A stretch of 64,000 nucleotides of DNA from Pedobacter sp. R20-19 (GTDB taxonomy: Bacteria > Bacteroidota > Bacteroidia > Sphingobacteriales > Sphingobacteriaceae). The notes beneath the pieces are model-generated. The model saw nothing but the letters and a program-made list of their open reading frames with translations. It searched no databases and was not told where the DNA came from. Below, piece after piece: positions 1-64,000 of the stretch (the first letter of the stretch is position 1; each line of letters opens with the position of its first letter). Where the stretch lies: the NCBI RefSeq assembly GCF_000708265.2, contig NZ_JCKI01000004.1, positions 248,001-312,000 on the forward strand. The letters are read 5' to 3'. Both the position numbers and the translations under genes were made by a program.

Positions 1-540
1 ATCTAAATCAATACCATCAACTCCTAAAAAAAGCTTGTTAAAATAAAAATCCTGTAAAACCTGTTCGGCATAGGCACCCATTACAGATGAAGAACTTTTT
101 CTTAAAATGCCACCAAGCTGAATGACTTCAATATTAGGCTCACGCATTAATTCTAAGGCCACATTTAGAGCAGATGTAACTACTGTAAGCTGACTGGATG
201 GGGTAATATTTTTAGCGAAATAATAAACCGTTGTTCCAGAAGCAATTACAATAGAATCATTTTCATTTAATAACGCAGCTGCTGCAATACCTATCCTATT
301 TTTTTCTGTTGACTGGATTTTCTCTTTTTCATTCACCGGGCGATCCACTGTGTATGGATTATTAATGGTAGCGCCACCGTGTGTTCTAAAAAGTAAACTC
401 TTATCTTCCAGGAGTTTTAAGTCCTTTCTTATCGTAACAGAAGACACTTTCAACTCCTTACATAAATCTACAACATTAATATATTGATCTTTTTGTAAGC
501 GACTTAAAATAAACTGGTGCCTCTCAGCCAAATTCATCAT
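1..540 (-). CDS. DeoR-family transcriptional regulator, probably the glycerol repressor (partial, C-terminus outside window)
   Basis: The reading frame is open from a Met-Met start at 540 to the window edge (180 codons), so only the N-terminal part is present. Residues about 5-55 form a DeoR winged helix: VVDLCKELKVSSVTIRKDL is the helix-turn-helix and RTHGGAT is the family's usual wing end. From about residue 75 a sugar-phosphate-isomerase-like sensor domain begins (IASGTTVYYFAK is the phosphate-loop region). DeoR proteins usually sense phosphorylated sugars. It is divergent from glpD, so a GlpR role sensing glycerol 3-phosphate is the natural inference, but the sequence does not identify the ligand. 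A 14-bp perfect palindrome at 558-571 is a candidate binding site. Confidence 0.85.
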   Translation of the reverse strand, partial: MMNLAERHQFILSRLQKDQYINVVDLCKELKVSSVTIRKDLKLLEDKSLLFRTHGGATINNPYTVDRPVNEKEKIQSTEKNRIGIAAAALLNENDSIVIASGTTVYYFAKNITPSSQLTVVTSALNVALELMREPNIEVIQLGGILRKSSSSVMGAYAEQVLQDFYFNKLFLGVDGIDLD

Positions 541-557
541 AAACTTTATTAGTTAAG

Positions 558-571
558 TATTTTGCAAAATA
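558..571. promoter_or_regulatory. candidate operator palindrome between the DeoR regulator and glpD
   Basis: TATTTTGCAAAATA is a perfect 14-bp palindrome, 18 bp from the regulator start and upstream of the glycerol operon. DeoR-type repressors bind inverted repeats in shared divergent regions, so it is a plausible operator for both directions. AT-rich 14-mers can be symmetric by chance, so the support is positional only. Confidence 0.35.
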
Positions 572-700
572 GCAAATAATAATCTCTATAAAATTGGATT
601 TGTTGAAATATTTAATATTTTTTTAATGTTGATCATCAATGATTTCGAATTTGATTATTTATACTTGCGTATTGTTTCGTTTTATTTTTTATTTATCCAG

Positions 701-2263
701 GTGAAGAGACCACACGATTATATTTTGCCAGCAAGTTCTGAATGGGATATTATTATTATTGGAGGAGGCGCTACCGGTTTAGGTACAGCACTTGATGCCG
801 TAACACGTGGCTTAAAAACACTACTTGTAGAACAATCAGACTTTGCAAAAGGGACATCCAGTCGCAGTACAAAACTGGTACATGGTGGTGTTAGGTACCT
901 GGCGCAGGGTGATATTGGCTTGGTTAGGCGTGCATTAAAAGAGCGTGGACTTTTACAGTTAAATGCCAACCATCTGGTTAATAAAGAAGCATTTATTATT
1001 CCCTGTTATGATTGGTTCTCCGTTATTAAATATTTAACGGGTTTAACACTTTATGATTGGTTGGCTGGTAAATTTTCATTTGGCAAATCCAAATTACTTT
1101 CTAAAAAAGAAGTCCTTAGTTTAATGCCAGGCATCAAATCAAAAGGTTTAAAAGGTGGAGTAAGGTACTATGACGGGAAATTTGATGATGCCAGATTAGC
1201 GATAAATATTGCTCAAACAGCTGTAGAACAAGGTGCAAAACTTTGTAATTATACGAAAGTAATCGGCTTAATTAAAAATAATAGCGATGAAGTAACTGGT
1301 GTAAGGATTTTAGATACACTTAGCGAAAAAATAGCAGAAGCACAGGGAAAAGTGATCATTAATGCTACTGGGGTATTTGTAGATGATATTTTACAAATGA
1401 ATAATCCGCTATCGAAAAAAATAGTCAGACCGAGTCAGGGCGTACATATTGTTATTGATCAAGCATTTCTAAATACAAATTCAGCGTTGATGATTCCGAA
1501 AACATCTGATGGAAGAGTACTTTTTGCGGTGCCCTGGCATAATCACCTCCTTGTCGGTACTACTGATACACCATTGGACGCCCATGATTTAGAACCAAGA
1601 GCTTTGAAACAAGAAGTTGATTTCATCTTGAACACAGCTGGTGCTTATTTTGAAAGGTCACCACTTAAAAAAGATATATTAAGTGTATTTTCAGGCTTAC
1701 GTCCGCTTGCTGCCCCAACCAATGGCGATAAAGATAGCACTAAAGAAATTAGTCGTGACCATAAACTTATCGTCTCTGCAAAAGGATTAATAACGATAAC
1801 CGGAGGCAAATGGACTACTTATAGAAACATGGCTGAAGAAACCGTTGATTTAGCCATTAGCCACGCACAATTAAAAGCAGAGAATTGCAGGACTCAAGAT
1901 TTGAAAATTCATGGCTGTAGTGCTTTCAAAGCAGATCACTACCTGGATATTTATGGTTCAGATCGTAAAGAAATTGAAAAACTGGCTAATGAATTGCCTG
2001 AATATAATCAGAAGCTTCACCCTGCATTTCTGGATACGGAGATACAAATAGTTTGGGCGGCGAGGTATGAAATGGCCAAAACTGTAGAAGATGTATTAAG
2101 CAGGAGATTACGTATTTTATTTGTTGATGCCAAAGCTGCAAAAACAATGGCACCAAGAGTAGCCGCCATTCTTGCATCTGAACTTAACAAAGATCAAACC
2201 TGGGAACACGAACAGGTTATAGATTTTAATCAACTGGCTGATGGTTACATTTATACATCTTAA
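701..2263 (+). CDS. glpD: aerobic glycerol-3-phosphate dehydrogenase
   Basis: FAD enzyme that oxidises glycerol 3-phosphate to dihydroxyacetone phosphate and passes electrons to the quinone pool at the membrane. The Rossmann dinucleotide site DIIIIGGGATG lies at residues 16-26, followed by VEQSDFAKGTSSRSTKLVHGG, the FAD-contact region typical of GlpD. GLRPLAAP and TITGGKWTTYRNMAEE mark the C-terminal part of the DAO domain. With the GTG at 701 the protein is 520 aa, close to the family's usual length of about 500-560. The frame is open back to an ATG at 626, but those extra 25 residues are hydrophobic and not family-like, so the later start is preferred. First gene of a glpD-glpK-glpF operon (46 and 29 bp gaps). 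Confidence 0.92.
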   Translation: MKRPHDYILPASSEWDIIIIGGGATGLGTALDAVTRGLKTLLVEQSDFAKGTSSRSTKLVHGGVRYLAQGDIGLVRRALKERGLLQLNANHLVNKEAFIIPCYDWFSVIKYLTGLTLYDWLAGKFSFGKSKLLSKKEVLSLMPGIKSKGLKGGVRYYDGKFDDARLAINIAQTAVEQGAKLCNYTKVIGLIKNNSDEVTGVRILDTLSEKIAEAQGKVIINATGVFVDDILQMNNPLSKKIVRPSQGVHIVIDQAFLNTNSALMIPKTSDGRVLFAVPWHNHLLVGTTDTPLDAHDLEPRALKQEVDFILNTAGAYFERSPLKKDILSVFSGLRPLAAPTNGDKDSTKEISRDHKLIVSAKGLITITGGKWTTYRNMAEETVDLAISHAQLKAENCRTQDLKIHGCSAFKADHYLDIYGSDRKEIEKLANELPEYNQKLHPAFLDTEIQIVWAARYEMAKTVEDVLSRRLRILFVDAKAAKTMAPRVAAILASELNKDQTWEHEQVIDFNQLADGYIYTS

Positions 2264-2308
2264 TACAATGTATATTCCATATTAAGCCAAACAGCAACTA
2301 ACCAAATC

Positions 2309-3802
2309 ATGATGAATAAGTATATTTTATCTTTAGACCAGGGAACGACAAGTTCAAGAGCCATTATCTTTAATCACAATGGCGAAATTGTAGCTATTGC
2401 ACAAAAGGAATTTACACAGCTTTATCCTCAGGCAGGTTGGGTAGAACATGATCCTTTAGAAATCTGGTCAACACAATTAACCGTTGCTACAGAAGCTATT
2501 ATTAAGGCAGGTTTATCTGTATTTGATATTGATTCAATAGGCATCACCAATCAAAGGGAAACTACTGTAGTTTGGGATAAGGAAACCGGAAAACCTATAT
2601 ATAATGCCATTGTTTGGCAAGACAGACGTACTTCTCAATATTGTGATGACATTAAAGCACAAGGGCTTTCTGATCTCATTCAGCGTAAAACCGGCTTAAT
2701 CATAGATTCATATTTTTCAGCAACAAAGGCAAAATGGATTCTTGAACATGTAGATGGTGCGAGGGAAAAGGCTGAAGATGGCAAACTTGCCTTTGGTACA
2801 ATAGATACCTGGCTAATCTGGAAGCTAACTGCTGGTAAAACCTTTATTACAGATGTCACCAATGCATCAAGAACGATGCTTTACAATATTCATACCCTGG
2901 AATGGGACGATGAGCTTACAGAGTTGTTTGGAATCCCTAAAGGCATGTTACCAGAAGTCAAATCATCAAGTGAGGTATATGGCGAAACTGCAGGTAAAAT
3001 TCTGGCTGCAAAAATACCAATTGCAGGCATTGCAGGTGATCAGCAGTCGGCACTTTTCGGACAAATGTGCACTGAAATCGGAATGGTTAAAAATACCTAT
3101 GGCACAGGTTGTTTTATGCTGATGAATACTGGAGAAACTCCCAAAATATCTTCTAATAATTTGTTAACCACAATTGCCTGGAAAATAAATGGTCAGGTTA
3201 ATTATGCTTTGGAAGGAAGTATATTTATTGGCGGCGCAGTGGTACAATGGCTGAGAGATGAATTAGGCCTAATTTCCAAATCAGCTGATGTGGAAACACT
3301 GGCAAAGCAAGTAAAAGATACCAATGGTGTTTATATTGTTCCTGCATTTGCGGGTTTAGGTGCCCCCCATTGGGATCAACATGCAAGGGGAACCATTACA
3401 GGTCTAACGCGTGGCACCAATAAATCACATATTGCCAGAGCTGCATTAGAAAGTATTGCCTACCAAACAATGGATGTACTGAAGGCCATGGAAGCAGATG
3501 CTGGAATTGAGATCACAGAACTACGGGTTGATGGTGGTGCAACCAAAAATAATCTCCTGATGCAATTTCAGGCTGATCTTTTAAAAAGTGTAGTCGTGCG
3601 ACCAGAAGTTACAGAGGTTACCGCACTTGGTGCCGCTTATCTAGCAGGCTTAGCGACAGGTTATTGGGATAGTATTGAACAAATCAGGTCTCAATGGAAG
3701 ATAGACCAAACGTTTAAAGCAGAGGAAGGTATAGATAATACTGATAGAATTAAAGGCTGGAACCGTTCAATAAAAGCTGCAAGAGTTAGTGCTGCAGATT
3801 AA
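2309..3802 (+). CDS. glpK: glycerol kinase
   Basis: Cytosolic FGGY-family kinase that phosphorylates glycerol to glycerol 3-phosphate, trapping it for GlpD. At 497 aa it has the standard length. The N-terminal ATPase loop [10 protein letters not shown] is at about residues 9-18, the glycerol-binding region [11 protein letters not shown] near 45, and [12 protein letters not shown] near 80. The FGGY signature region [13 protein letters not shown] is at about 263-275, and [13 protein letters not shown] and DGGATKNN follow. Start Met-Met at 2309/2312; either ATG is possible. Sits between glpD and glpF, so uptake, phosphorylation and oxidation are encoded together. Confidence 0.96.
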
Positions 3803-3831
3803 ATAATATTAAGTTTATAATACATTAGCTG

Positions 3832-4563
3832 ATGACGGAATTTGTTGCAGAATTAATAGGAACAGCCTTGCTCATTCTATTGGGTAACGGTGTAGTAGCT
3901 AACGTAGTGCTTAAAGGTACAAAGGGAAATAATAGCGGATGGATGGTCATCACAACAGCTTGGGGTTTAGCTGTTTTTGTAGGTGTTGTTATCTCAGCAC
4001 CTTACAGTGGCGCACACCTGAATCCGGCCGTTACCATTGCCTTGGCCATCGCTCAAAAATTCGACTGGATTAAAGTGCCCTACTATATTCTCGCTCAGCT
4101 ATGCGGGGCAATGTTGGGCTCATTTTTAGTTTGGGTAATGTATAAAGATCATTTTGATGCGACAGATGATCAAAATTTAAAAGCCGCACCATTTGCTACT
4201 TCACCAGCCATTAGAAATCTGAGATCTAATCTTTTCTCAGAAATTATTGGAACTTTTGTGCTAATCTTCGTCATATTTTATTTTACCAATGCAGAAATGG
4301 GGAGTGATAAAACACCCGTTGGTTTAGGTTCACTTGGTGCTTTACCAGTAGCATTCTTAGTCTGGGTAATTGGTTTAGGGCTTGGTGGTACTACAGGTTA
4401 TGCCATTAACCCCGTAAGAGATTTAGGACCTCGAATTATTCATACCCTCATTCCAATGAAAGGAAAAGGAAGTAGTGACTGGCCTTACGCCTGGGTGCCA
4501 ATTGCTGGACCAATTATTGGCGCAGTACTCGCTGCCCTACTCTATCTGGCTTTACAAATTTAA
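3832..4563 (+). CDS. glpF: glycerol uptake facilitator (MIP/aquaglyceroporin family)
   Basis: Inner-membrane channel of 243 aa with six hydrophobic segments arranged as two repeats, as in all MIP proteins. The first pore motif is canonical (HLNPAVT, N64-P65-A66). The second reads NPV (N193-P194-V195) followed by RDLGPR, where E. coli GlpF has NPARD. The Asp after the second motif, usual in glycerol-conducting channels, is present. Last gene of the glp operon, 29 bp after glpK. The A-to-V change next to the pore filter is unusual and could affect selectivity. Overall family assignment is firm; the glycerol substrate comes from the operon. Confidence 0.92.
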   Translation: MTEFVAELIGTALLILLGNGVVANVVLKGTKGNNSGWMVITTAWGLAVFVGVVISAPYSGAHLNPAVTIALAIAQKFDWIKVPYYILAQLCGAMLGSFLVWVMYKDHFDATDDQNLKAAPFATSPAIRNLRSNLFSEIIGTFVLIFVIFYFTNAEMGSDKTPVGLGSLGALPVAFLVWVIGLGLGGTTGYAINPVRDLGPRIIHTLIPMKGKGSSDWPYAWVPIAGPIIGAVLAALLYLALQI

Positions 4564-4646
4564 AAAGATTACCATATCTGTATTCTATCATCATTATAGA
4601 AACAATCATAACTACTGCAGGCTGTCTGAGTCATAATTTTATTATC

Positions 4647-4676
4647 TTTGAAAAGAGAACAGATATGATATATTTG
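4647..4676 (+). promoter_or_regulatory. Bacteroidota-type promoter before the exonuclease gene
   Basis: TTTG at 4647-4650 and TATATTTG at 4669-4676 are 18 bp apart. This is near the Bacteroidota consensus TTTG-N19-21-TAnnTTTG. Predicted transcription start is near 4682, about 20 nt before the TTG start at 4702. A second TAnnTTTG match (TATCTTTG, 4643-4650) overlaps the -33 element. Confidence 0.45.
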
Positions 4677-4701
4677 CTGTCCCTAACCTAAATATAACGA
4701 A

Positions 4702-5382
4702 TTGCACGACTTTTTTCTTTTTATAGATACCGAAACATCCGGCTTACCAAAAAACTGGCGTGCACCTTATTCTAAAGAAAACAACTGGCCGCATATATTG
4801 CAAATTGCATGGATTATTTTTGATAAAAACTACGTTGAGATCAAACGAGCCAATCATTACATCAAAAATGATGGTTTTATCATCGATAAGGCAGCACAAA
4901 AAATTCATCATATAAGCGATGATTTTTTAAAAATTAACGGTGAACCAATTGAGCCCATCATGTTATCTTTATGTGAAGATATGAATCGGTTTAATCCATT
5001 GGTTATCGGGCACTTTATAGAACTGGATTTTCATATGGTTAATGTTGAACTGAACAGATTAGGTTTGGAAAGCATTTTTAAATCATCAACCTTTTATTGC
5101 ACCATGAAAACCAGTGCAGATTATGTAACCAATTCGATTATCAGTCACCTTAAACTAGATAAATTTTACACTATTTTATTTAATGAAGAACCCGAAGAAA
5201 GTCATAATGCACTTAATGATGCACTAAATACCTCAAAAATTTTCTTCCATTTGCTTCAGGATAAAAAAATAAGCATATCTTCCATTTATAAACAGGAACA
5301 CACCTTCATTAAAGTAGAAGAAGTAGAACGTTCATTATTTAGACGTATTTTACAGAAAATATTTCCATGGATAATAAGCTAG
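4702..5382 (+). CDS. DnaQ-like 3'-5' exonuclease domain protein
   Basis: 226-aa protein with an RNase H-fold exonuclease domain of the DEDDh type: FIDTETSG puts the first catalytic pair at D9 and E11, with GHFIELDFHM near residue 110 as ExoII and ESHNALNDAL near 170 as ExoIII (His and Asp). The last 40 residues carry no recognised domain. No ATG is available: the frame is closed upstream of the TTG at 4702, which starts exactly ahead of the first beta strand. Its 3' end overlaps the next gene by 16 nt, so the two are co-translated. Such exonucleases occur beside CBS/DUF294 proteins in many genomes; the substrate is not known. Confidence 0.82.
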   Translation: MHDFFLFIDTETSGLPKNWRAPYSKENNWPHILQIAWIIFDKNYVEIKRANHYIKNDGFIIDKAAQKIHHISDDFLKINGEPIEPIMLSLCEDMNRFNPLVIGHFIELDFHMVNVELNRLGLESIFKSSTFYCTMKTSADYVTNSIISHLKLDKFYTILFNEEPEESHNALNDALNTSKIFFHLLQDKKISISSIYKQEHTFIKVEEVERSLFRRILQKIFPWIIS

Positions 5383-6818
5383 CAGATAAAATATATACCT
5401 CAAGAATTGGTGATATTACGTTTAAAAAAATAGTGAGTTGTGCTCCGGATACACCTGTTTTTGAAGCTGCTATTAAAATGGCTGATCATAAAACCAGTTG
5501 CCTATTTATTGAAGATGGTAATGGTTCATTCAAAGGCTTTGTAACAGACATTATTCTTCGTGATGAAGTCATTGCTAAACGGATGGATCCACAAATCGCA
5601 ATTAGTGAGGTAATGGATCTAAATATAGTAACCATTGCACCTGAAGCATTTGTTTATGAAGCAATACTGATGATGTTTAGCAAAAAATCAAGGTATTTAC
5701 TGGTAAATGATAATGGTAATTACGTGGGTTTTTTAAGTCGAAACAGGCTTTTAAGTGAGCAGGCAGAATCACCTTTAGTATTTATCCAGTCGGTAAAATC
5801 TGCAGTAAACACTTCCGATTTAAAATCCAAATGGCAGAAAGTCCCTCATATTGTAGCACAGCTTTTAGATCGGGGTGTGCATGCTAAAATTGTAAATGAA
5901 GTGGTAACTACTATTGCGGATACGATTTCACTTAAAATTATAGAAGAGGTAATTGATAAGCTTGGTCAACCTCCGGCTAAATTTGTTTTTATGGTTTTAG
6001 GTAGTGAGGGCCGGAAGGAATTGAGCCTAAAAACCGATCAGGATAATGCCATTATTTATGAAGATACTCCGGAGGATCAAAGACCAGCGGTACGCTCCTA
6101 TTTTCTTGACTTTGCTACTCAGGTTTCAGATAAATTAAATTATGTAGGTTTCGTGTATTGCGATGGCGATTATATGGCAACAAATCCGAACTGGACGCAT
6201 TCACTGGAGCACTGGAAATACAATTATAAAAACTGGATTGAAGAAGCGCTTCCGGAAACAGCTGTAAAGTTTGCCGCTTTTTTTGATTGTAGAGCCATTT
6301 ATGGAGACCTTTCCTTAATGACTGGATTAAGATTATTTGTGGATGAAGAACTTCAAAAGCCCATTGAAAAGTTTTATGTTTATTTGGCAAAAAATGCCTT
6401 GCTATATGAGCCACCACTAACTTATTTCAGAAACATCAGAACTCAGAAGATCGCAAAGCGTGAAGTTTTTGATATTAAAACAGCAATGACACCTATTGTA
6501 GATTTGGCGAGGGTTTATGCTTTACAAAATAGAATTTTTCAAAAAGAAAATACCGGTGAGCGTTTAAAAGCCCTTAAAGAACTTGGAATATTTAGTGAAA
6601 AGCAATTTAATGAGTTGTCTCATGCTTATTACTATTTGATGGGCTTAAGATTGAAACATCAGGCAAATTTGATTATCAATGATCAGGCAACTCCTAATAA
6701 CTTTATTGATATTGATTCGCTAAGCAAGATTGAGAAAGTAACTTTAATAGAAATTTTTAAGATTATATTAGATTTTCAGAGTGGAATCAGAATGAAATTT
6801 ACGAACAGCTTAAGTTAA
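5367..6818 (+). CDS. CBS-pair / DUF294 nucleotidyltransferase-like protein
   Basis: 483-aa cytosolic signalling protein. Residues about 15-70 and 78-132 are two CBS domains, which normally bind adenine nucleotides. Residues about 150-290 are the DUF294 nucleotidyltransferase-like domain: G212-S213 followed by D224-Q-D226 (GSEGRKELSLKTDQD) is the pol-beta-type motif seen in GlnD. The C-terminal helical part is the DUF294 substrate-binding-like domain. Many relatives also carry an N-terminal cyclic-nucleotide domain, absent here. It overlaps the exonuclease gene by 16 nt. Relatives elsewhere are often linked to acetate transport; here the unit follows the glycerol operon. The substrate modified, if any, is unknown. 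Confidence 0.8.
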   Translation: MDNKLADKIYTSRIGDITFKKIVSCAPDTPVFEAAIKMADHKTSCLFIEDGNGSFKGFVTDIILRDEVIAKRMDPQIAISEVMDLNIVTIAPEAFVYEAILMMFSKKSRYLLVNDNGNYVGFLSRNRLLSEQAESPLVFIQSVKSAVNTSDLKSKWQKVPHIVAQLLDRGVHAKIVNEVVTTIADTISLKIIEEVIDKLGQPPAKFVFMVLGSEGRKELSLKTDQDNAIIYEDTPEDQRPAVRSYFLDFATQVSDKLNYVGFVYCDGDYMATNPNWTHSLEHWKYNYKNWIEEALPETAVKFAAFFDCRAIYGDLSLMTGLRLFVDEELQKPIEKFYVYLAKNALLYEPPLTYFRNIRTQKIAKREVFDIKTAMTPIVDLARVYALQNRIFQKENTGERLKALKELGIFSEKQFNELSHAYYYLMGLRLKHQANLIINDQATPNNFIDIDSLSKIEKVTLIEIFKIILDFQSGIRMKFTNSLS

Positions 6819-6888
6819 TTAAGGTCGACTTTTCTGAAAGTTATAATGTCATCCTCCTGCTGTTTTATTTCTTTAATCTACATCTACT

Positions 6889-7353
6889 GGTTGGTGTCTC
6901 ACCAACCGTCCTAAGTTTATCTCATCAATTCCTTAATCCATCAATATAGTCTGGTCTTAAAACAAAAAAAAGTCCAGATTTACATCGGAACTTTTTAAAA
7001 TATTAACCTAGGATGGTTGGTGAGACACCAACCATCCTAGGTTTATCTAATTAATTGCTTAATCCATCAATATGGTCTGGTCTTAAAACAAAAAAAGTCC
7101 CGATTAAGTTTTTGTCTCATCAATCTATCTAAACCATTGAATTTATACTCATGAGTTTTTTCGGTTGGTGAGACACCAACCGATAAGGGAAATGAACCTT
7201 ATTGACAAATTATAAAATGCTCGAAAATCGAGCATTTTATAATTTAAACTACTGGTTGGTGTCTCACCAACCATCTTAAGTTTTATCTCTCAATCTGTTC
7301 ACACCATTGAATTTATACTCATGAGTTTTTTCGGTTGGTGAGACATAAACTGA
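6889..7353. repeat. array of five hairpin repeats with GGTTGGTG/CACCAACC arms
   Basis: This 649-bp gene-free stretch (6819-7467) lies between the convergent ends of the DUF294 gene and rplT. It has four intact hairpins with arms GGTTGGTG and CACCAACC around a 3-nt loop (6889-6907, 7007-7041, 7161-7183, 7254-7272). A fifth at 7331-7353 has a decayed right arm. The copy at 7007-7041 extends to a 16-bp perfect stem (left arm CCTAGGATGGTTGGTG). Loop sequence alternates AGA/TCT, so copies alternate in orientation. The spacers are repeated too: about 44 bp at 7133-7176 recurs at 7303-7346, and about 60 bp near 6920-6985 recurs near 7045-7105. No ORF is credible here. Function unknown; transcript-end or nucleoid element are guesses. 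Confidence 0.8.
7207..7245. repeat. long AT-rich hairpin inside the repeat array
   Basis: An 18-bp perfect inverted repeat (left arm AAATTATAAAATGCTCGA) with a 3-nt AAA loop, lying between hairpin copies 3 and 4. Its sequence is unrelated to the GGTTGGTG family. It has no T-run of terminator type beyond its own AT-rich stem. Confidence 0.6.
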
Positions 7354-7404
7354 TAGAAAAGCCAAGAGAAGTATGTTTTCAGATGAACAGACATTGTCTT
7401 GAAT

Positions 7405-7440
7405 AAAAAAAGAGTTTCGGAAAACCGAAACTCTTTTTAA
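7405..7440 (-). terminator. intrinsic terminator of the thrS-infC-rpmI-rplT operon
   Basis: Arms 7407-7420 and 7425-7438 pair over 14 bp (AAAAAGAGTTTCGG) around a 4-nt loop. Read on the minus strand it ends in a T-run and lies about 30 nt after the rplT stop, as expected for a rho-independent terminator. It may also act on transcripts arriving from the plus strand. Confidence 0.75.
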
Positions 7441-7467
7441 AATATGATTATCGCTAATGCGAAATTT

Positions 7468-7812
7468 CTATTTTACTGCATCAATTACAGCTTTGAAAGC
7501 TTCTGGGTGATTCATTGCTAAATCAGCCAATACTTTACGGTTTAAACCAATTTCTTTTGAAGCTAGTTTACCAATTAATTGAGAGTAAGAAATACCGTGC
7601 TGACGAGCACCTGCATTAATACGTTGGATCCACAATCCGCGGAATTCTCTTTTCTTAACTTTACGGTCACGGTATGCATATTGCAAACCTTTTTCTACTG
7701 TGTTTTTAGCAACTGTAAAAACTTTACTTCTTGCGCCCCAATAGCCTTTGGCCATATTAAGGACTTTTTTCCGTCTTCTTCTCGAAGCTACTGCGTTTAC
7801 CGAACGTGGCAT
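7468..7812 (-). CDS. rplT: 50S ribosomal protein L20
   Basis: 114-aa basic ribosomal protein of the large subunit, essential for early 50S assembly. The N-terminal half is highly basic ([20 protein letters not shown]), and [17 protein letters not shown] with [19 protein letters not shown] are the L20 signature. Length is normal for the family (about 114-118). Last gene of the thrS-infC-rpmI-rplT operon, 75 bp after rpmI, and followed by a strong terminator. In other bacteria L20 represses its own operon at the RNA level; no such site could be recognised here. Confidence 0.98.
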
Positions 7813-7887
7813 GTTGTTGTTGTTTTTTGGTAAGCGGCGTTCCTTTTTCTCGGAAACTTAAGGCCTGATACCTGGTGAATTAATAAA

Positions 7888-8088
7888 TTACTTTCCGATG
7901 CAAAGCATACGTTTAACGTTACCTGAATCTGCATCTGTTACAATTCCTGCATTTCCAAGAGCACGTTTACGTTTAGTACTCATCTTGGTTAAGATGTGAC
8001 TTTTGTATGCTTTGTTTCTTTTGATTTTACCTGTTCCAGTAAGCGAAAAACGCTTTTTAGCACTGGAATTGGTTTTCATTTTTGGCAT
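7888..8088 (-). CDS. rpmI: 50S ribosomal protein L35
   Basis: 66-aa basic protein of the large ribosomal subunit. [18 protein letters not shown] is the typical L35 beginning, and [22 protein letters not shown] its conserved core. The last residues ([15 protein letters not shown]) are less standard but length is normal. It lies between infC (29 bp) and rplT (75 bp) in the conserved infC-rpmI-rplT order. Confidence 0.97.
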
Positions 8089-8117
8089 AACCTGTTTTTT
8101 AATTTATAAACCTATTT

Positions 8118-8687
8118 TTATTTTTTTGCAACTTTAGGCGCAACTGTTAAGAACATTCTCTTACCTTCTAACTTAGGCAATAATTCTACTTTACCTACAT
8201 CTTCCAAAGCCTGAGCAAATTTCAATAATAAAATTTCACCCTGTTCCTTGTATACAATTGCCCTACCTTTAAAATGCACATAAGCCCGAACTTTTTCACC
8301 GTTCTCTAAAAAGCTTACTGCATGTTTCAATTTAAACTGGAAATCGTGATCATTTGTATTAGGACCAAAACGAATTTCCTTGATTACCGTTTGTTTAGCA
8401 TTAGATTTAATCTCTTTTTGCTTTTTCTTTTGTTCATAAACAAACTTACTGTAATCAATAATTCTACAAACTGGCGGTACAGCATTTGGAGAGATTTCTA
8501 CCAAATCCAATTCCAAATCATCAGCAAGCGCCAAAGCTTTTGCCAAAGGATAAATCCCAGGTTCAACATTATCGCCAGCCAAACGCACTTCAGGCGATTT
8601 AATGTACTGATTAATGTTATGCTCTGCTTCTTTTTTCTTAAAAGGTGGACGTGGTCCCCTGTTAAATCCTGGTCTTCCTAATGCCAA
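8118..8687 (-). CDS. infC: translation initiation factor IF-3
   Basis: IF-3 binds the 30S subunit and checks the start codon and initiator tRNA. The N-domain begins at [16 protein letters not shown], followed by the basic linker [12 protein letters not shown] and the C-domain [18 protein letters not shown]. The shorter start taken here is TTG at 8687 (189 aa). The frame is open six codons further to an ATT at 8705-8703 that directly follows the thrS stop. ATT is the well-known autoregulated infC start in other bacteria, so 195 aa is a real alternative. Second gene of the thrS operon. Confidence 0.95.
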
Positions 8688-8705
8688 ACGTGTAACTATT
8701 TTAAT

Positions 8706-10631
8706 TTAAACTGTTATTTCTTTTTTTAATAAATCGCTGAACTCTTCCAACGTCATTTCTCCTAAATCTCCTTCACCATGCTTACGTACTGAAACTTTTC
8801 CTTCAGCCATCTCTTTATCGCCAATAATAAGCATATAAGGGATCTTTTTAACTTCGGCATCACGGATTTTTCGTCCGATTTTCTCATCTCGGAAGTCAAT
8901 CAGCCCGCGAATATCGGAATTATTTAGTTCATCTAAAACTTTTTTTGCATATTCTTCATATTTTTCTGAAATCGGAAGAATAATAAATTGTTCAGGACTC
9001 AACCATAAAGGAAAATTACCTGCACAGTGTTCTATTAAAACAGCAATGAATCTTTCCAGCGAACCAAATGGCGCACGGTGAATCATTACTGGTCTGTGTT
9101 TCTGGTTATCGCTACCAGTGTACTCTAGTTCAAAACGCTCTGGTAAGTTATAATCAACCTGAATGGTTCCCAGTTGCCACTTTCTACCTAAAGCATCTTT
9201 CACCATAAAATCTAGCTTAGGGCCATAAAAAGCTGCTTCGCCATATTCTACAACCGTATTTAATCCTTTTTCAGCAGCAGCCTCGATAATCGATTCTTCT
9301 GCCAGTTTCCAGTTTTCATCATTACCGATATACTTTGATTTATTATCCGGATCACGAAGAGATACCTGAGCTATATAATTATCAAAACCTAATGATTTAA
9401 ATACATAAAGTACTAAATCGATCACTTTTTTAAATTCTTCTTTTACCTGATCAGGACGACAAAATAAGTGTGCATCATCTTGAGTAAAGCCTCTTACACG
9501 TGTTAAACCATGTAACTCACCACTTTGTTCATAACGATATACCGTACCAAATTCTGCAAAACGAACAGGCAGATCCTTGTAAGATCGCGGCTTAAATTTG
9601 TACATTTCACAGTGATGCGGACAATTCATCGGCTTTAATAAAAACTCCTCTCCTTCTTGTGGAGTCTTTATTGGCTGAAAACTGTCTTTACCGTATTTTT
9701 CGTAATGACCAGATGTGATATATAAATTCTTATTCCCTATATGTGGTGTAACTACCTGTTCATAACCATGTTTTGCTTGTGCTTTTGTTAGAAACTGTAC
9801 TAATCGTTCTCTTAAAGCAGTTCCTTTTGGTAACCACATTGGTAAGCCCATTCCTACCTTTTCTGAGAACATAAAAAGCTCTAGTTCTTTTCCAAGTTTA
9901 CGGTGGTCGCGTTTCTTAGCCTCCTCAATCATGGCAAGATATTCGGTAAGCTCGCTTGCCTTTGGAAAAGTTACACCATAAATACGGGTTAATTGCTTTT
10001 TAGTTTCATCACCTCGCCAGTAAGCGCCAGCAACGTTCATTAGCTTTACAGCTTTAACAAAACCTGTATTTGGAATATGTGGACCACGACATAAATCAGT
10101 AAACTGACCTTGAGAATAGAAAGTAATTTTTCCATCTTCCAAACCGTCAATCAGATCCAGTTTATATTCATCACCTTTTTCAGTGAAATATTTAATTGCA
10201 TCAGCCTTGCTTACACTTTCACGGGTGAAAGTTTCTTTTTGCTTGGCTAATTCAATCATCTTGGTTTCGATGGCTTTGAAATCATCCGAAGAAAATTCCT
10301 TTTCACCAAAATCTACATCATAATAAAAGCCAGTTTCAATCGCCGGACCAATACCAAACTTTGTTCCAGGATATAAAGCTTCTAAAGCTTCGGCCATTAA
10401 GTGGGCTGATGAATGCCAGAAAGTTGATTTACCAGCCGCATCATTCCAGGTTAGCAGTTTTACAGAAGAGTCAGCTTCTATTGGGCGTGTTGAATCCCAA
10501 ACTTCGCCATTCACTTCGGCAGCTAAAACATTACGGGCTAAACCCTCAGAAATTGATAATGCAATTTGATGGGCAGATGTGCCCTGTTCATACTGACGAA
10601 CGGAGCCGTCAGGTAAAGTAATATTAATCAT
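8706..10631 (-). CDS. thrS: threonyl-tRNA synthetase
   Basis: Class II aminoacyl-tRNA synthetase charging tRNA-Thr, 641 aa, standard length. Order of domains: TGS (residues 1-60, [19 protein letters not shown]), the editing domain with [11 protein letters not shown] near 73 (its HxxxH metal site), then the catalytic core with [16 protein letters not shown] near 335 (zinc Cys) and [23 protein letters not shown] (class II motif 2). The C-terminal anticodon-binding domain follows. First gene of the operon; its TAA stop abuts the possible ATT start of infC. A near-consensus -7 box on the minus strand (TATCTTCG) lies about 100 bp upstream. Confidence 0.98.
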
Positions 10632-10808
10632 CTACAACTATGATTTGTTCCTTATCCAGTATTGAAGTTTCGGAACGGTTTAAAAATATGGTGAATTCTA
10701 AATCACATACCAAGTGATTTTTGTGATTGCGAAGATAAGTAAATTTATTTCAACGTTATTTTAGGTCGAAAAATATTTTTGAGAATTTGAGATGGTTGAT
10801 TACAATAG

Positions 10809-11213
10809 ACAGATCCTGAATCAAGTTAAAAAACACTCAAATAAGACAGTATTCTATCCTTACTTCGCACAATTAATTTACTCATCTCGTCCTGGCCAGA
10901 CAGGCCTTCTTCTTTGGGCAACCAAAGAAGCAAAGTTGCCGGCTCACAATTTTTCTGTTCAAGTTAGTGAGTAGGCGTAGACTCTGCCATTCCGAAAAAT
11001 TGACCATGCAGGTCTAAAAGCAGAACGAAGGAACAGTTATCTGGCCTTGCTGGAAGGTTAGCGATTGCAATAAACAACAATTTGATGCTGATGCAAGAAG
11101 TATCTGCAAGCTTTTATGTTAACTGCATTATTCTTCTTGCCTGTCTTAAATCTGCGGGATCTATACAATTTACGGGATAAAATGATAATAATTGAAACAG
11201 ATCCTGAATCAAG
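10809..11213. repeat. structured non-coding element bracketed by a 17-bp direct repeat
   Basis: This gene-free stretch (10632-11297) separates thrS from a secreted-protein gene. ACAGATCCTGAATCAAG occurs at 10809-10825 and 11197-11213. Between them the DNA is more GC-rich and strongly self-complementary. A 9-bp stem capped by a GCAA (GNRA-type) tetraloop is at 10909-10930. CAATTTTTC (10947-10955) pairs with GAAAAATTG (10994-11002). A small hairpin is at 11002-11014, and CTGTTC (10955-10960) can pair with GAACAG (11031-11036) across that stem. Such structure argues for RNA or repeat function over coding, although a 60-codon frame exists at 10792-10974. I believe this sequence type recurs in related genomes, but that is memory, not tested. 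Confidence 0.45.
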
Positions 11214-11244
11214 CTCATGTACACCACAAAAACTGCTCTTATAC

Positions 11245-11280
11245 AAAAAAAGCCTTTCGAAAATAAATCCGAAAGGCTTC
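11245..11280 (-). terminator. intrinsic terminator after the secreted GLPGLI-like gene
   Basis: AAGCCTTTCG (11250-11259) pairs with CGAAAGGCTT (11270-11279). Read on the minus strand the stem is followed by seven T. It starts about 18 nt past the stop of the gene ending at 11298. Confidence 0.75.
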
Positions 11281-11297
11281 CATAATATTGTGTTAAA

Positions 11298-12191
11298 TTA
11301 ATTCCCTGGAACAACGATTCGCTGAACACCACCACCCGGTCTGTTTTGTCTGAAACGTTTCATCATATTGTCCATTTTAATCTTATATTCCTCTTCAGTA
11401 ATTAATTTGGCTTTTTTTGGAGGGGTAACATCTTTGGCACTCACTCCTCTGTATTCAATGCTTTTAGCGATGGTTGAGCTGCCTCTGCCTTCAATCGCTA
11501 AAACAGTACCTTCCGTCCACATTTTAGGATTTGGAGAAAAATTAAATCCCAGATCATTCGTGTACCATATGTGTGTTTCTTCAGTTACATCTTTATCCAT
11601 GTCGAGAATTTTAACTGATCGGGTTGATTTTACAATTACTTCTTTACAATCAAAACCGATTATCTTTTTGGTTGCATCTGTTTTCAGCACTTCAATTTTA
11701 GGAGGTACAACTGGTTTAGCTTTAGCAGTATCAGCGTTTCCTCCACCCATTCTAAATGATCCTATCGGGCCAGAAGTAGATAAAGATAATTTACTAGGCA
11801 TATAATAAGTAGTATCATTTAAATCGAAAACTTCTGTTAGTTTTTGATCAGCAAAGCTATAATAGTATTCGCGGTTGCCTCCGCCCCCGCCAAAACGCAT
11901 CATCATTCTACCTATGCCACCACCGCCGCCACCTGCTCCGTTACTATCTTCTATGTCCTCAACTGGCATATAACTTGCGTTTGTAGCATTAAATAATAAC
12001 TCGAAATTGCTTTTACTGGATGAAGGCATTCTTGCCTTCATCTGATCTGGAATTTGCATCCCACTTGCAGCTGCCATGGCGGCCGGATCAATAGTTGTTT
12101 CAAACTGAATAGCGCCAGCGGTTTTCTTTTGCGCATCTGCTACAGATACCATCGCAAAAACGCTCATCAATACGCAAATTATTTTTTTCAT
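11298..12191 (-). CDS. secreted protein, GLPGLI-family-like, function unknown
   Basis: 297 aa with a clear Sec signal peptide of about 20 residues ending in VADAQ. The mature part begins QKKTAGAIQFETTID, and a middle segment is very Gly/Met-rich (GAGGGGGGIGRMMMRFGGGGG, near residues 86-106). KIIGFDCKEVIVKST and THIWYTNDLGFNFSPNPKMW resemble the strand pair and 'WYTxxLG' step of GLPGLI/DUF4412-type periplasmic proteins, in which a processed Cys-Lys segment precedes a conserved Trp-Tyr. Role is unknown. It is transcribed alone, with its own terminator. A second protein of similar plan lies at 55.1 kb. Confidence 0.6.
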   Translation of the reverse strand: MKKIICVLMSVFAMVSVADAQKKTAGAIQFETTIDPAAMAAASGMQIPDQMKARMPSSSKSNFELLFNATNASYMPVEDIEDSNGAGGGGGGIGRMMMRFGGGGGNREYYYSFADQKLTEVFDLNDTTYYMPSKLSLSTSGPIGSFRMGGGNADTAKAKPVVPPKIEVLKTDATKKIIGFDCKEVIVKSTRSVKILDMDKDVTEETHIWYTNDLGFNFSPNPKMWTEGTVLAIEGRGSSTIAKSIEYRGVSAKDVTPPKKAKLITEEEYKIKMDNMMKRFRQNRPGGGVQRIVVPGN

Positions 12192-12282
12192 GTTTTGTTC
12201 TTTTAGATTTTAGAGGCAGTTATACTAAAAAGGTTTAATGAAGGGGTGGCAGATTTATTGGAATTTAAAATTAGTATAAAAT

Positions 12283-13023
12283 TTAATATTCTGTGCTTTC
12301 CAGCCAGCCATTACATAATACATCTGCAATATGCATCGTTTTGATTGGCAGGTTATTTTTTTCGATATAACCTTGAAGGTGTAATAAGCACGATAAATCT
12401 GTAGAAATAATATAATCGGCATTTTGTGCCATGGCGTGATTTACTTTTTGTTCGGCCATGGCGGAAGAAATGGCATCAAACTTTACTGCAAAAGTCCCTC
12501 CAAAACCACAGCACATATCAGTATCCTGCATTTCTAACATTTCCAAACCGTGAACTTTCGAAAGCAACTGACGGGGTTCGTCTTTAATTTTACATTCACG
12601 AAGCGCACTGCATGAATCGTGATAAACGGCCTTACCCTCTAACTCTGCTCCGAAATAATCTTTCTTCGCTACATTGATTAAAAAGTCTGATAGTTCCCAT
12701 ATATTAGATTGTAAATTCCTGCATTTGTTGTGCACTATAGTATTGGTAAATAAATCATTATATCCACCTTTTACCATGCCCACACAGGAAGCTGATGGTG
12801 CAACTACATAAGTATTTTCTGAAAAATCATTTAAGAATTTAGTTCCCACTTCTTTTGCTTCATCCCAGTAACCAGCATTATAAGCAGGTTGCCCACAACA
12901 GGTTTGTTTTGAATTGTAGCTAACTTCGCACCCTGATTTTTCCAATAACCTTAACGTGTTAAAAGCGGTTTCAGGATAGAGCTGATCTACAAAACAAGGC
13001 ACAAATAATTCTACTTTCATCAT
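12283..13023 (-). CDS. LutA/GlcF-like (Fe-S)-binding heterodisulfide-type protein
   Basis: 246-aa protein with two CCG cysteine-rich domains: CCGQPAYNAGYWDEA at about residue 42 and CCGFGGTFAVKF near 170, plus further Cys (PSASCVGMV, HDSCSALRECK) that complete the clusters. This is the LutA (YkgE) family, one of three subunits of the LutABC L-lactate oxidation complex. LutB and LutC are not in this window, so the partner is unknown and the lactate role is inferred from family only. Start Met-Met at 13023. It follows the MFS gene by 16 bp and is probably co-transcribed with it. Confidence 0.85.
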   Translation of the reverse strand: MMKVELFVPCFVDQLYPETAFNTLRLLEKSGCEVSYNSKQTCCGQPAYNAGYWDEAKEVGTKFLNDFSENTYVVAPSASCVGMVKGGYNDLFTNTIVHNKCRNLQSNIWELSDFLINVAKKDYFGAELEGKAVYHDSCSALRECKIKDEPRQLLSKVHGLEMLEMQDTDMCCGFGGTFAVKFDAISSAMAEQKVNHAMAQNADYIISTDLSCLLHLQGYIEKNNLPIKTMHIADVLCNGWLESTEY

Positions 13024-13039
13024 ATTCTTAAGGGCAAAC

Positions 13040-14347
13040 TTACGGTTTTACTATTTCTTTGCTTTCGTTTTTCCTTAAGATTAGCAAAAAGATTAAACCA
13101 ATGATAAAAAATGATGCTAAAGCAATAATAGAATAACGGATGTTTCCTGTTAAATCTTCAATATAGGCAAAGCTGAATAAGCCAATTACGATAGCCAGTT
13201 TCTCTGTAACATCATAAAAGCTAAAAAATGATGTGGTATCTGGTGTATTTAATGGCAAGTATTTAGAGTAGGTAGAACGCGATAATGATTGAATTCCACC
13301 CATAATTAAACCCACAATTGCAGCCAGTGAATAAAACTGATATTCATTGATAATGTAATAACCATAAACACAACAGCCAATCCAAACCAGAACCACCATA
13401 ATCAAAATGTTTATATTGCCTATTTTTTTGGCCAAATAAGACATTAGTAACGCACCAGGAATGGCAACCAACTGAATAATCAAAATCACTGCAATCAGTT
13501 TTGCTGTGCCTAATTTTAATGTTTTCTCAGCAAAACCGGCTGCCGCCAACATAATGGTTTGTACGCCCATGGAATAAAAGAAGAAGGAGAAGAGAAAGCC
13601 TTTTAATCTTTTAATCTTTTTCAATTGCATCCAAACCTTTGTTAATTCACTAAAACCATCTTTAATAATATTGGTCTTTATTTTTAATACTTGTGGCGTT
13701 CCATTTGGAAAAACGTTAAATGGAATTTGTGAAAAGGCAATCCACCATACACCCACCAGTAGAAATGATAATCTTGGGGGAAAAGATGCATCTGTAATGC
13801 CGAACCATTCTGGTTTTAATACAAATAAGAAACAAATCAACTGAAGCAAAACAGACCCTATATATCCGTAAGAAAAGCCTTGTGCACTTACGCGATCCTG
13901 ATGTTCCTCTGTTGCAATTTCTGGTAAATAAGAATTACTAAATAAAACACCACCAATATAGCCCATTGCCGCCAGTGCGAAAAATATGATGCTCATTTCG
14001 AGTGTATCCAGCTTAAAGAAATATAGTGCCATACATGCCAAACCACCCATGTAAGTGAAAAATTTCATAAAAGATTTTTTGTTTCCCCTTCTATCAGCAA
14101 TAGAGGAAAGTATAGGTAAGGCTAAAGCCATAATTAAATACGCAAAAGATAGCGCATAATTAGAAAGTGATGTATTAACAAAGGTTCTTCCAAAAAAGGT
14201 AACCTGATCACCATGTTCTTTTGTGGTGGTAATAATGGTATAATAAGCCGGAAAAATAGTTGATGTAATCACCAGATTATAGGCGGAGTTTGCCCAATCG
14301 AAGAAAGCCCATGAGCGGATGGTTTTCTTATTATTTTTTTCTATCAT
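13040..14347 (-). CDS. UMF1-type MFS transporter (Atg22-like)
   Basis: 435-aa inner-membrane protein with about 12 hydrophobic segments. The start SWAFFDWANSAYNLVITSTIFPAYY is the diagnostic Atg22/UMF1 family beginning. SSIADRRGNKKSFMKFF is the cytoplasmic MFS loop after the second or third helix, and GGIQSLSRSTYSKYLP the second-half equivalent, highly typical of the family. Substrate is not known; yeast Atg22 exports amino acids from the vacuole. Upstream gene of the pair with the LutA-like protein. Confidence 0.85.
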   Translation of the reverse strand: MIEKNNKKTIRSWAFFDWANSAYNLVITSTIFPAYYTIITTTKEHGDQVTFFGRTFVNTSLSNYALSFAYLIMALALPILSSIADRRGNKKSFMKFFTYMGGLACMALYFFKLDTLEMSIIFFALAAMGYIGGVLFSNSYLPEIATEEHQDRVSAQGFSYGYIGSVLLQLICFLFVLKPEWFGITDASFPPRLSFLLVGVWWIAFSQIPFNVFPNGTPQVLKIKTNIIKDGFSELTKVWMQLKKIKRLKGFLFSFFFYSMGVQTIMLAAAGFAEKTLKLGTAKLIAVILIIQLVAIPGALLMSYLAKKIGNINILIMVVLVWIGCCVYGYYIINEYQFYSLAAIVGLIMGGIQSLSRSTYSKYLPLNTPDTTSFFSFYDVTEKLAIVIGLFSFAYIEDLTGNIRYSIIALASFFIIGLIFLLILRKNESKEIVKP

Positions 14348-14393
14348 TTATATTTTCGCTTCGCGGATGATTACAGAGATTGATTTCTGATTA

Positions 14394-14401
14394 CAAAACT
14401 A
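14394..14401 (-). promoter_or_regulatory. -7 box for the MFS/LutA-like operon
   Basis: TAGTTTTG on the minus strand matches TAnnTTTG. The predicted start near 14388 gives a leader of about 40 nt. No good -33 TTTG is visible. Confidence 0.3.
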
Positions 14402-14455
14402 ATATTTTATCGATCATTTTAGCTAGCTCTTTTAACAGTTTTCAATTCCTAAATC

Positions 14456-16354
14456 TCACATCTCAAGATAATACTTCTTCCCGTCAGTTTTAATCTTGCC
14501 CGCATCTAATAATTCGCGGATGGCATTGATGCGTTCATGCTCTGAACCATTCTTTATCCCGGTTACCAGATCATCTAAATTTAAAGGTTGCTGCTGCAAT
14601 AGGGAAACGATTTCAAAGTCAATCTCATCATCTTTCTGATGGTCAATTTCTGCTTTTTTTTCGGCCAGACAAACATCACAAACGCCACATTTTGAAGCAT
14701 GGTGTTCATCAAAATAGGCCAGTAATTGAATGCTGCGACAAATATTTGTAGATGCATAACCAATCACCGCATTAACTTGCTTAAGTAGAATTTCTTTACG
14801 CAGTTCAAGGTATTTTATATCTAAATCAAAATGATCCATATCTACACGAGGCCGAATATACTGTAGCTGTGGTTGATCCGTTTGCTGAATATAAGTGAGC
14901 AATTCTAGTGATTGTAACTTATTTAGTAAGGCAATAATATCCTGATATGATAGACCAGTTCTCTTGGCTAAATCTGCTTCTTTAATATTAATAAAACCAT
15001 CAAAAGCGCCACCGTGTGATCTGAGAATGGTTTTGATCATGCTATCATAAGCTCTATTTTCAATCTGAAACCGATAAACATCTTCGTGACTGGCAATAAA
15101 CATCATTCTTGAGGGTAGAAAAACACTTTCTGATAAGGTTAGATAGCCATCATGTTCCAAAAATTTTAAGGTAGATATTGTTTTTAAAACACTGATATTA
15201 AATCGCTTACAAAAATCAGCAAGATCAAAAGTAAAGGTTAAACCTTCGCCTGCACCAAAAGCCAATTGAAAGTAACTGCCTAAATAATGGTAAATTTTAC
15301 GAATTTCATCCGGAGAAGGGAAACTATCAATATAGCGTGATTCAAGATTCATCATATCAGACTGATTGGCAAGTAAAACGGCATAGCTTCTTTTTTCGTC
15401 ACGCCCGGCCCTCCCAGCCTCTTGATAGTATGCCTCCAAGCTTTCGGGTAAATCTAAATGTACCACTATTCGCACATCAGCCTTATCAATGCCCATTCCA
15501 AAAGCATTTGTGGCCACCATAATACGGGTCTTATTCAATTTCCAATCTTCCTGTTTTTGAAAACGGACATCCCTTTCTAAACCAGCATGATAAAAATCAG
15601 CTTTAATGTGATTGCGGTTTAAGAAGTTCGATACTTCCGCCGTTTCCCGTCGATTGCGGACATATACTAAACCTGTTCCATTTACATTTCTGCAAATATC
15701 CAGCAGTTTTTTATATTTATCTTCCTTATTAAAAACTACATAACTGAGGTTATCGCGGGCAAAGCTTTTAACAAAAACCTGTGCATCTTTCATCTCCAGC
15801 TTTTCAATAATATCCTGCCTTACGAAATTTGTAGCGGTAGCAGTAAGTGCTAAAACCGGTACATCGGGTAAAATTTCCCGGAGTTTGGAAATTTGCTGAT
15901 AGGGCGGGCGAAAATCGTATCCCCATTGGGAGATACAATGCGCTTCATCAACCGCAATCAGATTCACGTTCATATAAGAAATCCTTACCCTCACCAATTC
16001 AGAAAGTAACCTTTCCGGAGACAGGTATAAAAATTTGATTTTTCCGTAAATGCAGTTATCCAGTAAAATATCGATTTCGCGTTTCCCCATTCCTGCGTAA
16101 ATGGCAATCGCCTCTATACCTTTTGATTTTAGATTCTCAACCTGATCTTTCATCAAAGCAATTAATGGCGAAACCACAATGCAAATACCTTCTTTTACCA
16201 ATGCAGGAATCTGAAAGCAAACAGACTTGCCACCACCAGTGGGCAAAAGCGCTAAACTGTCTTTTCCTTCTAAAACGGAATTGATAATATCTTGCTGTAA
16301 TGGTCGGAAAGCGGAGTAACCCCAATATTTTTGTAAAATCTCTATTGCTGTCAT
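14456..16354 (-). CDS. recQ: ATP-dependent DNA helicase RecQ
   Basis: 632-aa 3'-5' helicase for recombination and repair. Helicase domain 1 carries LLPTGGGKSVCFQ (Walker A, residues ~36-48) and AVDEAHCISQWGYDFRP (DEAH plus the RecQ aromatic loop). Domain 2 carries TNAFGMGIDKADVR and YYQEAGRAGRDEKRS. The RQC zinc-binding site is visible as CRSIQLLAYFDE followed by CGVCDVC near 560. The last 65 residues look like a small winged-helix segment, not an HRDC domain, as in many shorter Bacteroidota RecQ proteins. Upstream is a consensus -7 box, giving a short leader. Confidence 0.93.
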   Translation of the reverse strand: MTAIEILQKYWGYSAFRPLQQDIINSVLEGKDSLALLPTGGGKSVCFQIPALVKEGICIVVSPLIALMKDQVENLKSKGIEAIAIYAGMGKREIDILLDNCIYGKIKFLYLSPERLLSELVRVRISYMNVNLIAVDEAHCISQWGYDFRPPYQQISKLREILPDVPVLALTATATNFVRQDIIEKLEMKDAQVFVKSFARDNLSYVVFNKEDKYKKLLDICRNVNGTGLVYVRNRRETAEVSNFLNRNHIKADFYHAGLERDVRFQKQEDWKLNKTRIMVATNAFGMGIDKADVRIVVHLDLPESLEAYYQEAGRAGRDEKRSYAVLLANQSDMMNLESRYIDSFPSPDEIRKIYHYLGSYFQLAFGAGEGLTFTFDLADFCKRFNISVLKTISTLKFLEHDGYLTLSESVFLPSRMMFIASHEDVYRFQIENRAYDSMIKTILRSHGGAFDGFINIKEADLAKRTGLSYQDIIALLNKLQSLELLTYIQQTDQPQLQYIRPRVDMDHFDLDIKYLELRKEILLKQVNAVIGYASTNICRSIQLLAYFDEHHASKCGVCDVCLAEKKAEIDHQKDDEIDFEIVSLLQQQPLNLDDLVTGIKNGSEHERINAIRELLDAGKIKTDGKKYYLEM

Positions 16355-16367
16355 AAATCGGCGGTAT

Positions 16368-16375
16368 CAAAACTA
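16368..16375 (-). promoter_or_regulatory. -7 box for recQ
   Basis: TAGTTTTG on the minus strand matches TAnnTTTG. The predicted start near 16362 lies about 8 nt before the recQ ATG. A -33 element is not clear. Confidence 0.35.
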
Positions 16376-16440
16376 TAAAATTTATATGTAAAGCAGTAGT
16401 ATATTTACAATTGGCGCAAAACCATTTTGCAAAAGATTAT

Positions 16441-16448
16441 TAACTTTG
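16441..16448 (+). promoter_or_regulatory. -7 box before the 82-aa gene and amidohydrolase
   Basis: TAACTTTG matches TAnnTTTG. The predicted start is near 16454, about 11 nt before the ATG at 16465. The nearest TTTG (16426-16429) is too close to be a normal -33 element. Confidence 0.35.
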
Positions 16449-16464
16449 TTCAATACCTAAATAA

Positions 16465-16713
16465 ATGCTGGAAAGTCAGCTCACAAAAATTATAAGCTTA
16501 ATTAGAAATGCCAAATGCAGACAATCTGTTGTAAAAGAGTTGGCTGAATTTTTATCAAGAAATAATCCTATTAGCAGTAGTTTTTTTGAGCGTTCCATTA
16601 CAGAAAATATAAAACTCTCGGCAGTGCTGAGAGAAATGCTTCAAGAAATTCAAAACATAACTCCCAAAAAAGATACCACAACAAAAAATACACGAACTAT
16701 TCCGGTAATATAA
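16465..16713 (+). CDS. small hypothetical protein
   Basis: 82-aa protein, not recognised. It is helical and polar, with no signal peptide or membrane segment. Residues 1-60 (LESQLTKIISLIRNAKCRQSVVKELAEFLS) look like two or three amphipathic helices, and the Lys/Thr-rich tail (TPKKDTTTKNTRT) looks disordered. It has a -7 box just upstream, and its stop is 1 nt before the ATG of the amidohydrolase, so the two are probably co-transcribed. Coding by position and promoter; function unknown. Confidence 0.5.
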   Translation: MLESQLTKIISLIRNAKCRQSVVKELAEFLSRNNPISSSFFERSITENIKLSAVLREMLQEIQNITPKKDTTTKNTRTIPVI

Positions 16714-16714
16714 A

Positions 16715-19700
16715 ATGAAAAACCTTTACTTTCTCTCTACGCTTACTCTCCTATTTTTCACGTCAAATGCCCAGGAAAAGAAATGGGATGTAGAAAAATA
16801 TCAAGGCACAACCAAAAACTTCACTTTAAATACAGATGAAGGTACCTGGATGAATCTGGATGTGAGTCCGGATGGACAGGAGATCGTATTTGATCTGTTA
16901 GGTGATATTTACACGATGTCAATTTCAGGAGGCCAGGCAAAATTAATTAGTGGCGGCATAGCCTATGATGTACAGCCAAGGTTTAGTCCTAATGGCAAAT
17001 ATATTTCTTACACGAGTGATCGAAGCGGAGGTGATAATATCTGGATTATGAGCCGAGATGGTTCAAACAAAAAACAGGTGACCAAAGAAACTTTCAGGTT
17101 ATTAAATAATGCCACCTGGATGCCGAATAGTGAATATCTGGTAGCGCGTAAACACTTTACCGCAGGGCGCTCTCTGGGTGCTGGCGAAATGTGGATGTAC
17201 AATATAAATGGTGGAGAAGGTGTTCAGCTAACCAAAAGAAAAAATGATCAGCAAGATGCCGGAGAACCGAATGTTTCGCCTGATGGAAGATATGTCTACT
17301 TTAGTGAAGATGTAAGCCCGGGGCCAAATTTTGAATACAGTAAAGACCCGAATGGAACAATCTATGCCATTCGCCAACTGGATTTAACCACAGGAAAACT
17401 AACCACATTGATTAATGAGCAAGGTGGTGCCTGTCGTCCACAGGTTTCACCAGATGGAAATCTAATTGCCTTTGTTAAACGTGTTCGTTTAAAATCTACA
17501 CTTTACGTTCAGAATATTAAAACAGGTGAAGAGTGGCCTGTAAATGAGGATTTATCTCACGATCAGCAAGAAACCTGGGCTATTTTTGGTGTTTATCCAA
17601 ATTTTGCCTGGACACCAGATAGTAAAAGCTTGATATTTTACGCTAAAGGAAAAATCAGAAAAACAGAGATCTTATCGTTAATCAATACAACCATTCCTTT
17701 TCAGGCCAATACTGTGCAAACCGTACAGCAAGCCTTACATTTCGAACAGCAGGTATTTAATAACGAATTTACAGCTAAAATGCTGAGACAAGTAACCACA
17801 TCACCCGATGGTAAAACAATTGTTTTTAATGCAGCAGGTTATCTTTACAAACAAGACCTACCTGGTGGAACGCCAGAACGTTTAACTAATGGCCAGGATT
17901 TCGAATTTGAACCAGCGTTTAGTCCAGATGGGAAGTTTATCATTTATACCACCTGGAGTGACGAACTACGGGGCGCAATCAAAAGAACAGACTTAAAATC
18001 AGGTAAAACAATTACTTTAAGTGATGAGAAAGGCTTTTATTATTCTCCACAATATTCTAGTAAGGGCGATAAGATTGTATTTAGAAAAGGAATTGGAAAT
18101 GATGTTTTAGGTTACAATTATGGCCGTGGAACCGGGATTTATATCATGGCCTCCAATGGTGGTACCAAAACACTTGTTTCTGAGAATGGAATCCGCCCAC
18201 AATTTAACAATACCGATACCCGGATTTATTTCCAAAGTTATGCTGATGGGAAAAAGGCTTTAAAAAGTATTGATTTAAATGGCGGAAACGAAAGAACACA
18301 CTTCACTTCTCAATATGCGAATCAGTTTGTCATCAGTCCTGATAACAAATGGCTTGCTTTTAATGAACTCTTTAACGTTTATATCACCCCAATGATCAAT
18401 GTTGGAGTTGCTCAGGATGCATCTGCCGGAAATAAGGCCATTCCTGTTACAAAAGTGACAACGGATGGTGGAACCTATATTCAATGGAGTGCCGACAGTA
18501 AGAACTTGCATTGGACTTTAGGGCCAAAATATTTTACTGTGGATGTGAACAGTGCCTTTAATTTTGATGGCAGCACGCCAAAAGCTCAGGCGACATCTGT
18601 AGATATTAATCTTGTTTTAAAATCTGACGCACCCAGCGGCATTGTAGCGCTAAAAGGTGCGAGAATTATCTCCATGAAGGGTGATGAAGTAATTGAGAAC
18701 GGTACTATTTTAACTGATGGCAATAAAATCACAGCTATTGGGAAAGCAGATGAGATAACTATTCCATCCAAGGCTAAAGTGATTGATGTAAATGGGAAAA
18801 CTATTATGCCTGGAATCATTGATGTACATGCACATTTACGTACTAGCCCTGATGGAATTTCGCCGCAAAGCGATTGGAGTTACCTGGCTAATCTTGCTTT
18901 CGGCGTTACCACTTCGCATGATCCATCCAGTAACACAGAAATGGTTTTTAGTCAGAGTGAAATGTTGAAGGCCGGCAGAATGATTGGCCCAAGAGTTTAT
19001 TCTACTGGTTCTATTTTATATGGTGCTGATGGTGATTTTAAGGTGGTCATAAATAGTTTGGATGATGCCCTGGCAAACCTTAAGCGATTAAAAGCTGTTG
19101 GTGCATTTTCGGTAAAATCATATAACCAACCCCGCAGAGAGCAACGCCAGCAAATTTTGGAAGCAGCTAGACAATTAAAAATGGAAGTGGTACCGGAAGG
19201 TGGTTCTACTTTCTTTCATAATATGAATATGATTGCCGACGGACATACCGGGATTGAGCATAGCATTCCAGTTCTTCCCGTTTACAAAGATGTAACCACA
19301 CTGTGGAACAATACTGAAGTAGGCTATACCCCTACTTTAATTGTGGCTTACGGCGGACAATGGGGCGAAAATTATTGGTATGACAGAACCAATGTTTGGG
19401 AAAATGAAAAGTTAATGGCCTATACGCCACGTTCGATTATTGATGCAAGGGCCAGACGCCGAACGACTTCAGAATATAGTGACTACAACCACATAGATAT
19501 TGCTAAGGCAGCCAAACAAATTGCAGATGGTGGCACTAAAGTTAATTTAGGCGCACATGGGCAAATTCAAGGTTTAGGTGCGCACTGGGAATTATGGATG
19601 TTTGTTCAGGGCGGTTTTACACCACTGCAAGCTATTAGAAATGCGACTTTAAATGGGGCGAGTTATTTAGGAATGAGTAAAGAAATCGGTTCATTAGAAG

Positions 19701-19942
19701 TTGGAAAGCTAGCCGATTTGGTAATTATGGATGCTAATCCTTTAGATGATATCCGCAATTCTGAAAAAATAAAATACGTGATGATTAACGGCCGTCTTTA
19801 TGACAGTGCAACAATGAATGAGGTAGGAACGAGAGAAAAACTTCGGAGTAAATTATGGTTCGAAAACGCAAGAGGAAATGGATATGTAATTCCAAACGGC
19901 GAATCAGAAACCTGGACGTTTACCGTTCCTCATTGCGATTGA
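16715..19942 (+). CDS. secreted amidohydrolase with N-terminal TolB-like beta-propeller
   Basis: 1075 aa. A signal peptide of about 19 residues ends in SNAQ. Residues about 45-620 contain repeated PD40/TolB propeller strands (DVSPDGQEIVF, RFSPNGKYISYTSDRSGGDNIW, NVSPDGRYVYF, AFSPDGKFIIYTTW). Residues about 645-1050 are an amidohydrolase: MPGIIDVHAHLR gives the metal-binding HxH, and VGKLADLVIMDANPLDD is the typical C-terminal composite-sandwich end. Such fusions are frequent in Bacteroidota; substrate is unknown, with peptide or imide hydrolysis as the usual guess. Follows the 82-aa gene by 1 nt. Confidence 0.88.
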   Translation: MKNLYFLSTLTLLFFTSNAQEKKWDVEKYQGTTKNFTLNTDEGTWMNLDVSPDGQEIVFDLLGDIYTMSISGGQAKLISGGIAYDVQPRFSPNGKYISYTSDRSGGDNIWIMSRDGSNKKQVTKETFRLLNNATWMPNSEYLVARKHFTAGRSLGAGEMWMYNINGGEGVQLTKRKNDQQDAGEPNVSPDGRYVYFSEDVSPGPNFEYSKDPNGTIYAIRQLDLTTGKLTTLINEQGGACRPQVSPDGNLIAFVKRVRLKSTLYVQNIKTGEEWPVNEDLSHDQQETWAIFGVYPNFAWTPDSKSLIFYAKGKIRKTEILSLINTTIPFQANTVQTVQQALHFEQQVFNNEFTAKMLRQVTTSPDGKTIVFNAAGYLYKQDLPGGTPERLTNGQDFEFEPAFSPDGKFIIYTTWSDELRGAIKRTDLKSGKTITLSDEKGFYYSPQYSSKGDKIVFRKGIGNDVLGYNYGRGTGIYIMASNGGTKTLVSENGIRPQFNNTDTRIYFQSYADGKKALKSIDLNGGNERTHFTSQYANQFVISPDNKWLAFNELFNVYITPMINVGVAQDASAGNKAIPVTKVTTDGGTYIQWSADSKNLHWTLGPKYFTVDVNSAFNFDGSTPKAQATSVDINLVLKSDAPSGIVALKGARIISMKGDEVIENGTILTDGNKITAIGKADEITIPSKAKVIDVNGKTIMPGIIDVHAHLRTSPDGISPQSDWSYLANLAFGVTTSHDPSSNTEMVFSQSEMLKAGRMIGPRVYSTGSILYGADGDFKVVINSLDDALANLKRLKAVGAFSVKSYNQPRREQRQQILEAARQLKMEVVPEGGSTFFHNMNMIADGHTGIEHSIPVLPVYKDVTTLWNNTEVGYTPTLIVAYGGQWGENYWYDRTNVWENEKLMAYTPRSIIDARARRRTTSEYSDYNHIDIAKAAKQIADGGTKVNLGAHGQIQGLGAHWELWMFVQGGFTPLQAIRNATLNGASYLGMSKEIGSLEVGKLADLVIMDANPLDDIRNSEKIKYVMINGRLYDSATMNEVGTREKLRSKLWFENARGNGYVIPNGESETWTFTVPHCD

Positions 19943-19966
19943 TATTTCACCAAATATTGATGCTTT

Positions 19967-20209
19967 ACCATATAAGGAATGTAAGATAATTTAAGGCTAA
20001 TGAGCTTACATGAAACTTATATGCCTTACAAGGTCAATAACGTAAAACCAATTGATATTTAACCATATAAGGAACATAAGAAATGTAAGACTAATGAGCT
20101 TATATGAAAATATATGCCTATATGGTCAATAAAGTAAAACTAATTGATATTTAACCATATAAGGAACGTAAGAAATGTAAGACTAATGAGCTTATATGCC
20201 TTATATGGT
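19967..20209. repeat. three tandem copies of a palindrome-ended repeat (about 93-bp period)
   Basis: This fills most of the 334-bp gap between convergent genes (19943-20276). Copies are at 19967-20034, 20062-20126 and 20154-20209; starts are 95 and 92 bp apart. Each begins ACCATATAAGG and ends with its inverse; in copy 3 the end is a perfect CCTTATATGGT, in copies 1 and 2 it has drifted. Between the arms lies GACTAATGAGCTTATATG or a variant. The spacer (AATAACGTAAAACCAATTGATATTT in copy 1) is also conserved, in outline. No ORF. As at 6.9-7.35 kb, the array is at the meeting point of convergent genes. Confidence 0.8.
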
Positions 20210-20276
20210 TAATAACGTAAAATTTATCAGATTTATCTCCTGAGCTTTGTGCTCATATGTAAAGAGCGTAAGCAAA

Positions 20277-22472
20277 TTATAACACCAACAAACCAAATTC
20301 CCGCAAGGTGTTAATTGGTTTAGCATACCAGAACAATTCGAAATTTTCCATTTCCATTTCATAATCATTCTTTACTTCATGAAAGGTGATTACCTCTTCG
20401 CTGTCTATTGAAACTTTATCCAGAATAGTGCTCAGCCATATGCCTTCATTCTTATTGGTTTGAATGGTAAAAGTTTCCTTCTTATCGTGAAAAGTAAGTG
20501 AAGCCATTTCCCATGAATTACCTTTTTTGGTTTTAGTAAAAAAATCAATTTCAGGCTTTGTGCCTAACCATACCACTTTTGCTGTAGGCTTGGTGCTGAA
20601 ATGATGATCTTCATTTAATGCCCCCTCAATGAAATCGGCAGGTATTTTTGTTCTCGGAATTTTAAAATCAAACCAGTCCTGAAGTTCATAATCAAAGCAA
20701 ATTCCATGCATAAAATTGAACAATGATTTTTTTAATCCAAAGCTAAATTTGTTATGGTCAATACCTGTTTTATCGATGTAATTAATATCATTATTTGCAA
20801 ATGTGCCAATTGTTTCTGTTTCTTTAACTACGCCAAATTTTTCTGGATATAAACCCACCGGACTATGAGCAGTCATGGCGAACTGGTGCCAGAAGCCCGA
20901 TTGCAAAATGCCAGCTTCGAATAACTGTCTAACCATTTCGAGGCTATCAACAGTTTCCTGAACGGTTTGCGTAGGATAACCATACATTAAATAAGCATGA
21001 ACCATAATGCCAGCTGCAGTAAAATTCCGTGTTACCCTTGCAACCTGCTCAACGGTTACGCCTTTTTCAATTAATTTCAATAGACGATCTGAAGCAACTT
21101 CTAAGCCGCCCGAAACAGCAATGCAACCAGATGCTTTTAAAAGCAAGCATAAATCAGCGGTAAAGCTTTTCTCAAAACGAATATTAGTCCACCAGGTTAC
21201 CGCTAACTTCCGACGAAGAATCTCTAAAGCCACCTCACGCATTAATGCTGGTGGTGCAGCCTCATCTACAAAATGAAATCCATTTTGCCCGGTTTTTAGC
21301 GATAATTCTTCAATACGATCTACAATTTGTTTCGCCTGAACAGGTTCATAAACTTTGATATAATCTAAGGAGATATCGCAGAATGTACATTTACCCCAAT
21401 AACAACCATGAGCCATGGTTAATTTATTCCACCTGCCATCGCTCCACATGCGGTGCATTGGGTTCACGATTTCAATTACAGATATATATTTGTCGAGAAG
21501 TAAACCCGAATAATCAGGTGTCCCAACATCAGCTTGCTTGTAATCTTTCCTAAATGAATCGTTTTTATAAGTTACAGTTCCATTTTCGAGCAAGAAAGTT
21601 CGCTTAAACATCTGCATTTCTGCGGGCACCTTTCCATTAATATTTTGAATAAGTAGTTCTATTGGCAGCTCACCATCATCAAGGGTTATAAAATCGAAAA
21701 ATTCGAAAACCCGGGGGTCAGAAAGAGAACGAAGCTCAGTGTTAGGGAAACCACCTCCCATAGAGATTTTTATTTCAGGATGATGTTCTTTAATCCATTG
21801 TGCACAACGAAATGCACTGTATAAGTTACCGGGAAAAGGAACTGAAATCAGAAATAAAGAAGGTTGAACAGTTTCAATGTATTCCTTTAAAATGGAAATC
21901 AGAATCTGATCAATATAACTGGGCGCCTGCTTTAAAGCACTGTATAGCTCATTAAAAGAACTTGCGCTTCTACCTAATCGCTCTGCATACCTACTGAAAC
22001 CAAAATTATCATCTACGCATTCAACAATATAATCGGAAATATCTTCCAGATAAAGCGTGGCAAGATGTTTGGCTTTATCCTGCGTGCCCATGGCACCAAA
22101 AGCCCAGTCCAATTCTTCCAATTGTGCAAACCGTGATGCCTGAGGTAAAAAATCATCTCCACAAATCTGTAAAGCTAAAGTTGGATTCTTTCCTTGCAGG
22201 AAATGAATAACGGCATCTATTGTTTTTAAATATTCATTTTTTAATGCCAAAATTCGTTTGGCATTAGCACTTAAAGGTTTTGTTGTTGGCTTATTTAAGA
22301 GCGCAGTTAGGCCTTTCTTAGAAAATAAAACAAGGATGACTTCAATGCCTAAATCTGCTTGCGTAGCTCTGATCCCTTTTGTATTTAAAAAACCTTTAAT
22401 ATACGCCGTCGCTGGATAAGGTGTATTCAGTTGTGTAAAAGGCGGCGTAATGGCAAAAATTTCTGTTCTCAA
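20277..22472 (-). CDS. B12-binding-domain radical SAM protein
   Basis: 731 aa. The N-terminal part (about 1-290) has a cobalamin-binding-like Rossmann region (FLISVPFPGNLYSAFRCAQWIKEHHPEIKISMGGGFPNTE). The radical SAM core begins at GCYWGKCTFCDIS near residue 360, whose Cys spacing is CX4CX2C, one residue longer than the classic CX3CX2C. FVDEAAPP and SGGLEVASDRLLKLIEKGVT are SAM-binding and barrel motifs. A C-terminal 170-residue segment is unassigned. Start is TTG at 22472 with no better ATG, and a -7 box lies just upstream. Substrate is unknown; methyl transfer or lipid/cofactor modification is usual for the class. Confidence 0.85.
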   Translation of the reverse strand: MRTEIFAITPPFTQLNTPYPATAYIKGFLNTKGIRATQADLGIEVILVLFSKKGLTALLNKPTTKPLSANAKRILALKNEYLKTIDAVIHFLQGKNPTLALQICGDDFLPQASRFAQLEELDWAFGAMGTQDKAKHLATLYLEDISDYIVECVDDNFGFSRYAERLGRSASSFNELYSALKQAPSYIDQILISILKEYIETVQPSLFLISVPFPGNLYSAFRCAQWIKEHHPEIKISMGGGFPNTELRSLSDPRVFEFFDFITLDDGELPIELLIQNINGKVPAEMQMFKRTFLLENGTVTYKNDSFRKDYKQADVGTPDYSGLLLDKYISVIEIVNPMHRMWSDGRWNKLTMAHGCYWGKCTFCDISLDYIKVYEPVQAKQIVDRIEELSLKTGQNGFHFVDEAAPPALMREVALEILRRKLAVTWWTNIRFEKSFTADLCLLLKASGCIAVSGGLEVASDRLLKLIEKGVTVEQVARVTRNFTAAGIMVHAYLMYGYPTQTVQETVDSLEMVRQLFEAGILQSGFWHQFAMTAHSPVGLYPEKFGVVKETETIGTFANNDINYIDKTGIDHNKFSFGLKKSLFNFMHGICFDYELQDWFDFKIPRTKIPADFIEGALNEDHHFSTKPTAKVVWLGTKPEIDFFTKTKKGNSWEMASLTFHDKKETFTIQTNKNEGIWLSTILDKVSIDSEEVITFHEVKNDYEMEMENFELFWYAKPINTLREFGLLVL

Positions 22473-22489
22473 AAGGATATTATTTTAGA

Positions 22490-22497
22490 CAAAAGTA
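22490..22497 (-). promoter_or_regulatory. -7 box for the B12 radical SAM gene
   Basis: TACTTTTG on the minus strand matches TAnnTTTG; predicted start near 22484, about 11 nt before the TTG start codon. A TTTG lies 25 bp further upstream (22523-22526), longer than the usual 19-21 bp. Confidence 0.35.
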
Positions 22498-22608
22498 AGT
22501 GAATTTTAAGACTTCTTGTCGACAAATCATTCAGCTTGTCATTAAATGAACTAAACTAAAACCATTATCTAAACGTTTAAAAATTACATCAACACCATTA
22601 CTACCTGA

Positions 22609-23325
22609 ATGAAAGTTTTCTATTTTCTATTAATAATGCTATCTGTGCAAATCAGCTTTGCTCAAAAATCATTTATTTTCCCTAAAGTAAAGCAGCAAGG
22701 TTCATCAATAGCGCAACTTACCTTAAATAACTGGAAGGTAATCGAAATGGTTCAAGGCGACTTAAATAATGATCAGACAGAAGACCTGGCTTTGATTTTT
22801 GAATCAAATCAGACAATTGATGAAACCCGAACATATGGCGACAACAATTCTGAAATCATCAAGGAAACACAGAAACCACGCATTTTAGCGATTTATTTCA
22901 AAGATAAAAATGGTAGTGCATATCACTTATCTACCCAGAATAACGATTTTATCTTACGTTCTGAAGAAGGTGGAAAACTTGGAGATCCATTACAACAAGT
23001 TGAGATAAAAGATCAACAACTATTTTTACGCTTTAGAGGAGGAAGTGAATGGCGATGGGAATTGGGCTATACTTTTAAGTTCCAAAATAAAGATTGGTTC
23101 CTTACCAATGCAATTAACCTTTATTTTAACCAGAACACTGGTGATATGACAGAAAGAATTTACGATTTTACTTCGCGACAACTCTTTACCACTGTTGGCA
23201 ATTTACACCGCAGGGATATTGCCAATCAAAAAACCAGTGAGGTCTTATTTTTTAGTCAGCTGCGAACATTTAAAACCTTTAAAAAACCTTGGGCCTGGGA
23301 AATTATGCCTAATGTTTATTTGTAA
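22609..23325 (+). CDS. secreted hypothetical protein
   Basis: 238 aa with a signal peptide ending in SFAQ at residue 19. The segment VQGDLNNDQTEDLALIFES near residues 47-65 is an acidic DxNxDxxxD loop of the FG-GAP/calcium-binding kind. The rest is beta-rich with Trp-rich strands (SEWRWELGYTFKFQNKDWFL). Not assigned to a named family. It converges on the flavoprotein gene at 23349 with a 23-bp gap. Confidence 0.7.
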   Translation: MKVFYFLLIMLSVQISFAQKSFIFPKVKQQGSSIAQLTLNNWKVIEMVQGDLNNDQTEDLALIFESNQTIDETRTYGDNNSEIIKETQKPRILAIYFKDKNGSAYHLSTQNNDFILRSEEGGKLGDPLQQVEIKDQQLFLRFRGGSEWRWELGYTFKFQNKDWFLTNAINLYFNQNTGDMTERIYDFTSRQLFTTVGNLHRRDIANQKTSEVLFFSQLRTFKTFKKPWAWEIMPNVYL

Positions 23326-23348
23326 TATGATAAGCCTATTTTTATTGG

Positions 23349-24542
23349 TTAAATTTGCTGTGCAATTACAAAACCACTTGCCCAGGCCCATTGGAAATTA
23401 TAACCACCAAGCCAGCCTGTTACATCCAAACATTCGCCACCGAAGAATAGATTAGGCATTTTTTTGCACTCCAGGGTTTTGGAAGAAATTTCATTGGTAT
23501 CAATTCCGCCACGCATAACCTCTGCTTTATCATAACCCTTATCACCAGCAGGCTTCACTTTAAAGCGGTGTATGGTTTGATCAATTAGCTCAATTTCAAT
23601 TTTGGTTAATGAAGCTACAGGCTTACTTAAAGGTAAAAACTTACCCAAAGCATCTGTCAGCTTTTTTGTATAAAAACGGTTCAGTAAGGTAGAAACTAAG
23701 GTTCTTCCGTTCATTTTACGTTCCTCATCTAGTAATAGAAGTATGTTTTCTCCGGGAAGAAGATTTAAATTAATGGCCTCACCCCTACGCCAGAAGGAGG
23801 AAATCTGCAAAATTGCCGGACCGCTTAATCCCCAATGCGTGAAAAGGATATTTTCTTCAAAAGAAATCTCGTTGTTACTTACTTCACAAAAAACCGAATT
23901 ACCAGAAAGCTGTGAGAACCATTCTTCATCTTTTCCGGTGATGGTTAAAGGAACTAAAGCCGGAGCGGTTTCTATAATTTTTAATTGGTGTTTCCTGGCA
24001 AAACGCAAGGCAAAATCGGTGGCACCCATTTTTGGTATGGGTAAGCCTCCTGTGGCAATCACTAATTTCTCCGCACAGAGGGAAATAGTTTTTCCAAGTT
24101 TCTCATAAACTACTTTAAAGCCATCAGGCAAAACTTCAATTTCCTTAACATCAGCTTTAGTTCTGATTTCTTGCCCCAAATCTGCACTAATAGAAGTAAA
24201 AACTTCCACCACATCTCTTGCATTCTTACCATCAGGAAACAATTGACCCAATGTTTTTTCTTTCCCCTGAATACCATAAGTTTCGAAAAAACTGATGGTA
24301 TCATCAACCGTCCATTGATTAAAAGCGGATTTGATAAAATGAGTATTAGCAGAAATAAACTGCTCTGCAGATGCAAACTGATTGGTATAATTGCAGCGCC
24401 CACCACCAGAGATTAAAATTTTAGCTCCGGGTTTTTCATTCTTTTCCAGCACGATAACCTTTTTACCCAGATAGCCCGCCTGTACGGCGCACATTAAACC
24501 ACAAGCACCTGCACCAATAATAATCGCATCTGCATCCATCAT
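23349..24542 (-). CDS. HI0933-like NAD(P)/FAD-dependent oxidoreductase
   Basis: 397-aa flavoprotein of the HI0933/BaiN group. The dinucleotide site ADAIIIGAGACGLMCAVQAG is at the N-terminus, followed by EKNEKPGAKILISGGGRCNYTN, the family signature. ATGGLPIPKMGATDFALRFA lies mid-protein, and the C-terminal FFGGECLDVTGWLGGYNFQWAWASG is the other highly conserved block. The physiological substrate is generally unknown; BaiN was linked to bile-acid reduction in clostridia. Divergent from purK through an overlapping promoter pair (24559-24576). Confidence 0.93.
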   Translation of the reverse strand: MMDADAIIIGAGACGLMCAVQAGYLGKKVIVLEKNEKPGAKILISGGGRCNYTNQFASAEQFISANTHFIKSAFNQWTVDDTISFFETYGIQGKEKTLGQLFPDGKNARDVVEVFTSISADLGQEIRTKADVKEIEVLPDGFKVVYEKLGKTISLCAEKLVIATGGLPIPKMGATDFALRFARKHQLKIIETAPALVPLTITGKDEEWFSQLSGNSVFCEVSNNEISFEENILFTHWGLSGPAILQISSFWRRGEAINLNLLPGENILLLLDEERKMNGRTLVSTLLNRFYTKKLTDALGKFLPLSKPVASLTKIEIELIDQTIHRFKVKPAGDKGYDKAEVMRGGIDTNEISSKTLECKKMPNLFFGGECLDVTGWLGGYNFQWAWASGFVIAQQI

Positions 24543-24558
24543 TTAAAACCTAAATTGT

Positions 24559-24576
24559 TACTTTTGTACAAAATTA
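24559..24576. promoter_or_regulatory. overlapping divergent -7 boxes for purK and the flavoprotein gene
   Basis: TACTTTTG (24559-24566, plus) and TAATTTTG read on the minus strand (24569-24576) each match TAnnTTTG and are only 2 bp apart, forming a near-perfect 18-bp palindrome. Predicted starts (near 24572 plus, near 24563 minus) fall inside each other's box, so the two promoters probably cannot be used at once. No strong -33 TTTG is visible on either side. Confidence 0.45.
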
Positions 24577-24595
24577 GCATAATTTTCAACCCCTC

Positions 24596-25735
24596 ATGGC
24601 AAAACAGATAAGCGAATTAAAATTAGGTATTTTAGGTGGTGGACAACTAGGCAGAATGCTTATTCAGCAAGCAATCAATTATAATGTAACTTCTTTGGTT
24701 TTAGATCCTGATCCGGATGCACCATGTAAACACCTGGCAAATTATTTTGAAAATGGTTCGATAACAGATTTTGACACAGTTTACAATTTTGGCAAGAAGG
24801 CAGATATAATCACCATCGAAATTGAGAAGGTAAATATTGAAGCTTTAGAACAACTGGAAAAAGAAGGAAAACAAGTATTTCCGCAATCGAGAGTGATTCG
24901 TTTGATTCAGGATAAAGGGGTTCAAAAGCAATTTTTTAAAGAGAATGATATACCAACCTCTCCCTTTCAAATTGTAAATACTAAAGAAGATATCGAAAAT
25001 AGCCAGATTCCTTTCCCATACATTTTAAAATTGCGTAAAGATGGATATGATGGTAAAGGAGTAATGAGAATAAATAGTGCTGATGATTTAAATGATGCAT
25101 TCGACGCACCTTGTATTATTGAAAAACTGGTTGATTTTGAAAAAGAAGTTGCCGTAATCGTGGCCAGAAATGCAAAAGGTGATATGAAAACCTTCCCGAT
25201 GGTTGAAATGGAATTTAACCCGGAAGCTAACCTGGTTGAATTTCTGATCTCGCCTTCTACCTATGCAGAAAGCCTGCAACAAAAGGCAGAAAATATAGCC
25301 AAAAATATTGCATCAGCTATGAATATTACAGGTATTTTAGCGGTAGAAATGTTTGTTTCAAGGGATGGTGAGATTTTAGTAAACGAAGTGGCCCCAAGAC
25401 CACATAATAGCGGCCACCACACTATTGAAGGAAACTATGTTTCTCAATTTGAGCAACATTTAAGATCTATCTATAATTTGCCTTTAGGCGATACAACGAG
25501 CATTACCAATGCGGTTATGATTAACCTCTTAGGCGAAAAGGGTTCAGAAGGTGTAGCTAAATATGAAAACCTGGAGAAAATATTGGCCATTGATGGTGTA
25601 TTTGTTCACCTCTATGGTAAAAAATATACCAAACCTTTTCGTAAAATGGGTCATGTTACCATTGTTGATATTGACAGGGATAAGGCCATTGAAAAAGCAA
25701 GGTATGTACAAAAGACACTTAAAGTAATTGCGTAA
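24596..25735 (+). CDS. purK: N5-carboxyaminoimidazole ribonucleotide synthase
   Basis: ATP-grasp enzyme of purine synthesis, 379 aa, making N5-CAIR from AIR, ATP and bicarbonate. LGILGGGQLGRMLIQQA at the N-terminus is the nucleotide-binding start. FPYILKLRKDGYDGKGVMRI near residue 145 is the ATP-grasp Lys region, and EILVNEVAPRPHNSGHHTIEG near 265 the PurK signature with its metal ligands. Next to purE (90-bp gap), which uses its product. Confidence 0.97.
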   Translation: MAKQISELKLGILGGGQLGRMLIQQAINYNVTSLVLDPDPDAPCKHLANYFENGSITDFDTVYNFGKKADIITIEIEKVNIEALEQLEKEGKQVFPQSRVIRLIQDKGVQKQFFKENDIPTSPFQIVNTKEDIENSQIPFPYILKLRKDGYDGKGVMRINSADDLNDAFDAPCIIEKLVDFEKEVAVIVARNAKGDMKTFPMVEMEFNPEANLVEFLISPSTYAESLQQKAENIAKNIASAMNITGILAVEMFVSRDGEILVNEVAPRPHNSGHHTIEGNYVSQFEQHLRSIYNLPLGDTTSITNAVMINLLGEKGSEGVAKYENLEKILAIDGVFVHLYGKKYTKPFRKMGHVTIVDIDRDKAIEKARYVQKTLKVIA

Positions 25736-25775
25736 GCCCCCAGCCTCCTAAAGGAGGAGTTTAAAGGCGGTGTGG
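25735..25775 (+). repeat. short GC-rich intergenic hairpin between purK and purE
   Basis: CCTCC (25744-25748) and GGAGG (25753-25757) pair around TAAA, inside a C-rich then G-rich run after the purK stop. Similar 'CCCCTAAAGGGG' intergenic pieces are, as I recall, scattered through Bacteroidota genomes. A role in purK/purE mRNA is not shown by the sequence. Confidence 0.35.
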
Positions 25776-25825
25776 AAATAGCAAAACATCAAATAAATTT
25801 TTAGATAAGATATAAACATATAGAT

Positions 25826-26344
25826 ATGAACGATGGAAATTCAGGTTCCTTTTTAGGGACAGAAGGGTTCTTAGTAGGAATAATTATGGGTAGCAAATCT
25901 GATTTGCCCGTAATGCAAGACGCTGCTGATATATTAAAAGAATTTGGGATTGATTATGAAATCACAGTAGTATCTGCGCATAGAACACCCGAACGTATGT
26001 TTAATTATGCTAAGGAAGCCCATGCCAGAGGTTTAAAAGTTATTATTGCAGGTGCTGGCGGTGCGGCTCATTTACCTGGAATGGTGGCTTCTATTACCAC
26101 ATTACCTGTAATTGGCGTTCCTGTAAAATCTTCTAACTCTATTGATGGCTGGGATAGTATTTTATCCATTCTGCAAATGCCTAATGGTATTCCGGTAGCT
26201 ACTGTTGCGCTTAATGCTGCTAAAAATGCGGGCTTGTTGGCTGCTCAAATTTTGGCAACAGCAGATGAATCTTTAAGGATAAAAATGCAGGCATATAAAG
26301 ATGAGTTGAGAAGAAAAGTGGAAGAAAGCGCTGAAAGCATGTAA
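25826..26344 (+). CDS. purE: N5-carboxyaminoimidazole ribonucleotide mutase
   Basis: 172-aa class I PurE, converting N5-CAIR to [26 protein letters not shown] is the family's phosphate-binding Ser-Lys-Ser-Asp start, [15 protein letters not shown] holds the catalytic His, and [15 protein letters not shown] and [17 protein letters not shown] are the other active-site loops. The first 12 residues before [10 protein letters not shown] are extra. Downstream of purK in the usual order. Confidence 0.97.
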
Positions 26345-26362
26345 CCCTCCTATCCTCATTTA

Positions 26363-27496
26363 ATGAACGCTCAAACTGAAGTACTCAATACTAAAAACCA
26401 TTATCAGATTCTTGATGGTTTACGTGGTGTAGCTGCATTTTTTGTGGTAATGTTCCATATAATGGAGGCATTCTCCATGGGCAACCGTTTTCAACAACTA
26501 TTAAACCACGGTTACCTGGCTGTTGATTTTTTCTTCTTGTTATCTGGTTTTGTAATCGCTTACGCTTATGATGACCGATGGGGAAAATTAACCAAATGGG
26601 AGTTTCTTAAACGAAGACTGATTAGGTTACAGCCGATGGTCATTATCGGGACGATTATTGGAGCGGTGTTATTTTATCAGGGTTTAGGGCCAACATTTCC
26701 GCCCATTGCACAAACTCCTGTTTGGCAACTGATATTGATTATGCTCATTGGTTTTACCGTCATTCCTGTCTTACCATCAATGGACATCAGAGGCTGGCAG
26801 GAAATGCACCCTTTAAATGGTCCGACATGGTCATTATTTTTCGAATACATTGGCAATATCATGTATGCATTACTGGTAAGGAAATTTTCTAAGACGGCTC
26901 TATCCATGTTGGTTTTATCGGCTGGCTGCTTATTAATTTATCATACCATATTTGGTAAGCAGGGCGATGTAATTGGCGGCTGGTCTATTACTCTTGAACA
27001 ACTTACAATCGGCTTCACTCGGTTACTATTTCCTTTTTTTGCTGGAATTTTGTTGGCTAGATTTGGTAAACTGATTAATATTAAAGGCGGTTTTTGGGTG
27101 TGTGCACTGTTATTACTTACTGTATTATCCATTCCGAGATTTGGCGGTTTAGAAAACCTTTGGATGAATGGAATCTATGAATCAATTGTAATTATTTTCA
27201 TTTTCCCACTAATCGTTTCCATAGGAGCAGGAAGTCACATTGTTGGAAAAAAAAGTCAGCGCATATGTAAATTTTTAGGTGAGATCTCCTACCCGATTTA
27301 CATCACCCATTATCCTCTTATTTACGTTTACACCGCATGGGTTATCGACAATAAAATTACTTTTGAAAAGGGATTTCCAATCGGCTTGTTATTATTTGCA
27401 GGAAGTGTTGGTATTGCCTACTTAAGTTTGAGATATTATGATGAGCCTGTTCGAAATTGGTTGCAAAAGAAATTTCTGAAAAAAATTAAAGCTTAA
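26363..27496 (+). CDS. acyltransferase family 3 membrane protein
   Basis: 377-aa integral membrane protein with about ten hydrophobic segments. YQILDGLRGVAAFFVVMFHIM near residue 16 is the acyltransferase-3 start with its conserved DGLRG and catalytic His. Family members transfer acyl groups (often O-acetyl) to sugars or peptidoglycan at the inner membrane; the substrate is unknown. 18 bp after purE, same strand. Its stop overlaps the stop of yqgE on the other strand (tail-to-tail by 4 bp). Confidence 0.87.
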   Translation: MNAQTEVLNTKNHYQILDGLRGVAAFFVVMFHIMEAFSMGNRFQQLLNHGYLAVDFFFLLSGFVIAYAYDDRWGKLTKWEFLKRRLIRLQPMVIIGTIIGAVLFYQGLGPTFPPIAQTPVWQLILIMLIGFTVIPVLPSMDIRGWQEMHPLNGPTWSLFFEYIGNIMYALLVRKFSKTALSMLVLSAGCLLIYHTIFGKQGDVIGGWSITLEQLTIGFTRLLFPFFAGILLARFGKLINIKGGFWVCALLLLTVLSIPRFGGLENLWMNGIYESIVIIFIFPLIVSIGAGSHIVGKKSQRICKFLGEISYPIYITHYPLIYVYTAWVIDNKITFEKGFPIGLLLFAGSVGIAYLSLRYYDEPVRNWLQKKFLKKIKA

Positions 27497-28056
27497 TTCA
27501 AACTCGGATCAATTGGAAAGTTGCTTACATGTGCATATTTTGGCCCCAGATTTACAATTACATCTCGCCAGAGTTTTTCATCATCATTGCCGAAAATGAG
27601 GTCGAGATCAGAAACCTCACTTACCATCCAGGCATTTTGTTCCAATTCTCTATCTAACTGCCCATTGTCCCAGCCGGAATATCCCATAAAAAACTTAACT
27701 TCACTCTCGTCGATAGCGTTAGTATTGATTAAAATTTTAAGGGTTTCAAAATTACCGCCCCAGTATAAGCCATTGCCAATAGGTTCACCACTTTGTAGTT
27801 TATCATAAGCACGATGAATAAAATGCAAGGTATCAGCAGCCACAGGTCCGCCAAAATAAATGTGGTTTTGTGCCTCCCATAAATCCTGAATTACATCTTT
27901 TAAAACCACATTAGCTACCTGATTTAAGATATAACCCACAGAACCATCATTTCCATGATCGGATAATATTACAACAGATCTTTTGAAATTAGGATCAGAC
28001 ATAAAGGGTTCGGAGATTAATAAACGGCCTGTTTTTGGTTTTATATTGTTAAGCAT
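27493..28056 (-). CDS. YqgE/AlgH family protein
   Basis: 187 aa. PKTGRLLISEPFMSDPNFKRSVVILSDHGNDGSVGYILNQ is the YqgE N-terminal signature (residues ~6-45), and YFGGPVAADTLHFIH and FMGYSGWDNGQLDREL are the conserved middle and C-terminal blocks. The biochemical role is unsettled in the family. The frame is open to an ATG at 28080, but MLNNIKPKTG at 28056 fits the family start. It is divergent from pdxH across 46 bp. Confidence 0.9.
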   Translation of the reverse strand: MLNNIKPKTGRLLISEPFMSDPNFKRSVVILSDHGNDGSVGYILNQVANVVLKDVIQDLWEAQNHIYFGGPVAADTLHFIHRAYDKLQSGEPIGNGLYWGGNFETLKILINTNAIDESEVKFFMGYSGWDNGQLDRELEQNAWMVSEVSDLDLIFGNDDEKLWRDVIVNLGPKYAHVSNFPIDPSLN

Positions 28057-28067
28057 GATGATAATCA

Positions 28068-28098
28068 TTTGTAGCACCATAAAAGATGCCTATTTTTG
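28068..28098 (+). promoter_or_regulatory. full Bacteroidota promoter of pdxH
   Basis: TTTG at 28068-28071 and TATTTTTG at 28091-28098 are separated by 19 bp, an exact fit to TTTG-N19-21-TAnnTTTG. The predicted transcription start (about 28104) coincides with the pdxH ATG at 28103, suggesting a leaderless or near-leaderless mRNA. Confidence 0.55.
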
Positions 28099-28102
28099 TT
28101 TT

Positions 28103-28753
28103 ATGCAAGTTACTAATGAATATCTACAAAACCTGCGCCAAGAATATAAAAGCGCCACGTTAGATGAGTCTGACGTAGATAACAATCCTATTACCCAATT
28201 TAAAAAATGGTTTGATCATGCTGTTGAAGCTCAGATTTATGAACCTAATGTAATGACATTGGCAACCGCTGATAAATCTGGCCGACCAGATGCCCGAATT
28301 GTGCTTTTAAAAGGTGTGGATGATGACGGGTTCAGGTTTTTCACCAATTATTTAAGTGCAAAGGGTAAAGAATTAAAAAGAAACCCTTATGCTGCACTGG
28401 TTTTCTTCTGGCCGGAGCTGGAACGACAAGTAAGAATCGAAGGGACAGTAGAAAAGTTGGATAAAGAAACTTCAGAAGCCTATTTTAATACCCGTCCGGT
28501 GGCAAGTCAGATCGGTGCCATTGCATCTCCACAAAGCCAGGTCATCCCAAACCGGTCTTTTTTAGAAGAAAAATTTGAAGCATTAAAATCTAAAAGTGAG
28601 GATAAAAATATTGTAAAGCCTGCACATTGGGGTGGTTACATTGTAAAGCCTACACGAATCGAATTCTGGCAAGGAAGAAGAAGCCGCTTACATGATCGTG
28701 TAAACTTTGAATGGATTAAAAATGAATGGGTTAAAAGTAGATTAGCACCATAA
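28103..28753 (+). CDS. pdxH: pyridoxamine 5'-phosphate oxidase
   Basis: 216-aa FMN enzyme making pyridoxal 5'-phosphate, the last step of vitamin B6 synthesis and salvage. EPNVMTLATADKSGRPDARIVLLKGVDDDGFRFFTNY is the FMN-binding core, RPVASQIGAIASPQSQ a conserved loop, and the protein ends with IEFWQGRRSRLHDR, the PdxH C-terminal signature. The frame is open to 27983, but family-like sequence starts at MQVTNEYLQNLRQEY. A strong promoter match ends 4 bp before this ATG, which supports it. Confidence 0.96.
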   Translation: MQVTNEYLQNLRQEYKSATLDESDVDNNPITQFKKWFDHAVEAQIYEPNVMTLATADKSGRPDARIVLLKGVDDDGFRFFTNYLSAKGKELKRNPYAALVFFWPELERQVRIEGTVEKLDKETSEAYFNTRPVASQIGAIASPQSQVIPNRSFLEEKFEALKSKSEDKNIVKPAHWGGYIVKPTRIEFWQGRRSRLHDRVNFEWIKNEWVKSRLAP

Positions 28754-28765
28754 GATATTTAAAAC

Positions 28766-28800
28766 AAATAGAGATCTGCTATCCAGCAAGATCTCTATTT
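28766..28800 (+). terminator. hairpin terminator after pdxH
   Basis: AAATAGAGATCT (28766-28777) pairs with AGATCTCTATTT (28789-28800), a 12-bp stem 13 nt after the pdxH stop. The T-run is short and mostly within the stem. The rest of the 28754-29160 gap holds no credible gene. Confidence 0.6.
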
Positions 28801-29103
28801 CTAACTAATCATTAACTAACCTAATTTTCAAGGAAGTACTTTTATAAAAACGTCGAACTTAATTTTTCGCCGATTAATCTCTATTTCATTTAACAAGTCA
28901 TTCATTTCGTTTACTTGATAGATCAAATATCATCAGAAATTAAGTTTATATAAAACATGTATCGGTGAACAATTGATATTTGTCGATTAAAGAAAATCAA
29001 CTCAGATATTTAACTTTTTCTTAACAAATTTTAACTTTATAGTTTTGTTATTCAACACATTATACCGTAATGAAGATCAATATATTTAACTAACATTATC
29101 TTT

Positions 29104-29144
29104 AAACACAAATGCCATCCTGAATTAGGATGGCATTTGTGTTT
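29104..29144 (-). terminator. hairpin terminator after the susC-susD pair
   Basis: An 18-bp perfect stem (arms 29104-29121 and 29127-29144, left arm AAACACAAATGCCATCCT) with a 5-nt loop, starting 16 nt after the susD-like stop at 29161. The 3' T-run is weak. Confidence 0.65.
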
Positions 29145-29160
29145 AATAACTATTTAAATT

Positions 29161-30768
29161 TTAGTAACCTGGGTTTTGAGATATATTTGGATTGGCATTC
29201 AATTCATCCGTTGGAATCGGCCAAACATATCTATAGTCGCTATAAGCAATTGCAGCCTTGGCCGCAGCGGTAGTTGGCCTCGAGGTTACATCCCAGTTAG
29301 AACCTGTTCCACTTAATGCGGTAACCAGAATCTTCGCTGGAATTCCACCACCGGCTACCTGAAAATTAGCATCTTTAGAAAGCCTGGTAATATCTGGCCA
29401 TCTTCTTCCCTCACCAGCAAACTCAATTCTTCGCTCATTTAATATGGCTTGAGTAAGTGCCGTTTGAGAAGCAAAATTCGCCATAACGTATTGACTGGCC
29501 ACCGGAACAGCCCTATTTCTTACTGCATTTAAAAGATTTAAGGCCCTGGTATCTAAAGCTGTGGTTCTGGAATAAGCCTCAGCCACATTTAATAAAACCT
29601 CTGCATATCTAATAATTGGCGCATAATCTGTTTTGTTGGTGTAATCTCTATACTTATAATTGAAGAAATATTTTGCTCCTGTAGTCGTTTGCTGAACTTG
29701 TAAAAGCGTTCTTCTGGTATCGCCTGTTACCCAAAATGAGGCATTATACAAATTAGGGCTTGTTGCCACCAATCCCCTTCCTCCTAAACTGGCCGGGCCA
29801 AACATATTAGGCAATGCTCCATTTGTACCACCATTTGCTGCTGCACTATTTTCAATAGAAAAAATAGATTCGGTATTGTTAGCAAAGCCGGTAAAGGGGC
29901 CATCGGCTGATGCCGTTAAGGCATAATTGCCAATAGCACTGGTATATGGACCGGTGGCTGCTGAAGTACCCAACTTCGCTCCTTCTGTTATTACACCAGC
30001 AAAATCATTCATGTGCAATTTAACACGTGTTTTTAAAGCGATTGCCGCACCTTTTGTAGCTCTTGTGATGGCATAAGTAGATCTTGTTGCTGGTAAATTT
30101 GTTTCCGCATAATCCAGATCTGCTAAAATTTTAGTATAATCTTCAGCAACTGTTCCCCTTGGTACAAGAACTTGTGAAGTTACCGCATCGGTTGAATTTA
30201 CTGCAATGGTACGGTAAGGTACTCCAACATTGCTTCCATTTGCATCCACATATGGACGTGCAAAATTAATTACCAGTTCATGATGTGCCAAAGCCCTTAA
30301 AAAGCGAGCTTCTGCAGCATACTGTGTAGATACAGCTGTAGTTATGGTTCCTTTTGCTGCAGCAGATTCTACACCAGCAATTAAGATATTACATTGATTA
30401 ATTAGTGCGTATAAATTGCTCCAAAGGTTAATGTTATTAGCCGTTGTAGCAGTATAGGTTGATTCATAGGTGATTTGATAAAACGTAGCCAGATTGACCA
30501 TGTCCTCTCCTCTCATTTCGCCTTGCTCAATTGCTGCGGCTCCAAATGGATAACCACGGCCTGTACTCCCATTATAAGTACCTACTGCTGCGGTACTATA
30601 CACACCTGCGGCAACTAATTCTATATTTGCAGGTGTATCAAAAGCTGTAGCTTCTGATAGCGAATTAATAGGATTTAATTCTGTGTATTTCTCGCAAGAA
30701 CTTACTGATAATATGATTGAAAGTAAGGCTACGTAAGTATATTTATTTTTTATTTTAAAATTCTTCAT
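29161..30768 (-). CDS. SusD/RagB-family outer-membrane nutrient-binding lipoprotein
   Basis: 535 aa. The signal ends in a lipobox SVSSC (Cys about residue 26), so it is a surface-anchored lipoprotein. Mature start EKYTELNPINSLSEATAFDT is typical, RYAEVLLNVAEAYSR and NERRIEFAGEGRRWPDITRL are the SusD TPR-like blocks, and it ends WPIPTDELNANPNISQNPGY as SusD proteins do. It captures substrate at the cell surface for the adjacent SusC-like pore (12-bp gap). The ligand is unknown: no glycoside hydrolase, peptidase or ECF sigma/anti-sigma pair is adjacent. Confidence 0.95.
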   Translation of the reverse strand: MKNFKIKNKYTYVALLSIILSVSSCEKYTELNPINSLSEATAFDTPANIELVAAGVYSTAAVGTYNGSTGRGYPFGAAAIEQGEMRGEDMVNLATFYQITYESTYTATTANNINLWSNLYALINQCNILIAGVESAAAKGTITTAVSTQYAAEARFLRALAHHELVINFARPYVDANGSNVGVPYRTIAVNSTDAVTSQVLVPRGTVAEDYTKILADLDYAETNLPATRSTYAITRATKGAAIALKTRVKLHMNDFAGVITEGAKLGTSAATGPYTSAIGNYALTASADGPFTGFANNTESIFSIENSAAANGGTNGALPNMFGPASLGGRGLVATSPNLYNASFWVTGDTRRTLLQVQQTTTGAKYFFNYKYRDYTNKTDYAPIIRYAEVLLNVAEAYSRTTALDTRALNLLNAVRNRAVPVASQYVMANFASQTALTQAILNERRIEFAGEGRRWPDITRLSKDANFQVAGGGIPAKILVTALSGTGSNWDVTSRPTTAAAKAAIAYSDYRYVWPIPTDELNANPNISQNPGY

Positions 30769-30780
30769 ATCTGTATATTC

Positions 30781-33700
30781 TTAAAATCCAACATTTAAAC
30801 CCACTAAAAATGTTCTAGCTTTCGGGTTGGTATTGTAATCCAAACCTGCCTGACTGTTAGTGGTTGTACTATAATTTAATTCAGGATCTAAACCAGAATA
30901 CGGGGTTATTACAAAAGCATTTTGTACTTGTGCGTAAATTCTTAATCGATTAAGTTTTATTTTATCAGTGAATAATTTAGGAAATGAATAGCCTAATATA
31001 ATATCCTGGGCCCTGATAAATTTACCATCCTCAACAAAACGAGATGAAGCACTTGAGGTTAAATTGGTAAAAGCATCTCTGCCATAATAAAGCTTAGGCA
31101 CACTTGTCTCTTGGCCTGGAGTAGTCCACCGCTCTAAAATTTCGGTACCATTGTTTAAGAATTTTTGATTTAAAAGACTTTCCTGACGCGTGATATTCAT
31201 CACTTTGTTTCCGCCAGAGAATACCATATTAATGTTTAAATCAAAACCTTTATAGCTAAAGTTATTTACCAAACCACCATAGTAAGTTGGGTTAGACTGC
31301 CCTAGTATTTTCTTGTCTGTAGCAGCCAAAGTTGTTGCAGTAGTTAATGCTGTTGGATTTGCAGGATCATAGTTATAATATGTTTGATTAGCAATATTAC
31401 CCTGAATAACTTGTCCGTTTGCCTTAACATATAAAGGATTACCATTTGCAGCATTTACACCAGCATATTCATAACCGTATAAAGAACCAATGGATTCACC
31501 AACCCGGTTAACATTATATGTGTAGGTGATATCCGAATTATTGTTTGAAAGCTGTGTAATTTTATTCTTCACAAAAGTGATATTAAAAGCGGCATTCCAT
31601 TTGAATGGACTATCTCTCAAAATATCAGCGCTTATTGCAAATTCATAACCTTTATTATACATTTTACCAACGTTCTGATTAATGGAATTCCCTGGAACAC
31701 CTAAAGATGGCGCAGTTGGTGCGGCAAGAATCAGATTATCTACATTATTTTTAAAATAATCTGCTGTTAAAGTAATGCGGCTGTCAAACAGGGTCGCATC
31801 TATACCAACATCATATTTTCCACTGGTTTCAAATTTTAGTGAGCTATTGCCAACCTGGGTATAAGCCAAGCCACTCTGAACGCCATAAGTTGCTGCACCA
31901 AAGGTCCCTGCAAAAGGATAATTACCAATGTCGGTATTTCCTGTTTTTGCATAACCACCACGAATTTTCAAATCGTTAATAAACTTTACATTATCCTTAA
32001 AGAAATCTTCCTGAGAAATTCTCCACCCTAGCGATACGCCAGGAAGTTTTGCGCTTTGATTGCCTAATGGAAGTGAGGAGATGGCATCAATACGGTAAGT
32101 TCCAGATACTAAATAGCGATCTTTGAAAGCATAATTAGCCCTTGCGAAATATGATTTATAAGCATTTTCAGTTACACCACCACCTATACCATATGTAGAT
32201 TGTGTTAAGGAATTGCTGATAATATTCTCTCCACTAAAAAAAGTACTTGATAATTGAGATCCACTCGCATAAAACGATCTTTCTTTTGATTTTTGGTACT
32301 CAATACCAACGGTAGCCCCAAATGAATGATCGCCAATTACCTTATTGTAGGTTGCTGTGTTTGTCCAGCTGTATCTAAATCTCGGAATGTATTGTTGAAA
32401 TTCATAGCCTTTTGTTGCACTGCCACCATCACCATGTAATGGATCTAGATATTGATAATCTTCGCCAAAAACATTTTGTGTAGAAATTTGTGAACGCAGG
32501 TTTAATCCTTCAATAATTTTAATATCGGCAAAGGCATTCCCCAATAATGTAAAGGTTTGATTGCTGAATATATTATGATCTAACACATACTTGATATTGG
32601 TATAGTTATCATCAATTTCCTTTAAGTTAGCACCTTTGCCCAAGCGAGCATTATCTGAACTTAAATTGTAAGAACCATTTGCATTAAATGCTCCAACATT
32701 AGGTAAGGCCCTGATTGCATTTCCAATATTACCTGATAGAGAACTGGTTCCAGAATTTAGGCCGGTATTTTTAACATACGATCCGGTTAAACTTGCACCA
32801 AAGGTTAAATAATTGTTTAACGCTTTTTGCTCAAATTTCCCTGAAAACTGATATTTCGTTTGATTATTTCCAACAGTTGTGCCTTTTAAATTAGCATAAC
32901 CCAAAGAAAAATAATAGTTTGATACATCAGTTGCTCCACTAAAAGATATATTGTGATTTTGCTGGAATGCATTCTTGTTAAAAACTAAATCCTGCCAGTC
33001 GGTATCAATTACATTACCCGATGCATCATTAGCTAAAACTGCTTGCGGTGTAGTGGTACCGGCGTTGAAAAGTTTCTCATTGGCAATGGTTACAAATTCT
33101 TGAGCATTTAGCAAATCAAAACGTTTGGCAACATTTGCCGAGGCAAACCAAGAATTGTAATTCACCTGTGTTTTTCCTTTAACGCCCTTTTTGGTGGTGA
33201 TAATGATTACACCATTGGCACCTCTTGATCCATAAATGGCTGTAGCCGCACCATCCTTTAACACATCAACACTTTGAATGTCATTTGGATTAATGTCTCC
33301 CAACGGATTGATTGATGCAACGCTGCTTGAACCACCAGACATAATCACCATTCCATCAACCACATACAATGGATCTGCACCAGATGAGATACTATTTGTA
33401 CCACGAATGCGAATACGTGGAGCAGCGCCCAAAATACCACTTGAATTGGTTACCTGAACGCCTGTGATTTTACCTGCAAGGGCCTGATCAAAACTGGCAA
33501 CTGGCTTACCAGCTAAATCTTCGCCTTTAATGCTGGCAACAGAACCCGTAACATCCTTTCTTTTAGCGGTACCATATCCAATTACTACCACATCTGTTAG
33601 GGCATTCGCGTCAGAAACTAATGATACGTTAATTTTCATAGATCTTCCGGCAGGAATGTTTTGTGTTGAATAGCCTATAGAGGAGAACTGCAGCACTGCT

Positions 33701-33909
33701 GATGCAGCACTAACTCGGATTGAATAAGTTCCATCTGCGCCAGTAGAAACGCCGAGTTTACTGTTAACAACCTTCACACTTACCCCCGGGATTGGTAAAC
33801 CATCATCTTTTGATGTGACTACACCGGTAACAGTTCTTTCTTGTGCGGAAACTTTTGTAACCAACAAAACCATAAAGAACAACAAAAACTTGAGTAGGTT
33901 TCTTTTCAT
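30781..33909 (-). CDS. SusC/RagA-family TonB-dependent outer-membrane transporter
   Basis: 1042 aa. Signal peptide to VSAQ (about 22 residues). A carboxypeptidase-like domain follows (RTVTGVVTSKDDGLPIPGVSV, about 24-100), then the TonB-box/plug (DVVVIGYGTAKRKDVTGSV, about 106-230; VYGSRGANGVIIITTKKG type motif present as IYGSRGANGVIIITTKKG), then a long beta-barrel ending FLVGLNVGF with terminal Phe. It imports the ligand bound by the SusD partner, energised by TonB. The 420-bp upstream region can form alternative hairpins (see 33910-34329). Start ATG at 33909. Confidence 0.96.
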   Translation of the reverse strand: MKRNLLKFLLFFMVLLVTKVSAQERTVTGVVTSKDDGLPIPGVSVKVVNSKLGVSTGADGTYSIRVSAASAVLQFSSIGYSTQNIPAGRSMKINVSLVSDANALTDVVVIGYGTAKRKDVTGSVASIKGEDLAGKPVASFDQALAGKITGVQVTNSSGILGAAPRIRIRGTNSISSGADPLYVVDGMVIMSGGSSSVASINPLGDINPNDIQSVDVLKDGAATAIYGSRGANGVIIITTKKGVKGKTQVNYNSWFASANVAKRFDLLNAQEFVTIANEKLFNAGTTTPQAVLANDASGNVIDTDWQDLVFNKNAFQQNHNISFSGATDVSNYYFSLGYANLKGTTVGNNQTKYQFSGKFEQKALNNYLTFGASLTGSYVKNTGLNSGTSSLSGNIGNAIRALPNVGAFNANGSYNLSSDNARLGKGANLKEIDDNYTNIKYVLDHNIFSNQTFTLLGNAFADIKIIEGLNLRSQISTQNVFGEDYQYLDPLHGDGGSATKGYEFQQYIPRFRYSWTNTATYNKVIGDHSFGATVGIEYQKSKERSFYASGSQLSSTFFSGENIISNSLTQSTYGIGGGVTENAYKSYFARANYAFKDRYLVSGTYRIDAISSLPLGNQSAKLPGVSLGWRISQEDFFKDNVKFINDLKIRGGYAKTGNTDIGNYPFAGTFGAATYGVQSGLAYTQVGNSSLKFETSGKYDVGIDATLFDSRITLTADYFKNNVDNLILAAPTAPSLGVPGNSINQNVGKMYNKGYEFAISADILRDSPFKWNAAFNITFVKNKITQLSNNNSDITYTYNVNRVGESIGSLYGYEYAGVNAANGNPLYVKANGQVIQGNIANQTYYNYDPANPTALTTATTLAATDKKILGQSNPTYYGGLVNNFSYKGFDLNINMVFSGGNKVMNITRQESLLNQKFLNNGTEILERWTTPGQETSVPKLYYGRDAFTNLTSSASSRFVEDGKFIRAQDIILGYSFPKLFTDKIKLNRLRIYAQVQNAFVITPYSGLDPELNYSTTTNSQAGLDYNTNPKARTFLVGLNVGF

Positions 33910-34329
33910 TTACATTTAATTTTAGTTTAAATAGTTAATAATATATTTGAAGAATTAATCAAAGCATAGCCCTTTTAGAACTGGTTTGAGTTCTGCTAAG
34001 TGCACCATTAAAAATGATCAGTTTGACATTTTTCATCTTTAGGAAAACTTGAGAGGTTTTCCAGTTCTTACGAACAATTGCGATGATTAATAATTCGGTA
34101 GCTAATAAAGTATATTTAAAAAATATAAAATGTTAAGTGACGACGAATGCATTATTTGTATCGATGAAGCATATTTGAATGTTAAATAATACAATTTTGA
34201 TAGAATTTTGAACAAATTTTGCTATTAATGGAATTTACCAGAACAAAAGATTAATAATTTCAAGCATTAATAAAAATTCACAAAGAATTACCAAAATAAT
34301 AATCACTATAAATAAAAGAAATAACCAAA
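33910..34329. promoter_or_regulatory. divergent control region between the susC-like gene and hbd, with alternative hairpins
   Basis: No gene fits here. On the minus strand TTTG then 21 bp then TATTATTT (34184-34216) is a weak promoter match that would give susC a leader of about 270 nt. Within it AGAACT at 33989-33994 (read on the minus strand) can pair with AGTTCT at 33977-33982. The same AGTTCT extended as CCAGTTCT can pair instead with AGAACTGG at 34061-34068. A 7-bp hairpin GGAAAAC/GTTTTCC (34042-34062) sits between. Two exclusive pairings resemble a riboregulator, but lack a T-run. Confidence 0.3.
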
Positions 34330-35226
34330 ATGATAAAAAATATATCTGTCATTGGCTCAGGAACAATGGGAAATGGCATTGCACATCTGTTTGCACAATA
34401 TGATTACAAAGTAAATCTTATTGATATTCAACAAACCGTACTTGATCAGGCTATGACAACGATTGCCAAAAACCTGGACAGACAAGTAAGTAAGGGATTA
34501 CTCACCGAAGAGCAGAGGACTGCTACACTTAAAAATATCACCACCCTTACATCGATTAGTGAAGGAGTGGCCAAAGCAGATTTAATTGTTGAAGCTGCAA
34601 CAGAAAATGTAGAATTGAAGTTAAAAATATTTAAGGATTTAGATGTTTATGCCCCTGCTGATGCCATTCTGGCTTCTAATACATCATCTATTTCGATTAC
34701 GCAAATTGCGGCAGTTACCAATCGTGGAGATAAGGTCATTGGCATGCACTTCATGAATCCTGTACCCGTGATGAAACTGGTTGAAGTGATTCGGGGATAC
34801 CAAACGAGCGATGAAACGACCAAAGCGATCATGTCTCTTTCCGAAAATCTTGGAAAAGTACCTGTTGAGGTGAACGATTATCCTGGATTTGTAGCTAACC
34901 GGATTTTGATGCCCATGATTAATGAAGCCATTTATACTTTATATGAAGGTATTGCCGGGGTGTATGAAATTGATACCGTAATGAAACTTGGCATGGCACA
35001 TCCAATGGGCCCACTTCAACTTGCTGATTTTATCGGGCTTGATGTTTGCCTGGCTATTCTGAAAGTATTGCAAGAGGGATTTGGAAACCCTAAATATGCA
35101 CCTTGCCCGCTATTAATTAACATGGTAGCTGCAGGAAAAAAAGGAACAAAATCAGGAGAAGGATTCTACAAATATACCCCTGGATCCAAAGAGTTGGTGG
35201 TTTCAGATAAATTTAAGAAATCCTAA
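34330..35226 (+). CDS. hbd: 3-hydroxybutyryl-CoA dehydrogenase
   Basis: 298-aa NAD(P) enzyme oxidising or reducing 3-hydroxyacyl-CoA/acetoacetyl-CoA. The Rossmann start is [19 protein letters not shown] (GxGxxG, residues 8-13), [16 protein letters not shown] and [15 protein letters not shown] contain the catalytic Ser/Asn region, and [17 protein letters not shown] carries the catalytic His. [20 protein letters not shown] and the C-terminal [14 protein letters not shown] complete the family pattern. Thirty-one bp upstream of ruvB, which has its own promoter box. Confidence 0.93.
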
Positions 35227-35245
35227 TTTTTTTAGCATTTTATTT

Positions 35246-35253
35246 TATATTTG
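35246..35253 (+). promoter_or_regulatory. -7 box for ruvB
   Basis: TATATTTG matches TAnnTTTG and ends 4 bp before the ruvB ATG at 35258, so the predicted start falls on the start codon. No clear -33 TTTG is visible. Confidence 0.4.
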
Positions 35254-35257
35254 CATT

Positions 35258-36280
35258 ATGAACGAAAATCTTGATCCGGATGCTAACCACCTCTCGCCAA
35301 CTGACCGTGATATTGAAAGGGTACTCAGACCACAAGCCTTTGAAGATTTTACCGGACAGGAGAAGGTGATGGAAAATCTACGGATTTTCGTTCAGGCAGC
35401 GAAACTTCGTGGTGAAGCATTAGATCATGTTTTATTGCATGGCCCTCCGGGTTTAGGTAAAACGACACTATCTTACATTATAGCCAATGAAATGGGCGCC
35501 GGAATAAAAGTAACTTCAGGCCCCGTATTAGATAAACCAGGTGATTTGGCCGGTCTTCTAACAGGTTTGGATGAAGGTGATATTCTTTTCATTGATGAAA
35601 TTCATCGTTTATCGCCATTAGTTGAAGAATATCTTTATTCTGCAATGGAAGATTTCAAAATCGATATCATGCTGGAGAGTGGTCCGAATGCACGGTCAGT
35701 TCAAATCTCACTTAACCCTTTTACGCTGGTTGGTGCTACTACCCGATCTGGCTTACTTACTGCTCCACTAAGAGCCAGATTTGGAATCAACTGTCGTTTA
35801 GCTTATTATGATGCTAAATTATTAACGACTATTGTACTGCGATCATCAGACATTTTAAATACACCAATCAGTGATGAAGGCGCATTTGAAATTGCCCGCC
35901 GTAGTAGAGGTACGCCACGTATTGCCAACGCACTTTTGCGACGTACCAGAGATTTTGCTCAGATAAAAGGTACCGGAAGCATTGATCCTGATATTGCTAA
36001 CTATGCTTTAAATGCACTTAATGTAGATGAACATGGTTTAGATGAAATGGACAATAAAATCCTGACAACCATTATTGATAAATTTAAAGGTGGACCAGTG
36101 GGCTTAAAAACCATTGCTACTGCTGTTGGAGAAGACGAAGGTACTATCGAAGAAGTTTATGAACCCTTTTTAATTCAGGAAGGCTTCATTATGCGAACCT
36201 CCCGTGGCCGTGAAGTTACGGAAGCTGCATACAAGCACTTGAAGAAAAATTATCCGGCACAAACCGGGAAATTATTTTAG
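35258..36280 (+). CDS. ruvB: Holliday junction branch migration helicase subunit RuvB
   Basis: 340-aa AAA+ ATPase motor that drives branch migration with Ruv[20 protein letters not shown] is the N-terminal signature, [20 protein letters not shown] the Walker A (residues ~66-74), [19 protein letters not shown] the Walker B, and [18 protein letters not shown] the sensor 1 region. [18 protein letters not shown] holds sensor 2, and the C-terminal winged helix ends [19 protein letters not shown]. Normal length. Confidence 0.98.
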
Positions 36281-36311
36281 CATTATGTTTGCAACAAAAT
36301 TAAGATTTACA

Positions 36312-36620
36312 GTAATTATAGATGCTAAAGGTAATTAGGCCCGCCAATTTAAAAAGATTATAAACGCTGATTACAATAGATTTTTAAACATCCTATATTT
36401 CATAATTTCCTTAAATCTGCGTTTCTTATCTTCAGCAATCTGCGGGGAAAATTAATGCAACTTGAAAATAGCGGTAATCATAGATGCTAAAAATAATTAG
36501 GCCCGCAGATCTAAATAGATTATAAACGCTGATTACAATAGATTTTTAAATAGCCTATATTTTATAACTTCCTTAAATCTGTGTTTATTATCCTCAGCAA
36601 TCTGCGGGAAAAATTAATGA
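36312..36620. repeat. two tandem copies of an approximately 147-bp repeat (162-bp period)
   Basis: The 645-bp gap after ruvB (36281-36925) has no credible gene. Copy 1 runs about 36312-36457 and copy 2 about 36474-36620. They share ATAGATGCTAAA, AATTAGGCCCGC, AGATTATAAACGCTGATTAC, CCTTAAATCTG and CAGCAATCTGCGGG in the same order with scattered changes. AAATCTG/CAGATTT-type inverse words suggest partial folding. 36621-36925 is plain AT-rich DNA with nothing recognised. Confidence 0.75.
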
Positions 36621-36925
36621 AGATCAAAACAAAGCTTAAATATTATAATAGATTTAGATACTATATTGACGATATGTTGGAATATATTTTATTTATAATT
36701 CATTACTATTCGTCTAATCCATAAACCTGGTCCTAAAGTATTATAAACCCCAAATATGGAACCTCTAACAATGTATGAAACTTCATTTTCTGTCATAATC
36801 TAAAATAATAAAATATTCCTAAAAAGAATATAAACTGTACTTTTAGAATCTATTAAATGATTATTATTATTTAATCAAACATTTAATGCCCACATCCGTT
36901 CACTAAGGGTAAAACCAACAAATTT

Positions 36926-38434
36926 ATGAATATTGAATTACGTAAGCTGACGCTCGAAGATTATGCTGATTTAAAAGAGTCTATGTTACAAGCCTATGAT
37001 AGCATGGGTGGATCCATTTGGCCAAAAGCCAGCATTGCTAAACTCTTAAATATATTTCCTGAAGGACAACTTTGTATTGCTGTTGATAATAAAGTAGTGG
37101 CCTGTTCGCTTGCCATCATTGTTGAATATGATGAATATGGAGATCGACATACATATAAATTAATAACCGGAGATTATTCTTTCTCTACACATGATGCAAA
37201 TGGCGACACACTATATGGCATCGAAATCTTTGTACATCCTGATTTTCGCGGATTAAGACTTGGAAGGAGACTTTACGAAGCCAGAAAGGAACTTTGTGAA
37301 AGTTTAAACCTGAAAAGTATCATTGCCGGTGGAAGAATCCCAGGTTACCATACCTATTCACAAACCTTAACACCAAGACAATATATAGATAAGGTTAAAG
37401 CCAAAGAAATTTATGACCCTACATTAACCTTTCAAATCTCCAATGATTTCCACGTAAGAAAAGTTCTGAAAAACTACTTACCAGGCGATAAAGAATCAAA
37501 AGAATTTGCCACCTTAATAGAATGGAATAATATCTATTACCAAGGTGTTGATGCTTCAGCACGTTCTGCCATGACCATTAGGCTAGGCTTAGTTCAATGG
37601 GAAATGCGCTTGTTTCCAGATATGGACGTGTTTTATGAACAGGTTGAATTTTTTGTTGATGCATTGAGTGGTTACAAATCTGATTTCATCATGTTTCCAG
37701 AGTTATTCAACACACCACTCCTTCAGCCATACAACCATCTTCCTGAAATTGAAGCCATGCGTAAACTGGCAGAGAAAACCCAGGAAATTGTAGACAGAAT
37801 GCACGAATATGCATTGAGCTACAATGTAAATATCATAACTGGCAGTATGCCGTTATTGGAAAATGGTAAACTCTATAATGCCACTTATTTATGCCACAGA
37901 ACTGGTAAGATAGATGAATATAGAAAAATCCACATCACCCCAAATGAGCAGAAATACTATGGAATGATTGGCGGTGATAAAGTTCAGGTTTTTGATACGG
38001 ATTGTGGGAAAATTGGAATTTTGATTTGCTATGATGTCGAGTTTCCTGAATTGAGCAGAATTTATGCTGACCAGGGGATGCAAATTCTGTTTGTTCCATT
38101 CTTAACAGATACACAAAACGGTTACACACGTGTGAGACATTGTGCACAGGCCAGGGCGATAGAAAACGAATGTTATGTTGCCATTGCAGGTTGTGTAGGC
38201 AATCTACCGAAGGTTAATAATATGGATATACAATTTGCGCAATCAGCAGTGTTTACTCCTTCAGATTTTGCTTTTCCAACGAATGCCGTTAAGGCAGAAG
38301 CTACACCAAATACAGAAATGGTATTGGTGGTTGATGTTGATTTACATCTTTTAGACGAGTTGCACCATTATGGAACAGTTAAAGTTCTAAAAGACAGAAG
38401 AACAGATTTATATCAAACGAAATTGCTAAAATAA
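36926..38434 (+). CDS. bifunctional GNAT acetyltransferase / carbon-nitrogen hydrolase
   Basis: 502-aa fusion. Residues about 1-160 are a GNAT domain: GIEIFVHPDFRGLRLGRRLYEARKEL near 100-125 is the acetyl-CoA site. Residues about 215-490 are a nitrilase-superfamily amidase with the Glu-Lys-Cys triad visible as FPELFN (Glu), YRKIHITPNEQ (Lys) and LICYDVEFPELSR (Cys). The same two-domain protein occurs in other bacteria; substrate is unknown. The combined acetylation and amide hydrolysis hints at an N-acyl amine or polyamine-like metabolite. Ends just before a bidirectional terminator. Confidence 0.9.
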   Translation: MNIELRKLTLEDYADLKESMLQAYDSMGGSIWPKASIAKLLNIFPEGQLCIAVDNKVVACSLAIIVEYDEYGDRHTYKLITGDYSFSTHDANGDTLYGIEIFVHPDFRGLRLGRRLYEARKELCESLNLKSIIAGGRIPGYHTYSQTLTPRQYIDKVKAKEIYDPTLTFQISNDFHVRKVLKNYLPGDKESKEFATLIEWNNIYYQGVDASARSAMTIRLGLVQWEMRLFPDMDVFYEQVEFFVDALSGYKSDFIMFPELFNTPLLQPYNHLPEIEAMRKLAEKTQEIVDRMHEYALSYNVNIITGSMPLLENGKLYNATYLCHRTGKIDEYRKIHITPNEQKYYGMIGGDKVQVFDTDCGKIGILICYDVEFPELSRIYADQGMQILFVPFLTDTQNGYTRVRHCAQARAIENECYVAIAGCVGNLPKVNNMDIQFAQSAVFTPSDFAFPTNAVKAEATPNTEMVLVVDVDLHLLDELHHYGTVKVLKDRRTDLYQTKLLK

Positions 38435-38443
38435 GTTAAAAAA

Positions 38444-38471
38444 AATGCCGGTTGCATCAACAACCGGCATT
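38444..38471. terminator. bidirectional terminator between convergent genes
   Basis: AATGCCGGTTG (38444-38454) pairs with CAACCGGCATT (38461-38471), a perfect 11-bp stem. On the minus strand it is followed by a long T-run and ends the small membrane-protein gene; on the plus strand it ends the GNAT-nitrilase gene less strongly. Confidence 0.75.
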
Positions 38472-38490
38472 CAATCTAATCTAAAGCTAA

Positions 38491-38697
38491 TTATTTTCTT
38501 AATACAAACCATACGATTAGTCCAATGAGGACTGCTACAGGTAAAATCCATTTTAAAACAGATCCTGCACCATTTTCATCTTTTTCGGTTACGGCTGGTT
38601 TTGCTGGCCCTGGTGCATCTTTATGACTTTCATAATCTTTTTCAATCGGTTGAGGAGCTGCTCCTGATTCCGTATGTTGTGGATCTATATTTTCCAT
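38491..38697 (-). CDS. small tail-anchored membrane protein
   Basis: 68 aa, not recognised. Residues 1-45 are polar, Pro/Glu/Lys-rich and look disordered. Residues about 48-66 (VLKWILPVAVLIGLIVWFVL) form one membrane span, followed only by RK, so the N-terminus is probably cytoplasmic and the protein C-tail anchored. It has its own terminator. Coding is supported by amino-acid pattern and position. Confidence 0.65.
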   Translation of the reverse strand: MENIDPQHTESGAAPQPIEKDYESHKDAPGPAKPAVTEKDENGAGSVLKWILPVAVLIGLIVWFVLRK

Positions 38698-38816
38698 ATT
38701 TTAGTTATTGGTAAATTCCTTAATCATCATTTCTTAATGATTAAGAGGCATTATAAATAATTTAGTTTCTGAAGGAAGAACACTTGATTAATCAAAATGT
38801 TTTAAATCCTAAGCCT

Positions 38817-38824
38817 TATCTTTG
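38817..38824 (+). promoter_or_regulatory. -7 box for queG
   Basis: TATCTTTG matches TAnnTTTG. Its predicted start lies near 38830, beside the GTG at 38832. It overlaps the codons that a TTG start at 38784 would use, which is an argument against the longer protein. Confidence 0.4.
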
Positions 38825-38831
38825 CAGTTCT

Positions 38832-39767
38832 GTGTACAACAATGCAACAAAATATAGCCAGCTAATTAAAGATGAAGCCAAACGTCTTGGATTTTTAGAT
38901 GTGGGTATTTCAAAAGCAGAGTTTTTGGAAAGTGAAGCGCCCAGGCTAGAAAACTGGCTTCAACAAAATCATCACGGCGAGATGAAGTACATGGAGAATT
39001 ATTTTGATAAACGCCTTGACCCCAGGCTACTGGTAGATGGTGCAAAATCTGTTATCTCCTTATCCTTAAATTATTACACTGAAGAAAAACAACTGGATTC
39101 TAATGCTCCAAAAATTTCCAAATATGCATATGGCCAGGATTATCATACCGTAATTAAAGATAAGCTTAAAGCCCTAACGCATTTCATTGAAGAAAATATT
39201 GGTGAAGTATCGGGAAGAGCATTTGTAGACTCAGCACCAGTTCTTGACCGTGCATGGGCCAAAAAATCAGGTATTGGCTGGATTGGTAAAAATTCAAATT
39301 TAATCAGTAAAACAGAAGGTTCCTTCTTCTTTCTGGCTGAACTGATTGTTGATTTAGCCTTAGATTATGATCATCCATTTCAAACCGACCATTGCGGAAC
39401 CTGTACCAGGTGTTTAGATGCCTGCCCTACAGATGCGATTATTGCTCCACAGGTGGTAGACGGAACAAAATGTATTTCTTACCTCACCATCGAATTGAAA
39501 AATGAAATACCAACAGAATTCAAAGATAAAATGAGCAACTGGATGTTTGGCTGTGATATTTGTCAGGATGTTTGCCCATGGAACAGATTTTCAAAAGCCC
39601 ACAATGAGGAAGCTTTTAAACCAGAAAATGGACTTTTAGATCTCAGCGCTAAAGACATAACTGAAATTACAGATGATGTGTTCAAAAAGGTATTTAAGGG
39701 TTCTGCCGTTAAACGCACTAAATACAATGGATTAAAGCGAAATATAGATTTTCTTAAGCCACAATAG
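38832..39767 (+). CDS. queG: epoxyqueuosine reductase
   Basis: Cobalamin and Fe-S enzyme that reduces epoxyqueuosine to queuosine in tRNA anticodons, last step of the pathway. 311 aa from GTG 38832; the frame is open to a TTG at 38784 (327 aa). Family-like sequence starts at [22 protein letters not shown], so the shorter start is preferred. Two ferredoxin-type [4Fe-4S] sites are visible: [16 protein letters not shown] near residue 185 and [15 protein letters not shown] near 240. [15 protein letters not shown] is the family-specific core. Confidence 0.93.
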
Positions 39768-39778
39768 CTTTAAAAAAC

Positions 39779-39807
39779 AAAGGGCCATTGATCATTAAAG
39801 GCCCTTT
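39779..39807. terminator. bidirectional terminator between queG and the M1 peptidase gene
   Basis: AAAGGGCC (39779-39786) pairs with GGCCCTTT (39800-39807). It lies 12 nt after the queG stop and 23 nt from the end of the opposing gene. T-runs are short on both sides. Confidence 0.6.
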
Positions 39808-39829
39808 ATTAATCAAATCATTTAATTGC

Positions 39830-41689
39830 TTATTTCACATTAAAGGTATTATCACCTTTTGATTTATCGGGAACATGGCTACTTCCCATCACCACTTTAT
39901 TTAATTTTTTGGTTGTTTTTATATTTACCAATACTACTTTATCTCCGTTTTCCCAAACCCCTATAGAACTGTGATTTTGCTCTGTAGAACCATCATCATA
40001 GGTTAAAGTCAGGTCAATTGGTAAAGGCTTTATCCCTTTATTTTCAATGGAAACAGCATATCCGCTATTGGTCTTATCCACAGCCTTGATACCTAAATCT
40101 AAAACCCCACCTTCAAAAAACCATGGTTTCCAAAACCAGTCTAAGTTTTTACCACTTCCTTCATTGATACTATTGAAAAAATCGTATGGCATAGGATGTT
40201 TTCCATTCCAGTTTTTAATATAGGTGTGCAGGGCTTTCGTAAACACTTCATCACCTAAATAATCTTTAATAAACAAATAAGCTAAGCCCGGCTTAGGGTA
40301 CGAATTTGTAAATGAGCCTGAGCCTTTTAAATCAGGAGTTAATGTCATAATCGGCGTATCATCTTTACCACCTGACGATGATGCAGTTGGCTGAATCCCA
40401 TATTCATCCACCATTGTCGAATCAATCATTGGAGAAATAAGCCACTCTCCTATGGTTGCCCAGCCCTCATCCATCCATCCGTACTTGGTTTCGTTAATTC
40501 CCATATAAAATGGAAACATGGTATGAAAAATTTCATGATCGGTTAAAGTAATGGCATCCTCACGACTATCAACGGGGTTATCATTAACCATCATTGGATA
40601 TTCCATTTGATCTAAACCATCAAAAATAGTTTCGTGATTGTATGGGAAGGGCCATTTTGGAAAAACAAAACTCATAGATGATACCGTTTTACGGGCAAAA
40701 TCAATAACCTCGTAATAGTCTTTATGTTTTGGATTAAAAACGGCATCCACACGGGTTCTTCTTTTCGTTTTTGGATCAACAACTAAACTGGTTGATTTCC
40801 ATAAATAATGATCACTTAAGGCAAAAACAAAATCTGTAACATGAATTGCCTCAAATTTAAAGGTATTGTAAGCATTATTCTTAGTCACTCTTTTAGCAGC
40901 CAAATCCTGATCTGTGATCACATCAATGACTTCATCTTTCTTCTCAGCAGCATTTAGCCTGGTTACAACCTGCTCCTGAAAAACATCTGAAGCATTTTTA
41001 AGATCACCAGTTGCCCAAACACCATAACCACCCGGAACTGTTATCTCTGCATTAAATTGATCAAAATCATTATAAAACTCTTCAGCGCCAGTGTAAGGGT
41101 ATTTATTCCATCCGTCAACATCATCATACACTGCAATTCGAGGAAAAAAGTAAGCAACGAAATGTGAACCGTCATCTACCTGACCAGTGCGCATGTGTGA
41201 ACCTTTATTTAAAGTATAATGGTAATCTATATCAAATTTAATGGTTTTACCCGGTAAAACTACCGGCACTTTAACCGTCATATTTGTACCATCAATTTGA
41301 TAATTGCTGATCGTTTTGCCAGCAGCCGTTAATTTTTCGATAGCCACCCCTTCGCCTAAATCAGATTCAGCAATTTTAGATTTTCTGGGTGTGCCTTTTT
41401 TATAAAGATTTGGATACAACTTAAACCAGATTTCACTTAATGCATCTGGACTATTATTGGTATAAACCACACTGACCATACCTTTTAATAAACGATTGGC
41501 CGGATTGAAATCTATTTTAAGATTATATTTAGAGGCATTTTGCCAGTAATTTTTACCAGGCTTTCCACTAACATTTCTGCTTTCAATTTGATAAGTTTTC
41601 TGAAATTCAGGCGCTATCGGTAAAGCAGTTTGTGCACTCGCATAAAATGCCGTACCCAATAACAGGCTAAATATTTTTATAAATTTCAT
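39830..41689 (-). CDS. secreted M1-family metallopeptidase
   Basis: 619 aa with a signal peptide ending YASAQ (about residue 20). The catalytic zinc site is clear: TLTDHEIFHTMFPFYMG gives HExxH with the usual third ligand in YGWMDEGWATIGEW some 20 residues later. The substrate-recognition GxMEN block is changed to GLDQMEYPMMV, as in many Bacteroidota members. The C-terminal 90 residues are beta-rich. Likely a periplasmic or surface aminopeptidase; substrate unknown. Confidence 0.88.
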   Translation of the reverse strand: MKFIKIFSLLLGTAFYASAQTALPIAPEFQKTYQIESRNVSGKPGKNYWQNASKYNLKIDFNPANRLLKGMVSVVYTNNSPDALSEIWFKLYPNLYKKGTPRKSKIAESDLGEGVAIEKLTAAGKTISNYQIDGTNMTVKVPVVLPGKTIKFDIDYHYTLNKGSHMRTGQVDDGSHFVAYFFPRIAVYDDVDGWNKYPYTGAEEFYNDFDQFNAEITVPGGYGVWATGDLKNASDVFQEQVVTRLNAAEKKDEVIDVITDQDLAAKRVTKNNAYNTFKFEAIHVTDFVFALSDHYLWKSTSLVVDPKTKRRTRVDAVFNPKHKDYYEVIDFARKTVSSMSFVFPKWPFPYNHETIFDGLDQMEYPMMVNDNPVDSREDAITLTDHEIFHTMFPFYMGINETKYGWMDEGWATIGEWLISPMIDSTMVDEYGIQPTASSSGGKDDTPIMTLTPDLKGSGSFTNSYPKPGLAYLFIKDYLGDEVFTKALHTYIKNWNGKHPMPYDFFNSINEGSGKNLDWFWKPWFFEGGVLDLGIKAVDKTNSGYAVSIENKGIKPLPIDLTLTYDDGSTEQNHSSIGVWENGDKVVLVNIKTTKKLNKVVMGSSHVPDKSKGDNTFNVK

Positions 41690-41773
41690 TTTTGAATTTT
41701 AAATATAATTAGGGAACAATGCTATCACTCTCGTATCTATCCAACTTCTCACCTTCCCAATTCCACATCTAAC

Positions 41774-42724
41774 CTATTTTCCAAACTTCATTTTCAACTG
41801 TTCCAGCATATCCGTGTTAATAGGTTCTGCAGGTTTATCAGGTTTTGACTGAGGTTTTTTAAACTCTGGTCGAGGAGCCAGAGGATTATTTTGGGGTCTT
41901 GGTGCTCTATTTTCATTCTTTTTGGCGCTGAACTTCGCCCATTCCTCATCCAGTTTCTTTTTAGTATACAATGGAAAATCACCATTTTTCATCCATGCAT
42001 AATAACTAGGTTCTACCGCAAAAACCTGCTGAGTGGTTTTGCCTTTATGCTTGCCGAAATTAAAACAAACCTCATCCTGATCATTATAAACCAAACGACC
42101 AGCAAAATCAACAGGTTTATTGATGTTGGTAAATACATGCAAAGCATCTACATCATTTACAACCGGAATACTTTTAACACCCTGTTTGCTTTCAAATTCA
42201 GTTTCCTTGTACATTTCTAACTGACCTAAAAGTACTTTATAGGTGGCAATAACATCTGCTTCTGCGGCATGTGCATTGACCAAATCTTCCTGGCAGTAGA
42301 ACTTATAAGCAGCTTTTAATGTACGCTGTTCCATCTGGTGGAAAATATTCTGTACATCAACAAACTTTCTTTCTGTCATATCGAAATCAACATCTGCCCT
42401 CAGAAATTCTTCCAGAAGCATTGGGATATCAAATTTATTTGAGTTGTAACCGGCAAGATCACTCTCTCCTATAAATTCAGCAATTTCTGCCGCTAAAGCT
42501 TTAAATGTTGGCGCATCAGCAATATCCTCATCATAAATACCATGAATAAGAGAGGTTTGTAATGGAATAGGCATTTCAGGATTTACACGCCAGGTTTTAA
42601 CTATTTCAGTTCCATCTGGCATTGCTTTTAAGATGGCAATTTCTACAATCCTGTCTGCTCCTACGTTTATACCAGTTGCCTCAAGATCGAAAAATGCTAA
42701 AGGGCGCTTTAAATTTAATTTCAT
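41774..42724 (-). CDS. ExoX/DnaQ-like 3'-5' exonuclease
   Basis: 316 aa. Residues about 10-175 are a DEDDh exonuclease: FFDLEATGINVGADRIVEIA (Asp, Glu), GYNSNKFDIPMLLEEF (Asp), and NAHAAEADVIATY (His, Asp). Residues about 215-262 (CFNFGKHKGKTTQQVFAVEPSYYAWM) are the small domain found at the C-terminus of ExoX-like nucleases. A Pro/Lys-rich tail follows. Probably acts on DNA ends; the exact role is unknown. Start ATG at 42724. Confidence 0.85.
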   Translation of the reverse strand: MKLNLKRPLAFFDLEATGINVGADRIVEIAILKAMPDGTEIVKTWRVNPEMPIPLQTSLIHGIYDEDIADAPTFKALAAEIAEFIGESDLAGYNSNKFDIPMLLEEFLRADVDFDMTERKFVDVQNIFHQMEQRTLKAAYKFYCQEDLVNAHAAEADVIATYKVLLGQLEMYKETEFESKQGVKSIPVVNDVDALHVFTNINKPVDFAGRLVYNDQDEVCFNFGKHKGKTTQQVFAVEPSYYAWMKNGDFPLYTKKKLDEEWAKFSAKKNENRAPRPQNNPLAPRPEFKKPQSKPDKPAEPINTDMLEQLKMKFGK

Positions 42725-42889
42725 CAGTTTTTAATATCAGATTTAGATGAAGCTGTAATCAACATCCATTAATATATATTTATTCAAAAGTGCTAAAAAG
42801 GATTGATTGTTTGTACATCACATTTATTTAATTGGAAATATTTCCTAGTTATCATTCCTAGCATTAAATTGCGGAAAATTACGCTTAAA

Positions 42890-44863
42890 ATGAAAATCTT
42901 ATTGTTGCCTGTAGCCCTTTGTTTACTTACATTAACGTCTTTTGCTCAAAATTTTACTTTCGGACAGATTACTTATGACGAAATGGATTTCGACAGAAAA
43001 AAAATTGATAGTACTGCCAATGCAGTAGTTCTCAAAGAATTTGGAACAACTTCCATTCAAAAAGATGATAACACAGGTCAGGTTGAACTCATTTTTGAAT
43101 ACCATACTAAAATCAAAATATATAATAAAAAAGGGTTCAGCGCTGCAAATATCGTTATCCCGATGTATAAAGATGAAAATCGTGAAGAGCTTTTTAGTGA
43201 TCTAAAAGCCTCTACCTTTAATTATATTGATGGAAATTTTGTAGAAACGGTGATGGATAGAAAAGCTATTTTTCTTGAGAACAGATCAAAATACACCAGA
43301 TTAACCAAGTTTACCTTACCTAATTTAAAAGAAGGATCCGTAATCGAATACAGTTATCGTTTAAAATCTCCAAGATTATTTAATTTCAAAACCTGGGAGT
43401 TCCAATCTGATCTACCCAAGGTATACAGCGAGTATCTAGTGTACATTCCAGGCATATACAACTATAACGTATCATTAAGGGGATACCAGAAATTAACCGA
43501 CCAAAAAGTAGAACTTTCTAAAGATTGTTTAAGGTTTAATGGTGTGAATATAGATTGTTCAAAAATCACTTACCTGATGAAGGATATTCCGGCATTTGTG
43601 GAAGAAGAGAACATGACTGCACCTAGTAATTTCAAATCTGCTATTTATTTCGAATTATCTGATTTCACCAGCCCTAATGGTGCAAAAACATCATACACTA
43701 AAACATGGAAAGATGTTGACTATGAATTAACAACTGATAAATCATTTGGCGCACAGATGAAAAGGAAAGATCTGTATAAGGATTTAATGGCAACCATTAT
43801 AAAGGATGCTCCTGATGATTTGCAAAAAGCCAATGCCATTTATGCTTATATTAAAAAGCAAATTAAATGGAATAATTATTATGGCGTTTTTACTGAAGAC
43901 AACATTAAAAAATCTTTAGAAACCAGATCTGGAAGCGTTGCCGATATTAATCTTAATTTAATTGCAGCCCTATCAGCAGCAAATCTGGATGCTGAAGCAG
44001 TTATTCTATCCACCCGCGAAAATGGGAGCATTAATAAATTATATCCCGTAATTTCTGATTTTAATTATGTGGTGGCTAAAGTTAATATTGGTGACAAAAG
44101 CTATTTGTTAGATGCCTCTGAGCCACTACTACCCTTTGGCTTATTGCCATTGAGATGTATAAATGACCAGGGAAGGGTTATTAACCTTAAAAAAGCATCT
44201 TACTGGATTGATTTAAAAGCAAGCCAGAAAAATACGACCAGTTATATATTACAAGGCAAATTGAATCCTGATGGGAAATTAACAGGATTACTGACGACCT
44301 ATAGTCAAGGTTATGCAGCATATAATAAAAGGAAAGACATTAAAAAATATGGATCAATAGATGAATATGTGGAAAAGATTGATGAGCGTTTGCCCAGAAT
44401 TAAAATCAAACACTTCGAAATCAACAATGTAGACAGTATTGAAAATACACTTACCGAAAAGTTTGAAGTAGAATTTAATATGATTGATGGAACTGCAAAC
44501 AAGCAATTTTACCTGAGCCCGTTTTTCATTAATACCATCACTAAAAACCCTTTCAATTTGAATGAAAGGACATATCCTGTTGATTTAGGTGCCGCTACTG
44601 ATGAGCGAATTTCCATTCAAATTACAATGCCATATCAATACGAAGTTTTAGAAAAACCTAAAGATATGGCCATGGGCTTACCGGATTCTGGCGGCAGATA
44701 TTTACTAAATACATCATTTGAAAATAATATATTAACACTAACTCAGGCGCTGCAGCTGAACCATGCTATTTATGAACCTGATCAATATCTTTATTTAAAA
44801 GAATTTTACAGCAAGATTATTCAAACTCAAAAAAGTGAGTATTTATTTAAAAAAGCTAACTGA
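42890..44863 (+). CDS. DUF3857 / transglutaminase-like secreted protein, catalytic residues lost
   Basis: 657 aa. The signal peptide (MKILLLPVALCLLTLTSFAQ) fixes the start at 42890; the frame is open to 42803 but without a leader-like start. Residues about 40-210 are DUF3857 (EYHTKIKIYNKKGFSAAN, VIEYSYRLKSPR). Residues about 270-390 have a transglutaminase-like fold, but where the active Cys is expected the sequence is RSGSVADINLNLIAAL, and the His position reads FNYVVAKV. It is therefore probably not catalytic. It overlaps the next DUF3857 gene by 1 nt (TGATG). Likely periplasmic; function unknown. Confidence 0.85.
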   Translation: MKILLLPVALCLLTLTSFAQNFTFGQITYDEMDFDRKKIDSTANAVVLKEFGTTSIQKDDNTGQVELIFEYHTKIKIYNKKGFSAANIVIPMYKDENREELFSDLKASTFNYIDGNFVETVMDRKAIFLENRSKYTRLTKFTLPNLKEGSVIEYSYRLKSPRLFNFKTWEFQSDLPKVYSEYLVYIPGIYNYNVSLRGYQKLTDQKVELSKDCLRFNGVNIDCSKITYLMKDIPAFVEEENMTAPSNFKSAIYFELSDFTSPNGAKTSYTKTWKDVDYELTTDKSFGAQMKRKDLYKDLMATIIKDAPDDLQKANAIYAYIKKQIKWNNYYGVFTEDNIKKSLETRSGSVADINLNLIAALSAANLDAEAVILSTRENGSINKLYPVISDFNYVVAKVNIGDKSYLLDASEPLLPFGLLPLRCINDQGRVINLKKASYWIDLKASQKNTTSYILQGKLNPDGKLTGLLTTYSQGYAAYNKRKDIKKYGSIDEYVEKIDERLPRIKIKHFEINNVDSIENTLTEKFEVEFNMIDGTANKQFYLSPFFINTITKNPFNLNERTYPVDLGAATDERISIQITMPYQYEVLEKPKDMAMGLPDSGGRYLLNTSFENNILTLTQALQLNHAIYEPDQYLYLKEFYSKIIQTQKSEYLFKKAN

Positions 44864-46767
44864 TGAGATTGATGATCACATTAATATTTTTCATTTTAAT
44901 GGCTAAATTAGGCTTAGCACAGGTAAATTATGATGCTGATCTGATTTCGTCTCAGCTCCATAGCAGGGCAAATGCATGTATTAGAAATGAAGAAATTACC
45001 ATAGATATGAGGGCGCCAGACAATGTAATGTATCTACAAAAAAAGATAATTACGGTCTTCAACCAAAACGGGGATGATGATGCCCGGATGGCTATTGGCT
45101 ATGATAAAAATACATCCATAAAAAGTATTAAAGCTGAAATTTACAATTCTGGAGGAATATTAATTAATAAATTCAACCAAAATAATTTTTCTGATATAAG
45201 TGCTGTAGATGGATTTTCTTTGTTTACAGATAGTCGATTAAAATACTTCACACCGTCTGTTAATCAATATCCCTATACTATAGCATATGAAATTGAGATC
45301 AGAAATAAACAAAATCTGATTATCCGCGATTGGATGCCAACACTTCAAAATAAAGTCTCGGTTGAAAAAAGCAGTTACACCTTTATTTGTAAGCCAACAG
45401 ATCAGATACGGATTAAAACACAACATTATGATGGAAAACCTATCGAAATCATTGATGAAAAGCAGAAAAAACTGAGTTGGTCCATCAGCAATCACATGGC
45501 AACCAAACCAGAACCGTATAGCCCTGACCCTGAACGCTACATTACTAAAGTACAGATTGCACCTGAACAGTTTTATTATTATGGGCATAAGGGAAGTTAT
45601 GATAACTGGCAAAATTTGGGTAAATGGGTATATGATGATTTGCTTAGAGATAGAATGACATTGCCTCCAGCTACCATACAAATGGTAAAAGAACTGGTTA
45701 AAGCTGAAGTGAATGATAAAGAAAAAGCCAGAAAGATTTACCAATTTTTACAAGAAAAAACCCGTTACATTAGTGTTCAAATCGGAATTGGTGGTTTCCA
45801 GCCTATTGCTGCCAGTGAGGTTGATCGCCTGGGTTATGGAGATTGCAAGGCATTGGTAAATTATATGCAGAGCCTACTTAAAGCAGCAGACATTGAATCT
45901 TATTATTGCGTGGTAGAAGCCGGATCTTTAAAAAGAAATGTCGATCCAACTTATGCAAGTATGGCCCAGGGCAACCATGTTATCTTATGTATGCCCCTTA
46001 AAGGTGATACTACCTGGCTGGAATGTACCAATCAAAAAATCCCTTTCGGATTTCTGAGTGATTTTACTGATGACAGAATTGTATTTGCCTGTACGCCTGC
46101 AGGTGGCAAACTAATGCATACGCCTAAGTTAATGACTAAAGATAACCTGCAGGTTCGGAAAGCTACGTTTACCATCAGCCCTGACGGCAATGTTAAAGGA
46201 AAGATGAATACGGTATTTTCAGGAGTTCAGTATGATAACCGTAAATCTTTGATTAATGAGCCAATAACAGCGCAACACAAGCTTTTAAAGGATGCCTATA
46301 ACGTTGATAACATTAATTTTGAAAGTGTTGGCTTTACTGAGAAGAAAGCAACTAATCCGGAAATAACGGAAGATATTAACCTGAGCATTAAAAATTATGC
46401 GCCTGTAAATGGTAATAAAATGTTTTTGCAACTGAATGCATTTAATGTGCAGCCAACCGTTCAAGAATTAGGAAGTCGTACTTTACCAGTTTACATCAAT
46501 CGTGGTTTTACAGATGAAGATCGGATAGAATATGAGTTACCAGAAAATTTAAAATCTGAATTGGTTCTTATTGAGGACAAAAACTTCACCAATTCATTTG
46601 GCGAATATGAAAGAAAGGTAAGTAAGAAAGAGAATAAATTAATTTACTATAGAAAGCTGATCCTTCATGATGGTACATTCCCTGCCGAAAAGTATACTGA
46701 ATTTTCTAAGTTCATTAATGATGTGAATGCAGCAGATCATTTAAAACTAGTACTTAACTTAAAATAA
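44863..46767 (+). CDS. DUF3857 / transglutaminase-like secreted protein, catalytic triad intact
   Basis: 634 aa with a signal peptide ending GLAQ. DUF3857 is at about 50-200, and the transglutaminase-like domain at about 270-400. YGDCKALVNYM gives the Cys, QGNHVILCMP the His, and TTWLECT the acidic position, matching a papain-like triad. In contrast the upstream paralogue lacks Cys and His, so the pair may be an active enzyme and an inactive partner. Translationally coupled (TGATG). Substrate unknown. Confidence 0.85.
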   Translation: MRLMITLIFFILMAKLGLAQVNYDADLISSQLHSRANACIRNEEITIDMRAPDNVMYLQKKIITVFNQNGDDDARMAIGYDKNTSIKSIKAEIYNSGGILINKFNQNNFSDISAVDGFSLFTDSRLKYFTPSVNQYPYTIAYEIEIRNKQNLIIRDWMPTLQNKVSVEKSSYTFICKPTDQIRIKTQHYDGKPIEIIDEKQKKLSWSISNHMATKPEPYSPDPERYITKVQIAPEQFYYYGHKGSYDNWQNLGKWVYDDLLRDRMTLPPATIQMVKELVKAEVNDKEKARKIYQFLQEKTRYISVQIGIGGFQPIAASEVDRLGYGDCKALVNYMQSLLKAADIESYYCVVEAGSLKRNVDPTYASMAQGNHVILCMPLKGDTTWLECTNQKIPFGFLSDFTDDRIVFACTPAGGKLMHTPKLMTKDNLQVRKATFTISPDGNVKGKMNTVFSGVQYDNRKSLINEPITAQHKLLKDAYNVDNINFESVGFTEKKATNPEITEDINLSIKNYAPVNGNKMFLQLNAFNVQPTVQELGSRTLPVYINRGFTDEDRIEYELPENLKSELVLIEDKNFTNSFGEYERKVSKKENKLIYYRKLILHDGTFPAEKYTEFSKFINDVNAADHLKLVLNLK

Positions 46768-46876
46768 TAATGCCAAGTCCTATTCCGATGATCATAATGA
46801 GGTACATGATGATTTCTGTTGAAGCAAAGCGTTTATATTTAGTCCAGAACGAATAATCATGATCTTGGTTTGGCAT
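46754..46876 (-). CDS. 40-aa single-span membrane protein
   Basis: ATG at 46876 to TAA at 46754: MPNQDHDYSFWTKYKRFA at the N-terminus, then a hydrophobic span of about 17 residues (MYLIMIIGIGLGIIILS) reaching the C-terminus. A -7 box TACATTTG on the minus strand is 19 nt before the ATG. It overlaps the end of the DUF3857 gene by 14 nt tail-to-tail. The positive patch KYKR before the span suggests an N-in topology. Not a recognised family; supported by promoter and amphipathic layout. Confidence 0.5.
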   Translation of the reverse strand: MPNQDHDYSFWTKYKRFASTEIIMYLIMIIGIGLGIIILS

Positions 46877-46894
46877 ATCAACAATTTTTATAGC

Positions 46895-46902
46895 CAAATG
46901 TA
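46895..46902 (-). promoter_or_regulatory. -7 box for the 40-aa membrane protein gene
   Basis: TACATTTG on the minus strand matches TAnnTTTG, with a predicted start near 46889, about 13 nt before the ATG. It lies just past the stop of the SDR gene ending at 46914. Confidence 0.35.
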
Positions 46903-46913
46903 AATAAATTCAG

Positions 46914-48362
46914 CTAATTATCTGGTCGATATTTTGTAATCTGTTTGGCCATGCCCCTAAAAAGCACTAAGTGGAATGGCCACATGGCATACCAATACAT
47001 TCTGCCCCATAACCCCCGAGGCCTGAAAGTGGCAATTTGAGATAAAAATGCTTTGCCGTGAAAATTAATTAATTTAAGTTCCAGCCAGGCCTCACCCGGC
47101 ACTTTCATTTCAGCATAAAGCAAAAGTCGTTTGTTCTTTTTATCAGCCAGTAACACCCGCCAAAAATCAAGAACATCTCCGGCTTGTAAATCTGTGTTAC
47201 TCGTTCTTCCCCGTCTGGTACCTACGCCGCCGAACATCTTGTCTAAAAAACCTCTGAATTGCCATAACCAATCCATATAATACCATCCCCTGTTTCCACC
47301 AATGCTCCAGATGTTTTCAAAAACCTCTCCTGCTTCTCTGTCAAATTGCATCTTCACCTTGTATTCTAAAGTACCATTTTGAGGCACTTTGATCTGATCC
47401 ATAAAATCGGTATGCAGGTATCCCCTGTTCAATGCATCTTTCCAGCTGGATACAATAGAATTCTGATCAATCTTTTCAAAAGCCAGATGTAAAGCTTCGC
47501 TATAGGTTAAACATTTTCTAGGCACTACATTCTGAATCCTGTTGTCTTTACAAACCACTTCATTTTTCATGCTATCTACTAAACTTCTAGCTAAAGCATA
47601 AGGTACTGGCGTAATCATGTTTAACCAAAGTGATGAAAGCCGAGGTGTAAGTACTGGTACGGTTATAATCCATCTTTTAAGTTTTCGCTCTTTAGCATAG
47701 CCCAAAAGCATATCCCGATAAGATAAAACATCAGGTCCTCCAATATCAAAAGTTTCATTATAAGCATTTTCATTTAACAACACACCTGTTAAATAAGCCA
47801 AAACATCTCTTATACCGATCGGCTGGCATAGTGTTTTTACCCATTTTGGAGCCACCATTACAGGTATTTTCTCTGTCAAATCCCTAATAATTTCAAAAGA
47901 AGCACTCCCGGAACCAATAATAATGGCAGCCCTTAAAATAGTGCAGGCTATTTGAGAGGATTTCAATTCATCTTCTACAGCAAGTCTGGACCCCAGGTGC
48001 TTCGATAGATGTTCGTCATTAGCAATTCCGGTAAGATAAATAATCTGTTTACAAGATGTCTTTTTGATTACAGCAGAAAAGTTTTCCGAAGATTTCCTTT
48101 CCATATCAGAAAATCCCTGCTCGCTGGAAGACATGGAGTGAACCAGGTAATATGCAGCATCTATATCCTTAGGTATCTCGCCTAAAGTATTAATATTAAG
48201 TAGGTCGCCAGAAATAACAGTAACCTTTCCATTCGCATCTGATGGTAAAATAAACCTCCGTTTATCTCTCACCATACAAACCACTTCATGATTTTCAGCA
48301 ATTAATAAAGGCAATAACCGGGTACCAATATAACCGTTCGCTCCTGTTAATAAAATTTTCAT
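46914..48362 (-). CDS. SDR-family NAD(P)-binding protein with C-terminal DUF2867
   Basis: 482 aa. The N-terminal 290 residues are an atypical short-chain dehydrogenase: LLTGANGYIGTRLLPLL (GxxGxxG, residues 5-15), YYLVHSMSSSEQGFSDME and YLTGIANDEHLSKHL. Residues about 330-480 are DUF2867 (YYMDWLWQFRGFLDKMFGGVGTRRGR, PRGLWGRMYWYAMWPFH). The same fusion occurs in other Bacteroidota and proteobacteria; substrate is unknown. Start ATG at 48362. Confidence 0.88.
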   Translation of the reverse strand: MKILLTGANGYIGTRLLPLLIAENHEVVCMVRDKRRFILPSDANGKVTVISGDLLNINTLGEIPKDIDAAYYLVHSMSSSEQGFSDMERKSSENFSAVIKKTSCKQIIYLTGIANDEHLSKHLGSRLAVEDELKSSQIACTILRAAIIIGSGSASFEIIRDLTEKIPVMVAPKWVKTLCQPIGIRDVLAYLTGVLLNENAYNETFDIGGPDVLSYRDMLLGYAKERKLKRWIITVPVLTPRLSSLWLNMITPVPYALARSLVDSMKNEVVCKDNRIQNVVPRKCLTYSEALHLAFEKIDQNSIVSSWKDALNRGYLHTDFMDQIKVPQNGTLEYKVKMQFDREAGEVFENIWSIGGNRGWYYMDWLWQFRGFLDKMFGGVGTRRGRTSNTDLQAGDVLDFWRVLLADKKNKRLLLYAEMKVPGEAWLELKLINFHGKAFLSQIATFRPRGLWGRMYWYAMWPFHLVLFRGMAKQITKYRPDN

Positions 48363-48527
48363 CTGATGATTATTTCAGGAATAACAGATTTTACCCAGCT
48401 TTGTTGCAAATAAGTAAATAGTCATAGTAGCGTAAAACACTTTGTAACTTAAAATATACAAGTCTTTGCTAATAATAAAATAATATATTAACCGTATTAT
48501 TCCTTAGTGTTGACCTAAATATTATAA

Positions 48528-49310
48528 ATGAGAAGAAGCATCCTGCGCATTGCTCCTATTTTTTTAGTAGCCATTAGCATTATTGGTACCAGCTGGAGAT
48601 CAGTAGAAATTGAAAACAAACAACAATCAATAATCACAACTGCTAAAGACAGTATTTATAACCTTTACGTTTCTAATATTTATCATCAAACTAAACTTGA
48701 TTCTGCAGGATTAAGCGAAACCGTTTTTGAAAAAGCATTAACTGGTTTTTATAATTTAAGATATTCTGGATTGAATTCATCAAAATCAATATTAACAATT
48801 GCTGATTTTGACCAGGAAAGTTGTAAAAAAAGATTCTATATTATTGACCTGCAAGAAAATAAACTGCTATTAAATACCTGGGTTGCTCATGGGCAAAACA
48901 GCGGTGGAGATAAACCAGATTGTTTTTCCAATACACCCAATTCCAATCAAAGTAGCTTAGGATTTTATGTTACAGGCGAAGTTTATAATGGCAAACATGG
49001 CCGCTCTTTAAAACTTGATGGAATGGATTTAGGCTTTAATGATAAAGCAAGGGAAAGGGCTATTGTACTGCATGGCGCTAATTATGTGTCACAAGGAACC
49101 ATTGATCAATTGGGGAGACTGGGTCGAAGTCAGGGTTGTCCAGCAGTTTCTTCAAAACTGGCGAATCAAATTATCGATATGATTTCAGGCAGAAGCGTAT
49201 TATTCATCAACAATTCAGATCAGAATTATAATTCTCAGTTTTTAAATGAGACTTTAGCAGCTAGCATGGTTTCCAATCAGCAAGAAGTTTTTGCCGCTAA
49301 AATGGATTAA
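48528..49310 (+). CDS. murein L,D-transpeptidase catalytic-domain protein
   Basis: 260 aa. An N-terminal hydrophobic stretch (IAPIFLVAISIIGTSW) is a signal anchor or signal peptide. IVLHGANYVS gives the catalytic-site His, and GRSQGCPAVS the active Cys, the pattern of the YkuD-related family used for peptidoglycan 3-3 cross-links or murein remodelling. Periplasmic. It is a single gene with 165 bp upstream and 116 bp downstream non-coding DNA. Confidence 0.87.
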   Translation: MRRSILRIAPIFLVAISIIGTSWRSVEIENKQQSIITTAKDSIYNLYVSNIYHQTKLDSAGLSETVFEKALTGFYNLRYSGLNSSKSILTIADFDQESCKKRFYIIDLQENKLLLNTWVAHGQNSGGDKPDCFSNTPNSNQSSLGFYVTGEVYNGKHGRSLKLDGMDLGFNDKARERAIVLHGANYVSQGTIDQLGRLGRSQGCPAVSSKLANQIIDMISGRSVLFINNSDQNYNSQFLNETLAASMVSNQQEVFAAKMD

Positions 49311-49426
49311 TATTTAAAAACTACAATTTTAAACTAATTAAAACCTCAAATTAGTAATTTATTTTATACATTTAGTATATAATCAAAATCACTCTATTTT
49401 TTATACATCCCGCTTAATACGAGATT

Positions 49427-50230
49427 ATGAAAATATTGTGTTTTTTGGTGATAGTGTTTCTATTCACGCCTTACCTTCATGCCCAAAACAATTTAGGCCC
49501 CAGGCTTTCTGCCATGGCTGATAACGGAGCAGCCGTTAATGATATTTGGGCAATACAAGCTAATCCTGCCGGAATAACTTTTTTAGATCACCCTGCAATT
49601 TCATTAAACTACATTAAACATCTTCTAAGCGATGAGATCAGCTCACAGAGTATTGTTGGAGTCATTCCTTTTAAAAACAATTATGTAGGCGCAAGTTTTC
49701 AACGTTATGGTTTTTCCGTATACAATGAAAGTAAAATTGGTTTCACCTATGCAAAGAGCTTTGGCGAAAAACTGTCCCTTGGACTTAATGGGAACTATCA
49801 TCAACTAAAAATTGATCATTATGGCGCTTCAACTGGCTTCTCAATTGACTTTGGAGTATTATATCATTTTGACGATCATTTTAGTATAGGGGCTTTCACC
49901 AACAATCCATCAAAGCAAAAGTTTAATAGTCAACTCATCTCTGCTAAAATTCCTACATCATTTAACCTTGGAGCAAGTTATCTGGCTACGAATAAAGTGC
50001 TGATTGCTACTACGGTTACAAAGATTGTTAATCAACCTATAGACGTTAAACTAGGAATAGAATATAAAATAGTTGATTTATTGAGTCTCAGAGGAGGAAT
50101 AAGTGCAAAACCATTTAAACAATCTGTTGGTTTCGGACTGAACTACAAACAATTTCTATTGGATATGGCAACAAACTATGATGCCAATCTAGGTTATGCA
50201 CCTCAAATCGCAATCGGCTATGCGTTTTAG
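49427..50230 (+). CDS. outer-membrane beta-barrel protein, PorV/FadL-like
   Basis: 267 aa with signal peptide ending YLHAQ (residue 20). The mature start GPRLSAMADNGAAVNDIWAIQANPAGI matches the PorV/PorQ-type opening in which an 'x-NPAG' follows. The rest is alternating beta strands ending with aromatic GYAF. Likely an outer-membrane protein; a type IX secretion role is a guess. Its end overlaps the HhH-barrel gene start by 11 nt, so it belongs to the operon reaching comEC. Confidence 0.65.
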   Translation: MKILCFLVIVFLFTPYLHAQNNLGPRLSAMADNGAAVNDIWAIQANPAGITFLDHPAISLNYIKHLLSDEISSQSIVGVIPFKNNYVGASFQRYGFSVYNESKIGFTYAKSFGEKLSLGLNGNYHQLKIDHYGASTGFSIDFGVLYHFDDHFSIGAFTNNPSKQKFNSQLISAKIPTSFNLGASYLATNKVLIATTVTKIVNQPIDVKLGIEYKIVDLLSLRGGISAKPFKQSVGFGLNYKQFLLDMATNYDANLGYAPQIAIGYAF

Positions 50231-52250
50231 AATGCTAACTACTTTGTTTGTTTTGATGGGATTCATTGCAAATGCTCAAATCTTGGAACAAGAGCCCGAT
50301 GTTAAAGATATACTGGAGAGTGTAGCTGATAACTTACCAGATGATTATGATTTTTCAGAACTTATAGATATCCTAACCCGATATCGGAAGCACCCTATTA
50401 ATCTAAATAAAACTTCGTCTGAAGAATTAAAAACATTGGTTTTCCTTTCTCCTTTACAGATTAGTAATTTCTTCAGTCACATTAAAGAAAGTGGAAATTT
50501 AGCAGACGTGTTAGAACTTCAATCTATTGATGGTTTTGATACCAAAACAGTTCAAAGCCTCTTGCCTTTTGTAACAACCAATAATACAACAGAATATGAG
50601 AAGTTATCCTTACGTAATATCATTCATTTAGGTGAAAATGATTTAATCATGCGTTTTGCTCAAACATTACAAAAGCAAAAAGGATTTACAGATTTACCTG
50701 GCAATCGTTACTTAGGCTCACCAGAACGTTTTCAAACCCGGTACCGTTATCACTATAGTACTATTTTATCGGCAGCTATTACATTGGATAAGGATGCAGG
50801 TGAAAAATTCATTGGTAAGCCATTTGACTTTTACTCTGGGAATATTACACTTTCTAAACTTGGAAAAGTAAAGAAATTAGTCATTGGAGATTACACCATG
50901 CAATTTGGACAGGGTTTAACACTATGGTCTGGATTTTCATTTGGCAAAGGTCCGGATGTGACCAGTGTTGCAAAAAAGGACCTTGGATTAAGACCTTATA
51001 ATTCTACTAATGAATATTCTTTTTTAAGAGGCACCTCTGCCACCATTAATCTTTTAAATGGTCTTGATATCACTCCCTTTATTTCATTTAGAAAATTAGA
51101 TGCCAGCCAGGCCATTGGCATTGATGGAGCACGCGTTCAATCAACGATCAACCAAACGGGTTTACATAGAACTCCGACAGAAATTAAAAACAAAAATAAT
51201 CTTACTCAGCAGATCTATGGAACTGTAATCCAATACCATGAAAATGAATTTTCAGTTGGTGCTATTACTTATCAGAGCAAATATGGAAATAGTTTTATCA
51301 CGCAAACTGCACCTTATGACAAATTTAGTTTTACAGGAAATTCATTAACCAATTATGGGATCTACTACAACTACACTTACAGAAATATGTATTTATATGG
51401 CGAAGGTGGAAAAAGCTTTCCAGGTGGTTTTGCATATATAAATGGTGCATTAATCAGCTTATCTCCAACCGTTTCAGCAGCAGTAACCTATCGCAATTAT
51501 GCCAAAGATTATCATAATTTCTTTAATCAGGCTGTTTCAGAATCAAGTGAACCTGTTAATGAGAAAGGCATTTACACGGGGTTAAATATCAATCCGAATA
51601 AGCAATGGGCCTTTTCTGTTTATGGCGACTATTTCCGGTTTCCATGGCTTAAATATAGAGTAGATGCACCTTCCAAAGGCTATGAGGTATTAAGTCAGGT
51701 TGCTTACACACCAAATAAAATCTTTAAAGTATTGCTTCGCTATAAAACAGAAAACAAACAGCAAAATACAGATTTAGATGTGCCTATAAACTTTATTGAT
51801 GACGTTAAAAAAGAAGGATATAGAATCGAATCCTCCTGGCAGGCAAATGCGAAATGGGGTTTTCAAAACCGAATCGAAATGTCTCAATATAAAAAAGGTG
51901 ATGCCAATGCTGAATTTGGTTACCTGCTTTATCAGGATATTGATTATTCGCCCTTATTCTCCAAAATCACTGGAAATCTCAGGATTGCTTATTTCAATAC
52001 ACCCAGTTATAATAGTCGGATTTATGCTTATGAAGATGATGTGTTATACAGCTTTGCATTCGGAATGTATAGTGGCAAAGGTTTTAGAACCTATCTGAAT
52101 ATGAAATATACCTTGGCTAAAAAGTTAAATCTGTGGGCAAGATATGCCATGTTTCATTATCAGCAGGTAACAACTATCGGTACCTATCTAGATCAGATTG
52201 AAGGAAACAACAAGTCAGAAGTTAAAATTCAGCTGCGTTACCAATTCTAA
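50220..52250 (+). CDS. secreted ComEA-like helix-hairpin-helix / beta-barrel protein
   Basis: 676 aa from the ATG at 50220 (MRFRMLTTLFVLMGFIANAQ is a good signal peptide; the frame is open to 50196). Residues about 60-130 carry a ComEA-type helix-hairpin-helix pair: PINLNKTSSEELKTLVFLS and VLELQSIDGFDTKTVQSLLPF. From about 150 to the C-terminal aromatic residue the sequence has the alternating pattern of outer-membrane barrels (GDYTMQFGQGLTLWSGFSF, YGEGGKSFPGG). It lies 3 nt before comEC. A DNA-binding element tied to an outer-membrane pore beside the inner-membrane DNA channel suggests DNA uptake, but this is inference. Confidence 0.75.
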   Translation: MRFRMLTTLFVLMGFIANAQILEQEPDVKDILESVADNLPDDYDFSELIDILTRYRKHPINLNKTSSEELKTLVFLSPLQISNFFSHIKESGNLADVLELQSIDGFDTKTVQSLLPFVTTNNTTEYEKLSLRNIIHLGENDLIMRFAQTLQKQKGFTDLPGNRYLGSPERFQTRYRYHYSTILSAAITLDKDAGEKFIGKPFDFYSGNITLSKLGKVKKLVIGDYTMQFGQGLTLWSGFSFGKGPDVTSVAKKDLGLRPYNSTNEYSFLRGTSATINLLNGLDITPFISFRKLDASQAIGIDGARVQSTINQTGLHRTPTEIKNKNNLTQQIYGTVIQYHENEFSVGAITYQSKYGNSFITQTAPYDKFSFTGNSLTNYGIYYNYTYRNMYLYGEGGKSFPGGFAYINGALISLSPTVSAAVTYRNYAKDYHNFFNQAVSESSEPVNEKGIYTGLNINPNKQWAFSVYGDYFRFPWLKYRVDAPSKGYEVLSQVAYTPNKIFKVLLRYKTENKQQNTDLDVPINFIDDVKKEGYRIESSWQANAKWGFQNRIEMSQYKKGDANAEFGYLLYQDIDYSPLFSKITGNLRIAYFNTPSYNSRIYAYEDDVLYSFAFGMYSGKGFRTYLNMKYTLAKKLNLWARYAMFHYQQVTTIGTYLDQIEGNNKSEVKIQLRYQF

Positions 52251-52253
52251 TAT

Positions 52254-54341
52254 ATGTTTAAGGAGGAATATTTTTTCGTCAGAGTATTAGTGCCGCTTAT
52301 ACTCGGCATCGGAATATTTTATTTCTTGCCTCATAAAAATCTAATCTTTATTGTTGGCTCAATTTGTACAATATTATTTTTTTCAATCCTATTGCTAAAT
52401 ATTTCTTACCAGAAATTAAACGTTTATAAATACAAAGGTTTTACTGGAATTTTAATATACCTGTTGTTTTTCTTTATTGGTGGTTTACTTAGCCTTACTA
52501 ATAATGAAAAGCTTAAACCTGATTACTTTACAAAAAAAAATGTTAATTATTTAAAAATTCGAGTGACCAATGAGCCTGTATTAAATCATGACATTTTAAG
52601 ATTCAGAGCAAGCGTCATTTCCGGTTACACCAAAAACACACAGACAAAAGTGAGCGGCCAAATTCTGCTGGCATTAAAGCTAGATGATTCTAAGCCATTA
52701 AAAATTAAGTATGGAGATGAATTAATTATTACTGCAAAGTATTCAACAGTTGAACCACCATATAATCCTGCAGAATTTGATTTTCAAAACTGGTTAGCTA
52801 TACAAAACGTTTATGAGCAAACGTTTATTAATCAAAGTCATGTATTAAAAACCGGCCGGAATATTGGAAACCCAATTTTAAGATTTGCAATAGAGTGGCG
52901 GGAGCAGCAGGTAAATAAATATAGAAAATTCATTAAAAACGATGAAGCCTTTGCAGTTGCATCCACACTTATTTTAGGCTATCGAGCCGATCTTTCAAAA
53001 GAAACATTGGCTGCATATTCAAAAACAGGAACTATTCATGCCTTATCCGTTTCAGGAAGTCATGTGGCCATTATTTTCCTGGTACTTGATTTTTTATTAA
53101 TGTTTCTGGATAAAATAAAATCTCTTAAAGTCTTGAAATTCATTTTTATATGCAGTTTGATATGGATTTATGCACTAGTTACGGGGTTATCGCCATCCGT
53201 AGTTCGTTCTGCGATTATGATCACTATATTTATTACCGCAAAAACTTTTGCCCAAAACAAAAACGGCTATAATACTTTGGCTTTTGCTGCTTTTTGCCAA
53301 TTCATCTATGATCCATTTTTGATTTGGGATGTTGGATTTCAGCTTTCTTATCTTTCAGTTTTCGGACTTATTTATCTTCAACCAAAAATTTACAAATGGG
53401 TCTATATTAAAAACAAATGGCTTGATAAGGTTTGGGAATTAATAGCCCTTTCCATAGCTGCACAGGTGGCTACATTCCCGCTATGTATTTATTATTTTCA
53501 TCAATTTCCGGTATACTTTCTTTTGGGTAACTTATTTATTTCAATTCCACTCATAGTCATTATGATTTTAGGAATTGCCATACTCCTTCCCTTATTAGAT
53601 AAACTTGCACCAATATTTGAATGGATAATTATTTCTACCAATCAGGTTTTAAAATGGATAGCCGACTTACCTTATGCCACTTTTTCATCATTGTGGATGA
53701 GCTTATCTGCATTAATTTTATTGACTTTATCACTTGCATTTTTTATATATTCAATGGCGAAGTACAATAAAAAGTTTCTTTTTGCCTCTATTGCCATTTT
53801 CATTGGTTACCAATTCATAATGGTTTATGATCACTATAAGGCTGTTAACCAAAAGAAAATTATCTTTTATACTTTAAGAAAAAGCTATGCTACAGCATTT
53901 ATTCAAGGCAACCAAGCTATTTTGGTTACCGATTTAAATCCCGATGATAAGACCTTTCAGTTTTTCATTCAACCGGCACTAGATCAATCAAAGGTTAGTT
54001 TGATTAAAACTATTAATTTATTAACTGATACCATTACGCCCCATTTTGTGCTCAAAAACAAGCAGATTATTTTTAATCAATACAAAATTTTGATTATCGA
54101 TAATTCCTTCAATTATAAAAAACTGGATGCTAGAGGAAAGTTTAATGCCATCTGGCTTACGGGCAATACCACTTTTAAAATAAATAAACTTCCACCTGAA
54201 GTTGAATATGAAAATATTATAGTAGACGCAACGAATAAAGATTACAAAATTAAATGGTTTAAAGAAAATGAGCATAATATTAAAGCACACCTTCAAATTT
54301 TAAAGAAAAATCCTGCATATTTGGTTCAATTAACCGAATAA
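52254..54341 (+). CDS. ComEC/Rec2-family competence protein
   Basis: 695-aa inner-membrane protein. N-terminal spans, then an OB-fold DUF4131-like region (about 90-200), then the Competence domain with many membrane helices (LILGYRADLSKETLAAYSKTGTIHALSVSGSHVAIIF is the signature, about 220-260; SPSVVRSAIMITIF near 308). The C-terminal 150 residues correspond to the place of the metallo-beta-lactamase nuclease domain, but the HxHxDH motif is absent, so this part is degenerate. It would carry single-stranded DNA across the inner membrane. Follows the HhH-barrel gene by 3 nt and precedes an enoyl-CoA hydratase by 1 nt. Confidence 0.85.
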   Translation: MFKEEYFFVRVLVPLILGIGIFYFLPHKNLIFIVGSICTILFFSILLLNISYQKLNVYKYKGFTGILIYLLFFFIGGLLSLTNNEKLKPDYFTKKNVNYLKIRVTNEPVLNHDILRFRASVISGYTKNTQTKVSGQILLALKLDDSKPLKIKYGDELIITAKYSTVEPPYNPAEFDFQNWLAIQNVYEQTFINQSHVLKTGRNIGNPILRFAIEWREQQVNKYRKFIKNDEAFAVASTLILGYRADLSKETLAAYSKTGTIHALSVSGSHVAIIFLVLDFLLMFLDKIKSLKVLKFIFICSLIWIYALVTGLSPSVVRSAIMITIFITAKTFAQNKNGYNTLAFAAFCQFIYDPFLIWDVGFQLSYLSVFGLIYLQPKIYKWVYIKNKWLDKVWELIALSIAAQVATFPLCIYYFHQFPVYFLLGNLFISIPLIVIMILGIAILLPLLDKLAPIFEWIIISTNQVLKWIADLPYATFSSLWMSLSALILLTLSLAFFIYSMAKYNKKFLFASIAIFIGYQFIMVYDHYKAVNQKKIIFYTLRKSYATAFIQGNQAILVTDLNPDDKTFQFFIQPALDQSKVSLIKTINLLTDTITPHFVLKNKQIIFNQYKILIIDNSFNYKKLDARGKFNAIWLTGNTTFKINKLPPEVEYENIIVDATNKDYKIKWFKENEHNIKAHLQILKKNPAYLVQLTE

Positions 54342-54342
54342 T

Positions 54343-55119
54343 ATGGAAGAACTGGTTTTATACAGTGTAAATGACAGAATAGCCACCATTACGATAAACC
54401 GTCCTGAAAAACGTAATGCGCTGAATCCAGCACTTATTGATGCGTTGACACTAGCATTCCTTCAGGCAGAAGAAGATGAGCAGGTTAAAGTAATTGTATT
54501 GAATGCCAATGGAAGTACTTTCAGTGCTGGAGCAGATTTAGAATATTTACAACAGCTGCAAAATAATAATTTTGAAGAAAATATAGCTGATTCAAACCGT
54601 TTGAAAAAGCTTTTTACCACTATTTATTACCTGCCAAAAGTTGTAATTGCCCAGGTAGAAGGACATGCCATTGCGGGTGGCTGCGGATTGGCAACCATTT
54701 GTGATATTATTTTTGCAACTCCGGAAAGTAGCTTTGGTTACACTGAAGTAAAGATTGGTTTTGTACCTGCAATTGTTTCTTGCTTTTTGATGCAGAAAGT
54801 TAACGAAACCATTGCCAGAGAGATTTTACTTACTGGGAACATTTTTCCGGCAGCGCAGGCATTGGAATATAATTTAATAAATTTTGTAACAAATTCACCA
54901 GAAATAAATCAAAAGGTTAAAGAATTTGCTTTAAGTTTGTGTAGCGAGAGTTCGGGAAATTCGTTAATGATTACGAAACAACTGATTAGTCAAACTACAA
55001 AACCGCTTTTAGAAAAAACTTTAGAAACCGCTGTACAGATTAATGCCCGGGTGCGTGAAAGTGCCGATTTTAAAAAAGGTGTGGCATCATTTCTGAATAA
55101 AGAAAAAATTAACTGGTAA
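54343..55119 (+). CDS. enoyl-CoA hydratase/isomerase family protein
   Basis: 258-aa crotonase-fold protein. ITINRPEKRNALNPALIDAL at the start, FSAGADLEYLQQL is the first oxyanion-hole loop, and EGHAIAGGCGLATICDIIFAT the second; SSFGYTEVKIGFVPA has the second catalytic Glu. It would hydrate enoyl-CoA in fatty acid or branched-chain degradation; exact substrate is open. It starts 1 nt after comEC, so it is in the same transcript, which looks accidental functionally. Confidence 0.9.
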   Translation: MEELVLYSVNDRIATITINRPEKRNALNPALIDALTLAFLQAEEDEQVKVIVLNANGSTFSAGADLEYLQQLQNNNFEENIADSNRLKKLFTTIYYLPKVVIAQVEGHAIAGGCGLATICDIIFATPESSFGYTEVKIGFVPAIVSCFLMQKVNETIAREILLTGNIFPAAQALEYNLINFVTNSPEINQKVKEFALSLCSESSGNSLMITKQLISQTTKPLLEKTLETAVQINARVRESADFKKGVASFLNKEKINW

Positions 55120-55141
55120 ATAACTAAACTGAAATAAAAAC

Positions 55142-55825
55142 ATGTTCAAATCAATTAAAACAAGTGTTGTAGCCTTTATATTAGTAGGTACAGCTGTAAT
55201 CGCTCATGCCCAAAAGAAAATAACTGAAGGCACGCTTATCTATGGAATGGAATATAAATTAACGGATGAGCAAAAATCTGCAATGGGTGGACAAGAACCA
55301 CCAGCAGAATTAAAGGTTAAATTTAACAATGGCCTTACTAAAATTGAAATGGAACAAGGACCAGCAATGATTGGGATCGTTTCTGACAATAATGATAAAA
55401 CAGGCTTACTTTTAATTGATGTGCCAATTGCCCAAAAACAATTTGCTGTAAAACAATCAAAAGAAGATGTTGCAAAAGTAATGGGCGAAATGCCGAAATT
55501 CTCTGATTTCAAAGCTACTGGTCAGAAACAAACTGTTGGTGGTTTTAATGCTGAAAAATATACTTTCAAAGATGATAAAGGTGGCGCACATGAACTTTGG
55601 GCAACTAAAGAAGTAGACTTACCAAATGTTGGTTCTCAGAATTACTTTCCAGGTCTTGGCGCTTTCCCTGTAAAATATACTTTAGTGCAACGTGGTATCG
55701 AAACAACAACAACCCTTAAATCTATTGCTGAAGGAAAGGTTGGCGCAATCTCTAAAGATGTTCCAACTGGCTACGAAGTAGTTACCATGGAAGACCTTGC
55801 TAAAATGCAAGGTGGTGGTGAATAA
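55142..55825 (+). CDS. secreted DUF4412-like protein
   Basis: 227 aa with signal peptide ending VIAHAQ. The mature start KKITEGTLIYGMEYKL and the later pattern FNAEKYTFKDDKGGAHELWATKEV followed by PVKYTLVQRG fit DUF4412/GLPGLI-type periplasmic proteins, with a Trp-containing step before the last third. Function is unknown. Followed by a large hairpin and T-run. Confidence 0.65.
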   Translation: MFKSIKTSVVAFILVGTAVIAHAQKKITEGTLIYGMEYKLTDEQKSAMGGQEPPAELKVKFNNGLTKIEMEQGPAMIGIVSDNNDKTGLLLIDVPIAQKQFAVKQSKEDVAKVMGEMPKFSDFKATGQKQTVGGFNAEKYTFKDDKGGAHELWATKEVDLPNVGSQNYFPGLGAFPVKYTLVQRGIETTTTLKSIAEGKVGAISKDVPTGYEVVTMEDLAKMQGGGE

Positions 55826-55849
55826 TTAAACACTATCGATTAATATTAG

Positions 55850-55906
55850 GCTTTTTAACTGCCGGCTTTTTATTTAAATTAGCCGAAAAGTTAAAAAGCT
55901 TTTTTT
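55850..55906 (+). terminator. large hairpin with T-run between the DUF4412 and S9 peptidase genes
   Basis: GCTTTTTAACT (55850-55860) pairs with AGTTAAAAAGC (55889-55899), and inner CGGCT/AGCCG (55863-55867, 55881-55885) extend it; a run of seven T ends right at the ATG at 55907. It is a terminator for the upstream transcript, but being flush with the next gene it could also affect that gene's translation. Confidence 0.6.
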
Positions 55907-58090
55907 ATGATCAAAAAATATATGATTAAAAACTTATTATTCAAATTATCCATCATTTGCATCGCTGCTTTTGCTGTATTTGATGCGCATGCACAAGGCA
56001 TCAATTGGGCAAAAGATGGAAACTCTTATTATCAGATTTCAAGCGGGGAAATTGTTTTAGTCACCCTTCCTAAGAACGATAAAAAAACAGTTGTTTCCAG
56101 AGGATTACTTACACCAGCGGGTTCAAGTAATGCAATCGCCGTGAGAAGTTTTCAATTTTCAGCTGATGGAACAAAGGCATTAATTTATACCAATAGTAAA
56201 AAAGTATGGCGTTATGATACCCGGGGTGATTATTGGCTCGCAGATTTAACAGCAAATAAAATTACCCAGATTGGAAAAGATAAACCTGCCTCTTCCCTGA
56301 TGTTTGCTAAAATATCTCCTGACGGAAACAAAGTGGCCTATGTAAGCAAACACAACCTGTATGTAGAAAATGTTGACGGATCAGGAACAAAAGCCTTAAC
56401 AACAGATGGAACTGATCGCATGATTAACGGAACTTTTGATTGGGTTTACGAAGAAGAATTTGATTGCCGTGATGGTTTCAGGTGGAGCCCAGATAGCAAA
56501 ACCATTGCTTATTGGCAAATAGATGCTACGAAAATTAAAAACTTTTTGATGATTAACAATACTGATTCTATTTATCCCTTTACCATACCAGTAGAATACC
56601 CAAAGGTGGGTGAAAATCCATCGGCATGCAAAATTGGAGTAGTTGACATCACAACAGCGAAAACCAACTGGCTAAATGTTCCAGGAGATAATATACAGCA
56701 TTATATTCCTCGTATGCAATGGGTTCCAAATAGCAATGAGATTATTTTACAGCAACTTAGCCGCGAGCAGAATGAAAGTAAAGTTTTCCTTTGTGATGCA
56801 AATTCTGGTGTAGCAAAGGCAATTTATACCGAATCTGCCAAAGCCTGGATTGATGCTCAGGATGAGTGGAAATGGTTATCCGATTATAAAGAATTTACCA
56901 TTCTATCTGACAAGGATGGCTGGAACCACTTATATAGGGTAAGCCGCGATGGCAAGAAACAAACATTGGTTACTAAAGGAAATTATGATGTGATCGACAT
57001 CAAGTTAATAGATGAAAAAAATAATTATGTTTATTTTACAGCATCACCAACCAATGCCACTCAAAAATATTTATTTAAAACCAAATTGGATGGCAAAGGT
57101 AAATTGGAGCAAATAACGCCATCCATTCTACCTGGAACACATAATTACGACATTTCGCCAAACGCTGCTTTTGCACGTCATACTTATAATAGTTCTGTAG
57201 TTAGACCTATTACGGAGTGGATGAACTTCACAACAGGTAATCCATTTACAATGGATGGAAGTATCACTACGCAGCTATCTAAACAAGAACCGCCAAAAAA
57301 TAAAGTAGAATTTTTTAAGGTAACTACCGAAGATGGCGTAGAATTAGACGGATGGATGAAAAAACCAGACAACTTTAATCCTGACAAAAAATATCCGGTG
57401 GTATTTTATGTTTACGGCGAACCGGCATCACAAACTGCTGCTGATACTTATGGCGCCGGCATGAACAGGTTATATGCAGGTGATATGGCTAAAGACGGCT
57501 ACATCTATATATCAATGGATAACCGAGGTGCACCTGTTCCAAAGGGTGCGGTCTGGCGCAAAAGCATTTATAAAAACATTGGTGTACTGAATGTTCATGA
57601 TCAGGCAATGGCTGCAAAAAAATTACTAGCTACAAATTCTTTTATGGATAAAGAACGTGTTGCAGTTTGGGGCTGGAGTGGTGGCGGTTCATCAACTTTA
57701 AACCTGATGTTCCAATATCCGGAAATTTACAAAACAGGAATTGCCATTGCAGCAGTAGGTAATCAACTTACTTATGATAATGTATATCAGGAACGTTATA
57801 TGGGGACACCTTTCCCAAGTAAGGATGCTTATATAAAAGGCTCTCCTATTACATATGCTAAAAACCTAAAGGGTAATTTATTATATATCCATGGCACCGG
57901 AGATGATAATGTTCATTACCAAAATGCTGAAATGTTGATCAATGAATTAATTAAGAACAAAAAAGTTTTTCAATTGATGAGTTATCCAAATCGTACCCAC
58001 AGCATCTCTGAAGGTGAAGGAACAAGTGAGCATTTATCACTTACTTTTACTAAATTCTTGAAAGACAACTGTCCTCCGGGAGCAAGATAA
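55907..58090 (+). CDS. secreted S9 family peptidase, dipeptidyl peptidase IV type
   Basis: 727 aa. Leader MIKNLLFKLSIICIAAFAVFDAHAQ; the ATG at 55922 may be the true start, five codons in. The N-terminal propeller holds DWVYEEEFDCRDGFRW, the double-Glu motif that binds the substrate N-terminus in DPP-IV enzymes. The catalytic triad is visible: GWSGGGSS (Ser, near 590), GTGDDNVHYQNA (Asp, near 665) and YPNRTHSI (His, near 698). It removes X-Pro dipeptides from peptides in the periplasm or on the surface. Ends with its own terminator. Confidence 0.93.
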   Translation: MIKKYMIKNLLFKLSIICIAAFAVFDAHAQGINWAKDGNSYYQISSGEIVLVTLPKNDKKTVVSRGLLTPAGSSNAIAVRSFQFSADGTKALIYTNSKKVWRYDTRGDYWLADLTANKITQIGKDKPASSLMFAKISPDGNKVAYVSKHNLYVENVDGSGTKALTTDGTDRMINGTFDWVYEEEFDCRDGFRWSPDSKTIAYWQIDATKIKNFLMINNTDSIYPFTIPVEYPKVGENPSACKIGVVDITTAKTNWLNVPGDNIQHYIPRMQWVPNSNEIILQQLSREQNESKVFLCDANSGVAKAIYTESAKAWIDAQDEWKWLSDYKEFTILSDKDGWNHLYRVSRDGKKQTLVTKGNYDVIDIKLIDEKNNYVYFTASPTNATQKYLFKTKLDGKGKLEQITPSILPGTHNYDISPNAAFARHTYNSSVVRPITEWMNFTTGNPFTMDGSITTQLSKQEPPKNKVEFFKVTTEDGVELDGWMKKPDNFNPDKKYPVVFYVYGEPASQTAADTYGAGMNRLYAGDMAKDGYIYISMDNRGAPVPKGAVWRKSIYKNIGVLNVHDQAMAAKKLLATNSFMDKERVAVWGWSGGGSSTLNLMFQYPEIYKTGIAIAAVGNQLTYDNVYQERYMGTPFPSKDAYIKGSPITYAKNLKGNLLYIHGTGDDNVHYQNAEMLINELIKNKKVFQLMSYPNRTHSISEGEGTSEHLSLTFTKFLKDNCPPGAR

Positions 58091-58113
58091 ATACCAATTT
58101 ATAAAGTAATTTT

Positions 58114-58150
58114 AGCGGGGAATCAGTTTCGATAGCCCCGCTTTTTATTT
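58114..58150 (+). terminator. intrinsic terminator after the S9 peptidase gene
   Basis: AGCGGGG (58114-58120) pairs with CCCCGCT (58136-58142), followed by a T-run. 24 nt after the stop, and 28 nt before the end of the opposing DUF3307 gene. Confidence 0.7.
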
Positions 58151-58177
58151 TAATTAAGTTTTATCATTAAAAAGGTT

Positions 58178-58888
58178 CTAAACTAAAAATCCTTTTACTG
58201 CCAGCGCAATGCCAATAGCAATTCCAAAACTTAGTAAAGTTCCAATTAAAACATACTCCGTTAACTTTAAATCATGAGCTTCTTTTAAATCACCAAAGCG
58301 GAAGATAGATTTTGCAGCAAGTAAAAATCCTACTGCTTCAAAATGATTGGTCGTAATAAAGATAAAAATTAATACCCGTTCCAAAATTCCGATATATTTT
58401 CCTGCATTTTGCAATGATTTAGGGCTTTCATCATCATTTTCTGGTAACCATTTGGCAATAATTACTTTCATGATAATGGAAGTTGGCATGGTTAAAAACA
58501 AAGCACAGGAAATTAAAATCCAGAACTTAATATCATTAAGATAACTCATATCCAGATGCCCATTGAAAAAAAGATGCCAGACTAAAAAAATGGTAGAAAA
58601 ATGAAAAATCTGATCGACAAAAAACAATACACGAGCGTTTTTTCGAGTCTGAAAAATAGCTTTCATCCCATCAATAAACAAATGCAATAACCCTATTGAA
58701 AGTGCTACCTTCCATTCGCTAAAACTTAGGAACACTAAAAAAATCAACACTATATGTACAGCTACATGTATATATAGTTTTCTTGATTTTAGTTTTTTAG
58801 TTGCCTTATCCTTTACCCAGGAATTTGGTTGTAGAAAGAAATCACCTATTAAATGTGCAAGGATGAGCTTAATTAGATAGATATCCAT
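58178..58888 (-). CDS. DUF3307 membrane protein
   Basis: 236-aa integral membrane protein with about six hydrophobic spans. LAHLIGDFFLQPNSWVKDKATKK is the DUF3307 N-terminal motif and LSIGLLHLFIDGMKAIF the second His/Asp-containing block. No catalytic role is known. It follows satD with a TGATG-type overlap (shared 58888), so the pair is translationally coupled. A repeated neighbour of SatD in other genomes, from memory. Confidence 0.8.
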   Translation of the reverse strand: MDIYLIKLILAHLIGDFFLQPNSWVKDKATKKLKSRKLYIHVAVHIVLIFLVFLSFSEWKVALSIGLLHLFIDGMKAIFQTRKNARVLFFVDQIFHFSTIFLVWHLFFNGHLDMSYLNDIKFWILISCALFLTMPTSIIMKVIIAKWLPENDDESPKSLQNAGKYIGILERVLIFIFITTNHFEAVGFLLAAKSIFRFGDLKEAHDLKLTEYVLIGTLLSFGIAIGIALAVKGFLV

Positions 58889-59499
58889 CAGTTAGCAAAT
58901 ATTTGATTCAATTTTTTACGATACAGTTTATCCATATCCATTAATTCAGAGTAGTGTGCACGCTTTAAGGCCTCACTAACAGATGATTGTGTTCTACCTG
59001 AAAGGGTAGCCAGCTCACTTTGTAATAGATTTTCATGTTCTAATGCAAGTTTTACCATCTCTGCAGCAACAATTCCCCAGCTATCCATCGCAATTAATGC
59101 AAGCCTAATCATTACATTAATATCTTCATCAAATTCATTAAAATCAGTTTTGATAGCCAAATTAACTTTTGCTTGTTTTAAGCTATCAAAAGCAATTCCT
59201 GAATTCACAAATACATCACCATTTGATTCAGAAAGCTTTTTGCGTTTACTTTTAACTGTCCCAATCCCTATTCCCATTCTAACATCAGCTGGCTTATTAA
59301 CCCTGATGCAGGCTTTTAAATACGCTGCTGCTTTGATTGCATTTTCAGGTTCAACTTCTATCTGAAAGCTATCTCCTCTGTAAATCTCCCATTTGTTGTA
59401 TTGCCCTGCAATCACTTTAAGCGCACTTTTTAAGTTCGATAACCAACTATCCTTTACTTTTCTAGAGCCTACAATATCACCTGTTATAATGCAAATCAT
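58888..59499 (-). CDS. SatD-family protein: cyclase-like domain plus helix-turn-helix
   Basis: 203 aa from ATG 59499 (the frame is open to 59532, but that lies inside the promoter, so the shorter start is preferred). Residues 1-145 are SatD-like and read like a class III nucleotide cyclase: ITGDIVGSR (D8), YRGDSFQ (D43), VRMGIGIG (73-80) and GDVFVNSGIAFDSL (94-107) correspond to the DxxG, GD, GIG and VNxAxxL steps. Residues about 150-200 contain a helix-turn-helix (QSELATLSGRTQSSVSEALKRA). Likely a nucleotide-responsive regulator that binds the palindromes upstream of itself. Cyclase resemblance is inference; catalysis is not shown. Confidence 0.75.
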   Translation of the reverse strand: MICIITGDIVGSRKVKDSWLSNLKSALKVIAGQYNKWEIYRGDSFQIEVEPENAIKAAAYLKACIRVNKPADVRMGIGIGTVKSKRKKLSESNGDVFVNSGIAFDSLKQAKVNLAIKTDFNEFDEDINVMIRLALIAMDSWGIVAAEMVKLALEHENLLQSELATLSGRTQSSVSEALKRAHYSELMDMDKLYRKKLNQIFAN

Positions 59500-59531
59500 A
59501 ACACTAAGATATTTGAAATTATTCAATTTCA

Positions 59532-59539
59532 CAAAATTA
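59532..59539 (-). promoter_or_regulatory. -7 box for satD
   Basis: TAATTTTG on the minus strand matches TAnnTTTG; predicted start near 59526, leader of about 26 nt to the ATG at 59499. It touches the first palindrome at 59538. Confidence 0.45.
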
Positions 59540-59613
59540 TCGGCTAATTACCCGATATTTCATTTTATCGGCTAATTAGCCGATATTTCATTTTATCGGA
59601 CAATTAGCCGATA
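59538..59613. promoter_or_regulatory. three palindromic operator-like sites, exact 28-bp period
   Basis: The 154 bp between satD and the MBL exonuclease contain three 20-bp palindromes at 59538-59557, 59566-59585 and 59594-59613. The middle one is perfect (TATCGGCTAATTAGCCGATA); the others differ at one or two bases. Spacers are 8 bp and nearly identical (TTTCATTT). The first palindrome overlaps the satD -7 box and fills the space to its -33 position, the expected place for a repressor. They also precede the repair operon at 59654. The likely ligand is SatD, by adjacency and its helix-turn-helix. Confidence 0.7.
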
Positions 59614-59653
59614 TCATTTCAAAACTTAAATTCTGATTTATTGTTTAATATAT

Positions 59654-60709
59654 ATGGCATTAATCGAATTTACAAAAAGAGGCATTTATTGCAAACAAGG
59701 CGACTTCTATGTAGACCCTTGGTGGCCTGTAGATTATGCTGTAACTACGCATGGACATAGTGATCATGTTCGTTTTGGTAACAAATATTATCTATGCCAT
59801 ACGCTCACTAAACCGATCATTAAAAGGCGTATCAGTGAGGATTTAAATGTAGAAACATTGAATTATGGTGAAAGTATTGTTCGGAATGGGGTCAATATAT
59901 CATTCTATCCTGCTGGTCATATTATTGGTTCAGCTCAGGTTCGTTTAGAATATAAAGGAGAAGTATGTGTTATCTCTGGTGATTATAAAACTGAAGATGA
60001 CGGCATTAGCGACGTTTTTGAACCTGTAAAATGCCATTCTTTTGTTTCGGAAAGTACTTTTGGTTTACCCGTTTATAAATGGCAAAAGCAAGAAGTGGTT
60101 TTCAATGGAATTAAAAGCTGGGTAAATGATAATATCCAACAGCAAAAAACCAGTGTATTAATTGCCTATAGCCTTGGTAAAGCACAACGCCTGATTAAAA
60201 ACCTTGCGGGCGATGTTCCCATTTATGTACACAATAGCATCGCAAATTTAAACGAAGTGATTATTGATGCGGGTGTAAACCTTCCTGAAACCATTAGAAT
60301 TACACCAGAAACTACAAAAGATGAGTTGCAAAAAGGAATTGTTATTGTTCCGCCAGCCATGAGAGATAGCCGATGGATCAAGAACTTATCTCATCCGGTA
60401 ACAGGAATTTGTTCAGGTTGGATGCAGGTAAGGGCACATCGCCGCTGGCAAAGTGCAGATGCAGGTTTCGCCTTAAGCGACCATGCCGATTGGACAGGTT
60501 TAATGGATGCCATTACTGCAACTGGTGCAGAAAAGGTTTATGTTACACATGGCTTTACCGCTGCTTTTAGTCGGTTTCTAAATGATGAGGGAATTGAATC
60601 AGAAGAAGTAATGACCAAGTTTGGCCAGGAAGATGACGAAGAAAATAAAGTTGATTTAGCCGATGCTGAAAATCATCATGTTGAAACAGAAAATAAAAAG
60701 TCAGAATGA
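59654..60709 (+). CDS. ligase-associated metallo-beta-lactamase-fold DNA exonuclease
   Basis: 351 aa. VTTHGHSDHVRFG gives the metal-binding HxHxDH (near residue 33), YPAGHIIGSAQVRLE and CVISGDYKTEDDGI the next metal ligands, and FALSDHADWTGLMDAI the beta-CASP-like C-terminal part. The last 30 residues are acidic. The family is a fixed partner of the ATP-dependent ligase and Lhr-like helicase encoded downstream, forming a DNA repair cluster. It overlaps the ligase gene by 4 nt (ATGA). Divergent from satD across the palindromes. Confidence 0.93.
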   Translation: MALIEFTKRGIYCKQGDFYVDPWWPVDYAVTTHGHSDHVRFGNKYYLCHTLTKPIIKRRISEDLNVETLNYGESIVRNGVNISFYPAGHIIGSAQVRLEYKGEVCVISGDYKTEDDGISDVFEPVKCHSFVSESTFGLPVYKWQKQEVVFNGIKSWVNDNIQQQKTSVLIAYSLGKAQRLIKNLAGDVPIYVHNSIANLNEVIIDAGVNLPETIRITPETTKDELQKGIVIVPPAMRDSRWIKNLSHPVTGICSGWMQVRAHRRWQSADAGFALSDHADWTGLMDAITATGAEKVYVTHGFTAAFSRFLNDEGIESEEVMTKFGQEDDEENKVDLADAENHHVETENKKSE

Positions 60710-62304
60710 AACGTTTCGCAAAACTAATTCAACAGCTTGAGCTGAGCAATAAAACCAATGATAAAATTGCTGCACTGGTTGATTATTTTAATCACGCAGA
60801 TGATCAGGATAAAATTTGGGTAATTGCACTGTTTACAGGTAAAAAACCCAAACGTCCAATTAAGTCTGCTTTACTCAAATATTGGGCTATAGATATTACA
60901 CAGACCCCCGAATGGCTATTTTCTGAAAGCTATTCAAATGTTGGTGATTTAAGTGAAACCATCGCACTACTCCTGCCGCCTGCTGAAAATACATCGGATT
61001 TTTCATTACATAAATGGATTGAAGACCTGCATGATTTAGAAGGTAAAGACGATGAAACTAAGAAAGTGTTTATTTTAAATGCCTGGAATCACCTGGAAAC
61101 ACAGGAACGCTTCATTTTTAACAAACTCATTTCAGGAAATTTCAGAATTGGTGTTTCAAACAAAATGCTGGTCAATGCACTGGCTAAACAAAGTAGTTTA
61201 GATAGTGCGCAAATTATGCATAGCATTATGGGTAAGTGGAATCCATATGAAATAACTTTCCATGAGTTAATTAATGGTACCCATGTTAATACCGATAATT
61301 CATGGCCTTATCCTTTTTGCCTGGCTTATGCCCTAGAGCAGGAGCCAGAAAAATTAGTTGATCTATCCGAATGGCAGGCTGAATGGAAATGGGATGGCAT
61401 TAGAGGACAAATAGTGAAAAGAAATGGTGAACTTTTTATCTGGAGCCGTGGAGAAGAACTGGTAACCGATCAGTTTCCGGAACTTCATTTTTTAATTGAT
61501 GTATTGCCTGATGGGGTTGTACTAGACGGAGAAATTCTAGCCGTACAAGATAAACAGGTTTTATCGTTTAGCACCCTACAACAGCGATTAAACCGTAAAA
61601 CGATTAATAAAAAGCAGTTGGATGATGCGCCGATCGGTTTTTTTGTGTACGACATTCTGGAGTATGAAACCAATGATTTTCGAGAACATCCCTTAAGCGA
61701 AAGAAGAGCTATTTTAGAGCAGTTATTTGAAAATTTAGATGAAAGTGCTGTTATTCTTTCGCCGGTGATTAATTGCAAAAACTGGGAAGAATTGGCAACA
61801 TTGAGACAAACCTCAAGATCCATCAACAGTGAGGGCATTATGCTTAAAAAGCTGAGTTCTCATTATCATAGTGGTAGAAAACGTGGTGATTGGTGGAAAT
61901 GGAAAATCAATCCTTACACAGTAGATGCCGTAATGATTTATGCACAGAAAGGTAGTGGCAGAAGAGCAAATTTCTTTACTGATTATACTTTTGCCGTTCG
62001 TGATGGGGAAAATTTAGTTACTATAGCCAAAGCTTATTCAGGCTTAACAGATAAGGAAATTAAAGAGGTAAATTCATTTGTAACCAGAAACGCTATAGAA
62101 AAATTCGGACCAGTGCGCACAGTTAAACCAGAACTGGTTTTTGAAATCGCATTTGAAGGAATTGCCGAGAGTAAAAGACATAAAGCTGGCTTGGCTCTTC
62201 GTTTTCCAAGAATTTTACGCTGGCGAAAAGATAAAAAAGCAGCCGAAATTAATACACTTGAAGATTTACGCCAGCTGCTGGAATCAACGTTTATAAATGG
62301 CTAG
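60706..62304 (+). CDS. ATP-dependent DNA ligase of the ligase-associated repair cluster
   Basis: 532 aa. Residues about 1-185 are the N-terminal DNA-binding helical domain; ALLKYWAIDITQTPEWLFSE and LISGNFRIGVSNKMLVNALAK. The adenylylation Lys is in EWKWDGIRGQIVKR near 228 (KxDGxR), then WSRGEELV, LDGEILAV, EGIMLKKLSSHYHSGRKRGDWWKWK are ligase motifs III-V. The OB-fold follows to the C-terminus. It seals nicks in repair, using ATP. Coupled to the exonuclease by a 4-nt overlap; helicase starts 45 bp later. Confidence 0.95.
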   Translation: MKRFAKLIQQLELSNKTNDKIAALVDYFNHADDQDKIWVIALFTGKKPKRPIKSALLKYWAIDITQTPEWLFSESYSNVGDLSETIALLLPPAENTSDFSLHKWIEDLHDLEGKDDETKKVFILNAWNHLETQERFIFNKLISGNFRIGVSNKMLVNALAKQSSLDSAQIMHSIMGKWNPYEITFHELINGTHVNTDNSWPYPFCLAYALEQEPEKLVDLSEWQAEWKWDGIRGQIVKRNGELFIWSRGEELVTDQFPELHFLIDVLPDGVVLDGEILAVQDKQVLSFSTLQQRLNRKTINKKQLDDAPIGFFVYDILEYETNDFREHPLSERRAILEQLFENLDESAVILSPVINCKNWEELATLRQTSRSINSEGIMLKKLSSHYHSGRKRGDWWKWKINPYTVDAVMIYAQKGSGRRANFFTDYTFAVRDGENLVTIAKAYSGLTDKEIKEVNSFVTRNAIEKFGPVRTVKPELVFEIAFEGIAESKRHKAGLALRFPRILRWRKDKKAAEINTLEDLRQLLESTFING

Positions 62305-62348
62305 AAATCTTATAAGCCCTGAAAAAAATATAAAATACGAAACTGTAC

Positions 62349-64000
62349 ATGGATCAAACCAAAACCAAAGGTTACAAAAAGATAAAAGCATGGCTTAAGC
62401 AAAACAAGCGTAAACCTTTTAAATTTCAGGAAGATGCCTGGCAATATTATCTTAATGGCTATAGTGGTTTGGTAAATGCTCCAACTGGTTTTGGAAAAAC
62501 TTTTTCTTTATTTTTAGCTGTAGCCATCGAAGCTTTAAATGCATCAGAGGCTAGTAATAAAAAGGCAAAAGATCGTTTACAATTAATCTGGATTACACCG
62601 CTACGTTCGCTGGCTAAAGATTTAGCAAGAGCCATGAGGGAAACTTTAATTGAACTTGAGTTAGACTGGCATGTAGGTGTTAGAAATGGAGATACATCAC
62701 AGGCAGAGAAAGTTCAGCAAAAGAAATCAATGCCAGAAATTTTATTGATAACACCAGAAAGTCTGCATTTACTCCTCGCGCAGAAAGGTTCCTCTACCCT
62801 ATTTAAAAACCTGAAATGTATTGTTGCAGATGAATGGCATGAGCTTTTAGGTAGTAAACGGGGCGTGTTGGTAGAACTTGCAGTATCAAGAATAAAGGGA
62901 CTACAGAAGTTGGAACAAAATCAATTTTTAAGAGTCTGGGGAATTTCAGCAACCATTGGAAATATAGAAGAGGCCCTGGATGTTTTAGAGCCCAATGAGG
63001 AAGCAAAAAGAATTATTGTAAAAGCCGATCTGGAAAAGAAAATTATAATTAAGTCTATTCTGCCAGATGATATTGAAACCTTACCATGGGCCGGCCATTT
63101 GGGCTTAAAATTAGCCTACAAGCTGTTGCCCATTATTGAAAAAAGTAAAACGACTTTAATTTTCATTAACACACGTGGCCAGTCTGAGATGTGGTATCAG
63201 CATCTGTTAAATATAGAACCAGAATTGGCGGGCCGAATTGCAATTCACCATGGATCTATAGATTTTGAGTTGAGAAACTGGATTGAAGATGCTTTACATA
63301 CTGGTCAGCTAAAGGCTGTAATTGCAACTTCTTCTTTAGATTTAGGCGTAGATTTTAAACCTGTAGATACCGTTGTGCAAGTTGGATCGCCAAAAGGTGT
63401 AGCCAGGTTTTTGCAACGTGCGGGCCGTTCAGGACACTCACCTAATGAAGTTTCCAAGATCTATTTTCTGCCTACCCATGCACTGGAATTGGTTGAAGCC
63501 GCTGCAATTAAGGAAGCAGCAAAAACCAATAATATTGAAAGCAGAGAACCTTTTATTATGGTCTTTGATACCTTAGTACAATATTTGGTTACCCTTGCCA
63601 TCGGCGATGGTTTTAATGATAAAATCATTTATGAAGAAATCAAAAATACGCATGCTTTCAAATTAATTTTGCCTGAAGAATGGACTTGGGTGATGCAGTT
63701 TATTACATCAGGTGGTGACAGTTTAGGCGCTTACAATGAGTTTAAAAAGGTTACTAAAGATGAAGATGGCCTTTGGAAAGTAAAGAGCCGGCAATTGGCT
63801 ATGCGGCACCGTTTGCATATCGGCACAATTGTTAGTGATGCCATGCTGAAGGTTAAATTTCTTTCGGGTGGTTACATTGGCATGGTTGAAGAGTATTTTG
63901 TAACTCGTTTAAAAGCCGGTGATAATTTTCGTCTGGCAGGTCGTGTTTTGGAATTTGTACATGTCAAAGATATGACGGTAATTGTTAGAAACAGCAAGCA
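62349..64000 (+). CDS. ligase-associated DEXH-box helicase (Lhr-like), cut by the window end
   Basis: Open from ATG 62349 to the window edge (550 codons). The Walker A is VNAPTGFGKTFSLF (near residue 43), the Walker B is VADEWHELLGSKRG (DEWH), WGISATIGN is motif III, and LQRAGRSGHSPNE is motif VI. These are the Lhr-type superfamily 2 helicase motifs. The remaining C-terminal domain, including the Lhr WH region, lies outside the window. Third member of the repair cluster; it should unwind DNA for the ligase and exonuclease. Confidence 0.93.
   Translation, partial: MDQTKTKGYKKIKAWLKQNKRKPFKFQEDAWQYYLNGYSGLVNAPTGFGKTFSLFLAVAIEALNASEASNKKAKDRLQLIWITPLRSLAKDLARAMRETLIELELDWHVGVRNGDTSQAEKVQQKKSMPEILLITPESLHLLLAQKGSSTLFKNLKCIVADEWHELLGSKRGVLVELAVSRIKGLQKLEQNQFLRVWGISATIGNIEEALDVLEPNEEAKRIIVKADLEKKIIIKSILPDDIETLPWAGHLGLKLAYKLLPIIEKSKTTLIFINTRGQSEMWYQHLLNIEPELAGRIAIHHGSIDFELRNWIEDALHTGQLKAVIATSSLDLGVDFKPVDTVVQVGSPKGVARFLQRAGRSGHSPNEVSKIYFLPTHALELVEAAAIKEAAKTNNIESREPFIMVFDTLVQYLVTLAIGDGFNDKIIYEEIKNTHAFKLILPEEWTWVMQFITSGGDSLGAYNEFKKVTKDEDGLWKVKSRQLAMRHRLHIGTIVSDAMLKVKFLSGGYIGMVEEYFVTRLKAGDNFRLAGRVLEFVHVKDMTVIVRNSK

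What the first reader, a model, noticed from the sequence alone, without database searches (positions are those of the whole stretch)
59499..59654. Triple 28-bp-period palindromes shared by satD and the divergent DNA-repair operon
Three near-identical 20-bp palindromes are exactly 28 bp apart between satD and the MBL-exonuclease/ligase/helicase cluster. The first covers the satD -10/-35-equivalent region. SatD carries a helix-turn-helix. The simplest model is an autoregulatory repressor that may also set the level of the divergent DNA repair genes, which would tie a poorly understood protein family to DNA repair. The 28-bp period (about 2.7 turns) places neighbouring sites on different faces of the helix, which argues for separate dimers, not one line.
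Basis: partly seen in the sequence, partly recalled or inferred. Interest (0 to 1): 0.72.

Follow-up and report, generated by a model that had tools for sequence, protein, structure and literature searches.

The report
SatD's own operator array, phage-copied
The three matching DNA palindromes are very probably the docking sites of the neighbouring SatD protein, which seems to control its own gene through such arrays in many bacteria, and virus DNA carries similar arrays where no SatD gene was found.

Summary
In detail: three TATCGG-N8-CCGATA palindromes exactly 28 bp apart, the only exact copies in the 5.0-Mb genome. They are best read as SatD's operators. Upstream of 137 SatD homologues, tandem palindromes of differing sequence have their best period at 28 or 29 bp in 120.8 (ties shared), against 13.8 after shuffling. 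Half-site sequence tracks SatD's recognition helix, though shared ancestry explains about as much. Exonuclease genes without adjacent satD lack the array (28 of 28 tested, 5 of them paralogues), so the DNA-repair link is local to the window's genus and unproven. SatD joins a palm/nucleotide-cyclase-like domain with two invariant aspartates to a helix-turn-helix. Its gene precedes a conserved membrane-protein gene, DUF3307 (179 of 182 loci). Unexpectedly, IMG/VR viral contigs carry the same arrays: 35 stretches of the TATCGG class and 67 of the TATAAG class, against 2 and 0 at a wrong spacing. No SatD was found in those loci or in 50 of their whole records, apart from three weak HTH-only matches. 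Autorepression is likely; phage use of SatD, as decoy or co-opted control, is the boldest reading left open.

The parts
59538..59557 (.). palindrome 1, TATCGG-N8-CCGATA, nearest to satD
59566..59585 (.). palindrome 2, perfect 20-bp palindrome TATCGGCTAATTAGCCGATA
59594..59613 (.). palindrome 3, nearest to the exonuclease gene
59504..59536 (-). candidate satD promoter: TTTTG (59536-59532), 20 nt, TATCTTAG (59511-59504); motif recalled, inferred
   Evidence: sequence; similar layout read by eye in the relatives listed
58888..59499 (-). satD (203 aa): palm/cyclase-like domain about 1-140, helix-turn-helix about 142-202, recognition helix 171-180
   Evidence: PF16264 32.6 bits over cut-off 29; model pLDDT 96.7, pTM 0.93
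58178..58888 (-). DUF3307 membrane protein gene (236 aa), directly downstream of satD, start overlapping its stop
   Evidence: PF11750 E 7e-26; model all-helical, pLDDT 94.0
59654..60709 (+). ligase-associated DNA damage response exonuclease (metallo-beta-lactamase fold by name)
   Evidence: TIGR04122, 447.8 bits over 325
60706..62304 (+). ATP-dependent DNA ligase of the cisplatin damage response type
   Evidence: TIGR04120, 637.8 bits over 400; PF01068
62349..64000 (+). helicase-like gene running off the window; called helicase from its sequence, no family search run
   Evidence: open reading frame

Best explanation
The array is the operator of SatD. SatD dimers bind each palindrome through the C-terminal helix-turn-helix, and two to several dimers sit next to one another at a fixed 28-29 bp, probably touching. 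Binding at and upstream of the satD promoter most likely represses the satD-DUF3307 operon (negative autoregulation). The N-terminal palm/cyclase-like domain, with its invariant aspartates, is probably the sensor: it may bind a nucleotide with metal and change DNA binding. In Pedobacter the same intergenic region also precedes the exonuclease-ligase-helicase operon, so that operon may be co-regulated there, as a local effect. Shown by computation: array, its link to satD, its family-wide period, helix/half-site covariation, fold. Inferred: binding itself, repression, ligand, cooperativity.
For: Unique in the genome. The tandem occurs in 44 of 201 family genomes and its reversed control in 0; by my comparison (for three genomes not listed), 40 of the 44 have it at satD and 4 only elsewhere. 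De novo tandem palindromes upstream of 137 distinct SatD: best period 28/29 in 120.8 (ties shared) against 13.8 shuffled; score 22-24 of 24 in 105 against about 1. Relatives with other half-sites have other recognition helices: in L023 all six half-sites read TATCTG instead of TATCGG and the helix reads QPLVSGALKRAN instead of QSSVSEALKRAH. On the homology-fetched set the protein column with highest mutual information is in the recognition helix for operator positions 1, 2, 4, 5 and 6 (171, 171, 176, 173, 176). In 51 independent nearest pairs, operator change and helix change go together (13/5/6/27, Fisher p 0.00021). TATAAG tandems: in 8 of 9 genomes that have them, out of 395, the fetched locus holds satD-DUF3307. 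Array absent from 28 of 28 exonuclease genes without satD. Distant cases: two related Pseudoalteromonas plasmids have two palindromes of 28-bp period just before satD.
Against: No binding or expression data. Ancestry explains operator similarity about as well as the helix does: partial r for the N-domain given the helix is 0.315 against 0.313 for the helix given the N-domain, and 0.384 against 0.284 at a stricter redundancy cut. Columns outside the helix (90, 37, 193) also rank high, and operator position 3 peaks outside it. Matched random column sets reach the observed pair statistic in 178 of 5000. In the window's clade the array lies upstream of the promoter candidate, which would also suit an activator. 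32 of 137 upstream regions score below 22, and none above 20 was found for the Sphingomonas plasmid copy. ATCGG tandems were found in 3 of 395 phylum-wide genomes, all of the window's genus.
Confidence: 0.82

Rival explanations
1. A different, unlinked host regulator binds the array, and SatD is only one of its targets.
For: No binding data exist; ancestry alone explains much of the covariation.
Against: The array is found at satD and almost nowhere else in the host, which fits an autoregulator better than a global one. Half-site changes coincide with changes in SatD's own recognition helix in independent pairs.
Confidence: 0.08
2. The palindromes are operators mainly for the divergent DNA repair operon, with SatD as its regulator.
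For: In the window's genus the array lies between both gene starts, about 40 bp from the exonuclease start.
Against: The array stays with satD where the repair genes are elsewhere, and repair genes elsewhere have none: 0 of 28. Divergent exonuclease in 29 of 137 homology-fetched SatD loci only (loci hold about 1.5 kb of flank).
Confidence: 0.2
3. The palindromes act as RNA hairpins or bidirectional terminators.
For: A simple scan calls three terminator-like sites here against 0.2 expected by shuffling. In viruses 10 of 79 distinct sites lie between convergent genes and 22 are flanked by tRNA genes.
Against: The 8-bp centre varies freely while the 6-bp arms and the 28-29 bp period are kept. Wrong-spacing controls in viruses nearly vanish: 2 against 35, 0 against 67, 0 against 5. 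In the window the array sits upstream of two divergent genes, not behind genes.
Confidence: 0.05
4. SatD activates its operon, or acts through looping, instead of repressing it.
For: In the window's clade the nearest palindrome ends 37-40 bp before the start codon in most listed loci, just upstream of the promoter candidate.
Against: In other relatives the last palindrome ends 7-25 bp before the start codon and would cover the promoter or start. A study of S. pyogenes transposon screens reports satD essential in the strains tested though present in 178 of 249 genomes (PMC11323703, passages seen), which would suit loss of a repressor or antidote but does not show it.
Confidence: 0.15

Closest known systems
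SatD family (PF16264), named from the Streptococcus mutans sat operon
   Same: Window protein matches over the curated cut-off; S. pyogenes and S. suis genes bear the name, the latter listed as DNA-binding protein (PMC11323703, PMC12005413, passages seen).
   Different: My searches of the open library showed no paper on a SatD operator, structure or mechanism; most subscription journals are not held.
Class III nucleotide cyclase / GGDEF / Cas10 palm superfamily
   Same: Fold (Z 8.2-9.7 in the 50 rows shown, GTP cyclohydrolase III, Cmr2/Cas10, GGDEF, adenylyl cyclases); D8 and D43 align with the aspartates of cyclase Ma1120 (E 7.8e-4).
   Different: Fused to a helix-turn-helix; best Foldseek E is 1.3e-3, none at 0.001 or better; catalysis untested.
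Panoptes (OptS mCpol with membrane effector OptE)
   Same: Two-gene operon of a palm-domain protein and a membrane protein; OptS structure among the fold matches (9pd0, Z 8.3). Abstract and outline seen (PMC12657218).
   Different: SatD has a DNA-binding domain and an operator; DUF3307 gave no structural match (best E 1.3); no defence activity is known.
NrdR repressor with paired NrdR boxes (recalled, from no call)
   Same: Nucleotide-responsive repressor on two spaced palindromes.
   Different: Different sensor domain; Pfam found only SatD in the window protein; period and half-sites differ.

Membership tests
SatD (PF16264) | Pfam score over the curated cut-off | tested here: met
   32.6 bits, cut-off 29; with the phylum-wide family search G000 itself was not reported, so it is a marginal member by that model
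SatD (PF16264) | DUF3307 gene directly downstream (observed habit, not a formal criterion) | tested here: met
   179 of 182 loci; the other 3 hold under 175 bases downstream
Class III cyclase / palm superfamily | palm fold | tested here: met
   modest Z 8-10 and Foldseek E above 0.001
Class III cyclase / palm superfamily | two metal-binding aspartates | tested here: met
   D8 and D43 invariant in 85 aligned SatD and aligned with Ma1120 aspartates; metal binding itself untested
Class III cyclase / palm superfamily | catalytic activity and transition-state residues | not testable with these tools
   alignment to cyclases ends near residue 86-91; no assay
Panoptes | mCpol domain plus OptE-type effector | tested here: inconclusive
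   palm match only; DUF3307 no match in PDB; PADLOC 2023 found nothing, and whether that version holds Panoptes was not checked
Ligase-associated DNA damage response cluster | exonuclease and ligase of the named types side by side | tested here: met
   TIGR04122 and TIGR04120 over cut-off; helicase not searched against families
NrdR regulon | ATP-cone/NrdR domain in the regulator | tested here: not met
   only SatD found in Pfam

The most novel reading that the evidence does not exclude
SatD-DUF3307 is a nucleotide-sensing guard pair: SatD's palm domain reads a nucleotide signal and holds down a potent membrane partner, and phages have answered by carrying SatD operator arrays as decoys (or as borrowed switches) in intergenic gaps, including tRNA arrays, matched to the half-site class of the host SatD.
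Probability: 0.3. Interest if true: 0.92.

Novelty: new variant of a known kind. Interest (0 to 1): 0.74.

Why it matters
If right, a family known mainly by name becomes a testable class of transcription factor: a palm/cyclase-like domain tied to a helix-turn-helix, with an operator that can be read off the genome and a partial recognition code (for example residue 176 against half-site position 6). The phage arrays would be a new place to look for host-virus conflict, because DNA binding sites for a host regulator are present where the regulator is not. It also removes the attractive but weak idea that SatD is a general DNA-repair regulator.

Tried and rejected
DNA repair as the general target: rejected for the family, left open for Pedobacter. 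Terminators/hairpins: see rivals. SatD or DUF3307 in named phages: tblastn of each found no match in INPHARED; yet DUF3307 matches phage family PHROG 2470, 'membrane protein, moron/host takeover' (E 8.4e-13), so distant phage relatives exist. Defence models: PADLOC found none. DUF3307 structure search: nothing useful. BFVD search with SatD: no match at E 0.001 or better. Promoter scan for sigma-70 sites is not the right model for Bacteroidota and was not used. Three Olivibacter-type tandems (G052, G063, G073; L125-L127) lie away from satD, two beside trpS; their two copies are inverted versions of each other, and I did not resolve them. G103 has a tandem but no satD hit. G309 has TATAAG arrays; the one array fetched has no satD in its locus, the other was not fetched.

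Limits of the counts. The 137 SatD come from the family search (107 genomes with a hit, nearly all fetched) and from the 30 best of 73 phylum-wide matches. Start codons were set by a rule. Operators were sought only at gap 8 and period 28/29, with TAT-first orientation preferred. 45 further SatD were fetched by the pattern itself and are left out; rows scoring under 22 were dropped there (35 of 137). One search used the 102 loci that already passed. The TATCTG viral scan (2 stretches) had no spacing control. The plasmid copies were scanned over many gaps and periods without shuffles. Viral gene calls are a simple ORF rule.

Full report
WHAT IS THERE. The 154-bp gap between satD (minus strand, ATG at 59499) and the exonuclease gene (plus strand, ATG at 59654) holds three palindromes, TATCGG-N8-CCGATA, at 59538, 59566 and 59594. 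They are the only exact matches in 5.0 Mb, with 0 for the reversed control, and no other tandem pair occurs within 3 mismatches. Half-sites therefore alternate every 14 bp (6+8+6+8); three palindromes span 84 bp, about 8 turns of B-DNA.

THE ARRAY BELONGS TO SATD. Of 201 genomes of the family, 107 have a satD match. The TATCGG tandem occurs in 44 and its reversed control in none. Comparing positions (and for the three genomes whose places were not listed), 40 of the 44 have it at satD; G052, G063, G073 and G103 have it only elsewhere. Seven places away from satD were noted: those four, plus G048, G088 and G188, where it lies in prophage-like DNA. Searching without any fixed sequence upstream of 137 distinct SatD genes, the best 6-8-6 tandem has period 28 or 29 in 120.8 (ties shared), against 13.8 per shuffled set; 105 score 22 or more of 24, against about 1. 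So the sequence differs between lineages but the architecture is kept: TATCGG in Pedobacter and others, TATCAY, TATCTG, TATCTA, TATAGA, GAAACA elsewhere. In the 102 loci that passed, 61 have three copies, the inner gap is 8 bp in 324 of 345 palindromes, and successive dyads are 28 or 29 bp apart in 210 of 243.

SATD ITSELF IS THE LIKELY BINDER. The strongest single case is L023: all six half-sites changed together to TATCTG/CAGATA, and the recognition helix changed from QSSVSEALKRAH to QPLVSGALKRAN. Over the homology-fetched set the best-informed protein column lies in the recognition helix for five of six operator positions. Among 51 independent nearest pairs, 13 of 18 with different operators differ in the helix, against 6 of 33 with the same operator (p 0.00021). 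Against this: the N-domain predicts operator similarity as well as the helix does once each is controlled for the other (0.315 and 0.313; at the stricter cut 0.384 and 0.284), some columns outside the helix rank high, and 178 of 5000 matched random column sets reach the pair statistic. The prediction for another class was borne out: TATAAG tandems, found in 9 of 395 phylum-wide genomes, have satD and DUF3307 in the fetched locus in 8. ATCGG tandems were in 3 of the same 395, all of the window's genus.

NOT A DNA-REPAIR OPERATOR BY DESCENT. In 27 genomes, 30 exonuclease-like loci were fetched: 25 have the ligase gene beside them and 5 are weaker paralogues. Two have satD adjacent and both have the array; the other 28 have none (best scores 17-19 of 24). 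The divergent exonuclease was seen in 29 of 137 homology-fetched SatD loci (41 of all 182), all in the window's genus, within about 1.5 kb of flank. By contrast DUF3307 follows satD in 179 of 182, and the other three loci end within 175 bases.

WHAT SATD AND ITS PARTNER LOOK LIKE. The model is confident (pLDDT 96.7, pTM 0.93). Residues 1-140 match palm-fold enzymes: GTP cyclohydrolase III Z 9.7, Cmr2/Cas10 9.6, GGDEF 9.2, adenylyl cyclase 8.8, the Panoptes polymerase OptS 8.3. These are modest values and Foldseek alone gives nothing at 0.001 or better. By sequence, a profile of 85 SatD matches cyclase Ma1120 over residues 3-86 (E 7.8e-4), aligning D8 and D43, both invariant in SatD, with cyclase aspartates. 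The C-terminal part matches helix-turn-helix proteins. DUF3307 is an all-helical model (pLDDT 94.0) with many invariant polar residues (H12, D16, H41, D73, K76, Q93, H96, E170, R171, K193, R197, E211 among 60) and no structural match.

HOW IT MOST LIKELY WORKS. Dimers of SatD fill the array and shut down the satD-DUF3307 promoter; a nucleotide-like signal through the palm domain may release it. In several relatives the last palindrome ends 7-25 bp before the start codon, in the window's clade 37-40 bp, so the exact mode of repression may differ. The tight period speaks for contacts between dimers. In S. pyogenes transposon studies, satD is reported essential in emm1, emm28 and emm49 strains yet present in 178 of 249 genomes (PMC11323703, passages seen); an essential accessory gene is what a repressor or antidote of a harmful partner would look like. 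On a Sphingomonas plasmid satD-DUF3307 lies beside genes annotated as Pycsar effector, cyclase and TIR protein. Both points are hints, not tests.

PHAGE COPIES. IMG/VR holds 35 stretches with the ATCGG tandem at period 28-29, against 2 at period 32-33 and 0 for a scrambled half-site. TATCA: 5 against 0. TATAAG: 67 against 0. TATCTG: 2, no control. No SatD or DUF3307 profile match at E 1 was found in the 108 viral loci scanned. Of 50 whole records searched with the SatD profile, 47 have none and 3 have weak matches to the helix-turn-helix part only; records may be fragments. Among 79 distinct sites, 9 lie inside an ORF although only 19.6% of the DNA is non-coding by the same rule; 41 lie between codirectional genes, 10 convergent, 9 divergent, 10 at edges, and 22 are flanked by a tRNA gene. 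One contig, L223, carries both a TATCGG and a TATAAG array. The loose tie to promoters suits a decoy better than an ordinary operator, but borrowed control is not excluded, nor is an unknown phage protein.

NOVELTY. Paper searches showed no account of a SatD operator, SatD structure or phage SatD sites in the held library; the original S. mutans work is recalled, not read. I rate it a new variant of a known kind (an autoregulator with an unusual sensor and a conserved array); the phage part, if true, would be more.

Noticed in passing
L223 (viral contig), about 1248 and 4921: One short viral contig carries tandem arrays of two half-site classes (TATCGG and TATAAG), both among tRNA genes.
   Followed up: partly
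L222, L224, L225, L235 (viral); L272 (Olivibacter domesticus): DUF6965 genes lie beside the tandem arrays: PF22292 confirmed for L222, L224 and L272, same family by eye and by clustering elsewhere; an SRAP/HMCES gene is near in L224.
   Followed up: partly
L412 (Sphingomonas insulae plasmid), 947-8437: satD-DUF3307 lies among genes annotated TIR domain, Pycsar effector and adenylate/guanylate cyclase.
   Followed up: no
L486 (G357), about 1380-1840: An unusually long array of TATAAG palindromes upstream of satD, with a masked stretch before it.
   Followed up: no
L125-L127 (G073, G063, G052): TATCGG tandems whose two copies are inverted versions of each other, away from satD; two lie beside trpS.
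   Followed up: partly
L200 (G088 prophage-like), 2486-2557: Array a few bases upstream of a phage terminase large subunit gene.
   Followed up: partly
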